Assembly (NCBI GenBank): GCA_021296345.1
Contig: JAGWAN010000003.1
Location: 78,841 to 142,840 of the forward strand
Source of the DNA: Acidimicrobiia bacterium
Lineage (GTDB): Bacteria; Actinomycetota; Acidimicrobiia; Spongiisociales; Spongiisociaceae
DNA: 64,000 bases
Reading direction: 5' to 3'
The first letter of the stretch is position 1. Each line of letters starts with the position of its first letter. The notes under the pieces are model-generated. The model searched no databases. It saw only the letters and a list, made by a program, of their open reading frames with translations, and was not told the DNA's origin. Position numbers and translations under genes: made by a program. This document shows, piece after piece, positions 1 to 64,000 of the stretch.

Positions 1-759
1 TACAACTGGCAACTGCAACTGGAGAGCAATCGAGACGCGCTCGGCCGCCTCGGCCACACGGGCTGCGATCGCGTCCCGGTCGGCCGAGCCCGGGAAGCGG
101 TATGACGGGCCGTGGACGTGGATCGCACCTACCACCCTCATCTGGTCGTCGTAGACGGGGGAGGCCACCGAACTGATCCCCTCAACGAACTCGTCCGTGA
201 CCCAGGCATAACGTCGGGAGCGGATCGACTTCAGGCGCTTGCGTATCAGCCGGGGGTCCGTGACGGTATAGCGGGTGTAGGACTCGGGGTTGGCGGCGAT
301 ATAGCCATCCAGCTGGTCGGGCGGCCAGTGGGCCAGGATCACCAGCCCGGACGGGACCACATGCATCGGTAGAAGGGTGCCGGTCCAATCCCTGACCACT
401 ACGTTGTTGAGGGCATCCTCCTGAGCGATGTAGTGAACCCGGTTGCCGTCCGGTATGGCGAGCCCGGCGTCCTCCCCCAGTCCATCGGCCAGCATCTTGA
501 GATGGGGACGGGCACGAGCCGCCAATTCGACCGCCCGGCTCCTGCCGGTCGAGAGACCGGAGAGGCGGGGACCGATCCGGTAGGTGGCGCCGGGCGAGAT
601 CCGCTCCACGGCGCCCAGCTCCACCAGCGTCTTGACCAGCCGCGCCACGGTGCTCTTCGGCATTCCAACCCGCTCGGCCAGCTCGGTGATACCCAGGTCG
701 GAAGCCGAGATGACGTCCATGATGGCGAAGGCCCGGTCGATTGATTGCACCCTGCCCAT
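1..759 (-). CDS. IclR-family transcriptional regulator (3' end cut by window edge)
   Basis: An open frame of 253 codons runs from ATG (757-759 on the complement) to base 1 without a stop. Residues about 1-65 form the IclR winged helix-turn-helix (IDRAFAIMDVISASDLGITE, then MPKSTVARLVKTL as recognition helix). The rest is the IclR effector-binding domain, with motifs such as GLVILAH and WVTDEFVEGISSVASPVYDD. IclR proteins are usually about 250 residues, so nearly all of it is present. It is divergent from deoD, and a 7-bp inverted repeat (782-806) just upstream is a candidate autoregulatory operator. The last codons fall in a repeated CAGTTGC tract, so the true C-terminus is uncertain. The effector is unknown. 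Confidence 0.88.
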   Translation of the reverse strand, partial: MGRVQSIDRAFAIMDVISASDLGITELAERVGMPKSTVARLVKTLVELGAVERISPGATYRIGPRLSGLSTGRSRAVELAARARPHLKMLADGLGEDAGLAIPDGNRVHYIAQEDALNNVVVRDWTGTLLPMHVVPSGLVILAHWPPDQLDGYIAANPESYTRYTVTDPRLIRKRLKSIRSRRYAWVTDEFVEGISSVASPVYDDQMRVVGAIHVHGPSYRFPGSADRDAIAARVAEAAERVSIALQLQLPVV

Positions 760-781
760 TGCCGGATCTCCCCGATGTCGG

Positions 782-806
782 ACGTTCCACCCCGCGTGGG
801 GAACGT
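782..806. promoter_or_regulatory. Inverted-repeat operator candidate upstream of the IclR gene
   Basis: ACGTTCC (782-788) and GGAACGT (800-806) form a perfect 7-bp inverted repeat with an 11-bp spacer, 22 bp upstream of the IclR start. IclR regulators commonly bind such palindromes in divergent promoters. The assignment is inference. The rest of the 331-bp divergent gap (760-1090) shows no further gene or RNA. Confidence 0.5.
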
Positions 807-1090
807 ACCACATCGTGGACCGCGACCGTATCGAGGAACACCGGCGCATAGCGGGCCCGGCCCCGATGGGGTGGGCATCCGATTGGCAGGAGCCTGGATC
901 GAGATGACCTCGGTTAACCTGATGCCTGTCTGTGGACGAAGCACGGAATGACAACCCGTGGCCGACCAGGACGACAATGATGGTGCCGTTGCCTGTGCCT
1001 CCGATGGTGACACACTCGGTTCCAATGAGGACGATGGATTCTGCGCCAGCTGTTCCTGGCTGGTCCTGACCACCCGAAAAGGAGACCTCC

Positions 1091-1810
1091 ATGGCCACGC
1101 CGCACATCTCGGCCGCAGATGACGCGTTTGCCGAATCGATCCTGCTCCCCGGGGACCCGCTCCGGGCCCGCTACATAGCGGAGACGTTCCTCGAGGACGT
1201 CACCGAGGTAACCGCCGTTCGCAACATGCTCGGGTTCACCGGCGCCTACAAGGCAACTCCCGTGTCAACCATGGGCACCGGCATGGGGATGCCATCGGCA
1301 TCGATCTACATCACCGAGCTGGCCCGCTCCTACGGAGTGCGGCGGATGATCCGGGTGGGAAGCTGCGGCGGGATCTCCACCGACGTGAAGATAAGAGACG
1401 TCATCCTGGCAATCGGCGCCGGCACCGACTCGCAGACCAACCGGACCCGTTACAACGGCTGGGACTACGCAGCCACCGCCAGTTTTCCCCTTCTCCTGGC
1501 GGCCGCCGATGCTGCCGACGGAATGGGTATCCACACCCATGTCGGGAACCTCCACTCCTCCGACCTGTTCTACAACAGCTACACCAACGCCTTGGAGGTG
1601 TGGCAACGGATGGGGGTGCTGGCGGTCGAGATGGAGGCGGCGGCGCTCTACGCAATCGCGGCCGAAGAAGGCGCCCAGGCGCTCGCCATCGCTACTGTTT
1701 CCGACCATCTCGTGACCGAGGAACAGACCTCCTCAGCCGAGCGAGAGCGCACGTTCGACCAGATGGTGAGGATCGCACTCGAAGCAATCCACAATCTGGA
1801 ACAGTCCTGA
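1091..1810 (+). CDS. deoD: Purine-nucleoside phosphorylase, DeoD type
   Basis: This 239-residue protein matches the hexameric DeoD family in length and motifs. These are ILLPGDPLRARYIAE at the N-terminus (phosphate-binding region), the family signature RVGSCGGIS, VEMEAAALYAIA (ribose/phosphate contacts) and TVSDHLVTEEQTS, which carries the catalytic aspartate. It phosphorolyses purine (deoxy)nucleosides to base plus (deoxy)ribose-1-phosphate in nucleoside salvage. The start is supported by an AAAAGGAGAC ribosome-binding site just upstream. It is a single gene, divergent from the IclR regulator, which may control it, and convergent with the next gene. Confidence 0.95.
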   Translation: MATPHISAADDAFAESILLPGDPLRARYIAETFLEDVTEVTAVRNMLGFTGAYKATPVSTMGTGMGMPSASIYITELARSYGVRRMIRVGSCGGISTDVKIRDVILAIGAGTDSQTNRTRYNGWDYAATASFPLLLAAADAADGMGIHTHVGNLHSSDLFYNSYTNALEVWQRMGVLAVEMEAAALYAIAAEEGAQALAIATVSDHLVTEEQTSSAERERTFDQMVRIALEAIHNLEQS

Positions 1811-1866
1811 CGAGCCTCGTGAACGTCGACGCCGCGCCGGTGGCCGGCTTGGTGTCCCAGAAGATG

Positions 1867-2319
1867 TCAGGCGCCCCAGCGCGTCACCATGACGAGGACA
1901 GCGAAAGCCAACACAGCCGTATCGACCCAACCCACCAGGCTTGAGCGACGCGACATCCTCGCGGCTTGGTCGTGGTCAGCCCGTTCGTACGCGGCCGCGA
2001 TCCGTCTGCCGTTCGGACCTATGACGGTCATCGCCAGCACCGCGCCGATCACGACAGCCAGAATGCCCACCACCACAAACGGATCGGTCATGCTGTAGGC
2101 GCCGTCCGCCAAGCCGACCAGGCCGAACCCGGATATGAACACCACGATTGCCGCGGGAGTGTGAATCACCCGGCCCATGGAAACGGTGACGCGGTGCCAG
2201 GCAGCGGCAGTGCCATCGTCCGCGCTGGTCATGGGACCGCGGGCGAGAGCCCGTACCAGGTTGGCGCCAAACCAGGCCGCCACGCCCAGGATATGCAGGA
2301 ACTGCATCAACTCGAACAT
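1867..2319 (-). CDS. Small integral membrane protein, DUF2269/CopD-like
   Basis: The protein has 150 residues with four predicted membrane helices, at about 4-22 (including LHILGVAAWFGANL), 50-70, 80-105 and 130-147. The HxxGVxxWxG motif in helix 1 resembles DUF2269 and CopD-like membrane proteins, some of which bind haem or copper. The function is unknown. I chose the ATG at 2319 because GGAAGGGAG lies at a good distance; an in-frame GTG five codons upstream is less likely. A long leader with competing hairpins (2375-2435) precedes it. Confidence 0.7.
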   Translation of the reverse strand: MFELMQFLHILGVAAWFGANLVRALARGPMTSADDGTAAAWHRVTVSMGRVIHTPAAIVVFISGFGLVGLADGAYSMTDPFVVVGILAVVIGAVLAMTVIGPNGRRIAAAYERADHDQAARMSRRSSLVGWVDTAVLAFAVLVMVTRWGA

Positions 2320-2374
2320 CGGGCTCCCTTCCACGCACGCACCGCCAGGCTAGCCCCGATACCTTATGGATCAG

Positions 2375-2435
2375 GTCTCCCGCGCCATGGTACGGTGGCG
2401 GGAGACACCGTGGCCGGCAGGACCTCCCGCCACCG
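2375..2435. promoter_or_regulatory. Leader region with two mutually exclusive hairpins
   Basis: A 12-bp perfect stem pairs 2393-2404 with 2424-2435 (19-nt loop). A competing 9-bp perfect stem pairs 2375-2383 with 2398-2406. The middle segment is shared, so only one stem can form at a time, as in attenuators and switches. On the minus strand this lies about 56 nt upstream of the membrane-protein gene; on the plus strand it is 267 nt upstream of the STAS gene. No known riboswitch core was recognised. The rest of the 382-bp divergent gap (2320-2701) shows no gene I can support. Confidence 0.45.
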
Positions 2436-2701
2436 GCGCGGCGTCGCGAGGATCGAGGAGGTATCCGGTGCAAGACCCTGGGTGAGACACTATCCTATCG
2501 CTCGGGTGCCCCGGGGCCGCTGTCATCGGCGTCCCTCTGATCAAGAGGCGAAATGACGTTGAGTCCTCCGCAGGCGACTCGAACCAACACCCTCAATCGC
2601 GTACCAGTGGCACACAGTCGATAAGTGGAGAACTCGAGCAACTGATGCACTCCGATATCTGCTAGGAAGCGTCGACACCAACGATCCAGGAAAGGGTAAC
2701 C

Positions 2702-3037
2702 ATGGAAATCAACACCGAACGGACCGACGGGGTGCTCGTGATCAACGCCGAGGGCCGGATTGACGGATCGAACTCCGCCCAGTTCCTGGAGTCCATTCAG
2801 GCGGTGGTCAGCGACGACGACAACGGAGTAGCTCTAGATTTCGGCGGCATCAACTACATCAGCAGCGCCGGCCTGCGGGTAATCCTGTTACTCGCCAAGG
2901 AACTCCGTCAGAAGCAAACCGGGTTCGGGGTGTGCTCCCTCTCCAGTTCCGTCAAGGAGATCTTCACCATAAGCGGGTTCGACCAGATCATCTCCATCTT
3001 CGACTCCGGAGCCGATGCTGTCGGCGCGCTCAAGTAG
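2702..3037 (+). CDS. STAS-domain anti-sigma factor antagonist (RsbV/SpoIIAA-like)
   Basis: The 111 residues are a complete single STAS domain. The conserved phosphorylation loop is DFGGINYISSAGLRVILLLA, whose ISSAG serine is the one phosphorylated by RsbW/SpoIIAB kinases in characterised systems. In such partner switching, the unphosphorylated STAS protein sequesters an anti-sigma kinase, and a PP2C phosphatase resets it. Both partner types (a PP2C protein and an ATPase) are encoded immediately downstream, so this is the probable substrate of that pair. No sigma factor gene is in the window. The ATG start has a GGAAAGGGTAAC leader. Confidence 0.92.
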   Translation: MEINTERTDGVLVINAEGRIDGSNSAQFLESIQAVVSDDDNGVALDFGGINYISSAGLRVILLLAKELRQKQTGFGVCSLSSSVKEIFTISGFDQIISIFDSGADAVGALK

Positions 3038-3119
3038 GAGACAGGCGAACCCTGTTTCGGTGACCGTATCACCCGACTGTCCGGCGCTCCAGGATAGCGA
3101 GCATCATCGAGGTTGAGTC

Positions 3120-4334
3120 ATGGCATCGAAAGAGCGATCCCGCCGGTCTGACAAGGAAGGCCAGGAACAGGGCCACACCTACCCGTACAAGATACTGGTC
3201 GTCGACGACGAGCCGGATCTGCAACCTCTCATCCTCCAGCGGATGCGCCGGCCCATCCGTTCTGGCAAGTACGAGTTCGTCTTCGCGCAGAACGGCATCG
3301 AAGCCCTCCAAAGACTGGCCGCCGAACCCGACATCGACATGGTGGTGTCGGATATCAACATGCCGCAGATGGATGGCCTGACGTTGCTGGAGCAGATACC
3401 GAGCGTCAACCCGAACATCCGCTCCGTAATCATCTCTGCCTACGGCGACATGCAGAACATCCGCACCGCCATGAACCGAGGGGCTTTCGACTTCGTAACC
3501 AAGCCCCTTGACTTCAAGGACCTACGCCATACCATTGCTCGAACCCTCCGCAACCTGGTCGAGTGGCGCGAGGCGCTGGCCTCCCGCGATCAGCTGGTAG
3601 TGCTCCAGAACGAGTTGGACGTCGCCAGCAAGATCCAGCAATCCATTCTGCCGACCGAATTCCCGCGGCACGAGAATTACGAGGTTCACGCCAGCATGGA
3701 GCCCGCCCGCAACGTCGGTGGAGACTTCTACGACATCCTCATGCTCGAGCGAGATCACGTCGGACTCGCCATCGCCGACGTCTCCGATAAGGGCGTGCCC
3801 GCATCGCTGTTCATGATGTCGAGCCGAACCCTCCTCAAAGGAACCGCCATCGGGCTACCACAGCCGGGGATGGTCCTGACAGATGTCAACGATCTTCTGT
3901 ACGAGGAGAACGAGACCGCCATGTTCGTGACGGTCTTCTACGCGGTGTACTCGCCGATGACCGGCAAACTGGACTACGCGAACGGCGGCCACAACCCTCC
4001 CCTGGTCATCCACGCCGATGGAAGCTCGGAGTTCATCCCGCCGGTCGGCGGGATAGCCCTGGGAATCGCCCGCGGGATACCCTTCGCGCAGGGATCCCTT
4101 ACGCTGCAAACCGGCGACACACTCCTGCTGTACACCGACGGCGTTACCGAGGCCATGAACGCCGAGAGCGAAGAGTTCGGCGCGGAGCGCTTGCAGGCCA
4201 TCTTCCTCGAAAACCCGCCTACGTCTGCTCAGGCCACCAACGATGCGGTCTTCGCAGCGGTGCACGCCTTCGCCGGGGACACGCCCCAATCGGACGACAT
4301 CACGTGTCTGTCCATCTCCAGGACTTCGGGATAA
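3120..4334 (+). CDS. Response regulator fused to SpoIIE-type PP2C serine phosphatase
   Basis: The protein has 404 residues. Residues about 20-145 are a receiver domain: KILVVDDEPD acidic pair, VVSDINMPQMDG phospho-acceptor Asp, IISAYGD switch Thr/Ser position and FVTKPLDF lysine. A short coiled segment (LQNELDVASKIQQSILP) leads into a PP2C/SpoIIE phosphatase at about 190-400, with NVGGDFYD, IADVSDKGVPASLFM, LLLYTDGVTEAMN and SDDITCLSI, which carry the metal-binding aspartates. Phosphorylation of the receiver is expected to control dephosphorylation of a STAS partner, as in RsbU/RssB-PP2C proteins. It is the link between the histidine kinase and the STAS protein in this operon. Confidence 0.93.
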   Translation: MASKERSRRSDKEGQEQGHTYPYKILVVDDEPDLQPLILQRMRRPIRSGKYEFVFAQNGIEALQRLAAEPDIDMVVSDINMPQMDGLTLLEQIPSVNPNIRSVIISAYGDMQNIRTAMNRGAFDFVTKPLDFKDLRHTIARTLRNLVEWREALASRDQLVVLQNELDVASKIQQSILPTEFPRHENYEVHASMEPARNVGGDFYDILMLERDHVGLAIADVSDKGVPASLFMMSSRTLLKGTAIGLPQPGMVLTDVNDLLYEENETAMFVTVFYAVYSPMTGKLDYANGGHNPPLVIHADGSSEFIPPVGGIALGIARGIPFAQGSLTLQTGDTLLLYTDGVTEAMNAESEEFGAERLQAIFLENPPTSAQATNDAVFAAVHAFAGDTPQSDDITCLSISRTSG

Positions 4335-4336
4335 CG

Positions 4337-4774
4337 ATGAGTGCGCGCTCGCTGGTCCTGGACTTCGAGCACGGTGAGCAGGGGACCAACGCCGAGATGC
4401 TCGAGGGAATCTCCGCTCAGGTCGACGAGATGGCGGAGGGCGACGACTGGTCCCCCAAGTTGCTCTACCTGGTCCAGCTATGCCTGGAAGAGCTGGCGCT
4501 CAACGCCATGACCTACGGTCGCGAGGCCGGCCTGTCCGAGTTCCAGGTGTCGATTACTCCCGACCGTGAGGAGGTTGTGATCGAACTGCACGACAACGGC
4601 GCTGCTTTCGACCCGACCAAGGACGCGCGGATTCCCGACCTCGCCGCCACCATGGATGATCGACCGGTGGGCGGTCTGGGAATCTTCCTCATCCGGGAGA
4701 TGGTGGACGACCTCACTTATCGAAGGGAAGAGGGTTGGAATCATCTGACCATCACCATAAGGCGCGCCCAATAG
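4337..4774 (+). CDS. RsbW-like anti-sigma ATPase (HATPase_c)
   Basis: This 145-residue HATPase protein of the RsbW/SpoIIAB type has an N-box in CLEELALNAMTYG, a G1 box in IELHDNGAAFDP and a G2 box in RPVGGLGIFLIREMVDDL. It would bind ATP and act as an anti-sigma kinase or a kinase partner of the STAS protein. I chose the ATG two bases after the upstream stop; an earlier in-frame ATG inside the phosphatase gene (4304) would add 11 unlikely residues. The close spacing implies translational coupling. Confidence 0.88.
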   Translation: MSARSLVLDFEHGEQGTNAEMLEGISAQVDEMAEGDDWSPKLLYLVQLCLEELALNAMTYGREAGLSEFQVSITPDREEVVIELHDNGAAFDPTKDARIPDLAATMDDRPVGGLGIFLIREMVDDLTYRREEGWNHLTITIRRAQ

Positions 4775-4788
4775 GGGGTTCCGACCGG

Positions 4789-6045
4789 ATGGGGGACAGG
4801 ATCCGCTGGACACGGACACTTCGGGCTATCGGTTCCGCCATTCTCGGACTGGTGCTGGCCGGTTGCGGATCCCCCCAAGCCGGCGAAGACCGGTCGAACA
4901 CCGATCCCACCACGACTTCCTCCGCCACCACGGTCGCCCAGAGCCAGGCCACTCCCGGTGTGGACGACCAGCGGATCCTTTTCGGCCAGTCGGCGGCTCT
5001 CAGCGGCCCGGCCCAAGAGCTCGGGTTGGAAATGAGCCTGGGGATCAACGCCGCCTTCCACGAAGTGAACTCGAACGGCGGGGTCGCTGGTCGTCGCCTC
5101 GAGTTGATCACCCTCGACGACACGTACGAGCCGGAACTGGCCATCGCCAACACCCTCCAGCTCATCGAGGAAGAGCAGGTATTCGCCTTGATCGGCGAGG
5201 TGGGAACGCCAACGTCACGTTCCGCCACTCCCGTCGCCGCCGAAGCGGGGGTCCCCTTCGTGGCGCCCTTCACCGGCGCCGCGTTCCTCAGGTCCGAGAG
5301 TTGGAGCAACATCGTGAACCTCAGAGCCTCTTACGCGCAGGAGACGGAAGAGATGGTGGCCCGCCTCACCCAGGACATGGGTATCCAACGCATCGCGATC
5401 ATGTACCAGGACGACTCGTTCGGCCGCACTGGATTGCAGGGCGCCCAGGCGGCGCTCGAGCGGCGCAACATGCAGCCCGTATCGGTGGGGATCTACCCTC
5501 GTAACACGACGGCCATCAAGACCGGCCTCATCGACCTCACCCTGGGCGAACCCGAGGCGGTCATCGTCGTCGGCGCCTACCAGCCCGTGGCGGCCCTTAT
5601 CGCCTGGTCCAGACACACCGGCTTCGATCCCATCTTCATCACCATTTCCTTCGTGGGAAGCAACGCTCTAGCGAGGGAGCTCGGCCCGGACGGGAAGGGC
5701 GTGTTCGTCACCCAGGTGGTGCCGTTCCCCACGGACACCTCCATACCGGTTGTAGCCGCCTATATCGACGCCCTGGCGGCCTATGCCCCGGATGCGTCGC
5801 CCAGCTTCGTGTCCCTCGAGGGCTACCTGTCGGGACGGTTGGCCATCATCGGCCTGGAGGGATGCGGGCTCGAACCGACCCGCGCCTGCTTCCTGAGCAA
5901 CCTTCTGGACGGCGGCGCCACAGACATCGACGGGTTCCCCCTCGCTTTCGGCCCGGGTGACAACCAGGGTTCGGATCGAGTCTTCCTCACCTTCATCAAC
6001 AGCGAGGGTCAATACGAGCCGGCCCAACAGATCATGAGGATATAG
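4789..6045 (+). CDS. ABC-type branched-chain amino acid/amide binding lipoprotein (sensor-associated)
   Basis: The 418-residue protein starts with a lipoprotein signal (lipobox VLAGC, about residue 26) and a Thr/Ser linker. A type I periplasmic binding fold (Peripla_BP_6, LivJ/AmiC-like) follows, from ILFGQSAALSGPAQELG to the C-terminus. No permease or ATPase genes accompany it. It sits four codons behind the ATPase gene and 2 bp before a membrane histidine kinase, so it probably delivers a ligand signal rather than feeding a transporter. The ligand is unknown. The start at 4789 is preferred because it gives a clean signal peptide and follows GGGGGTT; an upstream ATG at 4735 overlaps the previous gene. 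Confidence 0.85.
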   Translation: MGDRIRWTRTLRAIGSAILGLVLAGCGSPQAGEDRSNTDPTTTSSATTVAQSQATPGVDDQRILFGQSAALSGPAQELGLEMSLGINAAFHEVNSNGGVAGRRLELITLDDTYEPELAIANTLQLIEEEQVFALIGEVGTPTSRSATPVAAEAGVPFVAPFTGAAFLRSESWSNIVNLRASYAQETEEMVARLTQDMGIQRIAIMYQDDSFGRTGLQGAQAALERRNMQPVSVGIYPRNTTAIKTGLIDLTLGEPEAVIVVGAYQPVAALIAWSRHTGFDPIFITISFVGSNALARELGPDGKGVFVTQVVPFPTDTSIPVVAAYIDALAAYAPDASPSFVSLEGYLSGRLAIIGLEGCGLEPTRACFLSNLLDGGATDIDGFPLAFGPGDNQGSDRVFLTFINSEGQYEPAQQIMRI

Positions 6046-6047
6046 CC

Positions 6048-8276
6048 GTGGCCACCTGGATCGGTCGCCTCTGGGCGCTGCGCACCCTCATCTCCACCCA
6101 GATGTACATCGGAATCGGATCCGTCGTTGCGCTGACCATTGCGGCCAGCTTCGTCGGTTGGGTCTCGTTCAACCGGGTCGATGCCGCCCAGAGCAGGGTG
6201 GAGGACGAGAGCTTGCCCGAGATGGAGGCTGCCTTCAGGATGGCCGAGTACAGCCGAACCCTCGCCGCGGCAGCCCCCAGGCTGGTAGCCAGCCAACCAA
6301 CCGAGGTAGACGCAATATCCGAAGAGATCCGGCAAGCGCAGCAGGGGTTCGAGGATCAGATCCTCCAGTTGCGCGCGCTGGCGAGAACCGAAGACCATAT
6401 CCGGACCTACATTCCCAATGCGCAAGCAGTCTTTTTCCAGTTGCTGTTCAACATCGACCGGATTCAGGGACAGCTCGCCCAGCATCACTCTCTCGTCCAG
6501 CAAGCCGAGGAGATGAGGTTGCTGATCATTGACCTGCGCTCCCGGCTCGACGACATGATCGTGCCCGCCATCGACAACCAGCTGTTCTACCAGCTGACCG
6601 GATATCGCGACCTGGGCGAGCCGCCGGTCGACCGGAGCGTCTACCTGTCGGAGGAGGAGTTCAACCGCTACCGCCACCTTGCGTCGCTCAAGTCGGAAGC
6701 CACGCTGGCGACCCAGCTTCTATCCAGCGGCCTGAGCGTCTCGGACGCGGCCTTCATCGAACCCCTCCAGGAGAGCTTCGAGTCGACCGCCGGACGCCTG
6801 GCGATCAGCCTGGGCGCCCTGGAGGGAACCGATCTCCATGCATCCCTGACCCCGATCTTCGATCAGCTGCTCAGTACGGCTATGACTGAGGGGGACGGCT
6901 TCGATCTCCTGATCGAGAAACTCAGGCTGGAGGAGAACCAGGACGACCTGTTGATCCACACGTCCCAGCTATCCGCAGAGCTGACCACGGAGGTCGATGG
7001 CCTGGTCACGTCCGCGAGCCAAGCCGCTGATGCGGCCAATCAAGCATCCGACAACGCCATCAACACCGGCCGCACCCTGCTGGTGGGGATCAGCATCCTC
7101 GGTGTGCTTGCTGCCTTCGCCATCAGCTACGGCTTCGTCGGTCGGGTTCTGCTCCGCCGGATCCATATCCTGTCGGCGCGCATGCGCCAGATGGCCGACG
7201 GGGATCTCGAAGCCGAGGTCAACATCAAGGGTCGGGATGAGGTGGCCGACATGGCCGCCGCTCTGGAAGTCTTCCGACGCCATGCGCTCGAGGTCCAGCG
7301 CCTGAACCTGGTCGAGAAGATGGCGGCGGAGCTGGTCGAGAAGAACAGCCAGTTGGAAGAAGTCCTGTCGGAGCTGGAGCGGGCCCAGGACCAGATCGTC
7401 ATGCAGGAGAAGCTGGCAGCTCTGGGCGAGGTCACCGCCGGGGTGGCCCATGAGATCCGCAACCCGCTGAACTTCGTGAAGAACTTCTCCGAGGCTTCCG
7501 AGGAGCTGCTGGAGGAGCTCGAGGAGATCCTCGAGGAGGACGAGCTGGACGAGGACGAGATAGAGGAAATCGTCGAGGACCTGACCGATAACCTCGAACG
7601 GATTCGTCGGCACAGCGAGCGGGCCAACCGGATCGTGCAGGACATGCTGATGATGGGCCGGGGCGGTGGCGAATGGCAAACCGTGGATCTGAACACCGTA
7701 TTCAACGAGCACGCCTTGCTGGCTTACCACAGCGCCCGGGCTGTCGATCCTGACTTCCAGCTTCAGATCGAGCGGGACTTCGATCCCGAAGTAGGCGACA
7801 TAGAGGCGATCCCGCAGGACTTGGGCCGGGTATTCCTCAACATGGCCGGCAACTCCTGCCAGGCCACCGACTCCAAGCGGGTGTCGATACAGGAGACACC
7901 GCGCGATGGCACGCCGTACATGCCCACCGTCTGGCTGAAGACCAAACGGATCGGCGACCGGGTCCAAGTGATCATCCGCGACAACGGGGTAGGCATCCCA
8001 CCTGATGTGATCGACAAGATCTTCAATCCCTTCTTCACCACCAAGCCCACTGACAAGGGCACCGGCCTGGGCTTGGCGCTATCGAGCGACATCGTGCGGA
8101 CACACGGCGGGACCATCTCGGTCGATTCCGAGGAGGGAGAGTTCGCCCAGATGACGGTCGATCTACCCCTCAGGCGGCCCGACGGAGCGTCCGAAGCCGA
8201 TCAGGCGTACGCCGACCGGTTGATCGATCCTGACGAGGATGACGACGAGGATGACTATGACTACGAGGACGAGTGA
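6048..8276 (+). CDS. Membrane sensor histidine kinase with HAMP domain
   Basis: This 742-residue protein begins at a GTG 2 bp after the binding-protein stop. It has a first membrane helix at about 15-40, a long helical extracytoplasmic region at about 43-340, a second helix at about 344-369, then HAMP and a coiled coil. The HisKA box is GEVTAGVAHEIRNPLNF, with the phospho-accepting His at residue 468. The ATPase domain shows GNSCQA (N box), RDNGVGIPPD (G1), FFTTK and GTGLGLALS (G2). Two oddities stand out: a very acidic stretch (about residues 483-515) inside the dimerisation helices, and an Asp/Glu/Tyr C-terminal tail. It probably phosphorylates the receiver-PP2C protein encoded two genes upstream. 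Confidence 0.93.
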   Translation: MATWIGRLWALRTLISTQMYIGIGSVVALTIAASFVGWVSFNRVDAAQSRVEDESLPEMEAAFRMAEYSRTLAAAAPRLVASQPTEVDAISEEIRQAQQGFEDQILQLRALARTEDHIRTYIPNAQAVFFQLLFNIDRIQGQLAQHHSLVQQAEEMRLLIIDLRSRLDDMIVPAIDNQLFYQLTGYRDLGEPPVDRSVYLSEEEFNRYRHLASLKSEATLATQLLSSGLSVSDAAFIEPLQESFESTAGRLAISLGALEGTDLHASLTPIFDQLLSTAMTEGDGFDLLIEKLRLEENQDDLLIHTSQLSAELTTEVDGLVTSASQAADAANQASDNAINTGRTLLVGISILGVLAAFAISYGFVGRVLLRRIHILSARMRQMADGDLEAEVNIKGRDEVADMAAALEVFRRHALEVQRLNLVEKMAAELVEKNSQLEEVLSELERAQDQIVMQEKLAALGEVTAGVAHEIRNPLNFVKNFSEASEELLEELEEILEEDELDEDEIEEIVEDLTDNLERIRRHSERANRIVQDMLMMGRGGGEWQTVDLNTVFNEHALLAYHSARAVDPDFQLQIERDFDPEVGDIEAIPQDLGRVFLNMAGNSCQATDSKRVSIQETPRDGTPYMPTVWLKTKRIGDRVQVIIRDNGVGIPPDVIDKIFNPFFTTKPTDKGTGLGLALSSDIVRTHGGTISVDSEEGEFAQMTVDLPLRRPDGASEADQAYADRLIDPDEDDDEDDYDYEDE

Positions 8277-8288
8277 GCAGACCCCTCG

Positions 8289-8534
8289 TCAGTGATCCAT
8301 AGCGCGGAGCATGCCGAGAAATCCGCCGCCGAAGACGCCGAACAGGACACCGGGGAGCAAGGAGGTGGCTATCGAAGTCTGCCAGCTCTGACCGGTCACC
8401 ATCCATACGGCAACGGTTATGAAAACGATCATGAGGGGTAGACCGACGAGGGAACCCTTCATTATGGCCATACCGAAGGCCAGATCGCTACCAGCGTCAT
8501 GCGATCCGTCGCCTTCTCGAACCTGATCCGACAT
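8289..8534 (-). CDS. Small two-helix membrane protein
   Basis: It encodes 81 residues with a charged N-terminus and two hydrophobic segments (about 27-47 and 53-72, the second glycine-rich, ending FGGGFLGML). The ATG at 8534 follows AAGAGGTG; a GTG two codons upstream is possible. It is convergent with the histidine kinase gene, 12 bp away. No family recognised and no function inferred. Confidence 0.55.
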   Translation of the reverse strand: MSDQVREGDGSHDAGSDLAFGMAIMKGSLVGLPLMIVFITVAVWMVTGQSWQTSIATSLLPGVLFGVFGGGFLGMLRAMDH

Positions 8535-8751
8535 CTGCACCTCTTGACCGGGAGAGAACAGTTAACTCGTACGGGGCCGGCACCATACGGCAGCCAGCCC
8601 GCAGTCCCGATTCTAGTGGTCTCATCAGCATCCGGTTACAAACTCACGATCCTTCGGGCCGGCCACGCAATCCCCTCAATATCCTTGGGTCTGCTCAGGA
8701 AGTCCGCCACAAACCGGGCTTGCCGACCCTCCCTCCTAGGAGGCTCCACCG

Positions 8752-11178
8752 TTGAAGTCAGAGGCTCAGGTCGTGGTGATCGGCGGGGGCGTGGTCGGCT
8801 GCTCGGTGCTGTACCACCTCACCAAGGCGGGGTGGACCGACGTGATGCTGGTCGAGCGTCTCGAGCTGGCCGCCGGATCGTCATGGCACGCTGCCGGGGG
8901 CATCCACACGCACAACGGGAATGTCTACCTGGTCGACCTCCAGCGGTACACCGTCGAGCTGTACCCCGAACTCGAGAGGGTGTCGGGGCAGGACTGCGGT
9001 ATCCACCTGACCGGCGGGCTACAGCTGGCCGACTCCCCTGGGTGGATGGACTGGCTGAAGACGGCGCACGCCCGGGGCCGGTACCTGGGGATGGAGACCG
9101 AGCTCATCTCCGCCCGGGAGGCGGCCGAGATCTTCCCGCTCATGGACCCTTCGCTCTTCGTCGGAGCCATGTGGGACCGCCACGAGGGCCATGTGGACCC
9201 GTCGGGCGTCGTCCGGGCATACGCGAAGGCAGCCGAGGTGGGCGGCGCCACCGTGGTACGCAACACGATGGTCGAAGCCCTATCGCAACGCGCGGACGGT
9301 ACGTGGGACATCCGCACCAGCCGGGGAGACATCCACACCGAGCATGTGGTCAACGCGGGCGGGCTGTGGGGTCGCGAGATAGGGCGGATGGTCGGCCTGG
9401 AACTGCCGCTCCTGGCCATGGCCCACCAATACATCATCACAGGACCGGTGCCCGCTGTCGCCGAATACCGGCGGGTTAGGGGGAAGGAACTGCCCACGGT
9501 GGTCGACTTCGGCGGTGAGATATACATGAGGGAGGAATCCGGCGGCATCCTGCTCGGCACCTACGAACAGGATCACAAGCCGTGGTCCCCCCGGACAACG
9601 CCCTGGAGTTTCGGCAGCGAGCTGTTACCGCCGGAGATCGATCGGGTCGCCCCCGAACTCGAAACGGGATTCACCCACTTTCCTGCCCTGGCCGATGCCG
9701 GAATACGGAACATCGTGCACGGTCCGTTCGTCTTCGCTCCCGACGGCAACCCCTGCATCGGTCCGGTCAGGGGGATCCGCAACCTCTGGCTGGCGGTGGG
9801 GGTTATGGCCGGCTTCTGCCAGGCGGGCGGGGTAGGCCTGGCCCTGGCCAACTGGATGGCCGAGGGGGATCCGGGGTTCGACGTGTGGGCGATGGACGCT
9901 GCCCGCTTCGGCGACTGGGCCACCATTGCGTACACGAACGCCAAGGTGCGGGAGAACTACTCGAGACGTTTCAAGATAGCCTTTCCCAACGAAGAACTCC
10001 CCGCAGCCCGCCCCCTTCGTACCACCGCCCTCTACGACCGGTACACGCAGGCGAACGCGGTGTGGGGCGCCTCGTTCGGGCTCGAAGTGGCCCTCTGGTT
10101 CCAGGATGCGGGTGAGGAACCCGCCGAGGAGGTCACCTTCCGCCGTTCGAACGCCTTCCCGGCGGTGGCCGCGGAGTGCGCCGCGGTCCGTAGCGGGGTA
10201 GGCATGATCGAAACTTCGGGGTTTGCCAAGTATCGGGTCGAAGGTCCGGATGCCGCGCCCTGGTTGGACCGGATACTCGCCAACCGGCTCCCGCCTCCCG
10301 GCCGCATCACCCTCAGCCCGATGCTGAACCACCAGGGCAAGTTGATCGGCGACTTCACCCTTGCCAACCTCGGGGACCACTTCATCGTGTTCGGCTCGGG
10401 TCCCGCTGAGGAATACCACATGCGCTGGTTCCTCGCCCAGATTCCCCCGCACGGCAGCGTGGATGTAATACCGCTCGGCCAGACGATGGTCGGACTGTCG
10501 ATTGCCGGCCCCGCCTCGCGCGACGTGCTGGCAGCGGTGGTGGACCAAGACGTAGGCGCAGAGGTCCTCCGTTTCATGGACATCAAAGCCATGGACGTCG
10601 GGATGATCCCAGCGCTGGTCGGCCGGCTCACCTACACGGGAGATCTCGGATACGAGATCTGGGTGGCGCCCGAGAACCTGAGGGGACTGTACGACCTGCT
10701 GCTGGATGCGGGCCGGGAACACGGGATCCGTGACTTCGGCCTCGGGGCCCTCGACTCGCTGCGGCTGGAGAAGGGGTTCGGCTCGTGGGCCAGGGAGTAC
10801 CGGCCCATATACGGCCCGGGGGAAGCGGGCCTATCACGGTTCGTAGCCCTCGACAAGGGAGAGTTCATCGGGTGCGAAGCTGCTCGTCAGGAGCGCGAGG
10901 AGGGTCCGGGGCGGCGGTTGGTGACGATGATCGTCGACGCTGTCGATGCCGACGCGGTGGGTGACGAGCCGGTCTGGCATGACGGCGAAGTGGTGGGCTG
11001 GGTGACCTCGGGGGGCTACTCCCACACGGTGGGCTGCTCGGTCGCCCTCGGGTACGTGCCCTCCGAGCTGGCCGACCCCCGGCGACGACTTGAGATCGAG
11101 ATCCTCGGTAGCCGCCGCAAAGCCGCCGTGCAGCCCGCTCCCCTGTTCGATCCGCACGGTATCCGGATGCGAAGTTAG
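8752..11178 (+). CDS. Dimethylglycine/sarcosine dehydrogenase-like FAD-GcvT oxidoreductase (copy 1)
   Basis: The 808 residues comprise an N-terminal DAO-type FAD domain (VVVIGGGVVGCSVLYHL dinucleotide fold) and a C-terminal GcvT-like tetrahydrofolate domain, with GDLGYEIWVAPENLRGLYDL typical of that fold. WHAAGG near residue 46 matches the conserved histidine that carries covalent FAD in mammalian dimethylglycine dehydrogenase. Such enzymes oxidatively demethylate N-methylated glycines or related amines and pass the C1 unit to folate. The start is a TTG, supported by a strong CCTAGGAGGCTCC leader. It is about 39% charged or polar in the linker and shows no disruption. The exact substrate is unknown, and a similar enzyme is encoded at 15.2 kb. 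Confidence 0.87.
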   Translation: MKSEAQVVVIGGGVVGCSVLYHLTKAGWTDVMLVERLELAAGSSWHAAGGIHTHNGNVYLVDLQRYTVELYPELERVSGQDCGIHLTGGLQLADSPGWMDWLKTAHARGRYLGMETELISAREAAEIFPLMDPSLFVGAMWDRHEGHVDPSGVVRAYAKAAEVGGATVVRNTMVEALSQRADGTWDIRTSRGDIHTEHVVNAGGLWGREIGRMVGLELPLLAMAHQYIITGPVPAVAEYRRVRGKELPTVVDFGGEIYMREESGGILLGTYEQDHKPWSPRTTPWSFGSELLPPEIDRVAPELETGFTHFPALADAGIRNIVHGPFVFAPDGNPCIGPVRGIRNLWLAVGVMAGFCQAGGVGLALANWMAEGDPGFDVWAMDAARFGDWATIAYTNAKVRENYSRRFKIAFPNEELPAARPLRTTALYDRYTQANAVWGASFGLEVALWFQDAGEEPAEEVTFRRSNAFPAVAAECAAVRSGVGMIETSGFAKYRVEGPDAAPWLDRILANRLPPPGRITLSPMLNHQGKLIGDFTLANLGDHFIVFGSGPAEEYHMRWFLAQIPPHGSVDVIPLGQTMVGLSIAGPASRDVLAAVVDQDVGAEVLRFMDIKAMDVGMIPALVGRLTYTGDLGYEIWVAPENLRGLYDLLLDAGREHGIRDFGLGALDSLRLEKGFGSWAREYRPIYGPGEAGLSRFVALDKGEFIGCEAARQEREEGPGRRLVTMIVDAVDADAVGDEPVWHDGEVVGWVTSGGYSHTVGCSVALGYVPSELADPRRRLEIEILGSRRKAAVQPAPLFDPHGIRMRS

Positions 11179-11222
11179 TGATCTGTGATTCTTCATGTTC
11201 CCCGACACACGGCCGGTCCACC

Positions 11223-12698
11223 TCACAGGAACCGTGCCAGGCGCTCGATTCCGGGGTGAATCGCCTCCAGATCGATAGCGGCGAACCCCAATTGGAAGTA
11301 GTGAGCAGGGCGGTCCGGTCTGAGGAAGCAGGATCGGCCCGGTTCGATCACCACCCCCACATCCAGCGCCTGCTCGGCTAGGGAGTCCGCGTCCAGATCC
11401 TCGGGGCCGGCCACCCACAAGCTCATCCCCCCGTCGGTGCCCGAGACCGGCCATGGAAACAGGTCGTCCACCGCCTCGGTGATGGCCTGCCACTTGGACC
11501 TGAGTACCCGGCGGTGCCTTCTGATCACCCTTCCGTAGTCACCGACCTCCATCATCAGGGCCGTTGTTCGCTGGATGATCCCCGGAGGATGCCTCAACAT
11601 GTGATGCCGCAAGCTGCGGAGATAGTCGACCAGGATGGGATCAGCCACCACGAACCCGAGCCTCAAGCCGGGGGCCAGGAACTTGGAGAAGCTCCCGACG
11701 TATACAACCCGACCTGCCGCGTCGAGGGCTTTGAGGGCCGGCTGAGGGCGTCGCGAGTAGCAGTACTCCGAGTCGTAGTCGTCCTCCACGATCAGCACGC
11801 CGTCCCTGCCGGCCTGAGCCAGGAGCCTTCGCCGGCGGCCGATCGTCATCGTCACGTTGGTAGGAAACTGGCGACCCGGGGTGAGGAACACCATGTCCAG
11901 CCCCGACAAGTCTTCGGGAACGGCCACGCCGTGGCCGTCGACCGGTAGCGGCACCAGCTTCGCCTCCTGCTTGAGGAAGATCCTCCGGGCGTCCGGATAG
12001 CCCGGATCCTCCACGCCCACCGTGGATCCGGCGCCGAGTAGCGCCTCCGCGACCAGATGGAGTCCGTGCTGGGTTCCCAACGTCACGAGGATCTGGTCAG
12101 ACGTAGCCGAGACACCGCGCGCCGGCAGGATGGTGCGCCGGATCTGTTCTACGAGGAGCGGGTCATCCTGATCGTCCAGGTTGTGGAGGCTGATACCTCT
12201 GTGTTCTTCACGCAACGCCGTGCGCATGGCCCTGGTCCAGGAACCGATCGGGAATCCCTCCGGACCAGGCCCGACGACGAACGGATAGGGGTAGGAACGC
12301 CAGCCGGCCGGCCGGGTCCGCTCAACCTCGCCGTCCGCCAGGGCGCCCAACCTCTCATCCCAGCGAACCCGGGGCAGGGTGTCTGATCCATCCCGATCCT
12401 GCCCGCCCGCATCGCCCTCACCGAGCCCTTCGTTCACCACATAGCCGACCCGTTCGATCGGCTCGACGAACCCCTCCACAGCCAGCTCGCGGTAGGCCCG
12501 GTTGACAGTGTTACGAGAGATGTCCAGGTGGTCGGCGAGCATCCGCGATGAGGGAAGCATCTCCCCCCCTGGCAGCTCCCCCCTCTCGATCGCCCGGGTC
12601 AGTCCGTCCTTGATACGGCGATAGCGCGGTGTCTTCGCCTCTTCGCTCAGGGAGTCGGAGAGGCGGGCCACAGTCGCGTAAAGCTGCTCAGACGTCAT
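11223..12698 (-). CDS. MocR-type regulator (GntR wHTH + class I aminotransferase fold)
   Basis: The protein has 491 residues. Residues about 20-95 are a GntR winged helix (RIKDGLTRAIERGELPGGEM, then SRNTVNRAYRELAVEGF). Residues about 130-490 are a fold type I aminotransferase domain with the PLP lysine in YVGSFSKFLAPGLRLGFV. MocR proteins use PLP to sense amino acids or amines and usually control a neighbouring gene, examples being PdxR, GabR and TauR. It is divergent from a class III aminotransferase with a 68-bp shared promoter, the arrangement seen for TauR with taurine-pyruvate aminotransferase and GabR with gabT. This makes regulation of that aminotransferase likely. Confidence 0.93.
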   Translation of the reverse strand: MTSEQLYATVARLSDSLSEEAKTPRYRRIKDGLTRAIERGELPGGEMLPSSRMLADHLDISRNTVNRAYRELAVEGFVEPIERVGYVVNEGLGEGDAGGQDRDGSDTLPRVRWDERLGALADGEVERTRPAGWRSYPYPFVVGPGPEGFPIGSWTRAMRTALREEHRGISLHNLDDQDDPLLVEQIRRTILPARGVSATSDQILVTLGTQHGLHLVAEALLGAGSTVGVEDPGYPDARRIFLKQEAKLVPLPVDGHGVAVPEDLSGLDMVFLTPGRQFPTNVTMTIGRRRRLLAQAGRDGVLIVEDDYDSEYCYSRRPQPALKALDAAGRVVYVGSFSKFLAPGLRLGFVVADPILVDYLRSLRHHMLRHPPGIIQRTTALMMEVGDYGRVIRRHRRVLRSKWQAITEAVDDLFPWPVSGTDGGMSLWVAGPEDLDADSLAEQALDVGVVIEPGRSCFLRPDRPAHYFQLGFAAIDLEAIHPGIERLARFL

Positions 12699-12766
12699 CG
12701 TTCACCGCCCTACCGATCGGCATTTTCACTCTACCCAAGCCCGGCGGGCAGGTAGACTTCCGCGGT

Positions 12767-14095
12767 ATGACGAACTCTCCTGATCTGAGCAACCTCCTGC
12801 CGTCCTTCACCAGCGCCAAGTACTGGCGCTCCGGAACCGTTCCTGTGTTCGCCCGTGGTGAGGGCTGTTACCTATGGGACCACGAGGGCAAGAAGTTCCT
12901 GGACACGCTGGCCGGGCTGTTCGTGGTCCAGATCGGGCACGGGAGGACCGACATCGCGAAGGCGATGAGTGAACAGGCCGAGCAGATTGCCTTCTTCCCC
13001 TCCTGGTCGGCCACCACTCCTATCACCCTCGAAGCCGCCTCGTTGATCACTGACTTGGCGCCCGGCGATCTGGACGCAGTGTTCTTCGTCAGTTCAGGCT
13101 CCGAGGCGAACGAGTCTGCTATCAAGTTCGCCCGCCAGTACCACCAGGCCGATGGCCGGCCCACCAAGACCGGCGTGATCTCCCGGGTCGACTCCTATCA
13201 CGGCACCAGCATGGGCGCACTCTCCGCCACCGGCTTGAAACCCGTCAGGGACCCTTTCCTGCCCCTCCTGCCAGGCTTCAGCCACGTGCCCAACACCCAC
13301 GGCTATTCGGATGGCGTGGAAGCCGCCCGGGTGGTCGAGGAGGAAATCCTGCGCCGGGGGCCGGAGCAGGTAGGCATGGTCATTGCCGAACCGGTCCAGA
13401 ACGGTGGTGGATCCCTGGTTCCTCCGGTGGGCTACTGGCGGGAGTTGCGTCGCATCTGCGACCGGTACGACGTGTTGCTGGTCGCTGACGAGGTGATCTG
13501 CGGGTTCGGGCGGCTCGGCGCCTGGTTCGGATCGGAGGTCGTGGACGCCCAACCCGACATGATCACGTTCGCCAAGGGCGCCACATCGGGCTACGCGCCG
13601 ATCGGCGGTCTTCTAGTGCGTCGACCGCTGGTCGACAGGGTCCTGGACTCGCCGGCCGGGAGCTTCCTGCACGGCGCAACGTGGGGTGGTCATCCGGTGG
13701 TCATGGCAGCCGCCGTCGCCAACATCGGCGCCATGCGGGACGAGAAGGTGATCGACAACGTCGTCCACCATGCGTCGCTGTTCGAGGCGCGCCTTGACAA
13801 TCTCGCAGAGGCGCACGATGCGGTGATGGATGTCCGGGGAACCGGCTACCTGTACGCACTCGCTCTCGGGCATAGCCGCGAGGAGGGACGGGAATACTCC
13901 GAAGAGGACACAAAGCGGGCCATCTACGAGCTTCTACCCCGGTTGGCCCTAGAAGCCGGCCTGCACCTCCGGGTCGACGACCGGGGCGGCGCCAAGATCA
14001 TGCTCTCTCCCCCACTCGTCGCCACCACGGACGATCTGGACGAGATGACCGAGCGCGTGTCGCAGGTCCTGGTTCAACTCGCCGCCTGCCTGTAG
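12767..14095 (+). CDS. Class III omega-aminotransferase (pyruvate-dependent type likely)
   Basis: The 442-residue, PLP-dependent fold type I enzyme shows SSGSEANESAIKFAR (phosphate binding), VLLVADEVICGFGRLG (Asp contacting the PLP nitrogen) and DMITFAKGATSGYAPIGG with the PLP lysine at about residue 270. The family includes taurine-pyruvate, beta-alanine-pyruvate and related transaminases. Alanine dehydrogenase 29 bp downstream would regenerate pyruvate from the alanine formed, which supports a pyruvate-dependent role. I chose the ATG at 12767; longer in-frame readings overlap the divergent regulator. The substrate cannot be fixed from sequence. Confidence 0.9.
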   Translation: MTNSPDLSNLLPSFTSAKYWRSGTVPVFARGEGCYLWDHEGKKFLDTLAGLFVVQIGHGRTDIAKAMSEQAEQIAFFPSWSATTPITLEAASLITDLAPGDLDAVFFVSSGSEANESAIKFARQYHQADGRPTKTGVISRVDSYHGTSMGALSATGLKPVRDPFLPLLPGFSHVPNTHGYSDGVEAARVVEEEILRRGPEQVGMVIAEPVQNGGGSLVPPVGYWRELRRICDRYDVLLVADEVICGFGRLGAWFGSEVVDAQPDMITFAKGATSGYAPIGGLLVRRPLVDRVLDSPAGSFLHGATWGGHPVVMAAAVANIGAMRDEKVIDNVVHHASLFEARLDNLAEAHDAVMDVRGTGYLYALALGHSREEGREYSEEDTKRAIYELLPRLALEAGLHLRVDDRGGAKIMLSPPLVATTDDLDEMTERVSQVLVQLAACL

Positions 14096-14124
14096 GGGGT
14101 CCGGCAAGACCATGGAGGGATCGC

Positions 14125-15210
14125 GTGAGGATCGGGATACCCACCGAAACCAAGCCGGATGAGCACCGGGTAGCTCTCACCCCGGCTGGCGCAGAAGCTC
14201 TGACCGGGTCCGGCCACCAGGTGCTGGTTCAGGAGAACGCCGGCCTGGGGTCGTACATCTCCGATAACGACTACGCCGCAGCGGGCGCCTACATCGTCGG
14301 CGCCGCCACCGATGTCTGGTCGAGCGCCGACTTGATCGTCAAGGTCAAGGAACCGCAGGAGGAAGAGCTGGCATACCTGTCGCGCGACCAGATCCTGTTC
14401 ACCTTCCTCCACCTGGTCGCCTATCCGAAAGTCGCCTCGGCGCTCTGTGAGTCAGGCACCACCTCGGTGGCGTACGAGACGGTGAAACTTCCCGGCGGCG
14501 CCCTACCCCTGCTGGCGCCGATGTCCCAGATAGCAGGTCGCATGGCCACCCAGGTCGGGGCCCGCTTTCTCGAGAAGTCGGGCGGAGGCCGGGGTGTGCT
14601 CATGGGTGGGGTTCCGGGTGTCGAGCCCGCCGAAGTGGTGGTGATCGGCGGCGGCATGGCCGGCGCCAACGCCCTCAGGGTGGCGGTGGGAATGGGCGCC
14701 AACGTCAAGGTCTTCGACCTGAACCCCGCGCGCCTGCGGGAGATCGACGACCTGTATCGCGGGGCGGTGACAACCCTGTTCGCCAATCAGGCCGACGTTC
14801 GAGCAGCCGCGCTCCAGGCGGACCTGGTCGTCGGGGCGGTCCTGTTGCCCGGCGCGCGGGCCCCGCGCGTCCTGACCGCCGAGGATGTCAGAGACATGAA
14901 GGCGGGCTCCGTGGTGGTCGACATCGCGATCGACCAGGGAGGCTGCTTCGAGACATCACGGGAGACCAGGCACTCCGACCCCACCTATCTGGTCGATGAT
15001 GTGGTGCACTATGCGGTCGGCAACATCCCCGGCGCGGTGCCCCGCACCGCCACCTTCGCTCTGGCCAACTCGACCATCCCGTATGTCCGGTTGCTGGCCG
15101 ATCATGGCGTCGACGCCGCCATCGAGCGGCGCCCGGAGCTGGGAGAGGGTCTCAACACCCGGAACGGCTCCGTCACCAACGAAACGGTGAGAAGAGCGCT
15201 CGATGGCTGA
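14125..15210 (+). CDS. ald: Alanine dehydrogenase
   Basis: The 361 residues match L-alanine dehydrogenase (usually about 370). Features are the N-terminal RIGIPTETKPDEHRVALTP, the catalytic lysine in LIVKVKEPQ, the catalytic histidine in FLHLVAYP, and the NAD-binding VVVIGGGMAGANAL (about 171-184). The C-terminal motif NIPGAVPRTATFAL is a strong family signature. It deaminates alanine to pyruvate and ammonia with NAD. The GTG start has a GGAGG-containing leader. Its position right after the aminotransferase suggests it recycles alanine to pyruvate for that reaction. Confidence 0.95.
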   Translation: MRIGIPTETKPDEHRVALTPAGAEALTGSGHQVLVQENAGLGSYISDNDYAAAGAYIVGAATDVWSSADLIVKVKEPQEEELAYLSRDQILFTFLHLVAYPKVASALCESGTTSVAYETVKLPGGALPLLAPMSQIAGRMATQVGARFLEKSGGGRGVLMGGVPGVEPAEVVVIGGGMAGANALRVAVGMGANVKVFDLNPARLREIDDLYRGAVTTLFANQADVRAAALQADLVVGAVLLPGARAPRVLTAEDVRDMKAGSVVVDIAIDQGGCFETSRETRHSDPTYLVDDVVHYAVGNIPGAVPRTATFALANSTIPYVRLLADHGVDAAIERRPELGEGLNTRNGSVTNETVRRALDG

Positions 15211-15222
15211 ACACGCGGCCCG

Positions 15223-17706
15223 ATGATGGATTCCATCCAGTCCATGATCACGTCGCCGCCGGAAGTTCCGTCGGGCAGAGCCCTTCCGGACCGGGTCCAG
15301 GTCGTGGTGGTCGGGGGCGGGATCGTCGGGTGCTCGATCGCCTACCACCTGGCCAGGCGGGGCATCACCGACGTACTGCTCCTGGAGCAGAACACCCTTA
15401 CAGGGGGGACCACCTGGCACGCGGCCGGCCTGGTGAGCCAGCTGAAGGCGAGCCACAGCCTCACCAAGCTCGCCACATACACGACCCGCCTGTTCGAGGA
15501 GCTGGAGGACGAGACCGGCCAATCCACCGGCTACCGCACCACGGGATCGATATCCGTGGCCTCGGACGAGGAGCGGTGGGAGGAGATCCTGCGCGGCATG
15601 TCGATGGCCAGGACATCCGGTGTCGAAATGGAGGTCATAGACCCCGAGCGGGCTCGAGAGATGTGGCCGTTGCTCCGCATCGACGACCTGGTGGGCACGG
15701 TCTTCATACCCGGCGACGGCCAGACAAGCCCGGTCGACACCACGATGGCGCTGGCCAAGGGCGCCAGGGATCGAGGCGTCACGATCCGCGAAGGAATCGC
15801 GGTGGAGCGGGTGCGTATCGAGAACGAGGCGGCGGTCGGGGTCGAGACCGAAGCAGGCTACGTGGAGGCGGAGACGGTGGTCCTCGCCTGCGGCATGTGG
15901 ACCCGCCAGCTGGCGGCAGCAGCAGGGGTGAACGTGCCCCTCCATCCATGCGAGCACTTCTATCTGGTGACCGAACCGCTCGACGGGATGCTGCCGGGAA
16001 TGCCCACCCTGCGAGACCCCACCAACTACACGTACTTCAAGGAGGAGACCGGCAAGCTGATGGCCGGGTTCTTCGAGCCGAAGGCCAAGACCTGGAAGTA
16101 CGAGGTTCCCAGGGACTTCGCCTTCGGCACCCTCGGAGAGGACTGGGACCACATCGGACCGATCTTCGAGAGGTCCATCCACCGCATTCCCGCCCTGGCC
16201 GAGTGCGGCATCCAGCTCTTCCTAAACGGACCCGAGGCCTTCACACCCGACGGCGTGTACTACCTGGGCGAGTCTCCGGAAGTGGAGAGCCTCTACGTGG
16301 CTGCCGGTTTCAACTCGGTGGGCATCCAGTCGGCCGGCGGGGCAGGATGGGTGCTGGCGGACTGGATCGCAGAGCAGCACCCCCCGATGGACCTGTCGGC
16401 GGTCGATCTCCGCCGGGCCTTCCCGTTCCAGGGGGAGAAGACCTACCTGGAGGACCGTATCTCGGAGAGCCTCGGGCTGCTGTACGCCATGCACTGGCCC
16501 TTCCGACAGTTCGAGTCGGCCCGAGACGTGTTCCGTTCGGTCCTCCATGACCGGCTGGCCGACCTGGGGGCAGTGTTCGGGGAGGTGGCGGGTTGGGAAC
16601 GACCCAACTGGTTCGCACCGGCGGACATGGAACGGGAATACCGGTATTCGTACGGCAAGCAGAACTGGTACCCGGCTTCCGCCGCCGAATGCGAGGCCAC
16701 CCGCGAGCGAGTGGCGCTGTACGACCAGTCCTCGTTTGCGAAGTTTCGCGTGCGGGGACCCGATGCCTTGGCCGTCCTGAATCGCATCGGGGGCGCGGAT
16801 GTGGATACGCCGGTCGGAAAGGTCGTCTACACGCAGTGGCTCAACGACCGGGGTGGCATCGAGGCCGACCTCACCGTCACCCGCACCGGGCCCCGGGAGT
16901 TCATGGTGGTGACGGGAGCTGCCGTGGCCAACCGGGACTATCACACCCTGAGACGGGCGCTGCGGGGCCATGACGCCGATCTGGCCGATATCACGATGGA
17001 ACTACCCACCATCGGGGTCATGGGCCCGCGCTCCCGGGCATTGCTGAGGGCCCTCACCGAGACTCCTCTCGACAACGAGTCCTTCCCGTTCGGATGGTCA
17101 CGGCAAATGACCGTGGCCGACATACCGGTGCGGGCTCTGCGGGTCAGCTACGTGGGCGAATTGGGATGGGAGCTCTACGTGGCCCGCGAAGCGGCGGTCG
17201 ATCTGTTCGACGCGGTGATGGAGGAGGGAAGGGCACACGGCATCCATCCCGCCGGGTACCACACCATGAACACCCTGCGCCTCGAAGCCGGTTACCGGCA
17301 TTGGGGCCACGACATCACCGATGAGGACACCCCTCTGGAGGCCGGATTGGGCTTCGCGGTGGCCTGGGACAAGGAAGGCGGCTTCCTGGGACGCCAAGCC
17401 CTCCTCGCCCAGCGGGCGGCAGCCCCGCTGCCCAAACGGCTGGTCCAATTCAAGCTGGAGGACCCGGAGGGCATCGTCTACCACGACGAACCGATCCACC
17501 GCAACGGCATCCTGGTTGGCCGCACCACCTCCGGAATGTACGGCCACACCTTCGGCGCCTGCCTGGCTATGGGCTACCTCAACAACGAAGCCGGTGTCAC
17601 CAGGGAGTGGATCGAATCGGGCTCCTTCGACATCGAGGTCGCCGGGGTCCCGATCCCGGCCACCGCCCAGTTACGCCCGTACTATTCAGCCCGGACTCGC
17701 ACCTGA
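15223..17706 (+). CDS. Dimethylglycine/sarcosine dehydrogenase-like FAD-GcvT oxidoreductase (copy 2)
   Basis: The 827-residue protein has the same two-part design as the 8.75-kb gene. Its FAD domain has VVVVGGGIVGCSIAYHLARRG and TTWHAAGLVSQL (histidine for covalent FAD at the usual place). Its C-terminal folate-binding GcvT domain includes SYVGELGWELYVAREAAVDL and AGYHTMNTLRLEAGYRHWG. This copy looks closer to classical DMGDH/SARDH than copy 1 (WHAAGL rather than WHAAGG). It starts 12 bp after ald, so it is probably in the same transcript as the aminotransferase and ald. Together they suggest demethylation of an N-methylated amine followed by transamination. That is inference. Confidence 0.88.
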   Translation: MMDSIQSMITSPPEVPSGRALPDRVQVVVVGGGIVGCSIAYHLARRGITDVLLLEQNTLTGGTTWHAAGLVSQLKASHSLTKLATYTTRLFEELEDETGQSTGYRTTGSISVASDEERWEEILRGMSMARTSGVEMEVIDPERAREMWPLLRIDDLVGTVFIPGDGQTSPVDTTMALAKGARDRGVTIREGIAVERVRIENEAAVGVETEAGYVEAETVVLACGMWTRQLAAAAGVNVPLHPCEHFYLVTEPLDGMLPGMPTLRDPTNYTYFKEETGKLMAGFFEPKAKTWKYEVPRDFAFGTLGEDWDHIGPIFERSIHRIPALAECGIQLFLNGPEAFTPDGVYYLGESPEVESLYVAAGFNSVGIQSAGGAGWVLADWIAEQHPPMDLSAVDLRRAFPFQGEKTYLEDRISESLGLLYAMHWPFRQFESARDVFRSVLHDRLADLGAVFGEVAGWERPNWFAPADMEREYRYSYGKQNWYPASAAECEATRERVALYDQSSFAKFRVRGPDALAVLNRIGGADVDTPVGKVVYTQWLNDRGGIEADLTVTRTGPREFMVVTGAAVANRDYHTLRRALRGHDADLADITMELPTIGVMGPRSRALLRALTETPLDNESFPFGWSRQMTVADIPVRALRVSYVGELGWELYVAREAAVDLFDAVMEEGRAHGIHPAGYHTMNTLRLEAGYRHWGHDITDEDTPLEAGLGFAVAWDKEGGFLGRQALLAQRAAAPLPKRLVQFKLEDPEGIVYHDEPIHRNGILVGRTTSGMYGHTFGACLAMGYLNNEAGVTREWIESGSFDIEVAGVPIPATAQLRPYYSARTRT

Positions 17707-17833
17707 GCAAGGGTCGGGCACGATCTCTGTGTCCCGGGCCATTTCGAGTAACTTCTCTGGTCGGTGTGACAGGTCGTGATCGCAGTATTCAGCCCACTGC
17801 GGTGGGATCGTCGCCGATTGCGGCGCTTCGCCG

Positions 17834-19165
17834 ATGATCTGTAGTTTCTGCGGGACCCGGGCGGAAGAGGCCCGGAACCTCGTCCTAGGCGAGGCCGGCG
17901 CCGCCATCTGTGATGCCTGCGTGGACCTGGCGGTTGACCTGGTGCGCGAGCAGACCACGCCGATCGGCGACATGGTGCTGGACAACATCGGCGCCCTGGC
18001 TACCAACAATCGGCGGTTCCCGGGTTTGCTGGGCCTCGTAACCGATGCGGCGGTGGCGATCCGTGACGGCCGCGTGGTCTGGGCCGGGCCCTCGGAACGG
18101 ACACCCCAGGGGCTCCGGTCTCTCCCCAGCCTGGATTGCGGGGGTAGAGCGGTTCTCCCGGGACTGGTGGACGCCCACACCCATCTGGCGTTCGCGGGCG
18201 ACCGGAGCGAGGAGTTCGTGCTCAGGAGCACGGGCATGCCCGAAGCCCGAGCAGTTGCCCGCTCCGGCGGCGCCACCACGGCACGCCTCAACCACCTTGC
18301 GGATGCCTCCGGGATCGCTGACGTCATCAGCCGACGCCTGAACCGCATGCTCGACTTCGGCGTCACCACGGTCGAGGCGTCCGCCGGGTACTCGGAGGAA
18401 TACGAACGGGAGCTGGCCCTCCTCGACACGGTGGTCGAAGCGGGCCGGCGCCATGTGGTGGATCTGGTGCCCACGTTCGACGTGCCGGGGTTACCGGTGA
18501 CCGCATCCGACCGTTCGAGGGCTCTGGGGGAAGTGGCCGAGCACCACCTTCCCAGGGCGGTGAGGCTGGGAGCCGCGGTGCGGTTGTCACTCGGGGCCGA
18601 CGCCCTGACGACCGAGGAAGCACGCCGCCTCATCGAGGTCGCCACAGTCCACGGAGCCCGAACCCGGATTCACCATCCGGGCCAGTCCCCGGATGTGTAC
18701 AGGTTGGCATTGGAAGCCTCGGTCCCGGTGGTCGACCACGCCGGGTATCCCGACCGGGACCAGGCCGGGCAGATGGCCGAGAGGGGAGTCAGCGTGGTGA
18801 TCACCCCCACCGCAGTGCTGGGTACCCGCCGCTCCCCCGCTTCGCTTCGCAGGCTCATGGAAAGAGGCGTCCCGGTGGGACTCGGGACCGATTGCAGCCC
18901 GGCGCCGGTGATGGTCGAATCGCTCCCGCTCGCCATCACGCTCGCCGTCACCGAGATGGGACTTACGTCCGACCAAGCCATCTGGGCGGCGACGATGGGC
19001 AGTGCGCTAGCGCTGGGCTTGGGCGACCGCGGCTGGCTGGGCCCCGGCGCCGTGGCCGATCTGGTCGTTCTCGACGCTCCCAGCCCAACCCACCTTCCCT
19101 ACCGGCCAGGCACCAACCTGGTCTGGAAGGTGCTCAAGGCCGGTGAGGTGGTGGTCAGCAGATAG
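17834..19165 (+). CDS. Imidazolonepropionase-like amidohydrolase with N-terminal ClpX-type zinc finger
   Basis: Of 443 residues, the first about 45 are a ClpX C4 zinc-binding domain: Cys3, Cys6, Cys26 and Cys29 in CSFCG...ICDACVDLAVDLV. The remainder is an HutI-like amidohydrolase: VLPGLVDAHTHLAFAGDRSEEF (metal-binding HTH), VDHAGYPD, a TDCSP metal-ligand motif, and a C-terminal GAVADLVVLD. HutI opens the imidazolone ring in histidine degradation, but no other hut genes are nearby and the HutI HAEQ-type motif reads HHPGQ here. The fusion is continuous: both parts share one frame and the ATG sits directly before the zinc finger. An internal ATG at codon 46 lacks a ribosome-binding site. Confidence 0.8.
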   Translation: MICSFCGTRAEEARNLVLGEAGAAICDACVDLAVDLVREQTTPIGDMVLDNIGALATNNRRFPGLLGLVTDAAVAIRDGRVVWAGPSERTPQGLRSLPSLDCGGRAVLPGLVDAHTHLAFAGDRSEEFVLRSTGMPEARAVARSGGATTARLNHLADASGIADVISRRLNRMLDFGVTTVEASAGYSEEYERELALLDTVVEAGRRHVVDLVPTFDVPGLPVTASDRSRALGEVAEHHLPRAVRLGAAVRLSLGADALTTEEARRLIEVATVHGARTRIHHPGQSPDVYRLALEASVPVVDHAGYPDRDQAGQMAERGVSVVITPTAVLGTRRSPASLRRLMERGVPVGLGTDCSPAPVMVESLPLAITLAVTEMGLTSDQAIWAATMGSALALGLGDRGWLGPGAVADLVVLDAPSPTHLPYRPGTNLVWKVLKAGEVVVSR

Positions 19166-19205
19166 CCCCAACCCGCCCCCATAATCGGGGGTAACCTCGC
19201 GGTCG

Positions 19206-20024
19206 ATGTCCTTTCCCGTCGCGCTCGGGCACGAGCACCCCATCGCCATGGCGCACCGGGGATCCGGGTTGCTGTGGCCCGAGAACACGATGGTCGCCTT
19301 CCAGGGAGCGGTCGATCTCGGCTATCGATACCTGGAGACCGACCTTCAGATCACCCGGGACGGCATGCTGGTCACCATCCACGACGATACGGTCGACCGC
19401 ACCACCGATAGCACCGGCTTCGTGTCGGACTACTCCCTGGAAGATCTCCGGACACTCGACGCCGGCTACCGGTTCGAGCGCGACGGCGACCACCCCCACC
19501 GAGGACAGGGGATCCAGGTACCCACGCTCGAAGAACTAGTCCTCACCTATCCGGACGGAGTTTTCACCCTCGACCTGAAGAGCGACGGCATGGAGACGGC
19601 CCTGGTAGACCTCATCCGCCGCCTCGACCTGTGGGATCGGGTGGTCATCGGTTCGTTCAGCGGGTCCCGCCTGCGCCGGTTCCGGAAGCTCGTCGACCGC
19701 CCGGTGGCAACCTCGGCCGGCCCCTCAGAGATTCTCCGGTTCTTGGCCGCGACGCGGACTCACCTGCCGCACCGGCCCCGAGCCGACTCCTTCCAAGTGC
19801 CCGTCAAGGATCACGGGATCACCATCGTCAACGCCCGGACAATCCGAGCCGCCAAGAAGCTGAAGGTTCCGTTAATAGTATGGACCGTCAACCACCCGGC
19901 TGAGATGGAGAGTCTGCTGGACCTGGGAGTCGACGGACTCATCACCGACCGTCCGGACCTGCTTCGGACCCTCCTGGCTGAACGCAGCCGGAACACGAAT
20001 CGGAAGGAACCACATGATGGGTGA
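19206..20024 (+). CDS. Glycerophosphodiester phosphodiesterase
   Basis: The 272-residue GDPD TIM barrel has the signature AMAHRGSGLLWPENTMVAF (catalytic His, Arg, Glu), YLETDLQITRDGMLVTIHDD (Glu and Asp metal ligands, second catalytic His), and TLDLKSDG (third metal-binding region). It hydrolyses glycerophosphodiesters to glycerol-3-phosphate and an alcohol. No signal peptide, so it is cytoplasmic, as in UgpQ. The stop overlaps the start of the next gene by 11 bp, implying coupling. Confidence 0.92.
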   Translation: MSFPVALGHEHPIAMAHRGSGLLWPENTMVAFQGAVDLGYRYLETDLQITRDGMLVTIHDDTVDRTTDSTGFVSDYSLEDLRTLDAGYRFERDGDHPHRGQGIQVPTLEELVLTYPDGVFTLDLKSDGMETALVDLIRRLDLWDRVVIGSFSGSRLRRFRKLVDRPVATSAGPSEILRFLAATRTHLPHRPRADSFQVPVKDHGITIVNARTIRAAKKLKVPLIVWTVNHPAEMESLLDLGVDGLITDRPDLLRTLLAERSRNTNRKEPHDG

Positions 20025-20595
20025 CTGGGTAGAGGTCGGGGAAGTCGTCAAGCTCCAGATCCACCGGCGACACCAGCGTGACGGTGAGAAATACCGGCTC
20101 GATCCCCTTGCCGAGGTGTCGACCTTGCGGCTCACCGCTGGCGGGCCGATCGGTTTCGACGGCGCCTCGTGGATCGTGGACTGCCACCACCGCTATCACC
20201 CACAGGCCACCACCCACCGCCCGGCCCGGGCCCTCTCGATCGGATTCACCGCCCACTACGAGGACATCTGGAAGCGGTTCACGCCGATCCCGCTCGGCGC
20301 GGGCGGTGAGAACCTGATCGTCTCCAGCGATGAGGTGATCTCCGAAGCCGAACTGGGTGGAGGGATCCGCATCGGACCTCCCCAGGCTTCGATCCTGGTT
20401 TCGGACGCCAAGGTGGCAGAACCGTGCGTGGCCTTCACGCGTCTGGTGACCGGTCGCTCCGAAGCATCGGCCCACGATCTGGCAGAGGATCGGGAGTATC
20501 TCCGTCGCGGGATCAGAGGCTTCGTCATGCCCCTTGACGGGATCGAACTGTTTGACGTGGTACCCGGCGCGCCGGTTGCGATCCGCGCCGCCTGA
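20014..20595 (+). CDS. MOSC-domain-like protein
   Basis: The 193 residues show a C-terminal pattern typical of MOSC beta-barrel proteins: GGGIRIGPPQASILVSDAKV, an isolated cysteine in AEPCVAFTRLV (position of the sulfur-carrying Cys), then RRGIRGFVMPLDG and a final VVPGAPVAI. MOSC domains bind or transfer sulfur, often with molybdenum enzymes. The assignment is by pattern and is moderate. It overlaps the GDPD gene, with GGAAGGAA before the first ATG; the second codon is also ATG. Confidence 0.6.
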   Translation: MMGDWVEVGEVVKLQIHRRHQRDGEKYRLDPLAEVSTLRLTAGGPIGFDGASWIVDCHHRYHPQATTHRPARALSIGFTAHYEDIWKRFTPIPLGAGGENLIVSSDEVISEAELGGGIRIGPPQASILVSDAKVAEPCVAFTRLVTGRSEASAHDLAEDREYLRRGIRGFVMPLDGIELFDVVPGAPVAIRAA

Positions 20596-20612
20596 ACCGG
20601 TACGGGTTTCGG

Positions 20613-21464
20613 GTGGCGAGATATCCGTCCGGCGGAACCCTTGCCCTCTGGCTGCTGACCGTCATCGCGGCCGGCCTCCTGGCCTGTGGGAGCAGTTCCG
20701 ATGGGCTGGACGACGCGCTGGTACTGGTTGTCTCCTCGGACCTGGCAGTGGGCAAGGAGCGGGTGCTGGTCTCCGCCATCGACGCTGAGAACCGATCACT
20801 GGTTACCGACCAACCAACAGATCTTGCCTTCGTCGCGCCCGGCGGCACCCTGTCGGAAGAGGTGCCGGGCCGGTTCATCTGGGCCATCCCGGACGTCCGC
20901 GGCATGTGGGTTGCGGAGGTTGAATTTGACCGTCCCGGTACCTGGACCTTCCGGATGCGGACCGGGGACGATCGGGTGATCGAGGGCGCCCCGTTCTCGG
21001 TGAGCCCGGAGCCGCGCACGGTCGGGGTTGGAGAACGGGCACCGCTCTCCGATTCCAAGACCCTCCCGGGCACCCCCTTGGAGTCCTTGACCACCGACCC
21101 GGCGCCCGACCTCCGCCTCTACCGGACAGCCATCGCGCAAGCGGTCGGTTCGGGACGACCGTCGGTGATCGTCTTCTCCACTCCCGCCTTCTGTACCAGC
21201 GGGACCTGCGGCCCGGTCCTCGACGTCACCAAACCGCTGATCGAGGTCTATCCGGAGGTCAACTGGATCCATGTGGAGGTCTACGAGAGTCTGGACGCTT
21301 CAAGCCCCGACGGCCTGGAGTTGGCAAGGGCGGTCGTCGAGTGGGGATTGCCGAACGAGCCCTGGACCTTCGTGGTTGACGGCGCCGGCATCGTGACCCA
21401 CCGATTCGAGGGTGTGCTCGATCGCGCCGAACTGGAAGCCGCCGTGGATAGAGTGACCTCCTGA
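20613..21464 (+). CDS. Thioredoxin-like lipoprotein
   Basis: The 283-residue secreted lipoprotein starts at GTG and has a signal with lipobox GLLAC (about residue 24). An N-terminal beta-rich region (about 35-130, Ig-like or carbohydrate-module-like in appearance) is followed by a thioredoxin-like fold at about 160-283 with FCTSGTCGPVLDV, a two-cysteine motif with four intervening residues rather than CxxC. The end, WTFVVDGAGIVTHRFEGVLDRAELEAAV, is characteristic of thioredoxin-fold proteins. It precedes the cytochrome oxidase operon by 111 bp, so a role in copper delivery or redox assembly is possible but unproven. Confidence 0.65.
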   Translation: MARYPSGGTLALWLLTVIAAGLLACGSSSDGLDDALVLVVSSDLAVGKERVLVSAIDAENRSLVTDQPTDLAFVAPGGTLSEEVPGRFIWAIPDVRGMWVAEVEFDRPGTWTFRMRTGDDRVIEGAPFSVSPEPRTVGVGERAPLSDSKTLPGTPLESLTTDPAPDLRLYRTAIAQAVGSGRPSVIVFSTPAFCTSGTCGPVLDVTKPLIEVYPEVNWIHVEVYESLDASSPDGLELARAVVEWGLPNEPWTFVVDGAGIVTHRFEGVLDRAELEAAVDRVTS

Positions 21465-21575
21465 GGCGCCGGAAGCCGTGGCGCCCCGGAGATCCCCGGC
21501 TTGGTGGCCGGATACCAGAGCCCGTAACATATAGGGGTCTGCGCGGTACCCGCGGCCCTGGCTTGGAAGGGAGAC

Positions 21576-22646
21576 ATGGAACGACGCGAGCGACCGGTCC
21601 TTTGGCTGTCCAGACGTCTGCCGATCGCTCTCCTGGCCGCCATCCTGCTGGGAAGTTGTGGGAGGGTGGAACAGCCCCTCAACTCGTTCGACTCCCGTGG
21701 CCCCATAGCGGAGCGGATCAACGAGCTGTTCTGGCCCGTTTTCTGGGGCGCAGCGGTGATATTCGTGCTGGTCCAAGGCGCTCTCCTGGTAGCGGTCTTC
21801 CTCTTCAGGGAGCGGAAAGGGAAGGAACGTCCCGAGCCCAAGCAGACCCCCGGCAACACGCGCTTGGAGCTGATCTGGACAGTGGTGCCGACGATCATCC
21901 TTGCCGCTATCGCCGTACCCACGATCTCGACCTTGTTCGAGCTGGCAGAGTGCCCTGGCGACGCCATGGAGGTGGAGGTCATCGGACACCAATGGTGGTT
22001 CGAGTTCCGGTATCCCGACTCGGGTGTGGTGACCGCCAACGTCATGGTGATTCCCGAGGACACCGAAGTCTGCGCCAAGATGACTTCCGACGACGTCTTG
22101 CACAACTTCTGGATTCCGAAGCTGGCCGGCAAGCGCTACCTCGTCCCCGGACAGGAGACCGAACAGCGGCTTTACGCCGACGACCCGGGCGACTACTGGG
22201 GTCATTGCGCCGAGTTTTGCGGGCTCAGCCATGCGCGGATGCGCGCCCGGGTGGTAGCAATGACCAGCACGGATTTCGACGCCTGGACGGCCAACCAACT
22301 CCTTCCCGCCGTAACGCCGGCGCCTGGATCCGAGGCCGAGCGCGGCATGGAGGTGTTCCTGGGCGGGACCTGCATCGGCTGCCACATCATCGATGGCGCC
22401 AACAACCCCGACCCGGAGACGCTGACCGTCCCAGCCCCGGACCTGACGCACTTCGCCAGCCGAGGGGTGTTCGCCGGCGCCACCCTGCCCGCCCAACTCG
22501 ATCCCACCCAGGCCGATTGGGAAGCGGGCCTCCGGCTATGGCTGGCCGATCCACCAACTTGGAAACCGGGGTCGTTCATGCCCGAACTCGGCCTGACCGC
22601 CGACGAGATCGACGCACTGGTCGCCTACCTGTCGTCCCTGGAATAG
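21576..22646 (+). CDS. ctaC: Cytochrome c oxidase subunit II with C-terminal cytochrome c domain
   Basis: The 356 residues include a lipoprotein-like signal (ILLGSC), two membrane helices (about 50-75 and 100-122), and a cupredoxin domain with the CuA motif YWGHCAEFCGLSHARMRA plus the upstream histidine in VLHNFWIPKL. A C-terminal class I cytochrome c domain (about 250-356) has the haem motif CIGCH and an axial methionine in GSFMPELGL. This is a caa3-type design: electrons enter through haem c, pass to CuA and then to subunit I. The start follows a GGAAGGGAGAC ribosome-binding site. It is the first gene of the oxidase operon. Confidence 0.96.
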   Translation: MERRERPVLWLSRRLPIALLAAILLGSCGRVEQPLNSFDSRGPIAERINELFWPVFWGAAVIFVLVQGALLVAVFLFRERKGKERPEPKQTPGNTRLELIWTVVPTIILAAIAVPTISTLFELAECPGDAMEVEVIGHQWWFEFRYPDSGVVTANVMVIPEDTEVCAKMTSDDVLHNFWIPKLAGKRYLVPGQETEQRLYADDPGDYWGHCAEFCGLSHARMRARVVAMTSTDFDAWTANQLLPAVTPAPGSEAERGMEVFLGGTCIGCHIIDGANNPDPETLTVPAPDLTHFASRGVFAGATLPAQLDPTQADWEAGLRLWLADPPTWKPGSFMPELGLTADEIDALVAYLSSLE

Positions 22647-22668
22647 TTATGGTCAGTAGGAGGGCCTC

Positions 22669-24717
22669 ATGGCAATCGACGTAGCCGCCGATACGGTCGA
22701 GCAGGCTGAGACCACCCTCTTCCGGCGTCCCCGGCTGACCTACGGATTCTGGTCGTGGATCACCACTGCCGACCACAAGAAGATCGGCCTCATGTATGGC
22801 TACACCGCCTTCTTCTTCTTCCTCGCCGGCGGTATCGAGGCCCTGCTGCTCCGCATCCAGCTGGCGGGCCCGGACGGCGCCTTCCTCACCGCCGCCGAAT
22901 ACAACGGCCTGTTCACCACCCACGCAGTGACGATGATCTTCCTCTTCGTGATGCCGATTTCGGCAGCCTTCTTCAACTACCTGCTACCCCTCATGATCGG
23001 GGCCCGCGATGTGGCCTTCCCGCGGATGAACGCGGTGAGCTTCTGGATCTTCCTCTTCGGGGGCCTTTTCATCTACTCGTCCCTCATATTCGGGACCTCG
23101 CCGCCTCCGGTGGGCGGTAACCTGCCCGGCGGCGCCGCCGACGCCAGCGTTCTCGGCTCGATCCCTAACAGCGGGTGGTTCATCTACGCCCCCAACAGCG
23201 GCGCCACCTATTCCCCCGGCACGGCCGTCGACTATGCGGCCTTGGGACTCCAGATCCTGGGCGTGGCTTCGCTGATCTCGGCGGTGAACTTCATCGTCAC
23301 CATCCTCAACATGCGGGCCAAGGGGATGCGGCTCCTCAGGATGCCGGTGTTCGTCTGGATGACCCTGGTAGTGGCGTTGCTGCTGCTCTTCTCGCTCCCC
23401 ATCATCGCCATCGCCCTGTTCATGCTCACTTTCGACCGGCAGTTCGGCACGTTGTTCTTCGTGGCGGAAGCCGGTGGTGATCCCATCCTCTGGCAACACC
23501 TGTTCTGGCTATTCGGGCACCCCGAGGTCTACATCCTGATCCTGCCCGCCATGGGCATCGTGTCCGAGACCTTGCCGGTCTTCTCCAAGAAGCCACTGTT
23601 CGGTTATCCGGCGGTGGTGTTCGCCGGCGCCGCCATAGCCTTTCTGGGCTTCGGGGTCTGGGCCCACCACATGTTCGCCTCCGGCATCCCCACCGTCGCT
23701 CAGGCGGCCTTCGGTCTGTCCACCATGACCATCGCCATTCCCACCGGGATCAAGATCTTCAACTGGCTGGGAACCGTCTGGGGAGGCAGGGTGCGGTTGA
23801 CCACGCCCATGCTGTTCTCGCTGGGTTTCGTAGCCCTCTTCGTCATCGGGGGCTTGTCCGGGGTCACCCACGCCGTGGTCCCGTCCGACTGGCAGCAGAC
23901 CGACACCTACTACATCGTGGCCCACTTCCACTACGTGCTGTTCGGGGGCGCCCTCTTCGGTCTCTTCGCCGGCATCTTCTACTGGTTCCCGAAAGTCTGG
24001 GGCCGCATGTACAACGAGGCGCTGGGCAAGTGGCACTTCTGGCTGATGTTCATCGGCATGAACCTGACGTTCGGTCCCATGCACTGGCTGGGACTGCAAG
24101 GCATGGTGCGACGGACGTGGGTCTATCCCGAGGAGGCGGGTCTCGGCGCCGGCAACTTCGTTGTGACTGTCGGCGCCTTCATCATCGCCCTCGGGGTGTT
24201 GGTCTTCATGATCAACTGGAGCTACTCCAAACGGCGCGGTCGGGTAGCGCCCAATGATCCATGGGATGCCCGCACCCTGGAGTGGACCATCCCCTCACCC
24301 ACTCCCGAATACAACTTCGCGGTGGAGCCGACCGTTACCTCGCTGGACGACTTCTGGCACCTCAAATATGACGAGGACGAGGAAGGCCGGGCGGTACGCA
24401 AGGAGAAGGCCGACGAGCTGGTGGACAACCTGATCCACACCAACGGCAACCCCGACCATGAGATCCACCTACCGGCACCCTCCTACTTCCCGTTCATAGT
24501 CGGGCTGGGCATCATGTTCATCGCCTACGGGATCATGTACCACACCCGTCCCTACGGCATCCCCATGCTGGCGGCAGGCGCCTTCGTCACCATCGGCGCG
24601 CTGTTCGCCTGGGGGTCCGAACCGCTCGAGGAGGTCGGCGACGACCATCACGGCGAGGAGGACGACCTGGAGCCGGACGGATCCGAGGCATCGGACCACG
24701 CGGAGCAGCAGCACTGA
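22669..24717 (+). CDS. ctaD: Cytochrome c oxidase subunit I, extended C-terminus
   Basis: The 682-residue haem-copper oxidase core has 12 helices with HPEVYILILPAMG (CuB His and cross-linked Tyr), WAHHMF (CuB His pair) and AHFHYVLFGG (haem a3 and a ligands). After residue about 560 there is an extra hydrophilic segment and two further helices (SYFPFIVGLGIMFIAYGIMY and MLAAGAFVTIGALFAW), then an acidic His-rich tail. These extra helices resemble an additional subunit fused to subunit I. It overlaps the subunit III gene by 1 bp. Confidence 0.96.
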   Translation: MAIDVAADTVEQAETTLFRRPRLTYGFWSWITTADHKKIGLMYGYTAFFFFLAGGIEALLLRIQLAGPDGAFLTAAEYNGLFTTHAVTMIFLFVMPISAAFFNYLLPLMIGARDVAFPRMNAVSFWIFLFGGLFIYSSLIFGTSPPPVGGNLPGGAADASVLGSIPNSGWFIYAPNSGATYSPGTAVDYAALGLQILGVASLISAVNFIVTILNMRAKGMRLLRMPVFVWMTLVVALLLLFSLPIIAIALFMLTFDRQFGTLFFVAEAGGDPILWQHLFWLFGHPEVYILILPAMGIVSETLPVFSKKPLFGYPAVVFAGAAIAFLGFGVWAHHMFASGIPTVAQAAFGLSTMTIAIPTGIKIFNWLGTVWGGRVRLTTPMLFSLGFVALFVIGGLSGVTHAVVPSDWQQTDTYYIVAHFHYVLFGGALFGLFAGIFYWFPKVWGRMYNEALGKWHFWLMFIGMNLTFGPMHWLGLQGMVRRTWVYPEEAGLGAGNFVVTVGAFIIALGVLVFMINWSYSKRRGRVAPNDPWDARTLEWTIPSPTPEYNFAVEPTVTSLDDFWHLKYDEDEEGRAVRKEKADELVDNLIHTNGNPDHEIHLPAPSYFPFIVGLGIMFIAYGIMYHTRPYGIPMLAAGAFVTIGALFAWGSEPLEEVGDDHHGEEDDLEPDGSEASDHAEQQH

Positions 24718-25328
24718 TGGCAGACATCGCCCACGGCCACGAAGAGGGTGGGGGTCACCACCAGTTGACCGGCATCGACAGCCGCAAGCTCGGAATGTGG
24801 GTGTTCCTCAGCTCGGAGTTCCTGTTCTTCGGCGCCCTCATCAACAACTACCTGCTGTTCAAGGGCCGTGATTTCGGACCGGGCACCCTGTATCCGGTCG
24901 AGCTCTACGACATTCCGTTCACATCGATCAGCTCGTTCGTCCTGCTCATGAGCTCGCTGACGATGGTCCTGGCCCATTCGGCTCTGGCGCGCGGCGATCA
25001 GGACCAGACCAAGACCTGGCTATTCGCCACCGCTCTGCTGGGAACGATCTTCGTCTCCGGCCAGTTCTTCGAGTTCGGGGAGTTCATCCTCCATGGGTTG
25101 AAGCTCAACATCAACCCGGCCGCAAGCGCCTTCTACATGCTGACCGGGTTTCACGGACTCCACGTGGTTCTCGGGATCCTCATGCTCCTGGTGCTGGCCT
25201 TCAAGTCGATGCGCACCGGCGGCCTGTCCGAAGCCGAAGGCCTCAACGTCGAGTTGGTTGGCCTGTACTGGCACTTCGTCGATATCATCTGGATCGTCAT
25301 CTTCGTCCTCGTCTACCTGATCCAGTGA
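24717..25328 (+). CDS. ctaE: Cytochrome c oxidase subunit III
   Basis: The 203-residue membrane protein has five predicted helices and family motifs including KLGMWVFLSSEFLFFGALI, FYMLTGFHGLHVVLGI and VGLYWHFVDIIWIVIF (conserved lipid-binding region). It is non-catalytic but stabilises the oxidase. The ATG overlaps the subunit I stop (TGATG), so the two are translationally coupled. Confidence 0.95.
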   Translation: MADIAHGHEEGGGHHQLTGIDSRKLGMWVFLSSEFLFFGALINNYLLFKGRDFGPGTLYPVELYDIPFTSISSFVLLMSSLTMVLAHSALARGDQDQTKTWLFATALLGTIFVSGQFFEFGEFILHGLKLNINPAASAFYMLTGFHGLHVVLGILMLLVLAFKSMRTGGLSEAEGLNVELVGLYWHFVDIIWIVIFVLVYLIQ

Positions 25329-25345
25329 GAGAAGCAGGGCATTAA

Positions 25346-25657
25346 ATGGCCGGCGGCGCACACCATCACCCCCAGCCACGGCAGTACGTATCGATAGCGA
25401 TCGTCCTGGCGGTCCTGACCGCCGCCGAGGTCGCCCTCTTCTACCTGGAGGCCGGCGTGGACGCGATCGGGCAGAACCTGACGGTTCCGGCCCTGCTGAT
25501 CCTGAGTGCCCTCAAGTTCTACCTGGTGGTAGCCATGTTCATGCACCTCCGGTTCGAGAAGCGGCTGCTGTCCCGCTTCTTCACCTCCGGCGCCATCCTG
25601 GCAGGCGCCCTGTACCTGATCACCCTCTCCGTGCTGGGCGCGGTCGTCCTCTTCTAG
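25346..25657 (+). CDS. ctaF: Cytochrome c oxidase subunit IV (small membrane subunit)
   Basis: The 103-residue protein has a His-rich N-terminus and three membrane helices: ISIAIVLAVLTAAEVALFYL type, then LLILSALKFYLVVAMFMHLRFE, and AILAGALYLITLSVLGAVVLF. The KFxLVxxxFMHL motif is the signature of prokaryotic COX subunit IV. It lies 17 bp after ctaE. Confidence 0.88.
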   Translation: MAGGAHHHPQPRQYVSIAIVLAVLTAAEVALFYLEAGVDAIGQNLTVPALLILSALKFYLVVAMFMHLRFEKRLLSRFFTSGAILAGALYLITLSVLGAVVLF

Positions 25658-25824
25658 GGGCACCGAGAACAGGACTACGCCCAGCGGGCATAACGTGGTA
25701 CTGCGGGGTCGGGACACGATCTCGAGGATCCGGTCCGCATTTACACTGGACTGATCCTGACTGAATCGCCTCTCCCGATGCCTACCGACCCGATCCACAA
25801 CACGCGGCCTGTCGAATTGCTGAG

Positions 25825-26634
25825 ATGATTCCGGCCTGGCACCCCCACTTCGACGTGTGGGCTTTCGTGTTCGTGGTCGGCTTCGGCTACACGTACACCA
25901 TCCTCCGTATCGGTCCCCACCTGGAGGTTGACCGACCGCTCGTCACCCGGCGCCAAGTCGCCCTTTTCGCCTCGGGGCTGGCATCGCTATGGCTGGTATC
26001 GGATTGGCCGTTCCACGACATTGCCGAACAGCGCCTGTTCCTCTTCCACATGATCGAACACATGACCCTGGCGCTGATCTCGGCCCCGTTGATAATCGCA
26101 GGGACACCGGCCTGGATGCTCCGGAGGATCTTGACCAACCCGAGCCTCTTCCCGATCATCCGCCCGCTCACCCGACCACTCGCGGCGTTCTTCGTGTTCA
26201 ACGGCATCCTGGTCGGCATCCATTGGCCGGAGATCGTGAACCTGATGGTCACCTCCGGTATCTACCACTTCGCCATTCACGCCCTGCTGATGGCGGCGGC
26301 CCTCGTGATGTGGATACCGGTGCTGAGCCCGGTGCCGGAACTGAAGCGTCTCAATCCTCCGCTACGCATGCTCTACCTGTTCGCCCACTCGTTGTTGCCC
26401 ACCATCCCGGCCTCCTTCCTGACATTCGGAAGGGAACCTCTCTACCGCTTCTACGCCGAGGCCCCTCGCCTGTGGGGCATCGACGCCATCACCGACCAGA
26501 CCCTCGCCGGGTTGGTGATGAAGCTCGGTGGCGGCGCCATCCTCTGGGGTGTCCTGGTGGTGGTCTGGTTCCGCTGGTATGCCTACGAGCAGCGCTGGGA
26601 GGCATTGGAACGGGAACTCCGCAAGGGATCATGA
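25825..26634 (+). CDS. CtaG-family cytochrome c oxidase assembly membrane protein
   Basis: The 269 residues have about seven membrane helices. Motifs typical of caa3-type CtaG (not the Cox11 family) are the paired histidines in FLFHMIEHMTLALISAPLI, GTPAWMLRR, and HALLMAAALVMWIPVL. The family supports assembly of caa3 oxidases and probably handles copper. It lies 167 bp behind ctaF and is coupled (ATGA) to the next lipoprotein gene. Confidence 0.85.
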   Translation: MIPAWHPHFDVWAFVFVVGFGYTYTILRIGPHLEVDRPLVTRRQVALFASGLASLWLVSDWPFHDIAEQRLFLFHMIEHMTLALISAPLIIAGTPAWMLRRILTNPSLFPIIRPLTRPLAAFFVFNGILVGIHWPEIVNLMVTSGIYHFAIHALLMAAALVMWIPVLSPVPELKRLNPPLRMLYLFAHSLLPTIPASFLTFGREPLYRFYAEAPRLWGIDAITDQTLAGLVMKLGGGAILWGVLVVVWFRWYAYEQRWEALERELRKGS

Positions 26635-27281
26635 AACGCGCTCCGGCCCTGGCGGGTGTGCTTCTGGTCCTCGCAGCTTGCGGTGGCACCGGCACCAGAC
26701 CTTCCTTCGAGACCGTCCAGGGGGTGGTCCTCGAGGTCAACGGCGACCTCGAAGGCATCGAATCGTTCGTGCTGCGGACCGACGACGGCGAGATCATAGA
26801 GGTCGTTCCGGCGCCCGACGGCGACTTCCGCTTCCCGCCGGCCCATCTGCACGACCATCGGCGGACGCTGGAACCTCTATCAGTCGGATTGGACCGGTCG
26901 GTTGATCCACCGCTGGCGGTAGCCATCAGGGACGCCGGCAGCCCTGCCTGGCACACCGGCGAATCCCATGCGGAGACCACGACCACCCCGTCCGCACCGC
27001 CGACGACCGAAGCCGGTCCTGGCGGGCCAGTGATCGATCTGGTGATCACGGACGGCTCGGTGGACGGGGGCGTTCGACGCGTGTCTGTGCGAATCGGAGA
27101 AACGGTGACGCTCCGGGTGGACGGGAACACGTCCGGCGAGGTCCATGTTCATGGCTATGACCTCTACATCCACCTGGACGAAGGCCAGGGCCAGTTGACC
27201 TTCGAGGCATCGATACCCGGCGTCTTCGAGGTGGAGCTGGAACGCGACCACACCCTGGTCCTCCAGCTGGAAGTGTCTTGA
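26631..27281 (+). CDS. Lipoprotein with cupredoxin-like C-terminal domain
   Basis: A 216-residue protein starts at the ATG overlapping the CtaG stop. It has a lipobox LAAC (about residue 16), an N-terminal beta-rich region (about 25-100, possibly OB-like), a Thr/Pro linker with TTTTPSAPPTTEAGPGG, and a C-terminal cupredoxin-like fold. The last includes VTLRVDGNTSGEVHVHGYDLY, with candidate metal-binding histidines, and FEASIPGVFEVELE. The position at the end of an oxidase operon suggests copper handling or electron transfer. An open frame extends upstream to 25989, but that portion only shadows ctaG. Confidence 0.7.
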   Translation: MKRAPALAGVLLVLAACGGTGTRPSFETVQGVVLEVNGDLEGIESFVLRTDDGEIIEVVPAPDGDFRFPPAHLHDHRRTLEPLSVGLDRSVDPPLAVAIRDAGSPAWHTGESHAETTTTPSAPPTTEAGPGGPVIDLVITDGSVDGGVRRVSVRIGETVTLRVDGNTSGEVHVHGYDLYIHLDEGQGQLTFEASIPGVFEVELERDHTLVLQLEVS

Positions 27282-28645
27282 TCCGTACCCGAGCGGCCTG
27301 GCCCGCCGCTGCCGCGCTCCTGCTGGTTACGGCGGTACCCGCCCACGCCCACGGACTGGGCGGCCGGCTCGACCTGCCGATCCCCATCTGGCATTTCGCC
27401 TGGGCGGCCGCGTTCGCGGTCCTGGTCTCGTTTGCCGTGCTGGGACGCTACTGGACGTACGCCCGCCTGGCGCCCGCCGCCCGCGGTGCTCCCTTCCCGC
27501 CTGCGCTGGAGTCGGTAGCGAGGGGGCTCCTGCCGATCACGCGACTGATCGGGGTGGCGATGCTGGCGGTGACCATCCACGCCGCCTTCCTGGGCAGTCC
27601 TGACGTAACCTCAAACCTGGCACCGTTCGCGGCCTTCGTGCTCGTATGGGTGGGGGTGGCGGTGACGTCAGCCTTCGTAGGTGACGTGTGGGCCACCGTC
27701 AACCCCTTCACAACCCTGGCCAATCTATGCGGGCGGATCCGGCGCTCGGTTCGTCCGGACATCGAACCGCAGCCGGCCGACGCCGGTGAATCGATCTCTC
27801 TCCTCGGAGTCGTGGTGTTCCTCTGGATGGAGCTGGCCTTCCATCTCGGCGCGGCGCCACGGATGATCGGCGCCTTTCTGGCGCTCTACACGATCGCGCT
27901 GGTGACGGGCGCGATGATCCACGGACCGGGCTGGGCCAGGCAGGCTGACGGTTTCGCCGTCCTGTTCCGTACGATCGCCGCCCTCGCGCCCCTCCACAGG
28001 GACGCCGACGGAACATTGGGGCTCCGATACCCCGTGACCGGGCTGGCACGGATGAGCATGGGCCCGGGCACCGTGCGGCTCGTGCTGGTCGTCATAGGGG
28101 CCACCACGTTCGACGGCTTCTCGCGGAGTTCCTTGTGGCTCGACGTCGTCTCCAACCGATCCGGTTGGGAACTGACCGCCGTGAACTCCGGCGGGTTGGT
28201 GTTCGGGATCGGCATCGTGATGGCGCTGTATCGCGTGGCCATCGCGGCCATGGCCCGGATGACCGGCGAGCCCGAGCACGAGTTGGGCGACCTCTTCGGC
28301 CCCTCTCTGGTCCCGATCATGGTGGCCTACACCGTGGCCCACTACTTCAGCTTCCTAGCCTTCGAAGGGCAGAACCTTATCAGGCTGGCCTCGGATCCGT
28401 ACGGGCTCGGATGGAACCTGTTCGGTACGGCTCAATGGCAAGTCGACTACACGATCCTGTCGACCGGGGCCATCGCGTGGACCCAGACATCGGCCATCGC
28501 GGTGGGTCACATGGTGGCGGTGCTGGTGGCCCACGATCGGGCCCTGGAGAGACTCCCTCCCGAGATCGCCGTCCGGTCCCAGTATCCGATGCTGGCGGTG
28601 ATGATCGCTTTCACGATCGGGGGCCTGCTCCTGCTGCTGGGTTGA
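27278..28645 (+). CDS. Multispan membrane protein of unknown function in the oxidase operon
   Basis: The 455-residue protein starts at a TTG overlapping the preceding stop. It has a signal-like first helix ending AHAHGLGGRLDLP and about ten further hydrophobic segments. Conserved-looking features are HxHGxGG after the signal, FVGDVWATVNPFTTL and VPIMVAYTVAHYFSFLAFEGQ. I recall similar actinobacterial proteins being labelled fenitrothion hydrolase, but that label would not explain its place here. Co-transcription with ctaG and a cupredoxin lipoprotein suggests a role in respiration or metal handling. Confidence 0.65.
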   Translation: MIRTRAAWPAAAALLLVTAVPAHAHGLGGRLDLPIPIWHFAWAAAFAVLVSFAVLGRYWTYARLAPAARGAPFPPALESVARGLLPITRLIGVAMLAVTIHAAFLGSPDVTSNLAPFAAFVLVWVGVAVTSAFVGDVWATVNPFTTLANLCGRIRRSVRPDIEPQPADAGESISLLGVVVFLWMELAFHLGAAPRMIGAFLALYTIALVTGAMIHGPGWARQADGFAVLFRTIAALAPLHRDADGTLGLRYPVTGLARMSMGPGTVRLVLVVIGATTFDGFSRSSLWLDVVSNRSGWELTAVNSGGLVFGIGIVMALYRVAIAAMARMTGEPEHELGDLFGPSLVPIMVAYTVAHYFSFLAFEGQNLIRLASDPYGLGWNLFGTAQWQVDYTILSTGAIAWTQTSAIAVGHMVAVLVAHDRALERLPPEIAVRSQYPMLAVMIAFTIGGLLLLLG

Positions 28646-28646
28646 A

Positions 28647-28660
28647 GGAGCCCGGGCTCC
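28647..28660. terminator. Hairpin between convergent genes
   Basis: A perfect 14-bp palindrome, GGAGCCCGGGCTCC, begins 1 bp after the stop of the membrane-protein gene and before the end of the convergent gene at 28678. There is no clear T-run. It could act as a bidirectional terminator. Confidence 0.4.
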
Positions 28661-28677
28661 GGCACCCGGCCGTGTGG

Positions 28678-29853
28678 TTACCGGCTCACCGGATCCGTAG
28701 TGACGTATTCAAGGGCGTGCTCGGCGGGTTCTCCGGCGTCCGCCTCGTCGCCCTCTCCCGAAACCGCGGCGGCGATCAATGCCAGCATCGTGAGCACGAC
28801 CCCGACACCGGCCGCCGCCACCAAGAACTCCCCCTTGGTGACTCGCAGGTTGGGCCGCGACGACATCAGCGCCGCGAAACCGATCGTTCCGATGGAAACC
28901 AGGATGGCGATGAGCGGAGCGAAGGACGCGAAGCGAAGAAGCAGGGACCCGAAGGCAACCACGATGACCGCGATGACCAGCGTCGCGAGCACCGGCATGG
29001 CCAACCCTTCGGTGATGCGCTTGCGGACCTCGCGGGCCTCCTCAGCCTCCTTGCCGGCAAGGGCGGCCGGTTGAGCCATGGCCTGGCCGATCCCGCCGAT
29101 GAGCGCTCCCAGAGCCGTCCAGCCCAACCAGGTCGCCACGATCGAGAAGGGGCTGACCGAAAGCAGCTGCGTTCCCGACAAGGATGCCTCGCTGGTGGCA
29201 TACAGAACACCTCCGAACGCGGCGCCGACCACCAAACCCAGGAAACCCCCCGAGAACACCGACCCGCTCCAGCGAGTCTCCGTGTCGTAGGCCGGCGACC
29301 TGAACCGGCCCATCCCCCGTGAGGCCACATTGATGATGGCGCCCACCACCGCCCAGATAGCGCCGGTGGCAGCTACGTAGGTCCAGGTGACCTCACCGGC
29401 CGGGCTGCCCGCCGCGGTGGTCTCCGAAAGCCGGGTCAGCATCAGCGGCGCCATCGCCGGGAACGACGCCAGACCGAGGACTGCCCCGAAGACGGCGCCC
29501 ACCTTGGCGCCCAAGCGAACCCGATCCGCCAGCGGCGCCGGATCGATGGGCTCGACCTCTTCTTCTTCGACAATGTCGAACGCCGCAACGGCCACCTGTT
29601 CGACCACAGGCTGCGGTACCTCGTGAGGGATCGGATCTACCGGTGCCGGAGGCGCTGCGGGCTCTGCCAGGACCGGATCGGATACCGGCGGAGGCGCCGC
29701 AGGGGCCATTGCTTCCCCACCGGACCATGCGCTCAGCACCTCCTCGACCGTTGTCCCCTGTGCCGCGGCACGAGCCGCTGCAGATCGCTCCACCAGGTAG
29801 TCGGGGGCCCCTCCGAGTATCTCTCCGATAGTGGCCAGCCGTGAATCGGACAT
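28678..29853 (-). CDS. Multispan membrane protein with N-terminal helical domain
   Basis: The 391 residues begin with a soluble helical segment (about 1-45, RLATIGEILGGAPDYLVERS...VEEVLSAW), followed by an Ala/Pro-rich linker with acidic patch VEEEEVEP. About seven membrane helices follow, several glycine-rich (VGAVFGAVLGLASF, GFLGLVVGAAFGGVLYA, LGWTALGALIGGIG). I set the start at MSDSRLAT because the upstream open frame is Arg/Pro-rich shadow sequence. No family recognised. Confidence 0.6.
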   Translation of the reverse strand: MSDSRLATIGEILGGAPDYLVERSAAARAAAQGTTVEEVLSAWSGGEAMAPAAPPPVSDPVLAEPAAPPAPVDPIPHEVPQPVVEQVAVAAFDIVEEEEVEPIDPAPLADRVRLGAKVGAVFGAVLGLASFPAMAPLMLTRLSETTAAGSPAGEVTWTYVAATGAIWAVVGAIINVASRGMGRFRSPAYDTETRWSGSVFSGGFLGLVVGAAFGGVLYATSEASLSGTQLLSVSPFSIVATWLGWTALGALIGGIGQAMAQPAALAGKEAEEAREVRKRITEGLAMPVLATLVIAVIVVAFGSLLLRFASFAPLIAILVSIGTIGFAALMSSRPNLRVTKGEFLVAAAGVGVVLTMLALIAAAVSGEGDEADAGEPAEHALEYVTTDPVSR

Positions 29854-29864
29854 CGGCGAGGATG

Positions 29865-30059
29865 TTAGTGGTCTGGCCGGGACCGGCCGGCGAGCGGTTG
29901 ACGATCCGGCGGCGCAGATCGGTGGTTTTCGTCCCGATGCCGCGCTCTCGCCCGCCTCTCGGCCCACATGATCAGGCCTATCCCCACCAGAGCAATCGAA
30001 AAGCCTAGAACGGTGTCGTAGGGGTGGTGGGCCAGCAGGGTCACGAGGGGCACGATCAC
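29865..30059 (-). CDS. Small single-helix membrane protein (tentative)
   Basis: A GTG-initiated frame of 64 residues has one long hydrophobic segment (VLGFSIALVGIGLIMWAERRAR) followed by a basic, Arg/His-rich tail. It lies 11 bp upstream of the preceding minus-strand gene, so it may be its operon partner. The ribosome-binding site is weak. The assignment rests on the membrane helix with positive-inside flank. Confidence 0.4.
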   Translation of the reverse strand: MIVPLVTLLAHHPYDTVLGFSIALVGIGLIMWAERRARARHRDENHRSAPPDRQPLAGRSRPDH

Positions 30060-30177
30060 AACGCTCTCGAATCGATCTCCGGTGGGCCTGAGGGGGAAGC
30101 ACGCGGCCCCGCTAGCTCACCGTCCTAGCGTAGAATACTCGGGCGGCGCGAAGTAAACGGCGAGGACAGCAAGACCC

Positions 30178-30816
30178 ATGAGAGCACACTCGAGGATCGC
30201 GATCCTTGGACTGGTCGGGGTCATGCTGTTGACCGCGTGCGGTGGCGGCGATCCTGACATAACCGTCTACCGGGACGCGGAGAACCGATCGCTCTTCGAA
30301 CTGCCCAAGAATTGGAACCTCTACCGGGCCGAAGAGTTGACTCAGATCGCTCCGGTGCCGTTCGTGCCGGACATCGCGGGATACCGGCCGATAAGTATCG
30401 TGGCATTCGACGGCGCGGCGGGACGCAACCTGGACAACCTGTCCCTCGATGCGGCCACCTCCCCATTCCCGGTGGGAGCCCACATAATCCGCCAGATCAG
30501 CGCCGAGGAGAAGGACCTGCTCTCACGCCGCTTGATGGCAGTCTCGGCCTATGACGTCACCAACCCGGGCCAGGGCGTGGAGATCGACACATGGGACTTC
30601 ACGTTCGGGAGGGATTTCGAGGGAATCGGCGCCACCGTAGGGCTTACCACCCAGGACGGCCAGAGTCAGGGGCTTGTCTACGTGCTGGCAGTCACCAACC
30701 CGGAGGCCACCGAGTTGTACTCGATGGCTGCAGGCTGCTCCCTGGAATGCTTCGCTCGCGAGGGCGAGCAGATCGTGGCGGCGGTCGAATCGTGGATCGT
30801 GAACACCCGGCCATAA
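30178..30816 (+). CDS. Lipoprotein of unknown function
   Basis: The 212-residue protein has a clear lipoprotein signal (VMLLTAC, Cys about residue 20, then GGGDPD). The mature part resembles small actinobacterial lipoproteins of the PsbP/LpqN kind in layout (SLFELPKNWNLYR near the start; a hydrophobic VGLTTQDGQSQGLVYVLAV strand). A Cys pair at SMAAGCSLECFAREGEQI near the C-terminus may form a disulfide. It is 10 bp upstream of the FtsH-like gene, with a likely shared transcript. Confidence 0.6.
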   Translation: MRAHSRIAILGLVGVMLLTACGGGDPDITVYRDAENRSLFELPKNWNLYRAEELTQIAPVPFVPDIAGYRPISIVAFDGAAGRNLDNLSLDAATSPFPVGAHIIRQISAEEKDLLSRRLMAVSAYDVTNPGQGVEIDTWDFTFGRDFEGIGATVGLTTQDGQSQGLVYVLAVTNPEATELYSMAAGCSLECFAREGEQIVAAVESWIVNTRP

Positions 30817-30826
30817 GGAGCCCAGC

Positions 30827-33112
30827 ATGAAGACAGACGTCCGGCGGCGCTCCCCGACGTGGGACCGCATGAAGTTCATTGCGCTGGTCCTGATCCTCCT
30901 CGGTATCCTGATCAACGCCAAGGTCACTGCCCCGTTCACCACCTTCGGCCAAGCACTCGAGGACACTTGGAACGAGACATTCGGTCGGGTGCTGATAGTT
31001 GCCCTGCCCCTTGAGATCCTCCGTCAGATCCACTACCTCGTATCCGAGAAATCGGGCAGGTACAACCGGTTCTGGGCGCAGTCGTTCTTCGGGGGCATGG
31101 AACGCCAAGCCCATCGGCGCTTCAAGCCATGGACCCGATTCCGTCTGGGGCGCTACGTCCGGATCATCATCTTTCTTCTCATTCTCGGGGCGGTGGTCGA
31201 TTACTTCGTAGCCGACGTCAACAGCCCCATCGAAGCGGTGATCCAGCTGCCCCGGATACTGGCCCGGAACTTCCAGCAGTTCATATTCTTCCTGTTCTAC
31301 CCGCTGTTCCTGATACTCCAGTTCGGCGCACTCTTCTGGTTCCTGTCCCGTGGGGGCGTGGACACGATCATGCCGGAGGAGATCGAGACCCGTTACACGG
31401 ATGTCTGGGGCCAGGATCACGTTCTCGACCTGGTCCGGGAGAACGTGGGCTTTCTGGAGAAGCCCGACGAGATCGAGGCCAAGGGGGGGTACATCCCCGG
31501 CGGCATTCTCTTGTGGGGACCACCCGGCACGGGCAAGACGCTGATCGCAGAGGCCACCGCCGGAGAGGTGGGGTTGCCGTTCGTCTTCGTCGATCCCGGC
31601 GCGTTCATCAACATGTTCATGGGGGTCGGCATCCTCAAGGTGAAGGGACTGTTCCGGAAGCTGCGGAAGCTGGCCCTACGCCACGGCGGGGTGGTGGTCT
31701 TCTTTGATGAGGCCGACGCTCTGGGCAGCCGAGGCGCCCTTGCTCAAGGTGGCGGACCGCCCCAACCGATCAGCCCGCTCTCCCCGGGCTGCAACGCCTC
31801 CTCGTATCTCAGCCCACAGTCGTTGTTCATCATCGCCGAGGCGACCCGCCCGGCCTCCGCGCTCGACGAATCCGAATCCGAGGAACCGCTACCAGGTAGT
31901 CGGCGCAACCGGATAATGATGGGCGGCATGGGTGGAGGCGGCATGGGCACCCTGCAAGCCCTTCTGACCGAGATTTCCGGGCTGAAGAAACCCCGCGGAA
32001 TCACCAACAAGGCCCGCAAGATGCTGGGCATGAAGCCCAAGCCCCCACCGAAGTACCGCATTTTCATGATGATGGCCACCAACCTGCCCAGCGTTCTGGA
32101 CCCGGCTTTGCTGCGGCCGGGACGTATCGACCGCATCTACAAAGTCGGATTCCCGACCAGGGAGGGCCGTGCACGCACGTTCGAGGGCTATCTGGCCAAG
32201 GTCAATCACAACATCAGCGACGAACAGGTCGATGAACTCGCCGCCAAGACCCCGTACTACTCGGGCGCCAAGATCAAAGACCTGGTCAACGAGGCTCTCA
32301 TTCTGGCTCAGCGAGACAACCGGGACGCCGTGGAGTGGGAAGACATCTGGAGGGCCAAGACCCTCAAGGAAATGGGCCCGGCAGAGGGCTTCGAGTATGT
32401 GGACCGGGAGGAATTCGCGGTCGCCATCCACGAGGCCAGCCACGCGGTCGCCGCGCACCTGCTCAAGGACCATGCCAACATCGATGTAGCCACCATCGAA
32501 CGGCGCGGCGATGTGGGCGGCTTCGTCTCCTACATCGCCCTCGAGGACCGCTTCGTGCAGTGGAAGACCGAGCTCGAGATCGACATCAAGGTGTCGCTGG
32601 CCAGCCTGGCGGGTGAGCGGATGTTCTTCAAGGAGGACAATTCCATGGGGGTCGCCGGGGACCTCAGGAATGCCACCACGATCAGCAGCCGGATGGTCGG
32701 TGTCTGGGGGATGGGCGACAACCTCGCCTCCAGCGCCGGGCTGCCCCGTCACGCTCTCGACCACCCCGACCCGACCGACGAGATCGTCAAGACGATGTCC
32801 TCGCAGATCGAAGGGCGGCTCCGGCGGCTCTACGAAGAAGTCTACGAGATGCTGGAAGAGTACAAGGTGACGGTGTTCAACGTGGCGACCCGGCTCCAGG
32901 ACAAGAAGACCCTCTCGGGGCACGAAGTGGCCGAAATTATCGGGATCGACGCCGGAAGCGTCACCAGAGAGAAGCCGGTCGGGTTTGCGGCTGTAAGCGT
33001 GGATGACCATCGCTCCGCCCTCGGTCTGGCCGCTTCGGAGGGTGTGGAAGGCAACGGCCTCCCGGTCACAACCTCGGCACCAGAGGCTGTAGTAGCCGAA
33101 AAGACCGAATAG
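30827..33112 (+). CDS. FtsH-like membrane AAA+ metalloprotease with unusual insertions
   Basis: The 761 residues begin with at least three hydrophobic segments (about 14-32, 107-128, 146-172), more than the two of typical FtsH. The AAA domain shows Walker A GPPGTGKT (231-238), a pore-loop-like FMGVG, Walker B VVVFFDEADALG and the arginine-finger region DPALLRPGRIDR. The M41 protease domain has HEASH at 535-539 (FtsH usually HEAGH) and a third zinc ligand candidate Asp612 in AGDLRNAT, at the FtsH spacing. About 65 extra residues, rich in Gly, Pro, Ser and Met, sit between Walker B and the following helix, and another about 25 (KARKMLGMKPKPPPK) lie before the sensor strand. It is probably a membrane protein quality-control protease. 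Confidence 0.85.
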   Translation: MKTDVRRRSPTWDRMKFIALVLILLGILINAKVTAPFTTFGQALEDTWNETFGRVLIVALPLEILRQIHYLVSEKSGRYNRFWAQSFFGGMERQAHRRFKPWTRFRLGRYVRIIIFLLILGAVVDYFVADVNSPIEAVIQLPRILARNFQQFIFFLFYPLFLILQFGALFWFLSRGGVDTIMPEEIETRYTDVWGQDHVLDLVRENVGFLEKPDEIEAKGGYIPGGILLWGPPGTGKTLIAEATAGEVGLPFVFVDPGAFINMFMGVGILKVKGLFRKLRKLALRHGGVVVFFDEADALGSRGALAQGGGPPQPISPLSPGCNASSYLSPQSLFIIAEATRPASALDESESEEPLPGSRRNRIMMGGMGGGGMGTLQALLTEISGLKKPRGITNKARKMLGMKPKPPPKYRIFMMMATNLPSVLDPALLRPGRIDRIYKVGFPTREGRARTFEGYLAKVNHNISDEQVDELAAKTPYYSGAKIKDLVNEALILAQRDNRDAVEWEDIWRAKTLKEMGPAEGFEYVDREEFAVAIHEASHAVAAHLLKDHANIDVATIERRGDVGGFVSYIALEDRFVQWKTELEIDIKVSLASLAGERMFFKEDNSMGVAGDLRNATTISSRMVGVWGMGDNLASSAGLPRHALDHPDPTDEIVKTMSSQIEGRLRRLYEEVYEMLEEYKVTVFNVATRLQDKKTLSGHEVAEIIGIDAGSVTREKPVGFAAVSVDDHRSALGLAASEGVEGNGLPVTTSAPEAVVAEKTE

Positions 33113-33151
33113 CCCGGGCCAGCTCCGGCGCGGGTACCCTCGTACCGGCTA

Positions 33152-34561
33152 TCACCCAGAGGCCATGCCCTCGATGGGCATGTGCCGGCATCCCCGGGAA
33201 ATCAGGCGGGTGAGTTCGGGGCGGTTCACGTCGATCAGAGATACCTCACCGTCACGCACCTCCACTATGTGCTCTCCGTCCCCAACCGGAAGGACCGTGC
33301 GCAGATTGGAGGCCTCTTCAGCCGTGTAGGCCCTCAGCGGGGTGTGCTCGCCGGTGCCCAACGACCACAGGACTATCTGAGGAACCTCGATGTCGACCAG
33401 GTAGATGAGCGAGTCGTCGTCGTACCAGCCGGTCACACCTGTTGTAGGGAAGAACTGATCGGTGCCGGGAGGACCTACCACCCCCTCGCCTTCCTCGTCC
33501 ACCAGGTAGTAATTGAAGAGCTCCGATCCGCCACCGCCTGCCACATCATGCTCGACCAGTGCCACCAACGCACGATCACCCGAGGGGCTGCGGTAAGCAT
33601 CAGCGGCAACCAGCAGAGTTCCCACGTCCGACAGGCCCAGGGGACGGATCCACTCCACCGACGCCGTTACCGGATCGACCGCGTGGACCGCCAGGGCAGT
33701 GTCCCCGGGCCCGGCGGCCGCCTCGCCGGCTACGAGTAGCAACCCGCCCACCGATCCGATCACTTCGTGGAAACGGGAAACCACCACCTCGAGGAGACCC
33801 ACCGGCGACTCGTAAACGACCGGCCCGGGATCGATGGCGATGGGCTCCCCGCCGCCCACCCGGACAAGGGAGAGGGGCTCTCCGGCCGCCACGGCGTAGA
33901 GGTCGGCGCCCACCTCCGCCATCTGCTCGGCGGGAACCCCCGGATAGGGTGTCCAGACGGCGCCCAAGGGCACGTACCGGTAGATCCCACCATCCACCAG
34001 CACCGGACGGGCCAACCGATCGTCGACCACCGCCTCGGAAAGGCTCGCCGGCGGAACGGCCTCCAGTCTGGTCTCGGTGATGACGCCGAGGATGGCCCGT
34101 CCCGGTTGGCCGGGAACCGGGGAAGGGGCGATCGAAACCGTGAACGGGGCTCCGGCGCGGGTCCCTTCCACCACCACTTCCTCCCCTGCACGCCGGTCCT
34201 CGAGCACCCGTAGCAGTATCTCGCGGGAGCTGACCGGTATGCCATCAACCGAGGTCATGATGTCGCCGGGCCGTAGCGCATCCGAGGCGGCCATGCCCTC
34301 GAGCACCTCCAGCACTCGCACGCCGGTCCCAACCGCCAGCAGGCAGCCTCCATCGAGCGGAAAGAGCTTGTCGACGTCCGCTGGGTTGACTACGTCGGGA
34401 ACGACCTCAGCGGGGACACGGACCGGTGGAAGCTCGGGAGATGGCTGGGAGCAGGCCGAGACCATCAAGGCAAAAGCCACAAGCGGGACGGCGACGCGGT
34501 GACGAATCACGCTCAGCAGGGGGCCGAAAACCCCGCCATCCGGGCCGGAACTCGGGTTCAT
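33152..34561 (-). CDS. Lipoprotein with PDZ domain and beta-propeller-like region
   Basis: The 469-residue protein carries a lipobox ALMVSAC (about residue 36). A PDZ domain at about 65-150 has VRVLEVLEGMAASDALRPGDIMTSVDGIPV. The remaining about 300 residues are beta-rich with repeated GxxLYxVxxG-like strands and resemble a propeller. There is no protease triad. The ATG overlaps the stop of the upstream 2Fe-2S gene (ATGA), supporting this start and coupling; a GTG 17 codons in would give a tighter signal peptide. It is the third gene of the selD operon. The role is unknown. Confidence 0.65.
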   Translation of the reverse strand: MNPSSGPDGGVFGPLLSVIRHRVAVPLVAFALMVSACSQPSPELPPVRVPAEVVPDVVNPADVDKLFPLDGGCLLAVGTGVRVLEVLEGMAASDALRPGDIMTSVDGIPVSSREILLRVLEDRRAGEEVVVEGTRAGAPFTVSIAPSPVPGQPGRAILGVITETRLEAVPPASLSEAVVDDRLARPVLVDGGIYRYVPLGAVWTPYPGVPAEQMAEVGADLYAVAAGEPLSLVRVGGGEPIAIDPGPVVYESPVGLLEVVVSRFHEVIGSVGGLLLVAGEAAAGPGDTALAVHAVDPVTASVEWIRPLGLSDVGTLLVAADAYRSPSGDRALVALVEHDVAGGGGSELFNYYLVDEEGEGVVGPPGTDQFFPTTGVTGWYDDDSLIYLVDIEVPQIVLWSLGTGEHTPLRAYTAEEASNLRTVLPVGDGEHIVEVRDGEVSLIDVNRPELTRLISRGCRHMPIEGMASG

Positions 34562-35022
34562 TGGACCGATTGGTCTGTTGCCATACCCGGGTGGAGGTTG
34601 TCCACTGCGAAGACGTATTCATCGACAGTAAGGCCTCCCACCAGATGCTCGCGGACGATCCGGTCGAGTACCTCACCCGCCACGGAGTGGTACCACACTC
34701 CGTCCGGGTAGACCACCGCGATCGGTCCCTGCTCGCATACCCGCAGGCAGTCCACCTTGGACCTGAGGATCGTACCGTTACCCAGCTCCACCGGTGTCGC
34801 CGGGCGGGAGAGGTTCCCCCGCCAAACCGGGGGCGCCGAGGCGATGTCGAGTGCCTTGGCGGTTCGTTTCAGCTGCCGCCACGCCTGCTTGCTCTCCTCG
34901 TAGGTCGAGCAGCGTGGATTCGACTGTTGGGCACACAGAAAGATGTGGCGCTGCAGACCCCCGATCGACAGGGCGGAGGCGATAATCCGGAGACGCCCCG
35001 AACCACTGGCCACGTCGGTCAT
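34558..35022 (-). CDS. Thioredoxin-like 2Fe-2S ferredoxin
   Basis: The 154 residues resemble the thioredoxin-fold 2Fe-2S ferredoxin/Fer2_like family: HIFLCAQQSNPRCSTYEESKQAW supplies two cysteines, and SKVDCLRVCEQGPIAVVYPDGVWYHSV supplies the CxxxC pair and the conserved GP-VVYPDG-WY motif. It binds a 2Fe-2S cluster and carries electrons. Its start overlaps the selD stop (ATGA), and its stop overlaps the next start, so three genes are translationally coupled. In this family, proteins often accompany metal or cofactor enzymes. A link to selenium metabolism is suggested only by context. Confidence 0.85.
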   Translation of the reverse strand: MTDVASGSGRLRIIASALSIGGLQRHIFLCAQQSNPRCSTYEESKQAWRQLKRTAKALDIASAPPVWRGNLSRPATPVELGNGTILRSKVDCLRVCEQGPIAVVYPDGVWYHSVAGEVLDRIVREHLVGGLTVDEYVFAVDNLHPGMATDQSVQ

Positions 35023-36062
35023 ACCACCTCTATCACCGGTTCTCCGCCGGCCGGCGTGAACTCGCCTATGACCGTGGCTGCCGGCGCAACCTGCCGGAGC
35101 TTCCCGATGAGCCGCCCCGACCGGCGCGGGGACACCCCCATCAGCAAACCCCCGCTCGTCTGAGCATCCGCCAAGATCTTCTGCTCCGTGCTGCTCCGAG
35201 ACGTCCTGAGGGAGGATCGCACGGACTCCAGGTTCCGCAGGCTACCGCCCGGATACACCCCCGATTCGACCAGATCAGCGATCCCGGCCAGCACCGGAAC
35301 TACGTCCATGTCCAGCCGTGCCGACACCCCGGAAGCGGTGATGATCTCCCGGAGGTGACCGGCCAGCCCGTAGCCCGTCACATCGGTAGCACACGTAACA
35401 CCGGCCTCCACCATCACCGTAGAGGCCGGCCCGTTGAGAGCCGCCATGGTCTCCACCGCCGCGTCTCGTAAGGCGGGATCGGCCACTCGGGCCTTGAGGG
35501 CGGCAGCAGCGATACCCGTTCCAAGGGGTTTGGTCAGCACTATCAACTCGCCCGGTCGGGCAGTGCCGTTGGTGACGACTCGGCCCGGAGACATGGTTCC
35601 GGTAACCGCGAACCCATATACGGGTGTCTCGTTGTCAATCGAGTGTCCACCCGTGATCGTGACCCCCGCTCCGGCCATCACATCTGCCCCGCCGGCAATT
35701 ACCTCACCCAACACCTCGAGCGGCAACCGGGATCGAGGCCATCCCACCAGTTGGAGAGCCGTCAGCGGCCGGCCGCCCATCGCGTAGATGTCCGACAGGG
35801 CGTTGGCTGCCGCGATCCGTCCCCAGTCGTAGGCCTCATCCACGATCGGTGCGAAGAAGTCCACCGACTGGACCAGGGCGCGGTCGTCGTCCAGGCGGAA
35901 CACTCCCGCATCGTCAGAGGTGGTGATTCCCACCAGGAGGTCGGGGTGGGACGTTGCGTGGTGAGTCCCAAGGGGGCGCAGGACCTGCGCCAGCTCGTCA
36001 GCGCCGAGCTTGGAGGTTCAGCCGCCACCCGGCGAGAAGGACGTAAGTCGGATCTCGGACAT
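35019..36062 (-). CDS. selD: Selenide, water dikinase, itself a selenoprotein (TGA = Sec15)
   Basis: A conventional reading starts at a GTG at 35933 and lacks the N-terminus. Upstream in the same frame, an ATG at 36062 with GGAGGTGAGAC before it gives MSEIRLTSFSPGGG, then TGA (36018-36020), then TSKLGADELAQVL, matching the SelD N-terminus where the catalytic residue is Cys or Sec followed by a Lys. Downstream motifs fit SelD: SHPDLLVGITTSDDAG, VDFFAPIVDEAYDWGRIAAANALSDIYAMGG, TGGHSIDNETP and LTKPLGTG. Total 347 residues, normal for SelD. It makes selenophosphate from selenide and ATP. A SECIS-like hairpin follows the TGA. The downstream 2Fe-2S gene is coupled. Confidence 0.92.
35990..36013 (-). 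promoter_or_regulatory. Bacterial SECIS-like hairpin in selD
   Basis: Beginning 4 nt after the TGA, CCAAGCTCG (36013-36005) pairs with CGAGCTGG (35997-35990) across a 7-nt loop GCGCTGA, giving an 8-bp stem with one bulged A. The apical loop lies about 14-20 nt downstream of the TGA, the range known for SelB-binding elements. The hairpin is inside the coding sequence, as expected in bacteria. Confidence 0.75.
36018..36020 (-). other. selD: In-frame TGA read as selenocysteine in selD
   Basis: Codon 15 of the selD frame is TGA (TCA on the plus strand). It falls exactly at the catalytic position between a glycine-rich turn and the conserved TSKL segment. Flanking sequence on both sides is SelD-like in one frame, so a frameshift is not needed. 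Confidence 0.88.
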
Positions 36063-36213
36063 GTCTCACCTCCTTTGCCACATAACTCCCGACCGGACTG
36101 TTCCACCCCCAAGGGTAGGAGTTTGGCACGATATGGAGAGAACCCGGCCTCGGTGTCCCGGTTGGTCAAGCACCGGGCCGGCGAGAGCCATCCCAACGGG
36201 TATCCTGACTGGT

Positions 36214-36690
36214 ATGAGCACCCCTGAGACCTGGCTGACGCCTGCCGTGTACCAGAAACTCCAAGAAGAGTACGGCACGCTCACCACTGTGGGGCGTACC
36301 CATATCGCCGAGCGCCTCGCCGAGGCGAGGGCACACGGGGACATCCGGGAGAATGCCGATTATGACGCCGCCAAGACCGAGCAAGGCCTCATGGAAGCTC
36401 GGATCCGCAAGCTCCGGCATCTACTCGACTATTCCACCATCAGCGAGCCCGCCAGCGATGGCACCGTGCAGATCGGCTCGATCGTCACGCTGAAGGACGA
36501 AGACGGGTTGGAGGAGGATTTCCTGGTAGCCATTCCCGAAAACCGGGTTCCCGGCTTCCTACTGGCTTCGCCCGAGGGTCCCCTAGGCACCGCGCTGGTC
36601 GGCGCGGAAGTAGGGGATGACGTGGCCTACCAAGCACCCGGAGGCAGTTTCAAAGTCACAGTGCTCGCGGTGCGGCCCTACGACGGCTGA
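36214..36690 (+). CDS. greA: Transcript cleavage factor GreA
   Basis: The 158-residue protein has the GreA layout. The N-terminal coiled coil contains WLTPAVYQKLQEEYGTL and HIAERLAEARAHGDIRENADYDAAKTEQGLMEARI, with the acidic tip residues that enter the RNA polymerase channel. The C-terminal FKBP-like domain ends GDDVAYQAPGGSFKVTVLAV. It rescues backtracked polymerase by stimulating RNA cleavage. I chose the internal ATG at 36214; the open frame upstream overlaps the selD leader and has no GreA similarity. It is divergent from selD. Confidence 0.95.
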   Translation: MSTPETWLTPAVYQKLQEEYGTLTTVGRTHIAERLAEARAHGDIRENADYDAAKTEQGLMEARIRKLRHLLDYSTISEPASDGTVQIGSIVTLKDEDGLEEDFLVAIPENRVPGFLLASPEGPLGTALVGAEVGDDVAYQAPGGSFKVTVLAVRPYDG

Positions 36691-36749
36691 ACCTCGGGGG
36701 TCCACGTCATGCTCCGGCAGCAAGGTCCGACCCCGGAGGAGACAACCCG

Positions 36750-38132
36750 TTGCGAATAAACCTGCCCAGGCCCAGGGAACTCGCCCAGCGGTTGCGGAGC
36801 ACGGCCCGGGTCCAGCCGGATGAGGTCGAGCAGTATCTAGACGCCCATACCGCCGAGTGGCGGGCGCTGGCCAGCGCCGACCCCCATGACGCAGCGGACA
36901 TCCTCGAGGAACTGGACGCCGACGCAGCCACCGACCTGCTCTCCGACCTCAACATCGCTGACGCAGCCGGAATCCTCAACGAGATGCGCCCTGAGTTGGG
37001 CGTTGATGTTCTTGAGGGACTCAACCCGGCCCGAACCTCGGATCTTGTCGCCGCCATGGATGCCGATATGGCGGCCGATCTGCTCGGACAACTGGACGAG
37101 AGCAACCGGGAGCAGGTATTAGCCCGCCTTGATCCCGAGATTTCCCACGAGTTGCTCGCCCTCCTCCAACACGCTCCTGACTCGGCGGGCGGGCTGATGA
37201 CGACTGATGTGGCGGTCCTGCAGGTGGGGATGACCGCGGGTGAAGCCACCGAACGGCTCCGTCAACTCCACGACCAGATCGACGACCTCTCTTATGTCTA
37301 CGTAGTCGATCATCGGCGCCAACTGGTCGGGGTGGTGTCGTTCCGAGATCTGGTATTCGCGCGCCCTGGGGTTGGACTCGACGAAACCATGGCACACCGA
37401 CCGGTTGCCGTTCGTCCCGAAACAGATCGGGAAGAGGTCGCCGAGCTCGCACAACGCTATGGCCTATTCGGGTTACCGGTGGTCGATCACTCAGGTGTCC
37501 TGCTCGGCATGGTCACTCATGAGGCCGTCGTGGAGTCGGTTCAGGCCGAGGCCTCCGAAGACTTCGCCGCCGCGATGGGAGCCGGGCCCGAGGAGACGGT
37601 GTTCACCCCGGTGGCGCGAGCGGCAGGCATGCGCCTTCCTTGGATGCTGGTGAACCTGGCTATGGCGCTGGTAGTGGCGCTGGTCATCGAACGGCAATCC
37701 GCGGTGATCGACGACATCGGCCCGGTCCTGGCAGCACTGATGCCGGTGGTGGCGTTGATGGGCGGCAATGCGGGGGCACAAAGCCTGGCCGTGGTAATCC
37801 GATCAATGGCGATCGACGGCGTCACGCCGAGTCGGGCAGGGCGCGTGCTTATGAATCAGGTGGCCATCGGCGTGATCAACTCCATACCGATCGGTTTGCT
37901 CGCCGGATCTGTGGGGTTGGTGTTCGGCGGCACGGTGAACTTTGCCGTAACTATGGGAATCGCAACGGTGGCCAACCTTGTCATAGGCACGCTGGCCGGC
38001 ACCGGTATCCCGCTGATGCTTCGCAAGTTGGGCCTGGACCCGGCACTGGCCTCGAACATCTTCCTGACGCTGGTCACGGACATAGTCGGGTTCGGCGGGT
38101 TCCTGATGGTCGCCACCCTGCTAATTCGCTAG
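36750..38132 (+). CDS. mgtE: MgtE-family magnesium transporter
   Basis: The 460 residues, from a TTG start with GGAGGAGACAAC before it, comprise the MgtE N domain (about 40-150, acidic HEAT-like repeats DAADILEELDADAATDLL), two CBS domains (about 155-275, with LSYVYVVDHRRQLVGVVSFRDL) and a five-helix membrane domain. The last has the family motifs ALMPVVALMGGNAGAQSLAVVIR and TLVTDIVGFGGFL (Asp at the Mg2+ site in the pore). It mediates Mg2+ uptake gated by intracellular Mg2+ binding to the N and CBS domains. Confidence 0.95.
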   Translation: MRINLPRPRELAQRLRSTARVQPDEVEQYLDAHTAEWRALASADPHDAADILEELDADAATDLLSDLNIADAAGILNEMRPELGVDVLEGLNPARTSDLVAAMDADMAADLLGQLDESNREQVLARLDPEISHELLALLQHAPDSAGGLMTTDVAVLQVGMTAGEATERLRQLHDQIDDLSYVYVVDHRRQLVGVVSFRDLVFARPGVGLDETMAHRPVAVRPETDREEVAELAQRYGLFGLPVVDHSGVLLGMVTHEAVVESVQAEASEDFAAAMGAGPEETVFTPVARAAGMRLPWMLVNLAMALVVALVIERQSAVIDDIGPVLAALMPVVALMGGNAGAQSLAVVIRSMAIDGVTPSRAGRVLMNQVAIGVINSIPIGLLAGSVGLVFGGTVNFAVTMGIATVANLVIGTLAGTGIPLMLRKLGLDPALASNIFLTLVTDIVGFGGFLMVATLLIR

Positions 38133-38350
38133 GTCAGTGGTCAGTGGTCAGTGGTCAGTGGTCAGTGGTCAGTGGTCAGTGGAATGTTGTAACTCTGCGA
38201 GTCGGTTAGTAGCACCAGGGTCATGGATTTCGCCTAGGCGCCTTCCTCCGGAGATGAGACAAGCTAAACGGACGTGAGGGCATTGGGAACCTGAGTGCTT
38301 CCCCGAGTCGCTACTGGCCACTGGCCACTCACAACTGGCCACTGGCTCAG
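38133..38350. repeat. Palindromic heptamer-array element between convergent genes
   Basis: Seven perfect tandem copies of GTCAGTG (38133-38181) directly follow the mgtE stop. About 130 bp on, 38311-38350 carries the complementary type of array (repeated ACTGGCC and CCACTGG units). The two arms can pair, and the right arm reaches the stop of the convergent lipoprotein gene. Related arrays occur near 58.45 and 60.7-60.8 kb. The centre (38182-38310) has no gene. Confidence 0.7.
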
Positions 38351-38913
38351 GAGCCGACCGTCATACCCCCGGCATCGGCATACGGACCGTGGAACGTCAC
38401 GTCCACCCCGTTCTCGATCCTGAGAAACGTCCGATCATCGAGGACCGACTGCTCCTCCGGGGTGAGATCGTCCCTGATGGCCAGGTCAGCAGCATCCCGT
38501 TCGTCCACGACAATGGCCGTGTTGGGGGAAAACGTATCCACCACGTCGTAGACCAGGTTCTCCAACTGGACAGTGGAATAGGAGCCGGGCTCAACCAGGA
38601 TCACGAGGGTGGTGCGATCATCGACAATAAGGCGGTGTATCACCTCGTACGCCGGCATGGCCGGTGGCAGGGTGGTATCCGACCCCTCCTGGACATCACT
38701 CTCACCGTCGGGGTCGACGGTGCCCTCTGCGACAGAAACTTCGGTACCTGAGGTGCCTACGCCGGTCTCCGTCACTTCCGTGACCGTGGTACTGGTGGAC
38801 GGAGACGCCCCGGTTGGAGCCGATGTTGTTTCGGACGTCGAGTCATCCCCTCCGCATGCGCCGAGGGCCAGGACAAGCGCGATAGCCGGCACAGCATTCC
38901 GGAGAGCCACCAT
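38347..38913 (-). CDS. Lipoprotein with Thr/Ser-rich linker
   Basis: The 188-residue lipoprotein starts with MVALRNAVPAIALVLALGAC (lipobox LGAC). A low-complexity Thr/Ser/Glu linker (about 25-80) is followed by a compact domain with VIHRLIVDDRTTLVILVEPGSYSTVQLENLVYDVVDTF and a C-terminus YADAGGMTVGS. The start was chosen for its signal peptide and AAGGGA upstream; the frame is open 39 codons further without support. Function unknown. Confidence 0.6.
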   Translation of the reverse strand: MVALRNAVPAIALVLALGACGGDDSTSETTSAPTGASPSTSTTVTEVTETGVGTSGTEVSVAEGTVDPDGESDVQEGSDTTLPPAMPAYEVIHRLIVDDRTTLVILVEPGSYSTVQLENLVYDVVDTFSPNTAIVVDERDAADLAIRDDLTPEEQSVLDDRTFLRIENGVDVTFHGPYADAGGMTVGS

Positions 38914-39026
38914 CGCATCAGTCCCTTGATAAGCCTTCCACCTCAAGGGTAATCCTGCCCGGTGCCATATGGACACACTTCGGTTGGCGCGGCGGGACGG
39001 CAGTCGCGCAACGCGAAGGGGCCTCG

Positions 39027-40739
39027 TCAACCGCCGCGCCAGGCGTTGGTGATCGGCAGGCGCCGATCACGCCCGAACGCCTTGGGGGTGATCTTCACTC
39101 CCGGTGGGGCTTGGCGGCGTTTGTATTCGTTGCGATCCACCATGGCTGCGACCCGGGTGACGACCGCCCGATCGTACCCGGCATCCACTATGGCATCGAT
39201 GGAGCGATCCTCCTCGATGTAGGCGGCGAGCACCGGATCGAGCACCTCATAGGGCGGAAGGCTATCGGTGTCGAGTTGGCCGGGCCTCAGCTCGGCAGAC
39301 GGCGGTTTCCGGATGATTTCTTCAGGTATCACCTCGTCCCCGCGGTTGCGCCAATCGGCCAGCTCGTAGACGGTGGTCTTGAAGACGTCTTTCAGCACCG
39401 CGTAGCCGCCGGCCATGTCCCCGTACAGGGTGGCATAGCCCACCGCCATCTCGGACTTGTTCCCGGTGGCGATCACCATCTCGTGATGCTTGTTGGATAT
39501 GCCCATCAGCAGGGTTCCGCGGATCCGGGGCTGAAGGTTCTCCTCCGCGACCCCGAACTCGCTGCCGGAGAACACGGCATCGAGCGAGTCCTGGTAGGCG
39601 GCGAACAAGTCGCCGATGGCGATGAGATCAAGGCGAATACCCAGCCGGCGCGCCAGCTCTTGCGAGTCACGGATCGATCCGCGGGAGCTGAACTCGGACG
39701 GCATGGTGACTCCCCGAACCGAATCCCGACCGAGCGCATCGACGGCGATCACAGCGGTCAGCGCCGAATCGATACCCCCCGAGAGACCTACCACCACCCT
39801 CGAAAAGCCGTTCTTCCTCACGTAGTCACCAAGCCCGAGCACGAGCGCGCGGTAGGTGAGCTCGATCGGTTCCATAGCGGGAGCGGGGCTGGGAGAACGG
39901 GGTTCGGAACGACCGGGCGAAGGATCAGCCCGCGCGACGGCGGCCTCCGCCTGCATGCCGGTCGGCTCACCCACCTCGACGTCGACCACGAACAGATCCT
40001 CTTCAAAGCGCGGCGCCCGGTACTGGACCGAACCCTCCCGGTCCATCACGATCGAGCCACCATCGAATACGAGTTCGTCCTGGCCGCCCACCAGGTTGAG
40101 ATAGACCACGGGCACCCTGGCATTGACCGCTTCCCGTCGGATATGGCGGACCCGGTCCTTGTCCTTCGAGACCTGGAAGGGCGATCCGTTGATGTTGAGG
40201 AGCAGCTGAGCTCCCGCGGCGACCTGAGCAGAAGGTGGTCCGTCAACTACCCATATGTCCTCGCAAATGGAGACTCCCACCACCACGCCGCCCACATTCC
40301 AGACCGCCCCCGGCGCGGAGCCCGCCACGAAGTAACGTTCTTCGTCAAATACCCCGTAGTTGGGTAATAGGACTTTGTTGTAGATACCTCTGACTCGACC
40401 CTGGTGGAGCAGGGCTGCTGCGTTCACCACCGGATAGCGACTACCACCGGAAGGCACCGAGCCAAGGGACGGCACCCGATCCAAGACCCCCACTACGGTG
40501 ACGGTAGGCCCGGCGTGGCCGGCAAGCCGCTCCAGCACCCCCAGGTTGGCGTCCACGAAACCCCTCCGCATGACCAGATCCTCAGGTGGATAGCCGGGAA
40601 TGGCCAGCTCGGGCAGGAGCAGCACGTCAGCGCCCTCTGCTTCCGCCCAGCTCATAGCGTCTCGAATCCGGGCTTCGTTGTGAGCGAGGTCGCCGACCCG
40701 GAGGTTGATCTGAGCCCCGGCCACCCGGATGGTCTTCAT
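39027..40739 (-). CDS. nadE: NAD+ synthase, glutamine-dependent
   Basis: The 570-residue two-domain enzyme has an N-terminal nitrilase-type glutaminase (about 1-270) with catalytic Glu in LLLPELAIPGYPPEDL, Lys in YNKVLLPNYGVFDE and Cys in VGVSICEDIWV. The C-terminal synthetase has the PP-loop VVGLSGGIDSALTAVIAVDAL and GNKSEMAVGYATLYGDMAGGYAVLKDVFKT. It converts nicotinate adenine dinucleotide to NAD with glutamine and ATP. It begins at an ATG; the divergent gap holds AT-rich sequence with an inverted repeat. Confidence 0.96.
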   Translation of the reverse strand: MKTIRVAGAQINLRVGDLAHNEARIRDAMSWAEAEGADVLLLPELAIPGYPPEDLVMRRGFVDANLGVLERLAGHAGPTVTVVGVLDRVPSLGSVPSGGSRYPVVNAAALLHQGRVRGIYNKVLLPNYGVFDEERYFVAGSAPGAVWNVGGVVVGVSICEDIWVVDGPPSAQVAAGAQLLLNINGSPFQVSKDKDRVRHIRREAVNARVPVVYLNLVGGQDELVFDGGSIVMDREGSVQYRAPRFEEDLFVVDVEVGEPTGMQAEAAVARADPSPGRSEPRSPSPAPAMEPIELTYRALVLGLGDYVRKNGFSRVVVGLSGGIDSALTAVIAVDALGRDSVRGVTMPSEFSSRGSIRDSQELARRLGIRLDLIAIGDLFAAYQDSLDAVFSGSEFGVAEENLQPRIRGTLLMGISNKHHEMVIATGNKSEMAVGYATLYGDMAGGYAVLKDVFKTTVYELADWRNRGDEVIPEEIIRKPPSAELRPGQLDTDSLPPYEVLDPVLAAYIEEDRSIDAIVDAGYDRAVVTRVAAMVDRNEYKRRQAPPGVKITPKAFGRDRRLPITNAWRGG

Positions 40740-40869
40740 AGTCCGCGGAGTCTATAGGGTTGCTACCGATCCGGAGTTGCTCATGCCCGACTGGTCGGTA
40801 GGTTGCCGGCACGGGCTCCGACGCTGCGTTTGCCTCTGAGACGTGCCCATCGCCGGCACACACTTTTCA

Positions 40870-40889
40870 GGATAATTTGATAGTTATCC
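40870..40889. promoter_or_regulatory. AT-rich inverted repeat between nadE and the HNH relic
   Basis: GGATAA (40870-40875) and TTATCC (40884-40889) form a perfect 6-bp inverted repeat with an 8-bp AT-rich spacer in an otherwise GC-rich contig. It is about 130 bp upstream of nadE and 49 bp upstream of the HNH relic, a plausible operator or promoter region. Not assigned to any regulator. Confidence 0.35.
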
Positions 40890-40937
40890 CCTGTATCGCT
40901 CTGTTTATGTCACAGCCTTGCTGTACTATACGAACAG

Positions 40938-42298
40938 ATGTACGGATACCTACTCGATTTCGCAGACGCCGACACGGAGCCCGCCCGAGCAAACGCCGCC
41001 GCGCCGGATGAGTCGCCTCTTGACTTGTTCATGTCGGACTACCAGAGGGAGAGGCAACGGGTCTACGACCGAGCCGAACATATGGTCCGTAGCGGCGGTT
41101 ACGCCCACCCCGAAGTGTAATGCGCCAAAGCCGAGGCCGCGCTGGTGCGGGGCGAGGCCCAGATCAGCCGGACAAGGGGAGATCAGCTCGTCTGGCTGAA
41201 GGTCATGTTGCGCCACCACGGCCCGGCCCGCTTCGGGTATCGCAACCCGGTCGATCTGGTGGTCTCGCGCTTGGACGTGCGCCGTGACCTCGCCCGCGAG
41301 CTGGTCTACCTAGCGCAGCGGTTGGACGACGAGCGCATCGAGCGGATGCGGCGGGGGGCGGTTTCCTACGTGCGGGTACTGGAGGAGACCCGGCTCATGG
41401 AGGCGGGAGCGTCAGCGGACGAGATAGCCCGCACCCGGACTTGGGCCTCGACGAGGTCAGCCGGGTCCGCCGGCAGTATCGGCGCATGACGCGCGCCGAC
41501 GAGAAGCGTGTGTTCGACAGCCAGTACGTGGCCTTCCAGCCGTCGCTGGACGGAACCCACGTGAAGATGAACGGACGCTTGGGAGCGATGGAAGCGGAGA
41601 TCTGCCGCCAGGGTCTCGACCGCCGCGGCGAACGGGTCATTCCGGCCGGGGAGGACCGTCCCAATGCGGGACAGCGGCGGGCATTGGTGCTCACCACCCT
41701 TTGCCAGGACGAACTCGACCGCGAGCCCACCCACCGGGCCACCACCGCCCACCGGATCCGTGCGCTCAGGAACCGGCGGGAACCCCTCCTGATGGTCGTA
41801 GCCAACAACCCCACCGCTGAGGCATCGGGGTTCGAGCAAGGCAGCGCCATGCTGGCCGGCGGACGGGTCGGACCCGGCGCTGTCGATCTAGTCGGGTGCG
41901 CCGGCCGCATCGAGACGATGACCGTGACAGGCCAGGACATCGTCCATCACGGATCAAGATCCGGCATTCCCCCGGCGCTGCGGCGTGGAGTGTTGGCCCG
42001 CGACAACGGATGCACCATCGACGCCTGCACCTCCGTATACCGTCTGGAAGCCCACCACATCATCCCGAGGTCCGGAGGCGGGGACGACTCCCCCGAGAAC
42101 CTCACCACCCTCTGCTGGTGGCACCACCACATAGCCATCCACCGCCAAGGCAAGCGCATCGACCCCCAATCCCCACCGCGACGCCTCCGGCTGCTACCCA
42201 CAAGCCGTAGCTGCGGGTACCTACGCCCCGAGCCCGATCCCCACACGTTGGCGATCCTGCGCGCCCTGCAGGCCCCCACCAACCGAGCCCCTCCCTGA
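40938..42298 (+). pseudogene. DUF222/HNH endonuclease (13E12-type) disrupted by nonsense and frameshift
   Basis: Three pieces read as one DUF222-HNH protein. Piece one (40938-41120) ends at a TAA, and translation continues in the same frame into a DUF222 region (RNPVDLVVSRLDVRRDLARELVYL). Near 41440 the reading moves to another frame (GLDEVSRVRRQYRRMTRADEKRVFD) and runs to 42298. The C-terminal HNH nuclease is intact: RDNGCTIDACTSVYRLEAHHIIPRSGGGDDSPENLTTLCWWHHH. Intact homologues in actinomycetes are about 450 residues. The distal piece could still be expressed alone. The 296 bp after it (42299-42594) show nothing. Confidence 0.8.
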
Positions 42299-42594
42299 CG
42301 GGCCGCACCCTCTCCTACCCCACCGAGGCCTGAACCGGCCACCCATCGCGAAGCCCGAAGGCCCAACCGCCGGCCAATGCGCTCGCGCGTGGCCTACGTA
42401 CGTCGTTACCGGCCGACCGATGCAGTCAGGCTCGCCAGGTGGACTCCCGGACCTCGACACGTCGGACGATCTCGCCGCCGCGCTGGACGCGCATCCGGAC
42501 GCTAGGACCGCGTAGCGGAAGCTACTCCCAGCCACCGGCGCGAGTGCCTGGCATGGGCTAGATGGCGCGGGGCACGGGCATCAGGCCCGCATGC

Positions 42595-43545
42595 CTAGAG
42601 CAGATCGGCATGAGATTGCACCAATCCACAACAGTCTTCGAAAGAAGGTCGAACAGCCTCGGGCCACAGCAGTTGATCCAGCACTATCGACTCGTACGCA
42701 GATCTCGCGGGTCCGGTGGCTGTGTAATCGAAAGCGGGCGATGCGGCGAAACCGTTGGCTGGACGAGCGGATGCCCCCAGCCCGGCCGCCTGCGTAAACG
42801 TGGAGACCTCACGAGCAAGAACGTCTGCCGGTGACTCCGATAGTGCGGTGACGGCGCCTTTGTCTCTGAGAAGGCACCAGACGTCGTAATAGTGACGAGC
42901 GAGACGCTGCTGTTCCGCGGCATCACCGGCCAACGCGGCGTGGTGCAAGATCATCAGTTTCTCGATCAGCGTGCGAACCGGCGCGAGCACTCGAAGCGCC
43001 ACAGGCTCCGCTTCGACGAAATCCGCCTCGATCCCTTCGTCGGGCCAATGCTCCACGATGAGACTGGCCACCTGTCGCTGCGACGTTGGTATGGCACCCC
43101 CGCGGGTGCCGAGTTCCAAGAGCACCCCCGAACGCAACGCACCAGATGACGAACCCGTGGGGTAGACCAAGGTCGCTGTACGCTTGACCCCTTTGGTCGC
43201 CGTTCTTGGATCAACCTTCGAATCCAACCCGGTCGATTCCTCTGCCGCGGCCACGAACTGTTTCAGCAACCGATCATCCTGACCTTTGCTGTTGCCTGGA
43301 ACTACGACGATGACGTCCACGTCCTCCGAGAACCGCTGGATCAATCCGAAAGCCTTCGACAGGCTGGTGCCACCTTTGAGAACGAAGCTCACACCTGTGG
43401 CCGCGCTACATACCGCAAGACCGCGAAGTGCCTCGGTCACCCAGAAGTCCTTCTCCACATGAGCCATCGGAATTCCGGTCGCCTCGGCAACACGCTCAGC
43501 TGCGACCGCCAGAGCATTCGGGAGCTGCCGGAGGGACCAACTCAC
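42595..43545 (-). CDS. abiEii: AbiEii/AbiGii-type nucleotidyltransferase toxin
   Basis: The 316-residue protein has the nucleotidyltransferase core VSFVLKGGTSLSKAFGLIQRFSEDVDVIV (GG-S and D-x-D metal site) and HVEKDFWVTEALRGL, typical of AbiEii. In the type IV AbiE system, AbiEii is a GTP-dependent nucleotidyltransferase whose activity is countered at the level of phenotype by AbiEi. The GTG start overlaps the antitoxin stop (GTGA), giving the classic antitoxin-toxin coupling. Confidence 0.9.
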   Translation of the reverse strand: MSWSLRQLPNALAVAAERVAEATGIPMAHVEKDFWVTEALRGLAVCSAATGVSFVLKGGTSLSKAFGLIQRFSEDVDVIVVVPGNSKGQDDRLLKQFVAAAEESTGLDSKVDPRTATKGVKRTATLVYPTGSSSGALRSGVLLELGTRGGAIPTSQRQVASLIVEHWPDEGIEADFVEAEPVALRVLAPVRTLIEKLMILHHAALAGDAAEQQRLARHYYDVWCLLRDKGAVTALSESPADVLAREVSTFTQAAGLGASARPANGFAASPAFDYTATGPARSAYESIVLDQLLWPEAVRPSFEDCCGLVQSHADLL

Positions 43546-44159
43546 CCGGTAGCCGCTCGGTCGGCGAGCGCAGGACGGACACCCGGCCAGCGCGCCCGCG
43601 CGCCGCGATGTGGTTCATCCCCCAGGTGGCGGTCCAGAATGTCCAGCCGTATAGCTCGGGCAGCAGCCAACTCCTCGACGACCTCGGCGAAATGCCCCCA
43701 GCCATAATCGACTACCGGGGGGCCGGCACGGAGCACCTCCAATACGGCCACCTCCGATGGTGTGAGAGCCCGCAGTAGGCGCTCGACCGGACGTTGAGTG
43801 AACCGTATCTGCCCCCACGGCCTGGGAACCCGCCTGGGTACCGCGGTCAGATAAATCGAAGGTACCTGTGACGTGAGAGCCAGCCAATGCGCCGCCGCGA
43901 CTCCGGCAGGACCGGAACCCCGTCCACCAAGGGCCAGAGCTACTTCCTCTATGCGGGGGCTAGACACCCCCAGCACCGTCGGAACACCCTTCCAATAAAG
44001 CCCCTTTCGGACACGAACGATGGTTCCGTCGGCAGCGAGACGCGAGAAGGCCGATTCGACCGCGGAACGCGAGCCTTCTACATCTCGTGTCGACACGAAA
44101 GACTGCTCAGCAAGACCCTTGATGTGCTCACCTACAGCCTGAGCCACAGATCCCTTCAT
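43542..44159 (-). CDS. abiEi: AbiEi-type antitoxin with N-terminal winged helix
   Basis: The 205 residues begin with a winged helix (about 5-60: FVSTRDVEGSRSAVESAFSRLAADGTIVRVRKGLYWKG). A C-terminal antitoxin domain has AAAHWLALTSQVP and PRRVPRPWGQIRFTQRPVERLLRALTPSEVAVLEVLR. AbiEi-type antitoxins repress their own promoter and block AbiEii effects. Its promoter is visible upstream with a -10 eight bases from the ATG, so it may be leaderless. It is in an accessory island beside an HNH relic. Confidence 0.82.
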   Translation of the reverse strand: MKGSVAQAVGEHIKGLAEQSFVSTRDVEGSRSAVESAFSRLAADGTIVRVRKGLYWKGVPTVLGVSSPRIEEVALALGGRGSGPAGVAAAHWLALTSQVPSIYLTAVPRRVPRPWGQIRFTQRPVERLLRALTPSEVAVLEVLRAGPPVVDYGWGHFAEVVEELAAARAIRLDILDRHLGDEPHRGARARWPGVRPALADRAATG

Positions 44160-44196
44160 ACCAGAAAAGTGTAACGACTTTCAAGCATTACGGCAA
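44160..44196 (-). promoter_or_regulatory. Promoter of the abiE operon, probably leaderless
   Basis: On the minus strand, TTGCCG (44196-44191) and TACACT (44173-44168) are separated by 17 bp, and only 8 bp lie between the -10 and the ATG at 44159, with no ribosome-binding site. This implies a leaderless transcript. AAAGT/ACTTT (44166-44170 and 44177-44181) is a 5-bp inverted repeat spanning the -10, a candidate AbiEi operator. Confidence 0.55.
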
Positions 44197-44259
44197 TGAG
44201 CACTCTATGGAATAAATCCTGATCGCCTACTAGGTAACACTCCCGCTCAGAAGGACCAG

Positions 44260-44278
44260 GGCCCGCCTTCGGCGGGCC
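44260..44278. terminator. Strong hairpin downstream of tyrA
   Basis: GGCCCGCC (44260-44267) and GGCGGGCC (44271-44278) form an 8-bp GC stem closed by a CTTCGG-type loop on the plus strand. It lies 9 bp beyond the tyrA stop and is a good terminator for tyrA. A T-rich tail is weak. Confidence 0.65.
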
Positions 44279-44286
44279 TCGGAGCG

Positions 44287-45309
44287 TCACTCCAGCGAGA
44301 AATCCGCCTCCAGCAGCGCCGCACGTAGTAGGTCCGCCTCCGCCGGTCGCACGGACAGCGTGAGGATGCCGCCTCCCCCGTGGAGGGCATGACGAAGCTG
44401 GAGGTCGCGGACATCCACGCCGCTCCTCTCCAGGGCCCGTCCCACCCTGGCAATCTCGCCCGGCCGGTCCTGGAGCACCACGCCCACCCTCACCACCGGG
44501 GGCGCCATGGCCTGTCGCCTGCTCCTGGCCTCCTCGATCCGGGTGGACAGCGGGCCGGAAGCACCATCTGCCACCTCCACCCGCACCTCTTCAAGCAGCC
44601 TCACCAGCCGTCCGATGGAGTCGCTGACGTTGGCTTCGTTGGCAGCCAATACCTCAGGCCACCAGCGCGGCTCGGAGGCGGCCACCCGGGTCAGGTCGCG
44701 GAACGAGCCGGCTACCAGGCGCACGGCGGCCGGGTCCCTTCGCGTGATCAGGTTGATCAACGAGACGGCAAGTATCTGAGGAAGATGCGAGATGTCGGCC
44801 ACCACCCGATCGTGCTCGGCAGCGGAGAGCCGGTACGGTGTTGCGCCCACCGATTCGACTATCGATTCGAGAGTCTCTACATCGTCCGCAACAGCATGAT
44901 CGGGACAGATGACCCAAGCGGCTCCCTTGAAGAGAGAGGGCGAGGCCGCAGCAGGACCGGCCTGCTCGCGACCCGCCATCGGATGCCCGGCCACCAATCG
45001 CATGCCCGCCGGACGTGCGTCGACTACCGGTCCCTTGACCCCGGCGACATCCGTCACCAAGGCTTCGGTACGCAAGCCCGATATGGTCTCGAGGGTGGCG
45101 GTGAGGGGGCCGGCCAGTACCACCAACTCCGAGCCATCCAGAGCGTCCCCCTGGCTTTCGCACGGGTCGTCCAACGCGCCCCGCTCCGTCGCTACTTCCA
45201 GCGCAGTCGGGTCGGGGTCCCACCCGGCGACCGTCCAGCCGACCCGCCGCAGCGCCATGCCGAGCGACGCACCGATCAAACCCGTGCCGAAGATAGTGGC
45301 GTGACGCAT
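44287..45309 (-). CDS. tyrA: Prephenate dehydrogenase with C-terminal ACT domain
   Basis: The 340-residue protein has the NAD-binding TIFGTGLIGASLGMALRR (about 5-20), catalytic region HPMAGREQAGP and SAAEHDRVVADISHLPQILAVSLI (catalytic His), and an ACT domain at about 265-330 (VRVGVVLQDRPGEIARVGRALERSGV) for feedback control. It makes 4-hydroxyphenylpyruvate for tyrosine. Start at MRHATIF (45309); the longer frame upstream is unsupported. It follows the DAHP synthase gene, an aromatic pathway pair. Confidence 0.93.
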   Translation of the reverse strand: MRHATIFGTGLIGASLGMALRRVGWTVAGWDPDPTALEVATERGALDDPCESQGDALDGSELVVLAGPLTATLETISGLRTEALVTDVAGVKGPVVDARPAGMRLVAGHPMAGREQAGPAAASPSLFKGAAWVICPDHAVADDVETLESIVESVGATPYRLSAAEHDRVVADISHLPQILAVSLINLITRRDPAAVRLVAGSFRDLTRVAASEPRWWPEVLAANEANVSDSIGRLVRLLEEVRVEVADGASGPLSTRIEEARSRRQAMAPPVVRVGVVLQDRPGEIARVGRALERSGVDVRDLQLRHALHGGGGILTLSVRPAEADLLRAALLEADFSLE

Positions 45310-45442
45310 CAGGGCTACTGGTTGAGACCTAGGAGGGTGCTGAAAAAGATGGGGGTGGACCTCCAATGTTGGCCCACGACAACTCGACCTGGAGTTCCAT
45401 TACCGACTATCTGGCCAACCGGACATTTTTTTGGGTACCCGC

Positions 45443-46459
45443 CTAGATAGTGACGCCGAGAGCCGAAGCCAGGCCTCGCATCTGGTCCATCAGCTCGGCG
45501 AATTCGCGCGGTAGCAATGCCTGATCGCCGTCCACCTGAGCGGTCTCAGGGGTGGGATGCACATCCACGATGAAACCATCGGCCCCCACCGCTATGGCGG
45601 CACGAGACAGGGGGGCGACCAGATGGCGGCGCCCTGACGAATGGGAGGGATCGATGATTACCGGCAGGTGGGACATGTGCTTGATGACCGGCGCCGCCGA
45701 TATGTCGAGCGTGTTTCGAGTGGCGGTCTCGAAGGTTCGGATCCCCCGTTCAACCAGGACGACCTCGTGATTCCCTTCCTTGTATATGTACTCGGCGGCA
45801 TTGAGCCATTCATCGATGGTGGCTGTGAAACCTCGCTTGAGCTGCACCGGCTTGTGAACCCGACCGACTTCTGAGAGCAGCGCGAAGTTCGCCATGTTCC
45901 TGGTGCCGATCCGCAACATGTCGGCATAGCCGGCGACCAGGTCCACATCCCGCGGGTCAAGGACCTCCGCGACGAACGGCATGCCGAACTCCTCGCGGGC
46001 CTCGGCCATGAGCTGGAGACCGTCCTCCGCCAAGCCCTGGAAGGAGAAGGGACTGGTCCGCGGTTTGAAGGCATCCCCTCGCAGGATGGTGGCGCCCGCC
46101 TCCAGCACGGCTTCGGCCGTGCGGAACAGCTGATCGCGGGTCTCGACCGCGCAAGGACCGGCAATCGGAGCGAAAACGCCGCCTCCGACCTGGGCGTTTC
46201 TGACCTTTATGACCGTGTCCTCGGGCTGGAATTCACGGGACACGAACTTGTAGGGCTTCAGCACCGGCACCGCCCGCTCCACTCCGGGCATGGCCAGCCA
46301 CGGCTGCTGCTGGATTATCTCTCGATCCCCGATAGCCCCGATGACGGTACGGACCTGTCCCACCGAGATGTGGGCCTCGCATCCGATCTCGACAAGGCGT
46401 CGCACCACCCTGTCGATGTGTTCCTGTAAAACCCCCGACTTCATGACGATGATCATCAA
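45443..46459 (-). CDS. aroF: 3-deoxy-7-phosphoheptulonate synthase
   Basis: The 338 residues match type I beta DAHP synthase: an N-terminal about 65-residue ferredoxin-like regulatory domain (MMIIVMKSGVLQEHIDRVV...) and a TIM barrel with AGPCAVETRDQLFRTAEAV, ILRGDAFKPRTSPFSFQGL, MLRIGTRNMANFALLSEVG and a PSHSSGRR motif. It catalyses the first step of the shikimate pathway. The ATG follows GGAGGATG. It lies directly upstream of tyrA with a 133-bp spacer holding an inverted repeat. Confidence 0.95.
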   Translation of the reverse strand: MMIIVMKSGVLQEHIDRVVRRLVEIGCEAHISVGQVRTVIGAIGDREIIQQQPWLAMPGVERAVPVLKPYKFVSREFQPEDTVIKVRNAQVGGGVFAPIAGPCAVETRDQLFRTAEAVLEAGATILRGDAFKPRTSPFSFQGLAEDGLQLMAEAREEFGMPFVAEVLDPRDVDLVAGYADMLRIGTRNMANFALLSEVGRVHKPVQLKRGFTATIDEWLNAAEYIYKEGNHEVVLVERGIRTFETATRNTLDISAAPVIKHMSHLPVIIDPSHSSGRRHLVAPLSRAAIAVGADGFIVDVHPTPETAQVDGDQALLPREFAELMDQMRGLASALGVTI

Positions 46460-46542
46460 GCATCCTCCGCGCGTTATCCGGGGAGGATAGACCCGATTGA
46501 TGTTGACCGGTTAACGGGTCGAGCGCGACGCGACCTCGGCTG

Positions 46543-47172
46543 TCAGGATCTGCCCATGCGGCGAAGATCCTCGGGTGTATCCACATCGCCGGGCGGCTCG
46601 GCTTCCACGCGCACCTCCTCCACCCATTCGGGATGGGACAGGAAGAGGTTCCGCGCCCCCTGGTCGCCGCCCAGCCCGGTGACCAGGGCAGGCCACAGGG
46701 AACGATCTACCAGCACCGGGTGCCCGCGGGTAAAACGGTAACGGGGGATGACCACCGGTCGCCGGGACCGCTTTCGGACCTCGAGAAGCCGTGGCACGAC
46801 GTCACCGGGCACATTCGGTTGGTCCCCGAGCACCACCAAGGCCTGATCGACCGACCGCTCGCCTATCAGGAAGTCCAGTCCGGCCCGTAGCGAGGAGGCC
46901 ATCCCCTCCCGCCACTCGAGGTTCTCTATAACCGCAGCATCGCCAAGATCGACCACTTCCATGATCTGTTCGGCGGCGGCGCCCAGCACCACATAGACCG
47001 CATCCACCTGCGGCCAACCCCGCACCTGCGCCACCACATGAGCCAGGAGCGGCTTCCCTCGCCAGTCGGCGAGCTGTTTGGGACGGCCGAAACGCCTCGA
47101 CCCGCCTCCGGCCAGGACGAGCGCCGCAGTCACGATGGTCGGGCGGACGCGCGTTGACGATCGGACAGACAC
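46543..47172 (-). CDS. MobA/MocA-like molybdenum cofactor nucleotidyltransferase
   Basis: The 209 residues carry an NTP-transferase fold with AALVLAGGGSRRFGRPKQLADWRGKPLLAHV (nucleotide binding), and LVVLGDQPNVPGDVV (metal Asp). RGHPVLVDRSLWPAL and GDVDTPEDL are also typical of MocA/MobA-like enzymes, which attach cytidylate or guanylate to molybdopterin. It ends the CO-dehydrogenase-type maturation set. The annotated start is GTG at 47172; an internal GTG at 47133 gives MTAALVLAGGG, the more usual beginning. Confidence 0.85.
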   Translation of the reverse strand: MSVRSSTRVRPTIVTAALVLAGGGSRRFGRPKQLADWRGKPLLAHVVAQVRGWPQVDAVYVVLGAAAEQIMEVVDLGDAAVIENLEWREGMASSLRAGLDFLIGERSVDQALVVLGDQPNVPGDVVPRLLEVRKRSRRPVVIPRYRFTRGHPVLVDRSLWPALVTGLGGDQGARNLFLSHPEWVEEVRVEAEPPGDVDTPEDLRRMGRS

Positions 47173-47185
47173 CGACCGGGGACGG

Positions 47186-47974
47186 TCATAGGTCTCCGGC
47201 GTCCTCCGTGCGTTGGAGGTGGACGCGGCCCCTCCGCCCGACGAGAGACTCCCCGGTTCCCGATCCGTACCGGACCTGGATCATCTCCGCCAGGATGGAT
47301 ATGGCCACCTCGCCGGGTTGCTCGGCGCCGATATCGAGTCCGACCGGACCGCGGATCCGGGCGACCTGGTCCTCGGGGAACCCTGCCTTCCTCAGCCGTT
47401 CCACCCGCCGCCGGTGGGTGCGGCGACTTCCCATCACCCCGATGTACCTGGCGTCGCTGGGTAGCACGAGTGGCAGGATCGGATCCTCGAACCGGGCGTC
47501 ATGGCTGAGCATCACCACGTAGGTACGGCCGTCGATGTCCAGCTGGTCCGCGATCTCTCCCGGCCACCCGACGATCACCTGATGCGCCTCGGGGAAGCGC
47601 TCGCGCGTGGTGAAGAACGGACGGGCGTCGTTGACGATGACCCTGAAGCCGAGGCTATGGGCAATCCGGCATAGCTCCTGCGCGATATGGACGGCACCGA
47701 TGATCAGGAGCCGGGGCTGTGGCGCCACGGTTTCGATGTAGACCTCGTGCTCCCCGTATCCGAGGGTACGGCTCTGTTCACGGTCCATCAGGCTGGCCGC
47801 GTCGGCCATCACGGCATCGAGTATCTCGCCGGGGATGGTCCCTGCCACGAGCCCGTCCGCCCGATCCAGCACCACCTTGGCGCCGGTAGCGGGACCCTCG
47901 ACCACGGTGATCACCGCCCCCAGCCGCTCCTCCTCTACGAGGCTACGGACCGCCTCCAAGAGGACACTCACCAT
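47186..47974 (-). CDS. xdhC: XdhC/CoxF family maturation protein, Rossmann half
   Basis: The 262 residues start with an XdhC_CoxI-type segment (about 1-85) and contain the C-terminal XdhC Rossmann fold: [71 protein letters not shown] and [21 protein letters not shown]. XdhC proteins bind and protect molybdenum cofactor for insertion into xanthine or CO dehydrogenase-type enzymes. The ATG at 47974 overlaps the stop of the short gene upstream, so the normal single XdhC is encoded here as two coupled genes. Confidence 0.88.
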
Positions 47975-48279
47975 TTCTCGACCAGTACCTGGATGGTCCC
48001 TCCACAGGCCAGGCCTACCTCGAAGGCGTCCTCGTCGGCGATACCGTAGGTCACCAGGCGGGGTTCTCCCGTAGCGAGCACCTCCTGAGCGTGCAGGAAT
48101 ACGTCGTTCTCGACGCATCCACCGCTGACCGAGCCCTCCATGTCACCGTCGGACGACACCAGGAACTTGGCGCCCTCGGGCCGGGGAGCCGAACCCTTGA
48201 CCCGCACCACCGTCGCCACCGCGACCTGCTTCCCTTCATCGGTCCATCGGTTGTAGACACTCAGCGCATCCTTCATCAT
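47968..48279 (-). CDS. XdhC N-terminal-domain protein (XdhC_CoxI)
   Basis: The 103-residue protein is a free-standing XdhC_CoxI domain: [43 protein letters not shown] with the conserved S-G-G-C-V-E motif, and [17 protein letters not shown]. It overlaps the coxE stop (ATGA) and the following xdhC start. It likely works with the Rossmann half as a split XdhC. Confidence 0.85.
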
Positions 48280-49442
48280 GCCCGGGCTCCTCTTGTAGAT
48301 GATCGTCCTGCGGCCTGGCTCGGGTGGGCCGGCATCGACTCCAGGAGCCGGATGACTCCTGCCAGATCCACCAGCCTGGCGGCGGGCAGGAAGTCGTCAA
48401 CGTACGGCAACGCCGCCTTCAGCCCCCGCGTCTCCGGCGCGTACCCCTTGCGGCCCGCCAGGGGATTCAACCAGATGGTGCGATGGACGGAGCGCGAGAA
48501 TCGCTCCATCTCCTGGCTCAGCAGATCGGGATCTCCACGGTCCCAACCGTCGCTGATGATCATTCCGATCGGACCACCTCTCGCCACCCTACGACTCCAG
48601 AGCCGATTGTAGGTTGCCATCGCCTCTCCGATCCGCGTCCCGCCCGACCAGTCGTGTACCCGGCCCGCCACCAGCCGGAGGGCCATGGCCGGATCCCGCC
48701 TGCGGAGCTCGTGGGTGATGCGGGTCAGGCGGGTGGAGAACACGAAGGTCTCGACCCGGCCCATCCGGGCCGGGGCGGCATGGGCGAAGTACAGCAGCAG
48801 CTCCACGTATTTCTCCATCGATCCGCTCATGTCCGCGACGATCACCAGCGGGCGCCGGCGAGGCTTGCGAGACCGGAACTCCATCTCCATTAGCTCGCCG
48901 CGAGGACCGACCGCATTCCGCAAGGTCCTCCGCATGTCGGGACGGCGTCCCATCGAGTCGGCCATCCAGCGGCGGCTCAACGCTTCGGCGGGTCTCCAGA
49001 CCATACGAGAGATCAGCCTCCGCACCTCGGCCTTCTCGTCAGGTGTCAGCTCGCCGAAGTCACGGGTGCCGAGACGTTCCGCGTGAGAAGCCCCCATCTG
49101 GTCGGTGCTGTCCTCCATGTCCTTTTCATCGAGCCGGGCGGCCGAGGTGAGCACGGGGAGGTAGGACTGCACCATCCGGTCCGACTCCACCTCCACGGAG
49201 TACCGCTTCCGCCCCCCTGACCCGAAGAACAGGTCGAACGCCTCCTCGAACACCGGTAGCTGATCGGGACCGGTTACCACCAGCGACCGGAACCCGCACC
49301 TGATATCCCGGACATCTGCGAGGCCCAACACGTGGGCCGAGGTAAGCAACTCCATGCCGGTACGCGGGTCCACCTCGAGGCCCTTGGCGCGCAGGTAACG
49401 CGCGAAGTGGATCACGTTCTGAGCGAACACACCGACGGCCAT
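48276..49442 (-). CDS. coxE: CoxE-like von Willebrand A-domain protein
   Basis: The 388-residue VWA-domain protein (CoxE family) contains [28 protein letters not shown], with the MIDAS DxSxS motif, and [13 protein letters not shown] and [23 protein letters not shown] as further MIDAS parts. In the cox cluster, CoxE cooperates with the CoxD ATPase in maturing the Mo-Cu or Mo active site. It starts 7 bp after the coxD stop. Confidence 0.92.
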
Positions 49443-49449
49443 CAGGGCA

Positions 49450-50334
<885 letters not shown>

Positions 50335-50497
50335 CGGGGGGAGGATACACATCCCCACGTGAGGCGACGACCCCTACGCCCACAGCGTGCTGATCGGCGC
50401 CGCGATGATCCTGTCATCGATCACGCAAGGCCAGGGCCACGGTGGTTGATCCGAGCCGACTCACGAATCTTCTGATCAGCCACCACTCCGGCGGAAG

Positions 50498-50553
50498 TAC
50501 AACTTTTCGCCGTTCTGAATACAACTATTTCACAGCTTCGAGTACAGCTTTTC
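50498..50553. repeat. Three direct repeats spaced 22-23 bp
   Basis: TACAACTTTTC (50498), TACAACTATTTC (50520) and TACAGCTTTTC (50543) recur at two-helical-turn spacing in an AT-rich patch. This resembles the multiple terminal repeats at IS21-type element ends, or a cluster of regulator sites. No transposase is adjacent. The rest of the gap between coxD and coxM (50335-50716) contains only this array and one hairpin. Confidence 0.55.
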
Positions 50554-50647
50554 ACTGTGGCCTATCCGGGAAGCACCGGAAGAACTCCAACTGGAGGGAC
50601 GAGGCCAGTTGACCCTGGCTGCTCCTACTCGCCTCCAGGCAAACGCC

Positions 50648-50684
50648 AACCGGCCACCCCGAACGTCTTGCAGGGCGGCCGGTT
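50648..50684. terminator. Hairpin downstream of coxM
   Basis: AACCGGCC (50648-50655) pairs with GGCCGGTT (50677-50684), and a second CCC/GGG stem lies inside. It sits about 33 bp beyond the coxM stop on the minus strand and probably ends the coxSLM transcript, separating it from coxD-coxE. T-rich sequence follows on the plus strand only. Confidence 0.5.
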
Positions 50685-50716
50685 CTGTTGGTTGTGTTCT
50701 TGGGTCGTGACCGGGA

Positions 50717-51583
50717 CTAAGCGGCTGAGGCCAGGGCTGCTTTCACTGCCCGGGCTGCGAACACCTGGGCGAGGTGGGTCTTGTAGTCGACCGACCCGTA
50801 CAGATCCTCCAGCACCTCGATCCCACACGTCGCTTGGGCGGCCGCCGCCTCGACGGCGGCGTCGGAACCATCCGAACCGACCAGCGCGTCGGCAACCTCG
50901 CCCACCAGAACAGGGCGATTGCCCACCCCGGTGACCGCCACCGTGGCCGCACTGACCGAACCGTTGGATCGGGTGACCGAAACGGCCACCCCGGCAACCG
51001 CGTAGTCGGTATGACCACCCCGGCGGCCCAACTTGTCATAAGCCGAACCCGTACCGGCACCGACCTTGGGGATCCGTATCTCGGTGAGGATCTCGTTGGG
51101 CTCCAGCGCCGACATCAGCGTGTCAACGAAGAAGTCCGCCGCCGCGATCTCACGGGTTCCCGAGGACGAGGCCGCCACCATGGTGGCGCCCAACGCCAGC
51201 GCGGCCGCCGGTTGATCGGCCGCCACATCGGCGTGGACCATGGAACCGCAGCACGTGCCCCGGTTCCGGACCTGCCGGTCGCCCGTCCACGAAGCGGCGG
51301 TTGCCAGCGCCGCGCCGTGCTCACCGACCAGACCGCTGGCCGCGACCTCGCTATGGGTCACCAGCGCACCGATCGAGATGGAATCACCGTTATCGGTGAT
51401 CTGATCCAATCCGGCTATCCGGCCGATGTCAACCACCATCTCCGGCGACAGCAGGCGCATCTTCATCATCGGCAGCAGGCTCATACCGCCCGCGAGGACC
51501 TTGGCGCCAGGGTTGGCATCGAGGGCGTCCAAGGCATCGTCCAACCCGGAGGGCAGAACGTATTCGAAGGGTCGTGGATACAT
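50717..51583 (-). CDS. coxM: CO dehydrogenase-type medium subunit, FAD-binding
   Basis: The 288 residues form the FAD-binding subunit of a molybdenum hydroxylase: MYPRPFEYVLPSGLDDALDAL, the FAD loop AKVLAGGMSLLPMMKMRL, and QVRNRGTCCGSMVHADVAADQPAAALALGA (second FAD motif, usually T-x-G-G-x-x-A). The C-terminal domain has TQEVF-like LAQVFAARAVKAAL. It carries electrons from the 2Fe-2S clusters to FAD. It follows coxL by 14 bp. Confidence 0.94.
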   Translation of the reverse strand: MYPRPFEYVLPSGLDDALDALDANPGAKVLAGGMSLLPMMKMRLLSPEMVVDIGRIAGLDQITDNGDSISIGALVTHSEVAASGLVGEHGAALATAASWTGDRQVRNRGTCCGSMVHADVAADQPAAALALGATMVAASSSGTREIAAADFFVDTLMSALEPNEILTEIRIPKVGAGTGSAYDKLGRRGGHTDYAVAGVAVSVTRSNGSVSAATVAVTGVGNRPVLVGEVADALVGSDGSDAAVEAAAAQATCGIEVLEDLYGSVDYKTHLAQVFAARAVKAALASAA

Positions 51584-51597
51584 GGGACTCCTCCTCT

Positions 51598-53973
51598 CTA
51601 AGCCCGGGCGTCCTGGATGGCCTGCCAGACCCGTCTAGGTCGGAGCGGCATGTCGATGTGGGTCACCCCGAGCGGTTCCAGCGCATCGACCACCGCGTTC
51701 ACAACGGTTTGGGCGGAGCCGATAGTGCCCGCCTCGCCGATGCCCTTCACTCCCAACGGGTTGACGTCAGTGGGCGTGACCGTCCGGTCCAGCTCGAAGG
51801 ACGGCAGGTCGGCTGCAGTGGGGAGGATGTAATCCACCAGCGATCCCGACAGCAGGTTGCCGTCGGCGTCGTACACCGCATCCTCGAACATGGCCTGCCC
51901 GATCCCCTGCGCGATACCACCATGAACCTGTCCGTCCACGATCATGGGGCTGATCACGTTGCCACAGTCATCCATCCCGATATAACGGAGCAGATCCACA
52001 TCGCCGGTGTCAGGGTCTACCTCCACCACCGCGATGTGCGTCCCGAACGGCCAGGTGGCGTTGCCCGGACTGAAGATGGCATGTGCTTCCAAGCCTCCCT
52101 CCATGCCCTCAGGCAGACGATGGGGCTGGTAGGCGCACGCCGCGATATCGCCCCAGCTGACCGAACTGTCGGGAGCACCGGCCACATGGGCGCCCCCGTC
52201 GGCAAATTCGATGTCCGCCTCGGACGCCTCCAGCATATGGGCGGCGATCCGAGCGGCCTTCGCCCGTACCTTGCCGGTGGCCTCGTAGCAAGCGGCGCCG
52301 TCAACCGCCGCCGACCTGGACCCGAAGCTCCCGATACTTGGTGGGGCCTCCTCAGTGTCGCCATGGATAACCCGGATCCGGTCGACCTCCAAGCCGAGGC
52401 CGTCGCCGACGATCTGCGCCCAGGTGGTCTGGTGACCCTGGCCGGACGGTCCGGTCCCGATCGACACTGTGGCCGACCCGTCCGGATGCACCCTCACCAG
52501 GCTGGAGCCGTTGAAGGCCGACGGCATCTGGTACTCGGCCCACGAGAAGCCGAGATCCACCAGCCCCGACGGACCGAATCCGCAGACCTCCACGTAGGTG
52601 GCGAGCCCGACCCCGACGTGACGGCCCTCGGCCCGGGCGGCATCCCGCTCGGCCAGCAGGTCCGACCATCCGGCCGCCTCCAGCGCCGCGTCCAGGTTGG
52701 TGGTGTAGTCGCCCGTGTCCATCGGGAACCCCATCGGCGAAACCGCCCCGGGAAAGTCGCTCGACGAGATGTAGTTCTTACGCCGCACCTCCGCCGGATC
52801 CATCCCGATGCGGCGGGCGTACATGTCCATGATCCGCTCCAAGTAGTAAGCGGCCTCCGGCCGGCCCGCACCGCGGTACGCGTCGGTGGTCATCGTGTGG
52901 GTTGTGACGCAGTCCATCTTCCAGTAGGTCGGGAAGCCGTACTGGCCTGATCCGACGAACAACCCGAGGAAGGGAATGGCGACGGTGAAGTTCTGGCTGT
53001 AGGCACCCATATCGGCGATGCCCTCCAGTTCGAACCCGAGGACCTCGCCGCTCGTGGTGCCTGTCACGGTGGCGGTGGCCACCCATCCCCGACCCTGGAT
53101 GGTGGAGTTGGCCGCCTCACGCCGGGTCTCCGTCCACTTCACCGGACGGTCCAGTTGCTTGGAGGCGAAGGCCACCAGCACCTCGTCGTTGTATACGTTG
53201 AGCTTGCAGCCGAACCCGCCGCCGACCTCCATGGCCTTGACGGTCACCTGGTTCATGCTCATCCCGAAGTACTTGCCGATCGCGCCGGCCAGCGCCGAGG
53301 GGATCTGCGTGGACGAGTAGATGTCGAACCGGTCGTATCCCGCCTGGTAGTCGGCCAGCACAGAACGGGGCTCGATGGGCACCGGAATGAGCCGTTGGTT
53401 GGTCATCTCCTGGGAGACAACCACGGCATCGTCCCGTTGCTTGGCGGCCTCGATACCCGCCTGCAACTCGGCGAGCGCCGCCTCGTCCGCTCCGAAGGGC
53501 CCAACCCACGAGATCAGGGTGTTGGAGGCTCCTTCGTGAACCGGAACCTCGTCGCTCAACGATTGCTTGAGGTCCACCACCGCCGGCATGGGCTCGTAAT
53601 CGACCTCTACGGAGTCGGCGGCGTCCTTGGCCACGTAGGGGTCCTCCGCCACCACCATGGCCACTGCCTCGCCGACATGCTTGACCGTTCCGTTGTTGAG
53701 GAGCGGCCGCAGCGCTCCTACCGGAACCTGGGCGATCAGGGGGCCGAGGTGGTCGGTATCCGCGGCCGTGTAGACGGCAACCACGCCCTCCATCGCCGTG
53801 GCGGCCGAGGTGTCGATGGCGCCGACGGTGGCATGCGCATAGGGGCTACGCACGAACGCCACGTGGGCGGTACGGGCCAGCTTGACATCATCCGTATAGC
53901 GGCCCCGTCCCTGGATCAGGGCCGGATCCTCCCGGCGCCTTACAACGCCGCCCAGCACACTTGTCGAGCTCAT
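51598..53973 (-). CDS. coxL: Form II CO dehydrogenase-like molybdenum hydroxylase large subunit
   Basis: The 791-residue molybdopterin-binding subunit starts at the ATG overlapping the coxS stop, with GGGAG five bases before. The loop motif is AYRGAGR at residues 365-371, the form II signature; form I coxL has AYxCSFR. The active-site glutamate region is [12 protein letters not shown] near the C-terminus, and [23 protein letters not shown] and [16 protein letters not shown] are family motifs. It belongs to the xanthine dehydrogenase family; the substrate of form II enzymes is often uncertain and may not be CO. Confidence 0.93.
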
Positions 53974-54467
53974 GCGTTCTCCCATTCAGCCGGGGCAGGC
54001 TCTTCGCCGCGCATCCTGGCGCCCGCGTACTCGATAGCCTGCACGATGTTGTGGTATCCGGTGCACCGGCACAGGTTGCCTTCGATCCCGCGCCTGATCT
54101 CCTCTTCCGATGGTTCTGGATTCTCTTCCAGAAGGGTCACGGCCGACATGATCATTCCGGGGGTGCAGAAGCCACACTGGAGACCGTGGCGCTCCCAGAA
54201 GCCCTCCTGAACCGGATGCAGCTCGCCGTCTTGGGCCAGACCCTCGACGGTGGTGATGTCTGCGCCATCGGCTTGGGCGGCCAGCATGGTGCATGAGAGC
54301 ACGGCCTTCCCGTCGAGGCTGATCGTGCAGGCGCCGCAATAGGACGACTCGCATCCCACGTGGGTACCCGTCAACCCCAGGGACTCACGTAGGAAGTGAA
54401 CCAGCAGCGTACGGGGTTCGGCTTCCCCGGAGACCTGCCTTCCATTGACTGACATGGACACCTTCAT
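53970..54467 (-). CDS. coxS: CO dehydrogenase-type small subunit, 2Fe-2S
   Basis: The 165-residue protein has the plant-type 2Fe-2S motif [19 protein letters not shown] and a second C-terminal cluster motif [10 protein letters not shown] ... [12 protein letters not shown]. It carries electrons from the molybdenum site to FAD. The ATG at 54467 follows AAAGGAA at a slightly long distance; a TTG one codon earlier is possible. Gene order coxS-coxL-coxM is that of form II clusters. Confidence 0.95.
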
Positions 54468-54609
54468 CAAGGGTCGTTCCTTTCGGAGCGGCTGGCTACC
54501 CAGACGGTATCAAAGTCGCCGGATTCTTGTCGAGAAATGGCCATGTTTTGACCTCCGGCCGGAGCGGATCGGCTCCGAGCACAACAGGAAATCGGGATGC
54601 CGAGATTTG

Positions 54610-55470
54610 TCAGCTCCGAAGAACCTGCGCGGCGATCTCCGCCGCATTATCCAGCTGGTCGGCGCGGGGCTGATCGAAGATAAACTCGTTCACCCCGACC
54701 TCCGAGTAGCGGCCCACCACCTCCGCGAACGCCTCCGGCCCGCTCCACGGATCGGGCATGCCCACGGAGGTCAGGTTGGGTACCCACCCGTAGAAGGACC
54801 TGGTGATCTCGCCCGGATCCCGCCCGATCTCCAGGCAGGCCTCGTCGAGCATACGGTTGCGCGCAGCCATCCCGTCGACCGTCCCGTACGAGTTCCAGCG
54901 ATCGGCGTACCTGGCGCATATCCGCAACATGCGGGGCCGGTGGGCACCCATGGTCAACGGTGGCCGGGGCCTCTGCATAGGCTGCGGACGCAAGCGCGCG
55001 CCGCGGAGCCGGTAGTGCTGACCCTCGTAGGTGGTGGTCTCACCTCGAAGCAGGGAATCGATCACTTCGACCGCCTCGTGGAACTTGCCCACCAACCCGC
55101 CGGGTTCGCCGAACGCTACTCCGAAGCGCTCATGCTCCTCCACGAACCACCCGGCGCCGATTCCCAACTCCAGACGGCCATCGGAAACGTGGTCGATGGT
55201 GATGGCCTGCTGGGCCAGCAGGGCAGGATGTCGAAAGGTGTTGCTGGCGACCAGGCAACCAACCCGGACCCGGCTGGTAACCGCCGCCATGGCCGCCAGG
55301 AGCGTCCAGCCCTCGAAATAGTCGGACGTGGGATCGCTGGGACGTACGAAGTGGTCACAATCCCAGATGCTGTCGAACCCCAGTTCCTCGTAGTACTGCC
55401 ACCGGTCCACGAGGGTGCGATAGGGCAGCGACTGATCAGTGCAGATCCCGTAGAGAATGGACCTGGTCAC
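54610..55470 (-). CDS. LLM-class (F420-type) flavin-dependent oxidoreductase
   Basis: The protein has 286 residues from a GTG with GGAGGT four bases upstream; a TTG nine codons earlier lacks such a site. Luciferase-like TIM-barrel motifs are FDSIWDCDHFVRPSDPTSDYFEGWTLLAAMAAVTSRVRVG, SNTFRHPALLAQQAITIDHVSDGRLELGIGAGW and GAHRPRMLRICARYADRWNSY. The family uses FMN or, more often in actinomycetes, F420. Substrate unknown. It lies downstream of coxS in the same direction after a 143-bp gap. Confidence 0.88.
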   Translation of the reverse strand: MTRSILYGICTDQSLPYRTLVDRWQYYEELGFDSIWDCDHFVRPSDPTSDYFEGWTLLAAMAAVTSRVRVGCLVASNTFRHPALLAQQAITIDHVSDGRLELGIGAGWFVEEHERFGVAFGEPGGLVGKFHEAVEVIDSLLRGETTTYEGQHYRLRGARLRPQPMQRPRPPLTMGAHRPRMLRICARYADRWNSYGTVDGMAARNRMLDEACLEIGRDPGEITRSFYGWVPNLTSVGMPDPWSGPEAFAEVVGRYSEVGVNEFIFDQPRADQLDNAAEIAAQVLRS

Positions 55471-55528
55471 CGGCACCTCCGAGGCGATCGTGGACAACCA
55501 ACGATAGTGGTACCCCGACTGCTGCCGA

Positions 55529-56005
55529 TCAGGTCTCGAACCGCTTCGCCAGCGCCCGGACCAGATCGTCCTGGTAGCCGGTCAGGTACCGGAGGAGTAA
55601 CGCCACCGGGTCGGACGCCCGCCTGTCACCCGAGTCCCAGCCGTCATCCACGATCCCCAACCGGGCACCGAGAGCCAGGCGAGCCTCGTTGAGCACCATC
55701 AACAACGCTTCCGCCTCCGGAGCGGTGAGGTCCACCGTCCCGCTCTCGGCCGCCTGGAGGACGGAAGCCACCGCGTCCCTGTCCATCCGGCGCTGGCGAT
55801 CCAACTCCGGATTCATGAGGCGCTCGTACTCGGACTGGGCGTCCCCATCCTGCGGGTATGCCGCCACCGACAGCCGCCCGGCCGCCGGGTCATCGGGCTC
55901 CTCGCCCACCGACGCGAGCAACTCCTGCATGAGGGAAAGGGCGAGGAGATCGTCTCCCATCGGACGCATTTCGATGCGATCCGGCAATACTTTGAACCGT
56001 GCCAT
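55529..56005 (-). CDS. DUF2017 family protein
   Basis: The 158-residue soluble, mostly helical protein begins MARFKVLPDRIEMRPMGDDLLALSLMQELLASVG and ends YLTGYQDDLVRALAKRFET, matching the actinobacterial DUF2017 proteins that commonly sit beside clpS. The start overlaps the clpS stop (TGATG). Function unknown; the conserved pairing suggests a link to ClpS-dependent proteolysis. Confidence 0.8.
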   Translation of the reverse strand: MARFKVLPDRIEMRPMGDDLLALSLMQELLASVGEEPDDPAAGRLSVAAYPQDGDAQSEYERLMNPELDRQRRMDRDAVASVLQAAESGTVDLTAPEAEALLMVLNEARLALGARLGIVDDGWDSGDRRASDPVALLLRYLTGYQDDLVRALAKRFET

Positions 56006-56331
56006 CACACCCGTTCGATGGTCGCCCACAAGGCGTAGCGATGCAAGGTGTAGCAATCGATCTCCGCCTTCTCGCGCGGCGCGGTGTTGACGATCGAACG
56101 GCCCTCGTGATGCACCTCGAGCATCAGCCGGGTCGCCTTGTCCTCCGAGTACCCGAAGACCCGGCGAAACACCAGCACCACGTAGGACATGAGGTTCACA
56201 GGATCGTTCCAGACCACCACGTTCCAACCCCGATCATGGTCGGGCCGATCTTCCACCTCCGGGGCATCGGTCCGCTCGGGCGCGATGGTGGCAGCCGGCA
56301 ACCCCGCGGACCTCGGCCTGATCGGATTCAT
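56005..56331 (-). CDS. clpS: ATP-dependent Clp protease adaptor ClpS
   Basis: The 108 residues have a flexible N-terminal extension and the ClpS core at about 35-108: WNVVVWNDPVNLMSYVVLVFRRVFGYSEDKATRLMLEVHHEGRSIV, including the NDP(V)N N-degron-binding motif and HxEG. ClpS presents N-end-rule substrates to ClpAP or ClpCP. Start at MNPIRPRS; the open frame extends 18 codons upstream without support. Confidence 0.93.
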   Translation of the reverse strand: MNPIRPRSAGLPAATIAPERTDAPEVEDRPDHDRGWNVVVWNDPVNLMSYVVLVFRRVFGYSEDKATRLMLEVHHEGRSIVNTAPREKAEIDCYTLHRYALWATIERV

Positions 56332-56425
56332 GATCTCAGGATATCCGGGCGCCGGCAATGGGTCTAGGGATCCCGCCGGAGACATGGGTCTTGAAACCCG
56401 GCCTGATCCCGGTCACGCTCATGCC

Positions 56426-56680
56426 ATGAGCACTTCACATGACCACAACTCCCCGGCCCGTACCCCACCGCTGCGACGGACCCTCAGGGACTCCCTGATC
56501 GAAGCCGAGCAGCTCCGTTATCCGGTCCGCCTCCGCACCGTCGGCGGTAGGTCCTTCACCGGGGTACTGACCGAAGTGGGGGTCGATTTCGCCGAGATCC
56601 AGACTGGCGGCGGGCCGGTCGATGTGGCCCTCTTCTACATCGAGAGCGTCGGTCTCTACGAGGGTGCCGGCCAGTCCTGA
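56426..56680 (+). CDS. Small beta-rich protein, Sm-like in pattern
   Basis: The 84-residue protein has a helical RDSLIEAEQLRYPV segment followed by strands VRLRTVGGRSFTGVLTEVGVDFAEIQTGGGPVDVALFYIESVGLY. The pattern (strand, glycine turn, VGxDFxEI strand) resembles an LSm/Hfq-type small barrel. No function is proven. It is divergent from clpS. An ATG five bases upstream is out of frame with this reading. Confidence 0.55.
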   Translation: MSTSHDHNSPARTPPLRRTLRDSLIEAEQLRYPVRLRTVGGRSFTGVLTEVGVDFAEIQTGGGPVDVALFYIESVGLYEGAGQS

Positions 56681-56702
56681 CTCTGAGAGTGTCGGGGCTA
56701 AC

Positions 56703-57518
56703 TCAGGGCACCGTGGCGGCCGGGTAGGTACCCAGTACACGCAACGCAGCCAGGGTGGCCGGACGGGGTTCCAGCACGTCCTTGACTCCTTGCGGACCGG
56801 GGCTATGGATCATGTCGGCGTAGAACCGGTATCTCCAAGCCTCGTCCGCGGGCCGCGACTGCAGGTGAGTCAGGTTGGCGCCTCGCAGGCCGAGTTCGGT
56901 CAGAGCAAGGGCCAGCGAACCGGGGGAGTGAGCCGTCTCGAATACCATCGAGGTCTTGTTGGCGTCCTCGCTCACCTCCCATCTGTCCGGGGCCAGGATC
57001 ACGAACCGGGTGGTGTTGTGATCCCGATCCAGGAAGTCCTCCAGGAGTACCTTCCCGCCATGGCGCCGGGCAGTGTGTCGAGGAGCCAGAGCTGCCACCG
57101 AAGGATCTCCTCTCTCGACGACAGCCCGTACCGCGCCTGCCGTGTCGTGGACGGGGATCGGGTTCCACCCTGCCTGCTCGATGCGGTCATCCGCTTGTGC
57201 GAGGGCCTGGGGATGGGACCAGACCTCCTCGATACCGTTGATAGTCGATCCCGCAACGCCGATCAGAGCATGGCGGACTTCGATGAGGTGCTCGCCGATG
57301 ATCGAGACCGGGTGACGGGCCAAGCGGTCGAGAACCGGCAAGATGCTTCCGATGGTGGAGTTCTCGATCGGTAGCACCAGCCGATCCACGTCACCATGCC
57401 CGAGCGCCTGGAAAGATCGAGCGAAGCTGCCGAAGCCGATCCGCTGCGCCTCCGGGTAGAGCCGGATCGCCACCTGGTCCGAGTACGAGAGGCCTTCGCC
57501 TTGATAACCGACCTTCAT
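56703..57518 (-). CDS. pheA: Prephenate dehydratase
   Basis: The 271-residue protein has the PDT domain, KVGYQGEGLSYSDQVA at the start, LVLPIENSTIGSIL, and the catalytic TTRF motif in DHNTTRFVILAP. A C-terminal ACT domain follows, with ETAHSPGSLALALTELGLRGANLTHLQSRP (matching the ESRP phenylalanine site). It makes phenylpyruvate for phenylalanine. It is separated from tyrA and aroF by about 10 kb. No clear ribosome-binding site precedes the ATG. Confidence 0.94.
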   Translation of the reverse strand: MKVGYQGEGLSYSDQVAIRLYPEAQRIGFGSFARSFQALGHGDVDRLVLPIENSTIGSILPVLDRLARHPVSIIGEHLIEVRHALIGVAGSTINGIEEVWSHPQALAQADDRIEQAGWNPIPVHDTAGAVRAVVERGDPSVAALAPRHTARRHGGKVLLEDFLDRDHNTTRFVILAPDRWEVSEDANKTSMVFETAHSPGSLALALTELGLRGANLTHLQSRPADEAWRYRFYADMIHSPGPQGVKDVLEPRPATLAALRVLGTYPAATVP

Positions 57519-57792
57519 AGACCGGAGGGTACTCGGCACGGAGGTCCGCCCGGAAGGGTGAGGACGCTGTGCAAATCCCGTGAATGGTGACCGTCTGGTG
57601 GTACGTTCGCGGTCCTGGCCCGTGGGTTAACGGCGGGACACGGCAACAGTTCCGAGCAGGCGAGAAGGCCGGGAGGACGATTCTCGCCGGAAAGACTCAG
57701 AGGGAGCGGATCACTACTTTCCCGAACCGCCCTAATACACAGGTAAATAGAGTTTTCTCGATATCGGACAAGTTCACGAGTCCAAGACAGAT

Positions 57793-58428
57793 ATGACCAG
57801 CCGACACACTTCGACACTAACCGACAGCATGGCCTGGGCAGAGGCCGCTCTTCGCGATTGTGAAGAAAACCTGCAGGCAAAGGCCAAGGCAGCCCTGTCC
57901 GAAGGGCGGTACGACGAGGCGGTCCACCTGGCCTCCTTCGCCAGAGCGGTCAACGAGACCGCCGCCCGCGCCAAGCACGTGCGCCTGTCCAAGGCATCCG
58001 CAGGCCATCAGGGCCTCACGTACGCCCAGCCCGAGGACCCCCGGCTGGCTGAGTATCTGGCGCGAAGCGACGGACAACCGGCCTGGTACACCAGGGACCG
58101 CGACGTGCTCGTAAAGACGGTGACCTCGAAGAAAAGCGGGAACCGCTACACCGTGCGGGCGTCCCGGCAGCAGGTGGAGGCCATCGTCGGCTACCTGGCC
58201 GCCAACGGAGATCCCGACCACCCCATCCCGACCCGTCGCATCTTCACGGCTCTGTCCGTAGACGGCTCGGCGCCTCCTGCCTACCAGGGTCATGTCGTGC
58301 TGGGTTGGCTGAGGCAGATCGGAATCATCGTCAAACGCCCCGGAACCTCCGGATACGTGGCACCCGAGGCCCACCTCCTGGACAAACAGTTCGACGACCT
58401 TTGGCGGTCGCTCCCCCCACACATGTAG
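57793..58428 (+). CDS. Hypothetical protein with N-terminal helical repeat and C-terminal winged-helix-like region
   Basis: The 211 residues show a helical N-terminal part (about 12-60, AEAALRDCEENLQAKAKAALSEGRYDEAVHLASFARA, like TPR helices) and a charged middle (DRDVLVKTVTSKKSGNRYTVRASRQQVEAIVGYLA). The C-terminal region may be a winged helix (IPTRRIFTAL...GHVVLGWLRQIGIIVKRPGTSGYV). The start is preceded by AT-rich promoter-like sequence. No family recognised. Confidence 0.6.
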   Translation: MTSRHTSTLTDSMAWAEAALRDCEENLQAKAKAALSEGRYDEAVHLASFARAVNETAARAKHVRLSKASAGHQGLTYAQPEDPRLAEYLARSDGQPAWYTRDRDVLVKTVTSKKSGNRYTVRASRQQVEAIVGYLAANGDPDHPIPTRRIFTALSVDGSAPPAYQGHVVLGWLRQIGIIVKRPGTSGYVAPEAHLLDKQFDDLWRSLPPHM

Positions 58429-58478
58429 CTAATGGTTAGTAGTTAGTAATTGGTGGTAGCAACTACTAACTACTAGCT
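58427..58478. repeat. Palindromic TTAGTAG-unit hairpin between convergent genes
   Basis: AGCTA and two-plus TTAGTAG-type units (58427-58450) face reverse-complement units (58459-58478, TACTAACTACTAGCT). It overlaps both stop codons: the left arm begins in the stop of the 57.8-kb gene and the right arm in that of the Fe-S gene. It may act as a bidirectional terminator and belongs to the heptamer family seen at 38.1 and 60.7 kb. Confidence 0.65.
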
Positions 58479-60621
58479 ACTCTTCGAAGACAGAGTCGGC
58501 CAGGATCATCGAGATGTCCCGGACGGCCACCGATCCTTCCTCTCCGAGCTCGCGCACTCCGTCGTCGAGCATGACGTAGCAGAAGGGACACGCCACCGCT
58601 ACCTCGTCGGCGCCGGTTGCCACCGCTTCCTCGGCCCGCTCGATGTTGACCTTCTTGCCGACCCGCTCCTCCATCCACATCTGCGAACCGCCGGCCCCGC
58701 AGCAGAACGAGCGGGTTCCGGACCGGCCCATTTCCACCACGTTGATCCCGCCGATGGCGGCCACCACTCCCCGGGGCGCCATATACACGCCGTTGTGGCG
58801 GCCCAGGTAGCAGGAATCGTGGTAGGTGACCGTCTTGGATTGCCCGTTCCTGGTCCGGAGCAGGCCCTGCCCCACCAGGTCGGACAGAACTTGGCTGTGA
58901 TGGATCACCTCGTAGTCGCCACCGAACTGCGGGTACTCGTTCTTCAAGGTATTGAAGCAATGCGGGCACTGGGTGATGACCTTCCGTACCCCCCGGTCCG
59001 CGAGCGTCTCGACGTTCTGGATGGCCAGCATCTGGAAGACGAACTCGTTGCCAGACCGCCGAGCCGGATCGCCGGTGCACAGCTCGGCGGGTCCAAGTAT
59101 GGCGAAGCTGACCCCGGCCTCATGGAGGAGGCGGGCAGTCGCCACCGTCACCTTCCGGTTACGGTCGTCGAACGAGCCGGCACAACCCACCCAGTAGAGA
59201 TACTCGGCCGTCTCCACGTCGTGGCCGAGGATCGGCACCTCGAAGTCCAGCTCGGAGGTCCACGCTGCCCGGTCCGCCTGGCCCATACCGTACGGATTGG
59301 ACGAGTTCTCCATCGACAGGTAGGCCTTCCCCAACTCCGCCGGGAAGTCCGCTTCCATCAACGCCAGGTAGCGGCGCATATCGAGGATCTTGTCCAGGAT
59401 CTCGATGTCGACCGGGCAGATCTCGTCGCATGCCTTGCACGATGTGCAGGCCCAGAGCTCCTCGGGGGTGATCCGCTCGAACACGTTGTCGGCGGACACG
59501 GTGATGGCTCCGTCCACCGAGACCGGGGGCGTCACGGCCGGGTCGGCAGTCCCGGCCGCCACCTCACCGAGCTTGAGCACGATCTCGCGGGGATCCAGCG
59601 CTTTACCCGTGGCGTTGGCCGGGCACACAGATGTGCACCGTCCGCACACCGTGCAGGCGTCGGTGTCGAGCAACTGCTTCCAGGTGAACTCCCCCACCAC
59701 CGATGCGCCCACTGTCTCGATGTCCTCGACCTCCATCAGGTTGGGCATCTCCCGCATGGCGCCTGGCGGCCGTTCCTTGGGACCGAGGAACATGTTGACC
59801 GGCGAGGTGACCATGTGCCGGAGCTTGGTGGTGGGCAGCACCACCAGGAACGCCAGGAAGGAGGCGACGTGGATCACCCAGATGACCTGATGGATGCCCG
59901 CTGCCGGCCCTTGCGGCACCAGCTGCGATAGCGGATAGCCCACGAACGACCACACCTCGTAGGACGGCCGGTTCTCTACGGCGATCCGGGCCGCTTCGGT
60001 TGCCAGCCCGCTGACGCCGATCAGTGACAGGGTGACCAGGATCCAGAAATCCTCGGGTCGGGTCTTGGATCGCAGACGCCACGGCGCCTGCCCGTACCTT
60101 CTCACGAAAGCCCAGGCCAACCCTCCGAGAAACACCAGCGCCGCCGCGTCCAGGATGAAGGAATAGGCCCTGTAGACGTCGTCCTGGAGGAACTTGAAAC
60201 CAGCCGGTAGCAGGTGATCGATCTCCAGGGTCACGGTACCGAGGAAGAGCACCAGGAACCCGTAATAGACCATGGAGTGCATCAATCCGGCGCCGCGCTC
60301 GCGCATGAGGGTCTGCATCCGGAGTCCCGCGCCCATGGCGGCCAGCCGCTCCCTCCAGAGGCCGGTGCGCCGGTCGGGCGAACCTCGTTGCCAGTTCTTG
60401 GCCCGGAGCGAGAACAGGTAGAATGTCAGGAACAGGAAGCCCGCCACCGCCACGTAGAACATGGCTTCCACCGCGGTCGGGATGTTGACGAACACCTCGC
60501 GGGATACGGGGCTCTCGGCGTGGCCCGGGAACTGCCCGGCAAACCAGCTCGCCAGGGTCCCGAACACCGCCAGCGCCCCCACGAACACCAGTATCTCGGC
60601 AGCGGTGAACTTACGACGCAT
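58477..60621 (-). CDS. Membrane-anchored HdrD/GlpC-like Fe-S oxidoreductase
   Basis: The 714-residue protein has five to six N-terminal membrane helices (about 8-270; NarI/HdrE-like in position). Two 4Fe-4S ferredoxin motifs follow, [16 protein letters not shown] and [15 protein letters not shown], then two CCG domains ([12 protein letters not shown]...[14 protein letters not shown] and [12 protein letters not shown]...[12 protein letters not shown]). These resemble HdrD and related reductases that transfer electrons between quinone and thiol or flavin partners. The start at MRRKFT follows GGAGGAG. No partner genes are adjacent. Its physiological role is unknown. Confidence 0.85.
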
Positions 60622-60670
60622 CCGGGGCTCCTCCGTATTCGGGCCGTCGCCCGAAGTGTAGAGGCCCGTG

Positions 60671-60836
60671 TCCACTGACCAGTGGCCAGTGGATAGTGGC
60701 CAGTGGCCAGTAGGTGGTGGCCAGTTGAGGTTGCTAGTGGCTGGTCGAATCTCTCCGGCTAATCGGGGGCGGTTCGCTAACCATGGCTAGCGCCACTGGC
60801 CACTGAGAACTGACCACCGAGAACTGACCACTAGGT
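60671..60836. repeat. Heptamer-array palindromic element (third copy)
   Basis: The left arm (about 60671-60745) repeats GGCCAGTG-type units. The right arm (about 60789-60836) repeats CCACTGGCCACTGAGAACTGACC-like units in reverse-complement sense. The arms can pair across about 45 bp. It fills the gap between the Fe-S gene start and the proC stop, the latter just 1 bp away. Same family as the 38.1-kb element. No gene lies within. Confidence 0.65.
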
Positions 60837-61652
60837 CTAGCCGGCGGCGATCTCTCCGAGTTCTACGGAGCGTTCCGTAGCGGCGGCGACCGCATCACGG
60901 ACCACCTCCACGAAACCGCCCTGGTTCATAACCGCCAGAGCCTCGGCGGTGGTGCCACCCGGCGACGCCACCCGTTTGCGCAGGACGGAGGGGTTATCGT
61001 CGGAGGACTCCATCATCGTCCCGGCGCCCTTGATCGTCCGAGCCGCCAGCCGAAGGGCTGTCTCGGGATCGAGTCCCTGGCGGACTCCCTCGGCAACCAT
61101 CGCCTCGGCCAGCAGATAGGCATAGGCCGGGCCACTTCCCGACACCGCGGTCACCGCATCCAGCAGAGCCTCCTCGACCTCCTCCACCAGGCCGACGGCC
61201 GACAGTACGGTCCGGGCCTTGGCCATGTGATCGGCGCCGGCGTGGGTACCGGGAGCGCAGGCAGTGATGCCTTCACCGACCAGTGCGGGCGTGTTGGGCA
61301 TGGTCCGGATCACCGGAACTTCGCCCAGGGCCCGCTCGTACACGCTGAGCGGAACTCCGGCCACCAGCGCCACGAGCAGCTGATCCACCGTCAATACCTC
61401 GGCCAGCTGGCCCAGAGCAACGTGGATGTCCTGGGGTTTGACGGCCAGCACCACGATGTCCTGACCGTCGATGCCATCAGACGGCAAGCCCTCAGTCCGG
61501 CAGCCGGTGGCTTCGCGCAACTCCGTGGCCCGCGGTTCGTAGGCCTCGATCAGTGTCAGGTCCGAGGGAGTCCAGCCGGCCTCGAGGAGGCCGGAGAGCA
61601 GGGCGCCGCCCATGGCGCCGACGCCGACGATTGCGATGGAGGACCGATCCAT
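60837..61652 (-). CDS. proC: Pyrroline-5-carboxylate reductase
   Basis: The 271 residues show the Rossmann motif AIVGVGAMGGALLSGLLEAGW, VVLAVKPQDI, RTMPNTPALVGEGITA and a C-terminal SGPAYAYLLAEAMVAEGVRQGLD plus VASPGGTTAEAL, all ProC signatures. It reduces pyrroline-5-carboxylate to proline with NAD(P)H. The downstream end lies against a heptamer repeat element. Confidence 0.95.
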   Translation of the reverse strand: MDRSSIAIVGVGAMGGALLSGLLEAGWTPSDLTLIEAYEPRATELREATGCRTEGLPSDGIDGQDIVVLAVKPQDIHVALGQLAEVLTVDQLLVALVAGVPLSVYERALGEVPVIRTMPNTPALVGEGITACAPGTHAGADHMAKARTVLSAVGLVEEVEEALLDAVTAVSGSGPAYAYLLAEAMVAEGVRQGLDPETALRLAARTIKGAGTMMESSDDNPSVLRKRVASPGGTTAEALAVMNQGGFVEVVRDAVAAATERSVELGEIAAG

Positions 61653-61715
61653 GGTCGGAGTATATGGCGCGCCGGGCCGGCCGATCCGGTTTCGGCGGGA
61701 CCACTCCCATGAAGG

Positions 61716-62387
61716 CTATGGACGGTCGAGGACCTCCCGGATCCTCGCAACCAGCGCGCCGACCGCCTGACGGTTGTATCCCTCGGGAATGATCAGGTCG
61801 GCGTGCCGTTTCGAGGGCTCCACATACCGCTCGTGCATGGGCTTCACGGTGGCCTGATACTGGGCGACTATCGATTCGAACGATCGGCCTCGCTCGCGCA
61901 TGTCCCGCTCCACCCGGCGCAATACCCTCAAGTCGGGGTCGGTGTCCACGAACACCCGAAGGTCCAGCGCATCCCGCAGGTCGGGCTCCACCAGCGTCAG
62001 TATCCCCTCGACCACGATCACCGGCCGCGGCGGGATAGAAACGGTCCGGGACCGGCGCAGGTGTCGGGAGAAGTCGTACAGGGGGTGCTCGATCGTCTCC
62101 CCGGCCGCCAGGCTCTCCAGGTGGGTCAGGAGCAACTCGGTCTCGAGTGAGTCGGGATGGTCGTAATTGACCTTGGTCCGCTCCTCGTACGAGATCTCGG
62201 GCCGGTGCCGGTAGTAGGCGTCATGGGCGATCAGCGCCACCTGCTCCGGGCCGATCCGGTCGACGATCGCCCCACAAATCGTGCTCTTGCCCGAGCCCGA
62301 CCCGCCCGCCACACCGACTACGAAGGGGCGTCCCTCCGGCCGGTCTTGGTTTCCTTTCTCCACCCGGACCCCACCGGACGTGCTCAC
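61716..62387 (-). CDS. udk: Uridine kinase
   Basis: The protein has 223 residues from a GTG that overlaps the stop of the preceding gene (GTGA). P-loop FVVGVAGGSGSGKSTICGAIV, IAHDAYYRHRPEIS, NYDHPDSLETELLLTHLE and VIVVEGILTLVEPDLRDALDLRVFVDTD are typical of uridine-cytidine kinases. The family phosphorylates uridine in pyrimidine salvage. The open frame extends upstream into the overlapping gene but without support. Confidence 0.93.
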   Translation of the reverse strand: MSTSGGVRVEKGNQDRPEGRPFVVGVAGGSGSGKSTICGAIVDRIGPEQVALIAHDAYYRHRPEISYEERTKVNYDHPDSLETELLLTHLESLAAGETIEHPLYDFSRHLRRSRTVSIPPRPVIVVEGILTLVEPDLRDALDLRVFVDTDPDLRVLRRVERDMRERGRSFESIVAQYQATVKPMHERYVEPSKRHADLIIPEGYNRQAVGALVARIREVLDRP

Positions 62388-62953
62388 CGCTTGCCCTTGG
62401 CCGCCTTTTGCTCCGCCTTCATGCGCGCCTTGGCTTGACGTAGACCTTCGATCTGGTCGAACTCGGCGATGTCGGCGATGGAGGGCCAGTCGGCGGCCAC
62501 CTCCTCCCATCCAGGAGGGCCCTCACCGAGCCGTTTGCCGACGATGCCCGCAAAGATGCGGGCCTTGGCGACGCCGAAGCCAGGGAGCTTCTTGAGCCGC
62601 CTCAGCAGTTCGGGGCCGTCCGCGGCGGTCTTCCAGATGGCGGCCGCGTCACCGTCGTAATGGTCTGAGAGCGCCTGGCACAGCGCCTGCGTACGCCGAG
62701 CCATGGCGTTGGGAAAGCGGTGGAGTGCCGGCGGGCCGCGAAACACCGCCTCCAGCTCGTCCCCGTCGATCGCGGCGATGTGAGCCGCGTCCAGCGGCTG
62801 CCCCAACCGGTCCGCAAGGACATGTGGGGAATGGAAAGCCACCTCCATCCTCACCTGCTGGTCCAGCAACATCCCGATCATGAGAGCCAGCGAGCTGGTG
62901 GCGAGAAGCCGGTTGGCATCCTCAGAAGAGGTCCACGGAAGCACCTCGGGCAT
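62384..62953 (-). CDS. HhH-GPD family protein (DNA glycosylase-like)
   Basis: The 189-residue protein resembles the actinobacterial uncharacterised HhH-GPD group: LALMIGMLLDQQVRMEVAF (helix with LxQQ), MARRTQALCQALSDHYDGD, and a helix-hairpin-helix LKKLPGFGVAKARIFAGIVGKR. The lysine-rich C-terminus (MKAEQKAAKGKR) may bind DNA. No C-terminal Fe-S cysteine set is present. Function in base excision is inferred. The ATG at 62953 follows AGGAGGGAGG; a longer frame is unsupported. Confidence 0.8.
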   Translation of the reverse strand: MPEVLPWTSSEDANRLLATSSLALMIGMLLDQQVRMEVAFHSPHVLADRLGQPLDAAHIAAIDGDELEAVFRGPPALHRFPNAMARRTQALCQALSDHYDGDAAAIWKTAADGPELLRRLKKLPGFGVAKARIFAGIVGKRLGEGPPGWEEVAADWPSIADIAEFDQIEGLRQAKARMKAEQKAAKGKR

Positions 62954-63129
62954 GAATCCTCCCTCCTGTAGAGCGATCGCCCGGTTCCGTCGAACCGGCA
63001 AGCCATACCGATCAGGAGGGTACCTCCGTTTGGACCCGGCGCGCCGGGCGGCAGGGGCCCAGCAGCCACGATCGGGGCCCGGTCCGACCATTCGATGTAA
63101 CGGTCCCGACAATCTGGTTGACTTGTCCC

Positions 63130-64000
63130 GTGTCGATCATGCTGAACCCATATTCGGAGCGGGCCGAGTGGCTCGAGATACTGACTAGGGAACTGCCGGA
63201 TATGGACATCCAGTTCTGGCCGGACATCCACGACCCTGACTCCGTCGAGTTCGCCGTCTTCTGGGTCCACGACACCGAGGACATGCGCCGCTACCCGAAC
63301 CTGCGGGCCATCCTCGCGACGACGGCCGGGGTGGAGCAATTCGCCGGCGGTGACTACCCGGACGTTCCAATCGTGCGAATGGCCGACCCGACGATGGCAG
63401 GGGAAATGGCCGCCTACGCCTCTCACTGGGTGGTCCACTTCCATCGCAAGCTGCACACCTACCTCGACCAGCAGGCCGCGAGGGTATGGCGGCCGATCCG
63501 GGCCGCCGCCACGGGTGACTTCCCGGTCGGCATCCTCGGCTTCGGCGCCATCGGTCGTCACATCGGGAAGTGCCTGGCCGGACTCGGCTACCCGATCAAC
63601 GCCTGGACTCGGACCGGAGGGGAGGAGGAGGGCATCACCCACTACCGGGGCCGTACCGGTCTCGAGGACATAGTCTGCGCCTCCAGAGCCGTTGTCAATG
63701 TCCTTCCCGATACGCGCGAGACCCGGGGGCTGATCGATGCCGGGGTCCTGGCGCGCTTCGCGCCCGGTTCGGTCTACATCTCCCTCGGTCGAGGCGCGAC
63801 CACGATCGAAGCCGACCTCGTGGCGGCCCTCGACCAAGGTGTCCTGTCTGCCGCAGTGCTGGACGTCACGGAGACCGAGCCCCTTCCCTCCGACTCGACG
63901 CTCTGGGACCACCCCCGGGTCCGCATCACCCCCCACACCAGCGGCTTCACGAGGGCACGGACCGCGGCGCCCCTGATCGCGGCCAACATCCGGCGCATCC
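63130..64000 (+). CDS. D-isomer-specific 2-hydroxyacid dehydrogenase (3' end cut)
   Basis: The 290 visible codons show the NAD-binding FPVGILGFGAIGRHIGKCLAGLGY (about 134-157), VNVLPDTRETRGLIDAGVL, YISLGRGATTIEADLVAALDQG (catalytic Arg region), DVTETEPLPSDSTLW (catalytic Glu) and ITPHTSG (catalytic His). This resembles GhrA-type glyoxylate/hydroxypyruvate reductases. The start is ambiguous: GTG at 63130 gives MSIMLNPYSERAEW, which provides the first strand; ATG at 63139 is the alternative. No clear ribosome-binding site. Confidence 0.9.
   Translation, partial: MSIMLNPYSERAEWLEILTRELPDMDIQFWPDIHDPDSVEFAVFWVHDTEDMRRYPNLRAILATTAGVEQFAGGDYPDVPIVRMADPTMAGEMAAYASHWVVHFHRKLHTYLDQQAARVWRPIRAAATGDFPVGILGFGAIGRHIGKCLAGLGYPINAWTRTGGEEEGITHYRGRTGLEDIVCASRAVVNVLPDTRETRGLIDAGVLARFAPGSVYISLGRGATTIEADLVAALDQGVLSAAVLDVTETEPLPSDSTLWDHPRVRITPHTSGFTRARTAAPLIAANIRRI

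Follow-up and report, generated by a model that had tools for sequence, protein, structure and literature searches.

A ClpX-type zinc finger fused to a HutI-derived amidohydrolase body in one order of Acidimicrobiia

The window, the whole stretch of 64,000 nucleotides that was analyzed, carries on its forward strand an open reading frame (positions 17834 to 19165) that starts with ATG and encodes a protein of 443 amino acids beginning MICSFCGTRAEEARNLVLGEAGAAICDACVDLAVDLVREQ. Examination of the frame, Pfam and NCBIfam searches and orthologues identified this gene as a ClpX-type zinc finger joined to a HutI-derived amidohydrolase; an earlier note, made from the sequence alone, had already placed both parts in one frame. 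The ClpX C4-type finger occupies residues 3 to 39 (17840 to 17950, forward strand, as for all features of the gene), with cysteines at residues 3, 6, 26 and 29, and was delimited by PF06689, its invariant cysteines and dN/dS. It is followed by a short linker at about residues 40 to 46 (17951 to 17971), predicted to be flexible from pLDDT and dN/dS values, and by a body with the HutI fold (residues 47 to 443; 17972 to 19162), consisting of a composite domain and a TIM barrel and recognized by TIGR01224 and Foldseek. The internal ATG of the frame, at 17972, is the first codon of this body. Modelling, which the earlier note had proposed, gave an AlphaFold structure with a mean pLDDT of 86.6 in which both the finger and the HutI barrel were folded and residues 38 to 43 had a pLDDT below 50; the finger is predicted to be a separate domain tethered by a short flexible linker.

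Downstream on the same strand are genes for a glycerophosphodiester phosphodiesterase (GDPD; 19206 to 20024), assigned by PF03009 and synteny, and for a MOSC-like protein (20014 to 20595), assigned by synteny and a Pfam MOSC match just below the cut-off. Throughout the order, GDPD adjoins hutI genes both with and without the finger, and the arrangement MOSC-GDPD-hutI was also present at a finger-less hut operon (L112). Genes for HutU and HutH were not present near the window gene. Elsewhere in the window (11223 to 17706), a MocR-like regulator, a class III aminotransferase, an alanine dehydrogenase and a DAO-GcvT protein, the last two checked by Pfam, lie in a row that we take to resemble a taurine-degradation set (tauR-tpa-ald).

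The assignment of the four-cysteine module to the ClpX zinc-binding type was borne out by Pfam, zf-C4_ClpX (PF06689) scoring 43 to 48.5 bits over residues 3 to 39 against a cut-off of 27, with the higher value obtained when the first 49 residues were the query; the finger has the CxxC...CxxC arrangement of the family. In a phmmer search of PDB chains, the finger matched ClpX zinc domains only (E. coli 1ovx, E value of 5.6e-8). The protein is not a ClpX, in which the zinc domain is followed by the AAA+ ATPase domain and the ClpX C-terminal domain: residues 2 to 42 alone matched TIGR00382 / NF003745, at 25 to 31 bits versus 359 to 371. The likeness to the ClpX domain (PDB 1ovx, 2ds5) consists of an N-terminal C4 domain, the CSFCG...ICDxC motifs and a following helix, whereas the window protein has no AAA+ domain and bears the finger on a TIM-barrel body. 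The four cysteines were invariant across 24 aligned fingered proteins. All the fused fingers had a C-x19-C spacing, compared with C-x18-C in ClpX of the same order, the extra residue lying before the third cysteine in every member. In addition, the VYICDEC motif of ClpX, a region nearly constant in ClpX of the same genomes, was replaced by mostly VAIC- or VGIC-type motifs, with the Tyr changed.

A full-length protein was found in 9 of the 10 genomes of the genus, including that of the window, the other eight copies being 88 to 91% identical, and in three further genomes of the family at 55 to 58% identity. The remaining genome of the genus (G027, 2.3 Mb), which is its smallest, lacks the fingered gene and keeps a gene that has the length of ClpX and a finger of the ClpX type. 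Across nine orthologues, dN/dS was 0.083 for residues 2 to 38, 0.20 for residues 39 to 46 and 0.142 for the body, where it peaked at about 0.3 in the barrel. Purifying selection thus acts more strongly on the finger than on the body, and translation and protein-level selection must include the upstream part. These data bear on the possibility that an indel or assembly artefact joined two genes and that the true start is the ATG at 17972; the earlier note had named as refuting outcomes an indel artefact of this kind and finger-less homologues that start at the internal ATG. No clear Shine-Dalgarno sequence was detected before 17834, and in one relative (L058, the same gene in L007) some 17 bases upstream of position 1501 are duplicated in tandem, which shifts the original ATG into another frame and would make a CTG start necessary; both observations are in keeping with an internal start. 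Against this, the orthologues read straight through, conservation of the open frame and the four cysteines extends across genomes from four families, and ATG, GTG or TTG codons lie just upstream of the finger in relatives. Near homologues retain the finger, and the finger-less relatives, at 38 to 45% identity, form a separate set. On the strength of the orthologues and the dN/dS of the finger, an artefact or internal start was rejected for this clade as extremely improbable.

The remainder of the protein after the finger matched amidohydrolase families in Pfam, and its best matches among solved structures were to HutI (2bb0/2g3f). The same structures were the top Foldseek matches of the body model, 2g3f being the best (TM score of 0.78 to 0.84). 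TIGR01224 (HutI) matched residues 70 to 439 at 223 bits, below the equivalog cut-off of 298. HutI positions were checked by residue letter in an alignment to the B. subtilis enzyme (2bb0). His80, His82, His249, His272 and Asp324 (B. subtilis numbering), the metal-site residues of the B. subtilis enzyme, are all retained in the window clade. The HxH pair corresponds to His115 and His117 of the window protein (18176 to 18184) and is invariant in alignment A3, while His249 and Asp324 correspond to His280 (18671 to 18673) and Asp353 (18890 to 18892). The substrate-contact residues of HutI are Tyr102, His185, Glu252 and Asn326; their equivalents in the window protein are Glu, Gly, Gly (a few residues after His280) and Ser. 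The protein also retains an Arg and a Tyr from the HutI pocket. As the score is below the HutI cut-off and the substrate-contact positions are lost, the window protein is unlikely to be an imidazolonepropionase; with the metal site kept and the contacts lost, it would probably be an amidohydrolase whose substrate has changed or been lost. The label of catabolic enzyme applied in the earlier note does not, therefore, fit this body, which lacks the HutI-specific substrate residues and has related members that appear to be pseudoenzymes.

The absence of a hut operon, as noted previously, holds for the window but not for the genome, in which another contig (C72) carries HutH, HutU and a finger-less HutI-like gene; histidine degradation does not, therefore, obviously need the window gene. 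The finger-less HutI-like set to which this gene belongs (G000:C72:23704-24849, L095; also L206 to L211, L213 and L214), found in this and related genomes, keeps the pocket motifs and has Asn at the Asp324 position (ASNCNPG/ATNCNPG). To judge from these alignments, this genome may not have a HutI with every canonical residue. With respect to Clp components, the best ClpX-finger match in the genome was a 422-amino-acid frame of ClpX length on contig C49, and the clpS gene reported elsewhere in the window was located at about 56032 to 56235 on the reverse strand. No SspB was detected in the genome.

A search for the same architecture in Acidimicrobiia, as proposed in the earlier note, was performed with a profile comprising the finger and the first part of the HutI body (the composite domain). 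Among the matches listed, a fused gene was carried by 40 of the 138 genomes sampled for the order, distributed over four families (12/15 in f1, the family of the window; 6/7 in f2; 5/5 in f3; 17/34 in f8). No fusion was found among the matches listed for 257 genomes of the class that lie outside the order or for a sample of the phylum outside the window's own genome, and a wide distribution was, therefore, rejected. Fused genes scored 138 to 183 bits and finger-less HutI genes no more than 113 bits; only very diverged fusions could be hidden, as all known fused matches ranked first. Of 686 matches to plasmid records, the five listed were all HutI-like; they begin at query residue 45 or later and so are finger-less. 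Two HutI relatives with long N-terminal extensions (L196 and L197) were rejected as fingered members because no finger was present. The named fingered relatives are Acidimicrobiia, and in the genomes sampled the architecture is restricted to one order. The arrangement is not due to chance, since it recurs in 40 genomes and the finger is under codon-level purifying selection.

When a tree was computed from an alignment stripped of its finger columns, one change sufficed for the fingered rows (85/90), and the finger-less outgroups fell on the other side. Some of the fingered proteins, termed class C below, have long branches that make their exact placement unsure; when these rows were left out, two changes were needed and a single change occurred in 39% of bootstrap trees, such that a single origin of the fusion is likely at most. 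One source is also favored by the C-x19-C spacing of all fused fingers and their mostly VAIC- or VGIC-type motifs. A small standalone finger protein of the x19 type (L193, a 113-amino-acid frame, CSFCGAGPDLVQATVRGPGGVAICDGC) was observed in another actinobacterium, and a protein of this type is a possible source of the fused finger.

Alignment of the fingered proteins to B. subtilis HutI distinguished three classes, in all of which the four finger cysteines are invariant. Class A (f3 and genera g47 and g51 of f8) has all the HutI residues, with a common Glu252-to-Gln variant, scores 404 to 427 bits with TIGR01224 and lies beside HutU and HutH. Class B (the window family f1 and genus g6 of f2) keeps the metal ligands, is changed at positions 102, 185, 252 and 326 and scores 223 to 283 bits. 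In class C (f8 and genus g5 of f2), the metal ligands are largely lost, the stretch after the HxH site is deleted and the score falls to 61 to 98 bits in the three proteins tested; these proteins, pseudoenzymes without a metal site as judged by the alignment, keep the finger and the motifs around 'TND', 'PGFVD' and 'W-ATRGGALAL'. A location beside LeuC/LeuD and GDPD is common to class A and most class C genes. Among class C proteins, identity was 0.44 in the finger versus 0.26 in the barrel. Between divergent classes, identity was 0.32 to 0.48 in the finger, no higher than the 0.45 to 0.52 of the N-terminal composite domain; the finger is, therefore, not uniquely conserved, and the scaffold of the body also matters.

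Related species retained the finger even where the active site decayed, and it therefore probably has a job of its own. The ClpX zinc domain is a dimerization and adaptor-docking domain (PMC7647994; see also the titles of Wojtyra 2003 and Park 2007 as cited in PMC12383707). The finger might thus pair with the zinc domain of ClpX or take its adaptors, the body being a ClpXP substrate, adaptor or anti-adaptor. Clear homology of the two fingers, the presence of ClpX in the genome and the retention of the finger in pseudoenzymes, as expected of an adaptor, agree with such a tether or decoy, yet the extra residue before the third cysteine, the replaced Tyr of a motif that same-genome ClpX keeps nearly constant and the lack of a detectable SspB argue against it. 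Furthermore, the ClpX-type finger is not Clp-specific, as an HTH-like protein and sigma factors of cyanobacteria (PMC11119718) carry it too. In these and other non-ClpX proteins the finger is likewise an add-on module, though its partner domains are DNA-binding-like or Clp_N rather than of the metabolic-enzyme type seen here; the examples observed were an HTH-like protein and a finger ahead of a Clp_N domain (both L090), a small protein with an N-terminal extension (L190) and L193. We regard a Clp tether or decoy as unlikely; a Clp partner is possible, but the altered loop and the presence of such fingers on non-Clp proteins weaken the case. We consider it similarly unlikely that the finger merely stabilizes or dimerizes the enzyme and that the window protein works as a metal-dependent amidohydrolase on a new small-molecule substrate. 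The full set of metal ligands, the retained Arg and Tyr and the predicted HutI fold are in favor of this possibility, but it leaves the finger of class C unexplained, and the neighbors beyond GDPD and MOSC suggest no substrate. More doubtful than either is the proposal that this hutI-derived family, some members being without a catalytic metal site, engages ClpX or its partners via the finger and serves regulated proteolysis as an adaptor or anti-adaptor that senses metabolites.

The explanation we favor, with a probability of roughly 0.55, is that the gene used to be a hutI, that a finger became fused to its N terminus and that this finger is a binding module that has outlived catalysis. The joining, probably a single event in one order of Acidimicrobiia, would date from a time when the gene lay in a hut operon and encoded a functional imidazolonepropionase, and in some lineages the fingered protein would still be a canonical HutI. 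In the window lineage, the gene would have outlasted hutU and hutH at its old locus by GDPD and MOSC, keeping the metal site and losing the HutI substrate contacts, while in other lineages the metal site would have gone and the finger and parts of the body been retained. By analogy with ClpX, the finger is most likely a protein-protein interaction or dimerization module, and dimerization or docking is its likely role. As the finger and parts of the body were kept despite loss of the metal site, the conserved function would seem to lie in whatever the finger binds, the body serving as a scaffold or ligand sensor.

The fusion is real and conserved and, within the openly licensed literature, apparently undescribed. 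The earlier note knew of no described example, and searches of this literature for 'ClpX C4-type zinc finger' with amidohydrolase or for 'ClpX-type zinc finger' returned nothing, those for imidazolonepropionase with zinc finger nothing relevant, and those for zf-C4_ClpX sigma factors only. The canonical enzyme, an enzyme with a changed pocket and a putative pseudoenzyme, each with the finger, form a natural series, partly at one chromosomal locus, from which one can read what a ClpX-type finger does in proteins other than ClpX. Binding to ClpX or its adaptors would make the finger a novel link between metabolism and proteolysis; a role in dimerization alone would show the ClpX-type domain to be a general-purpose part.
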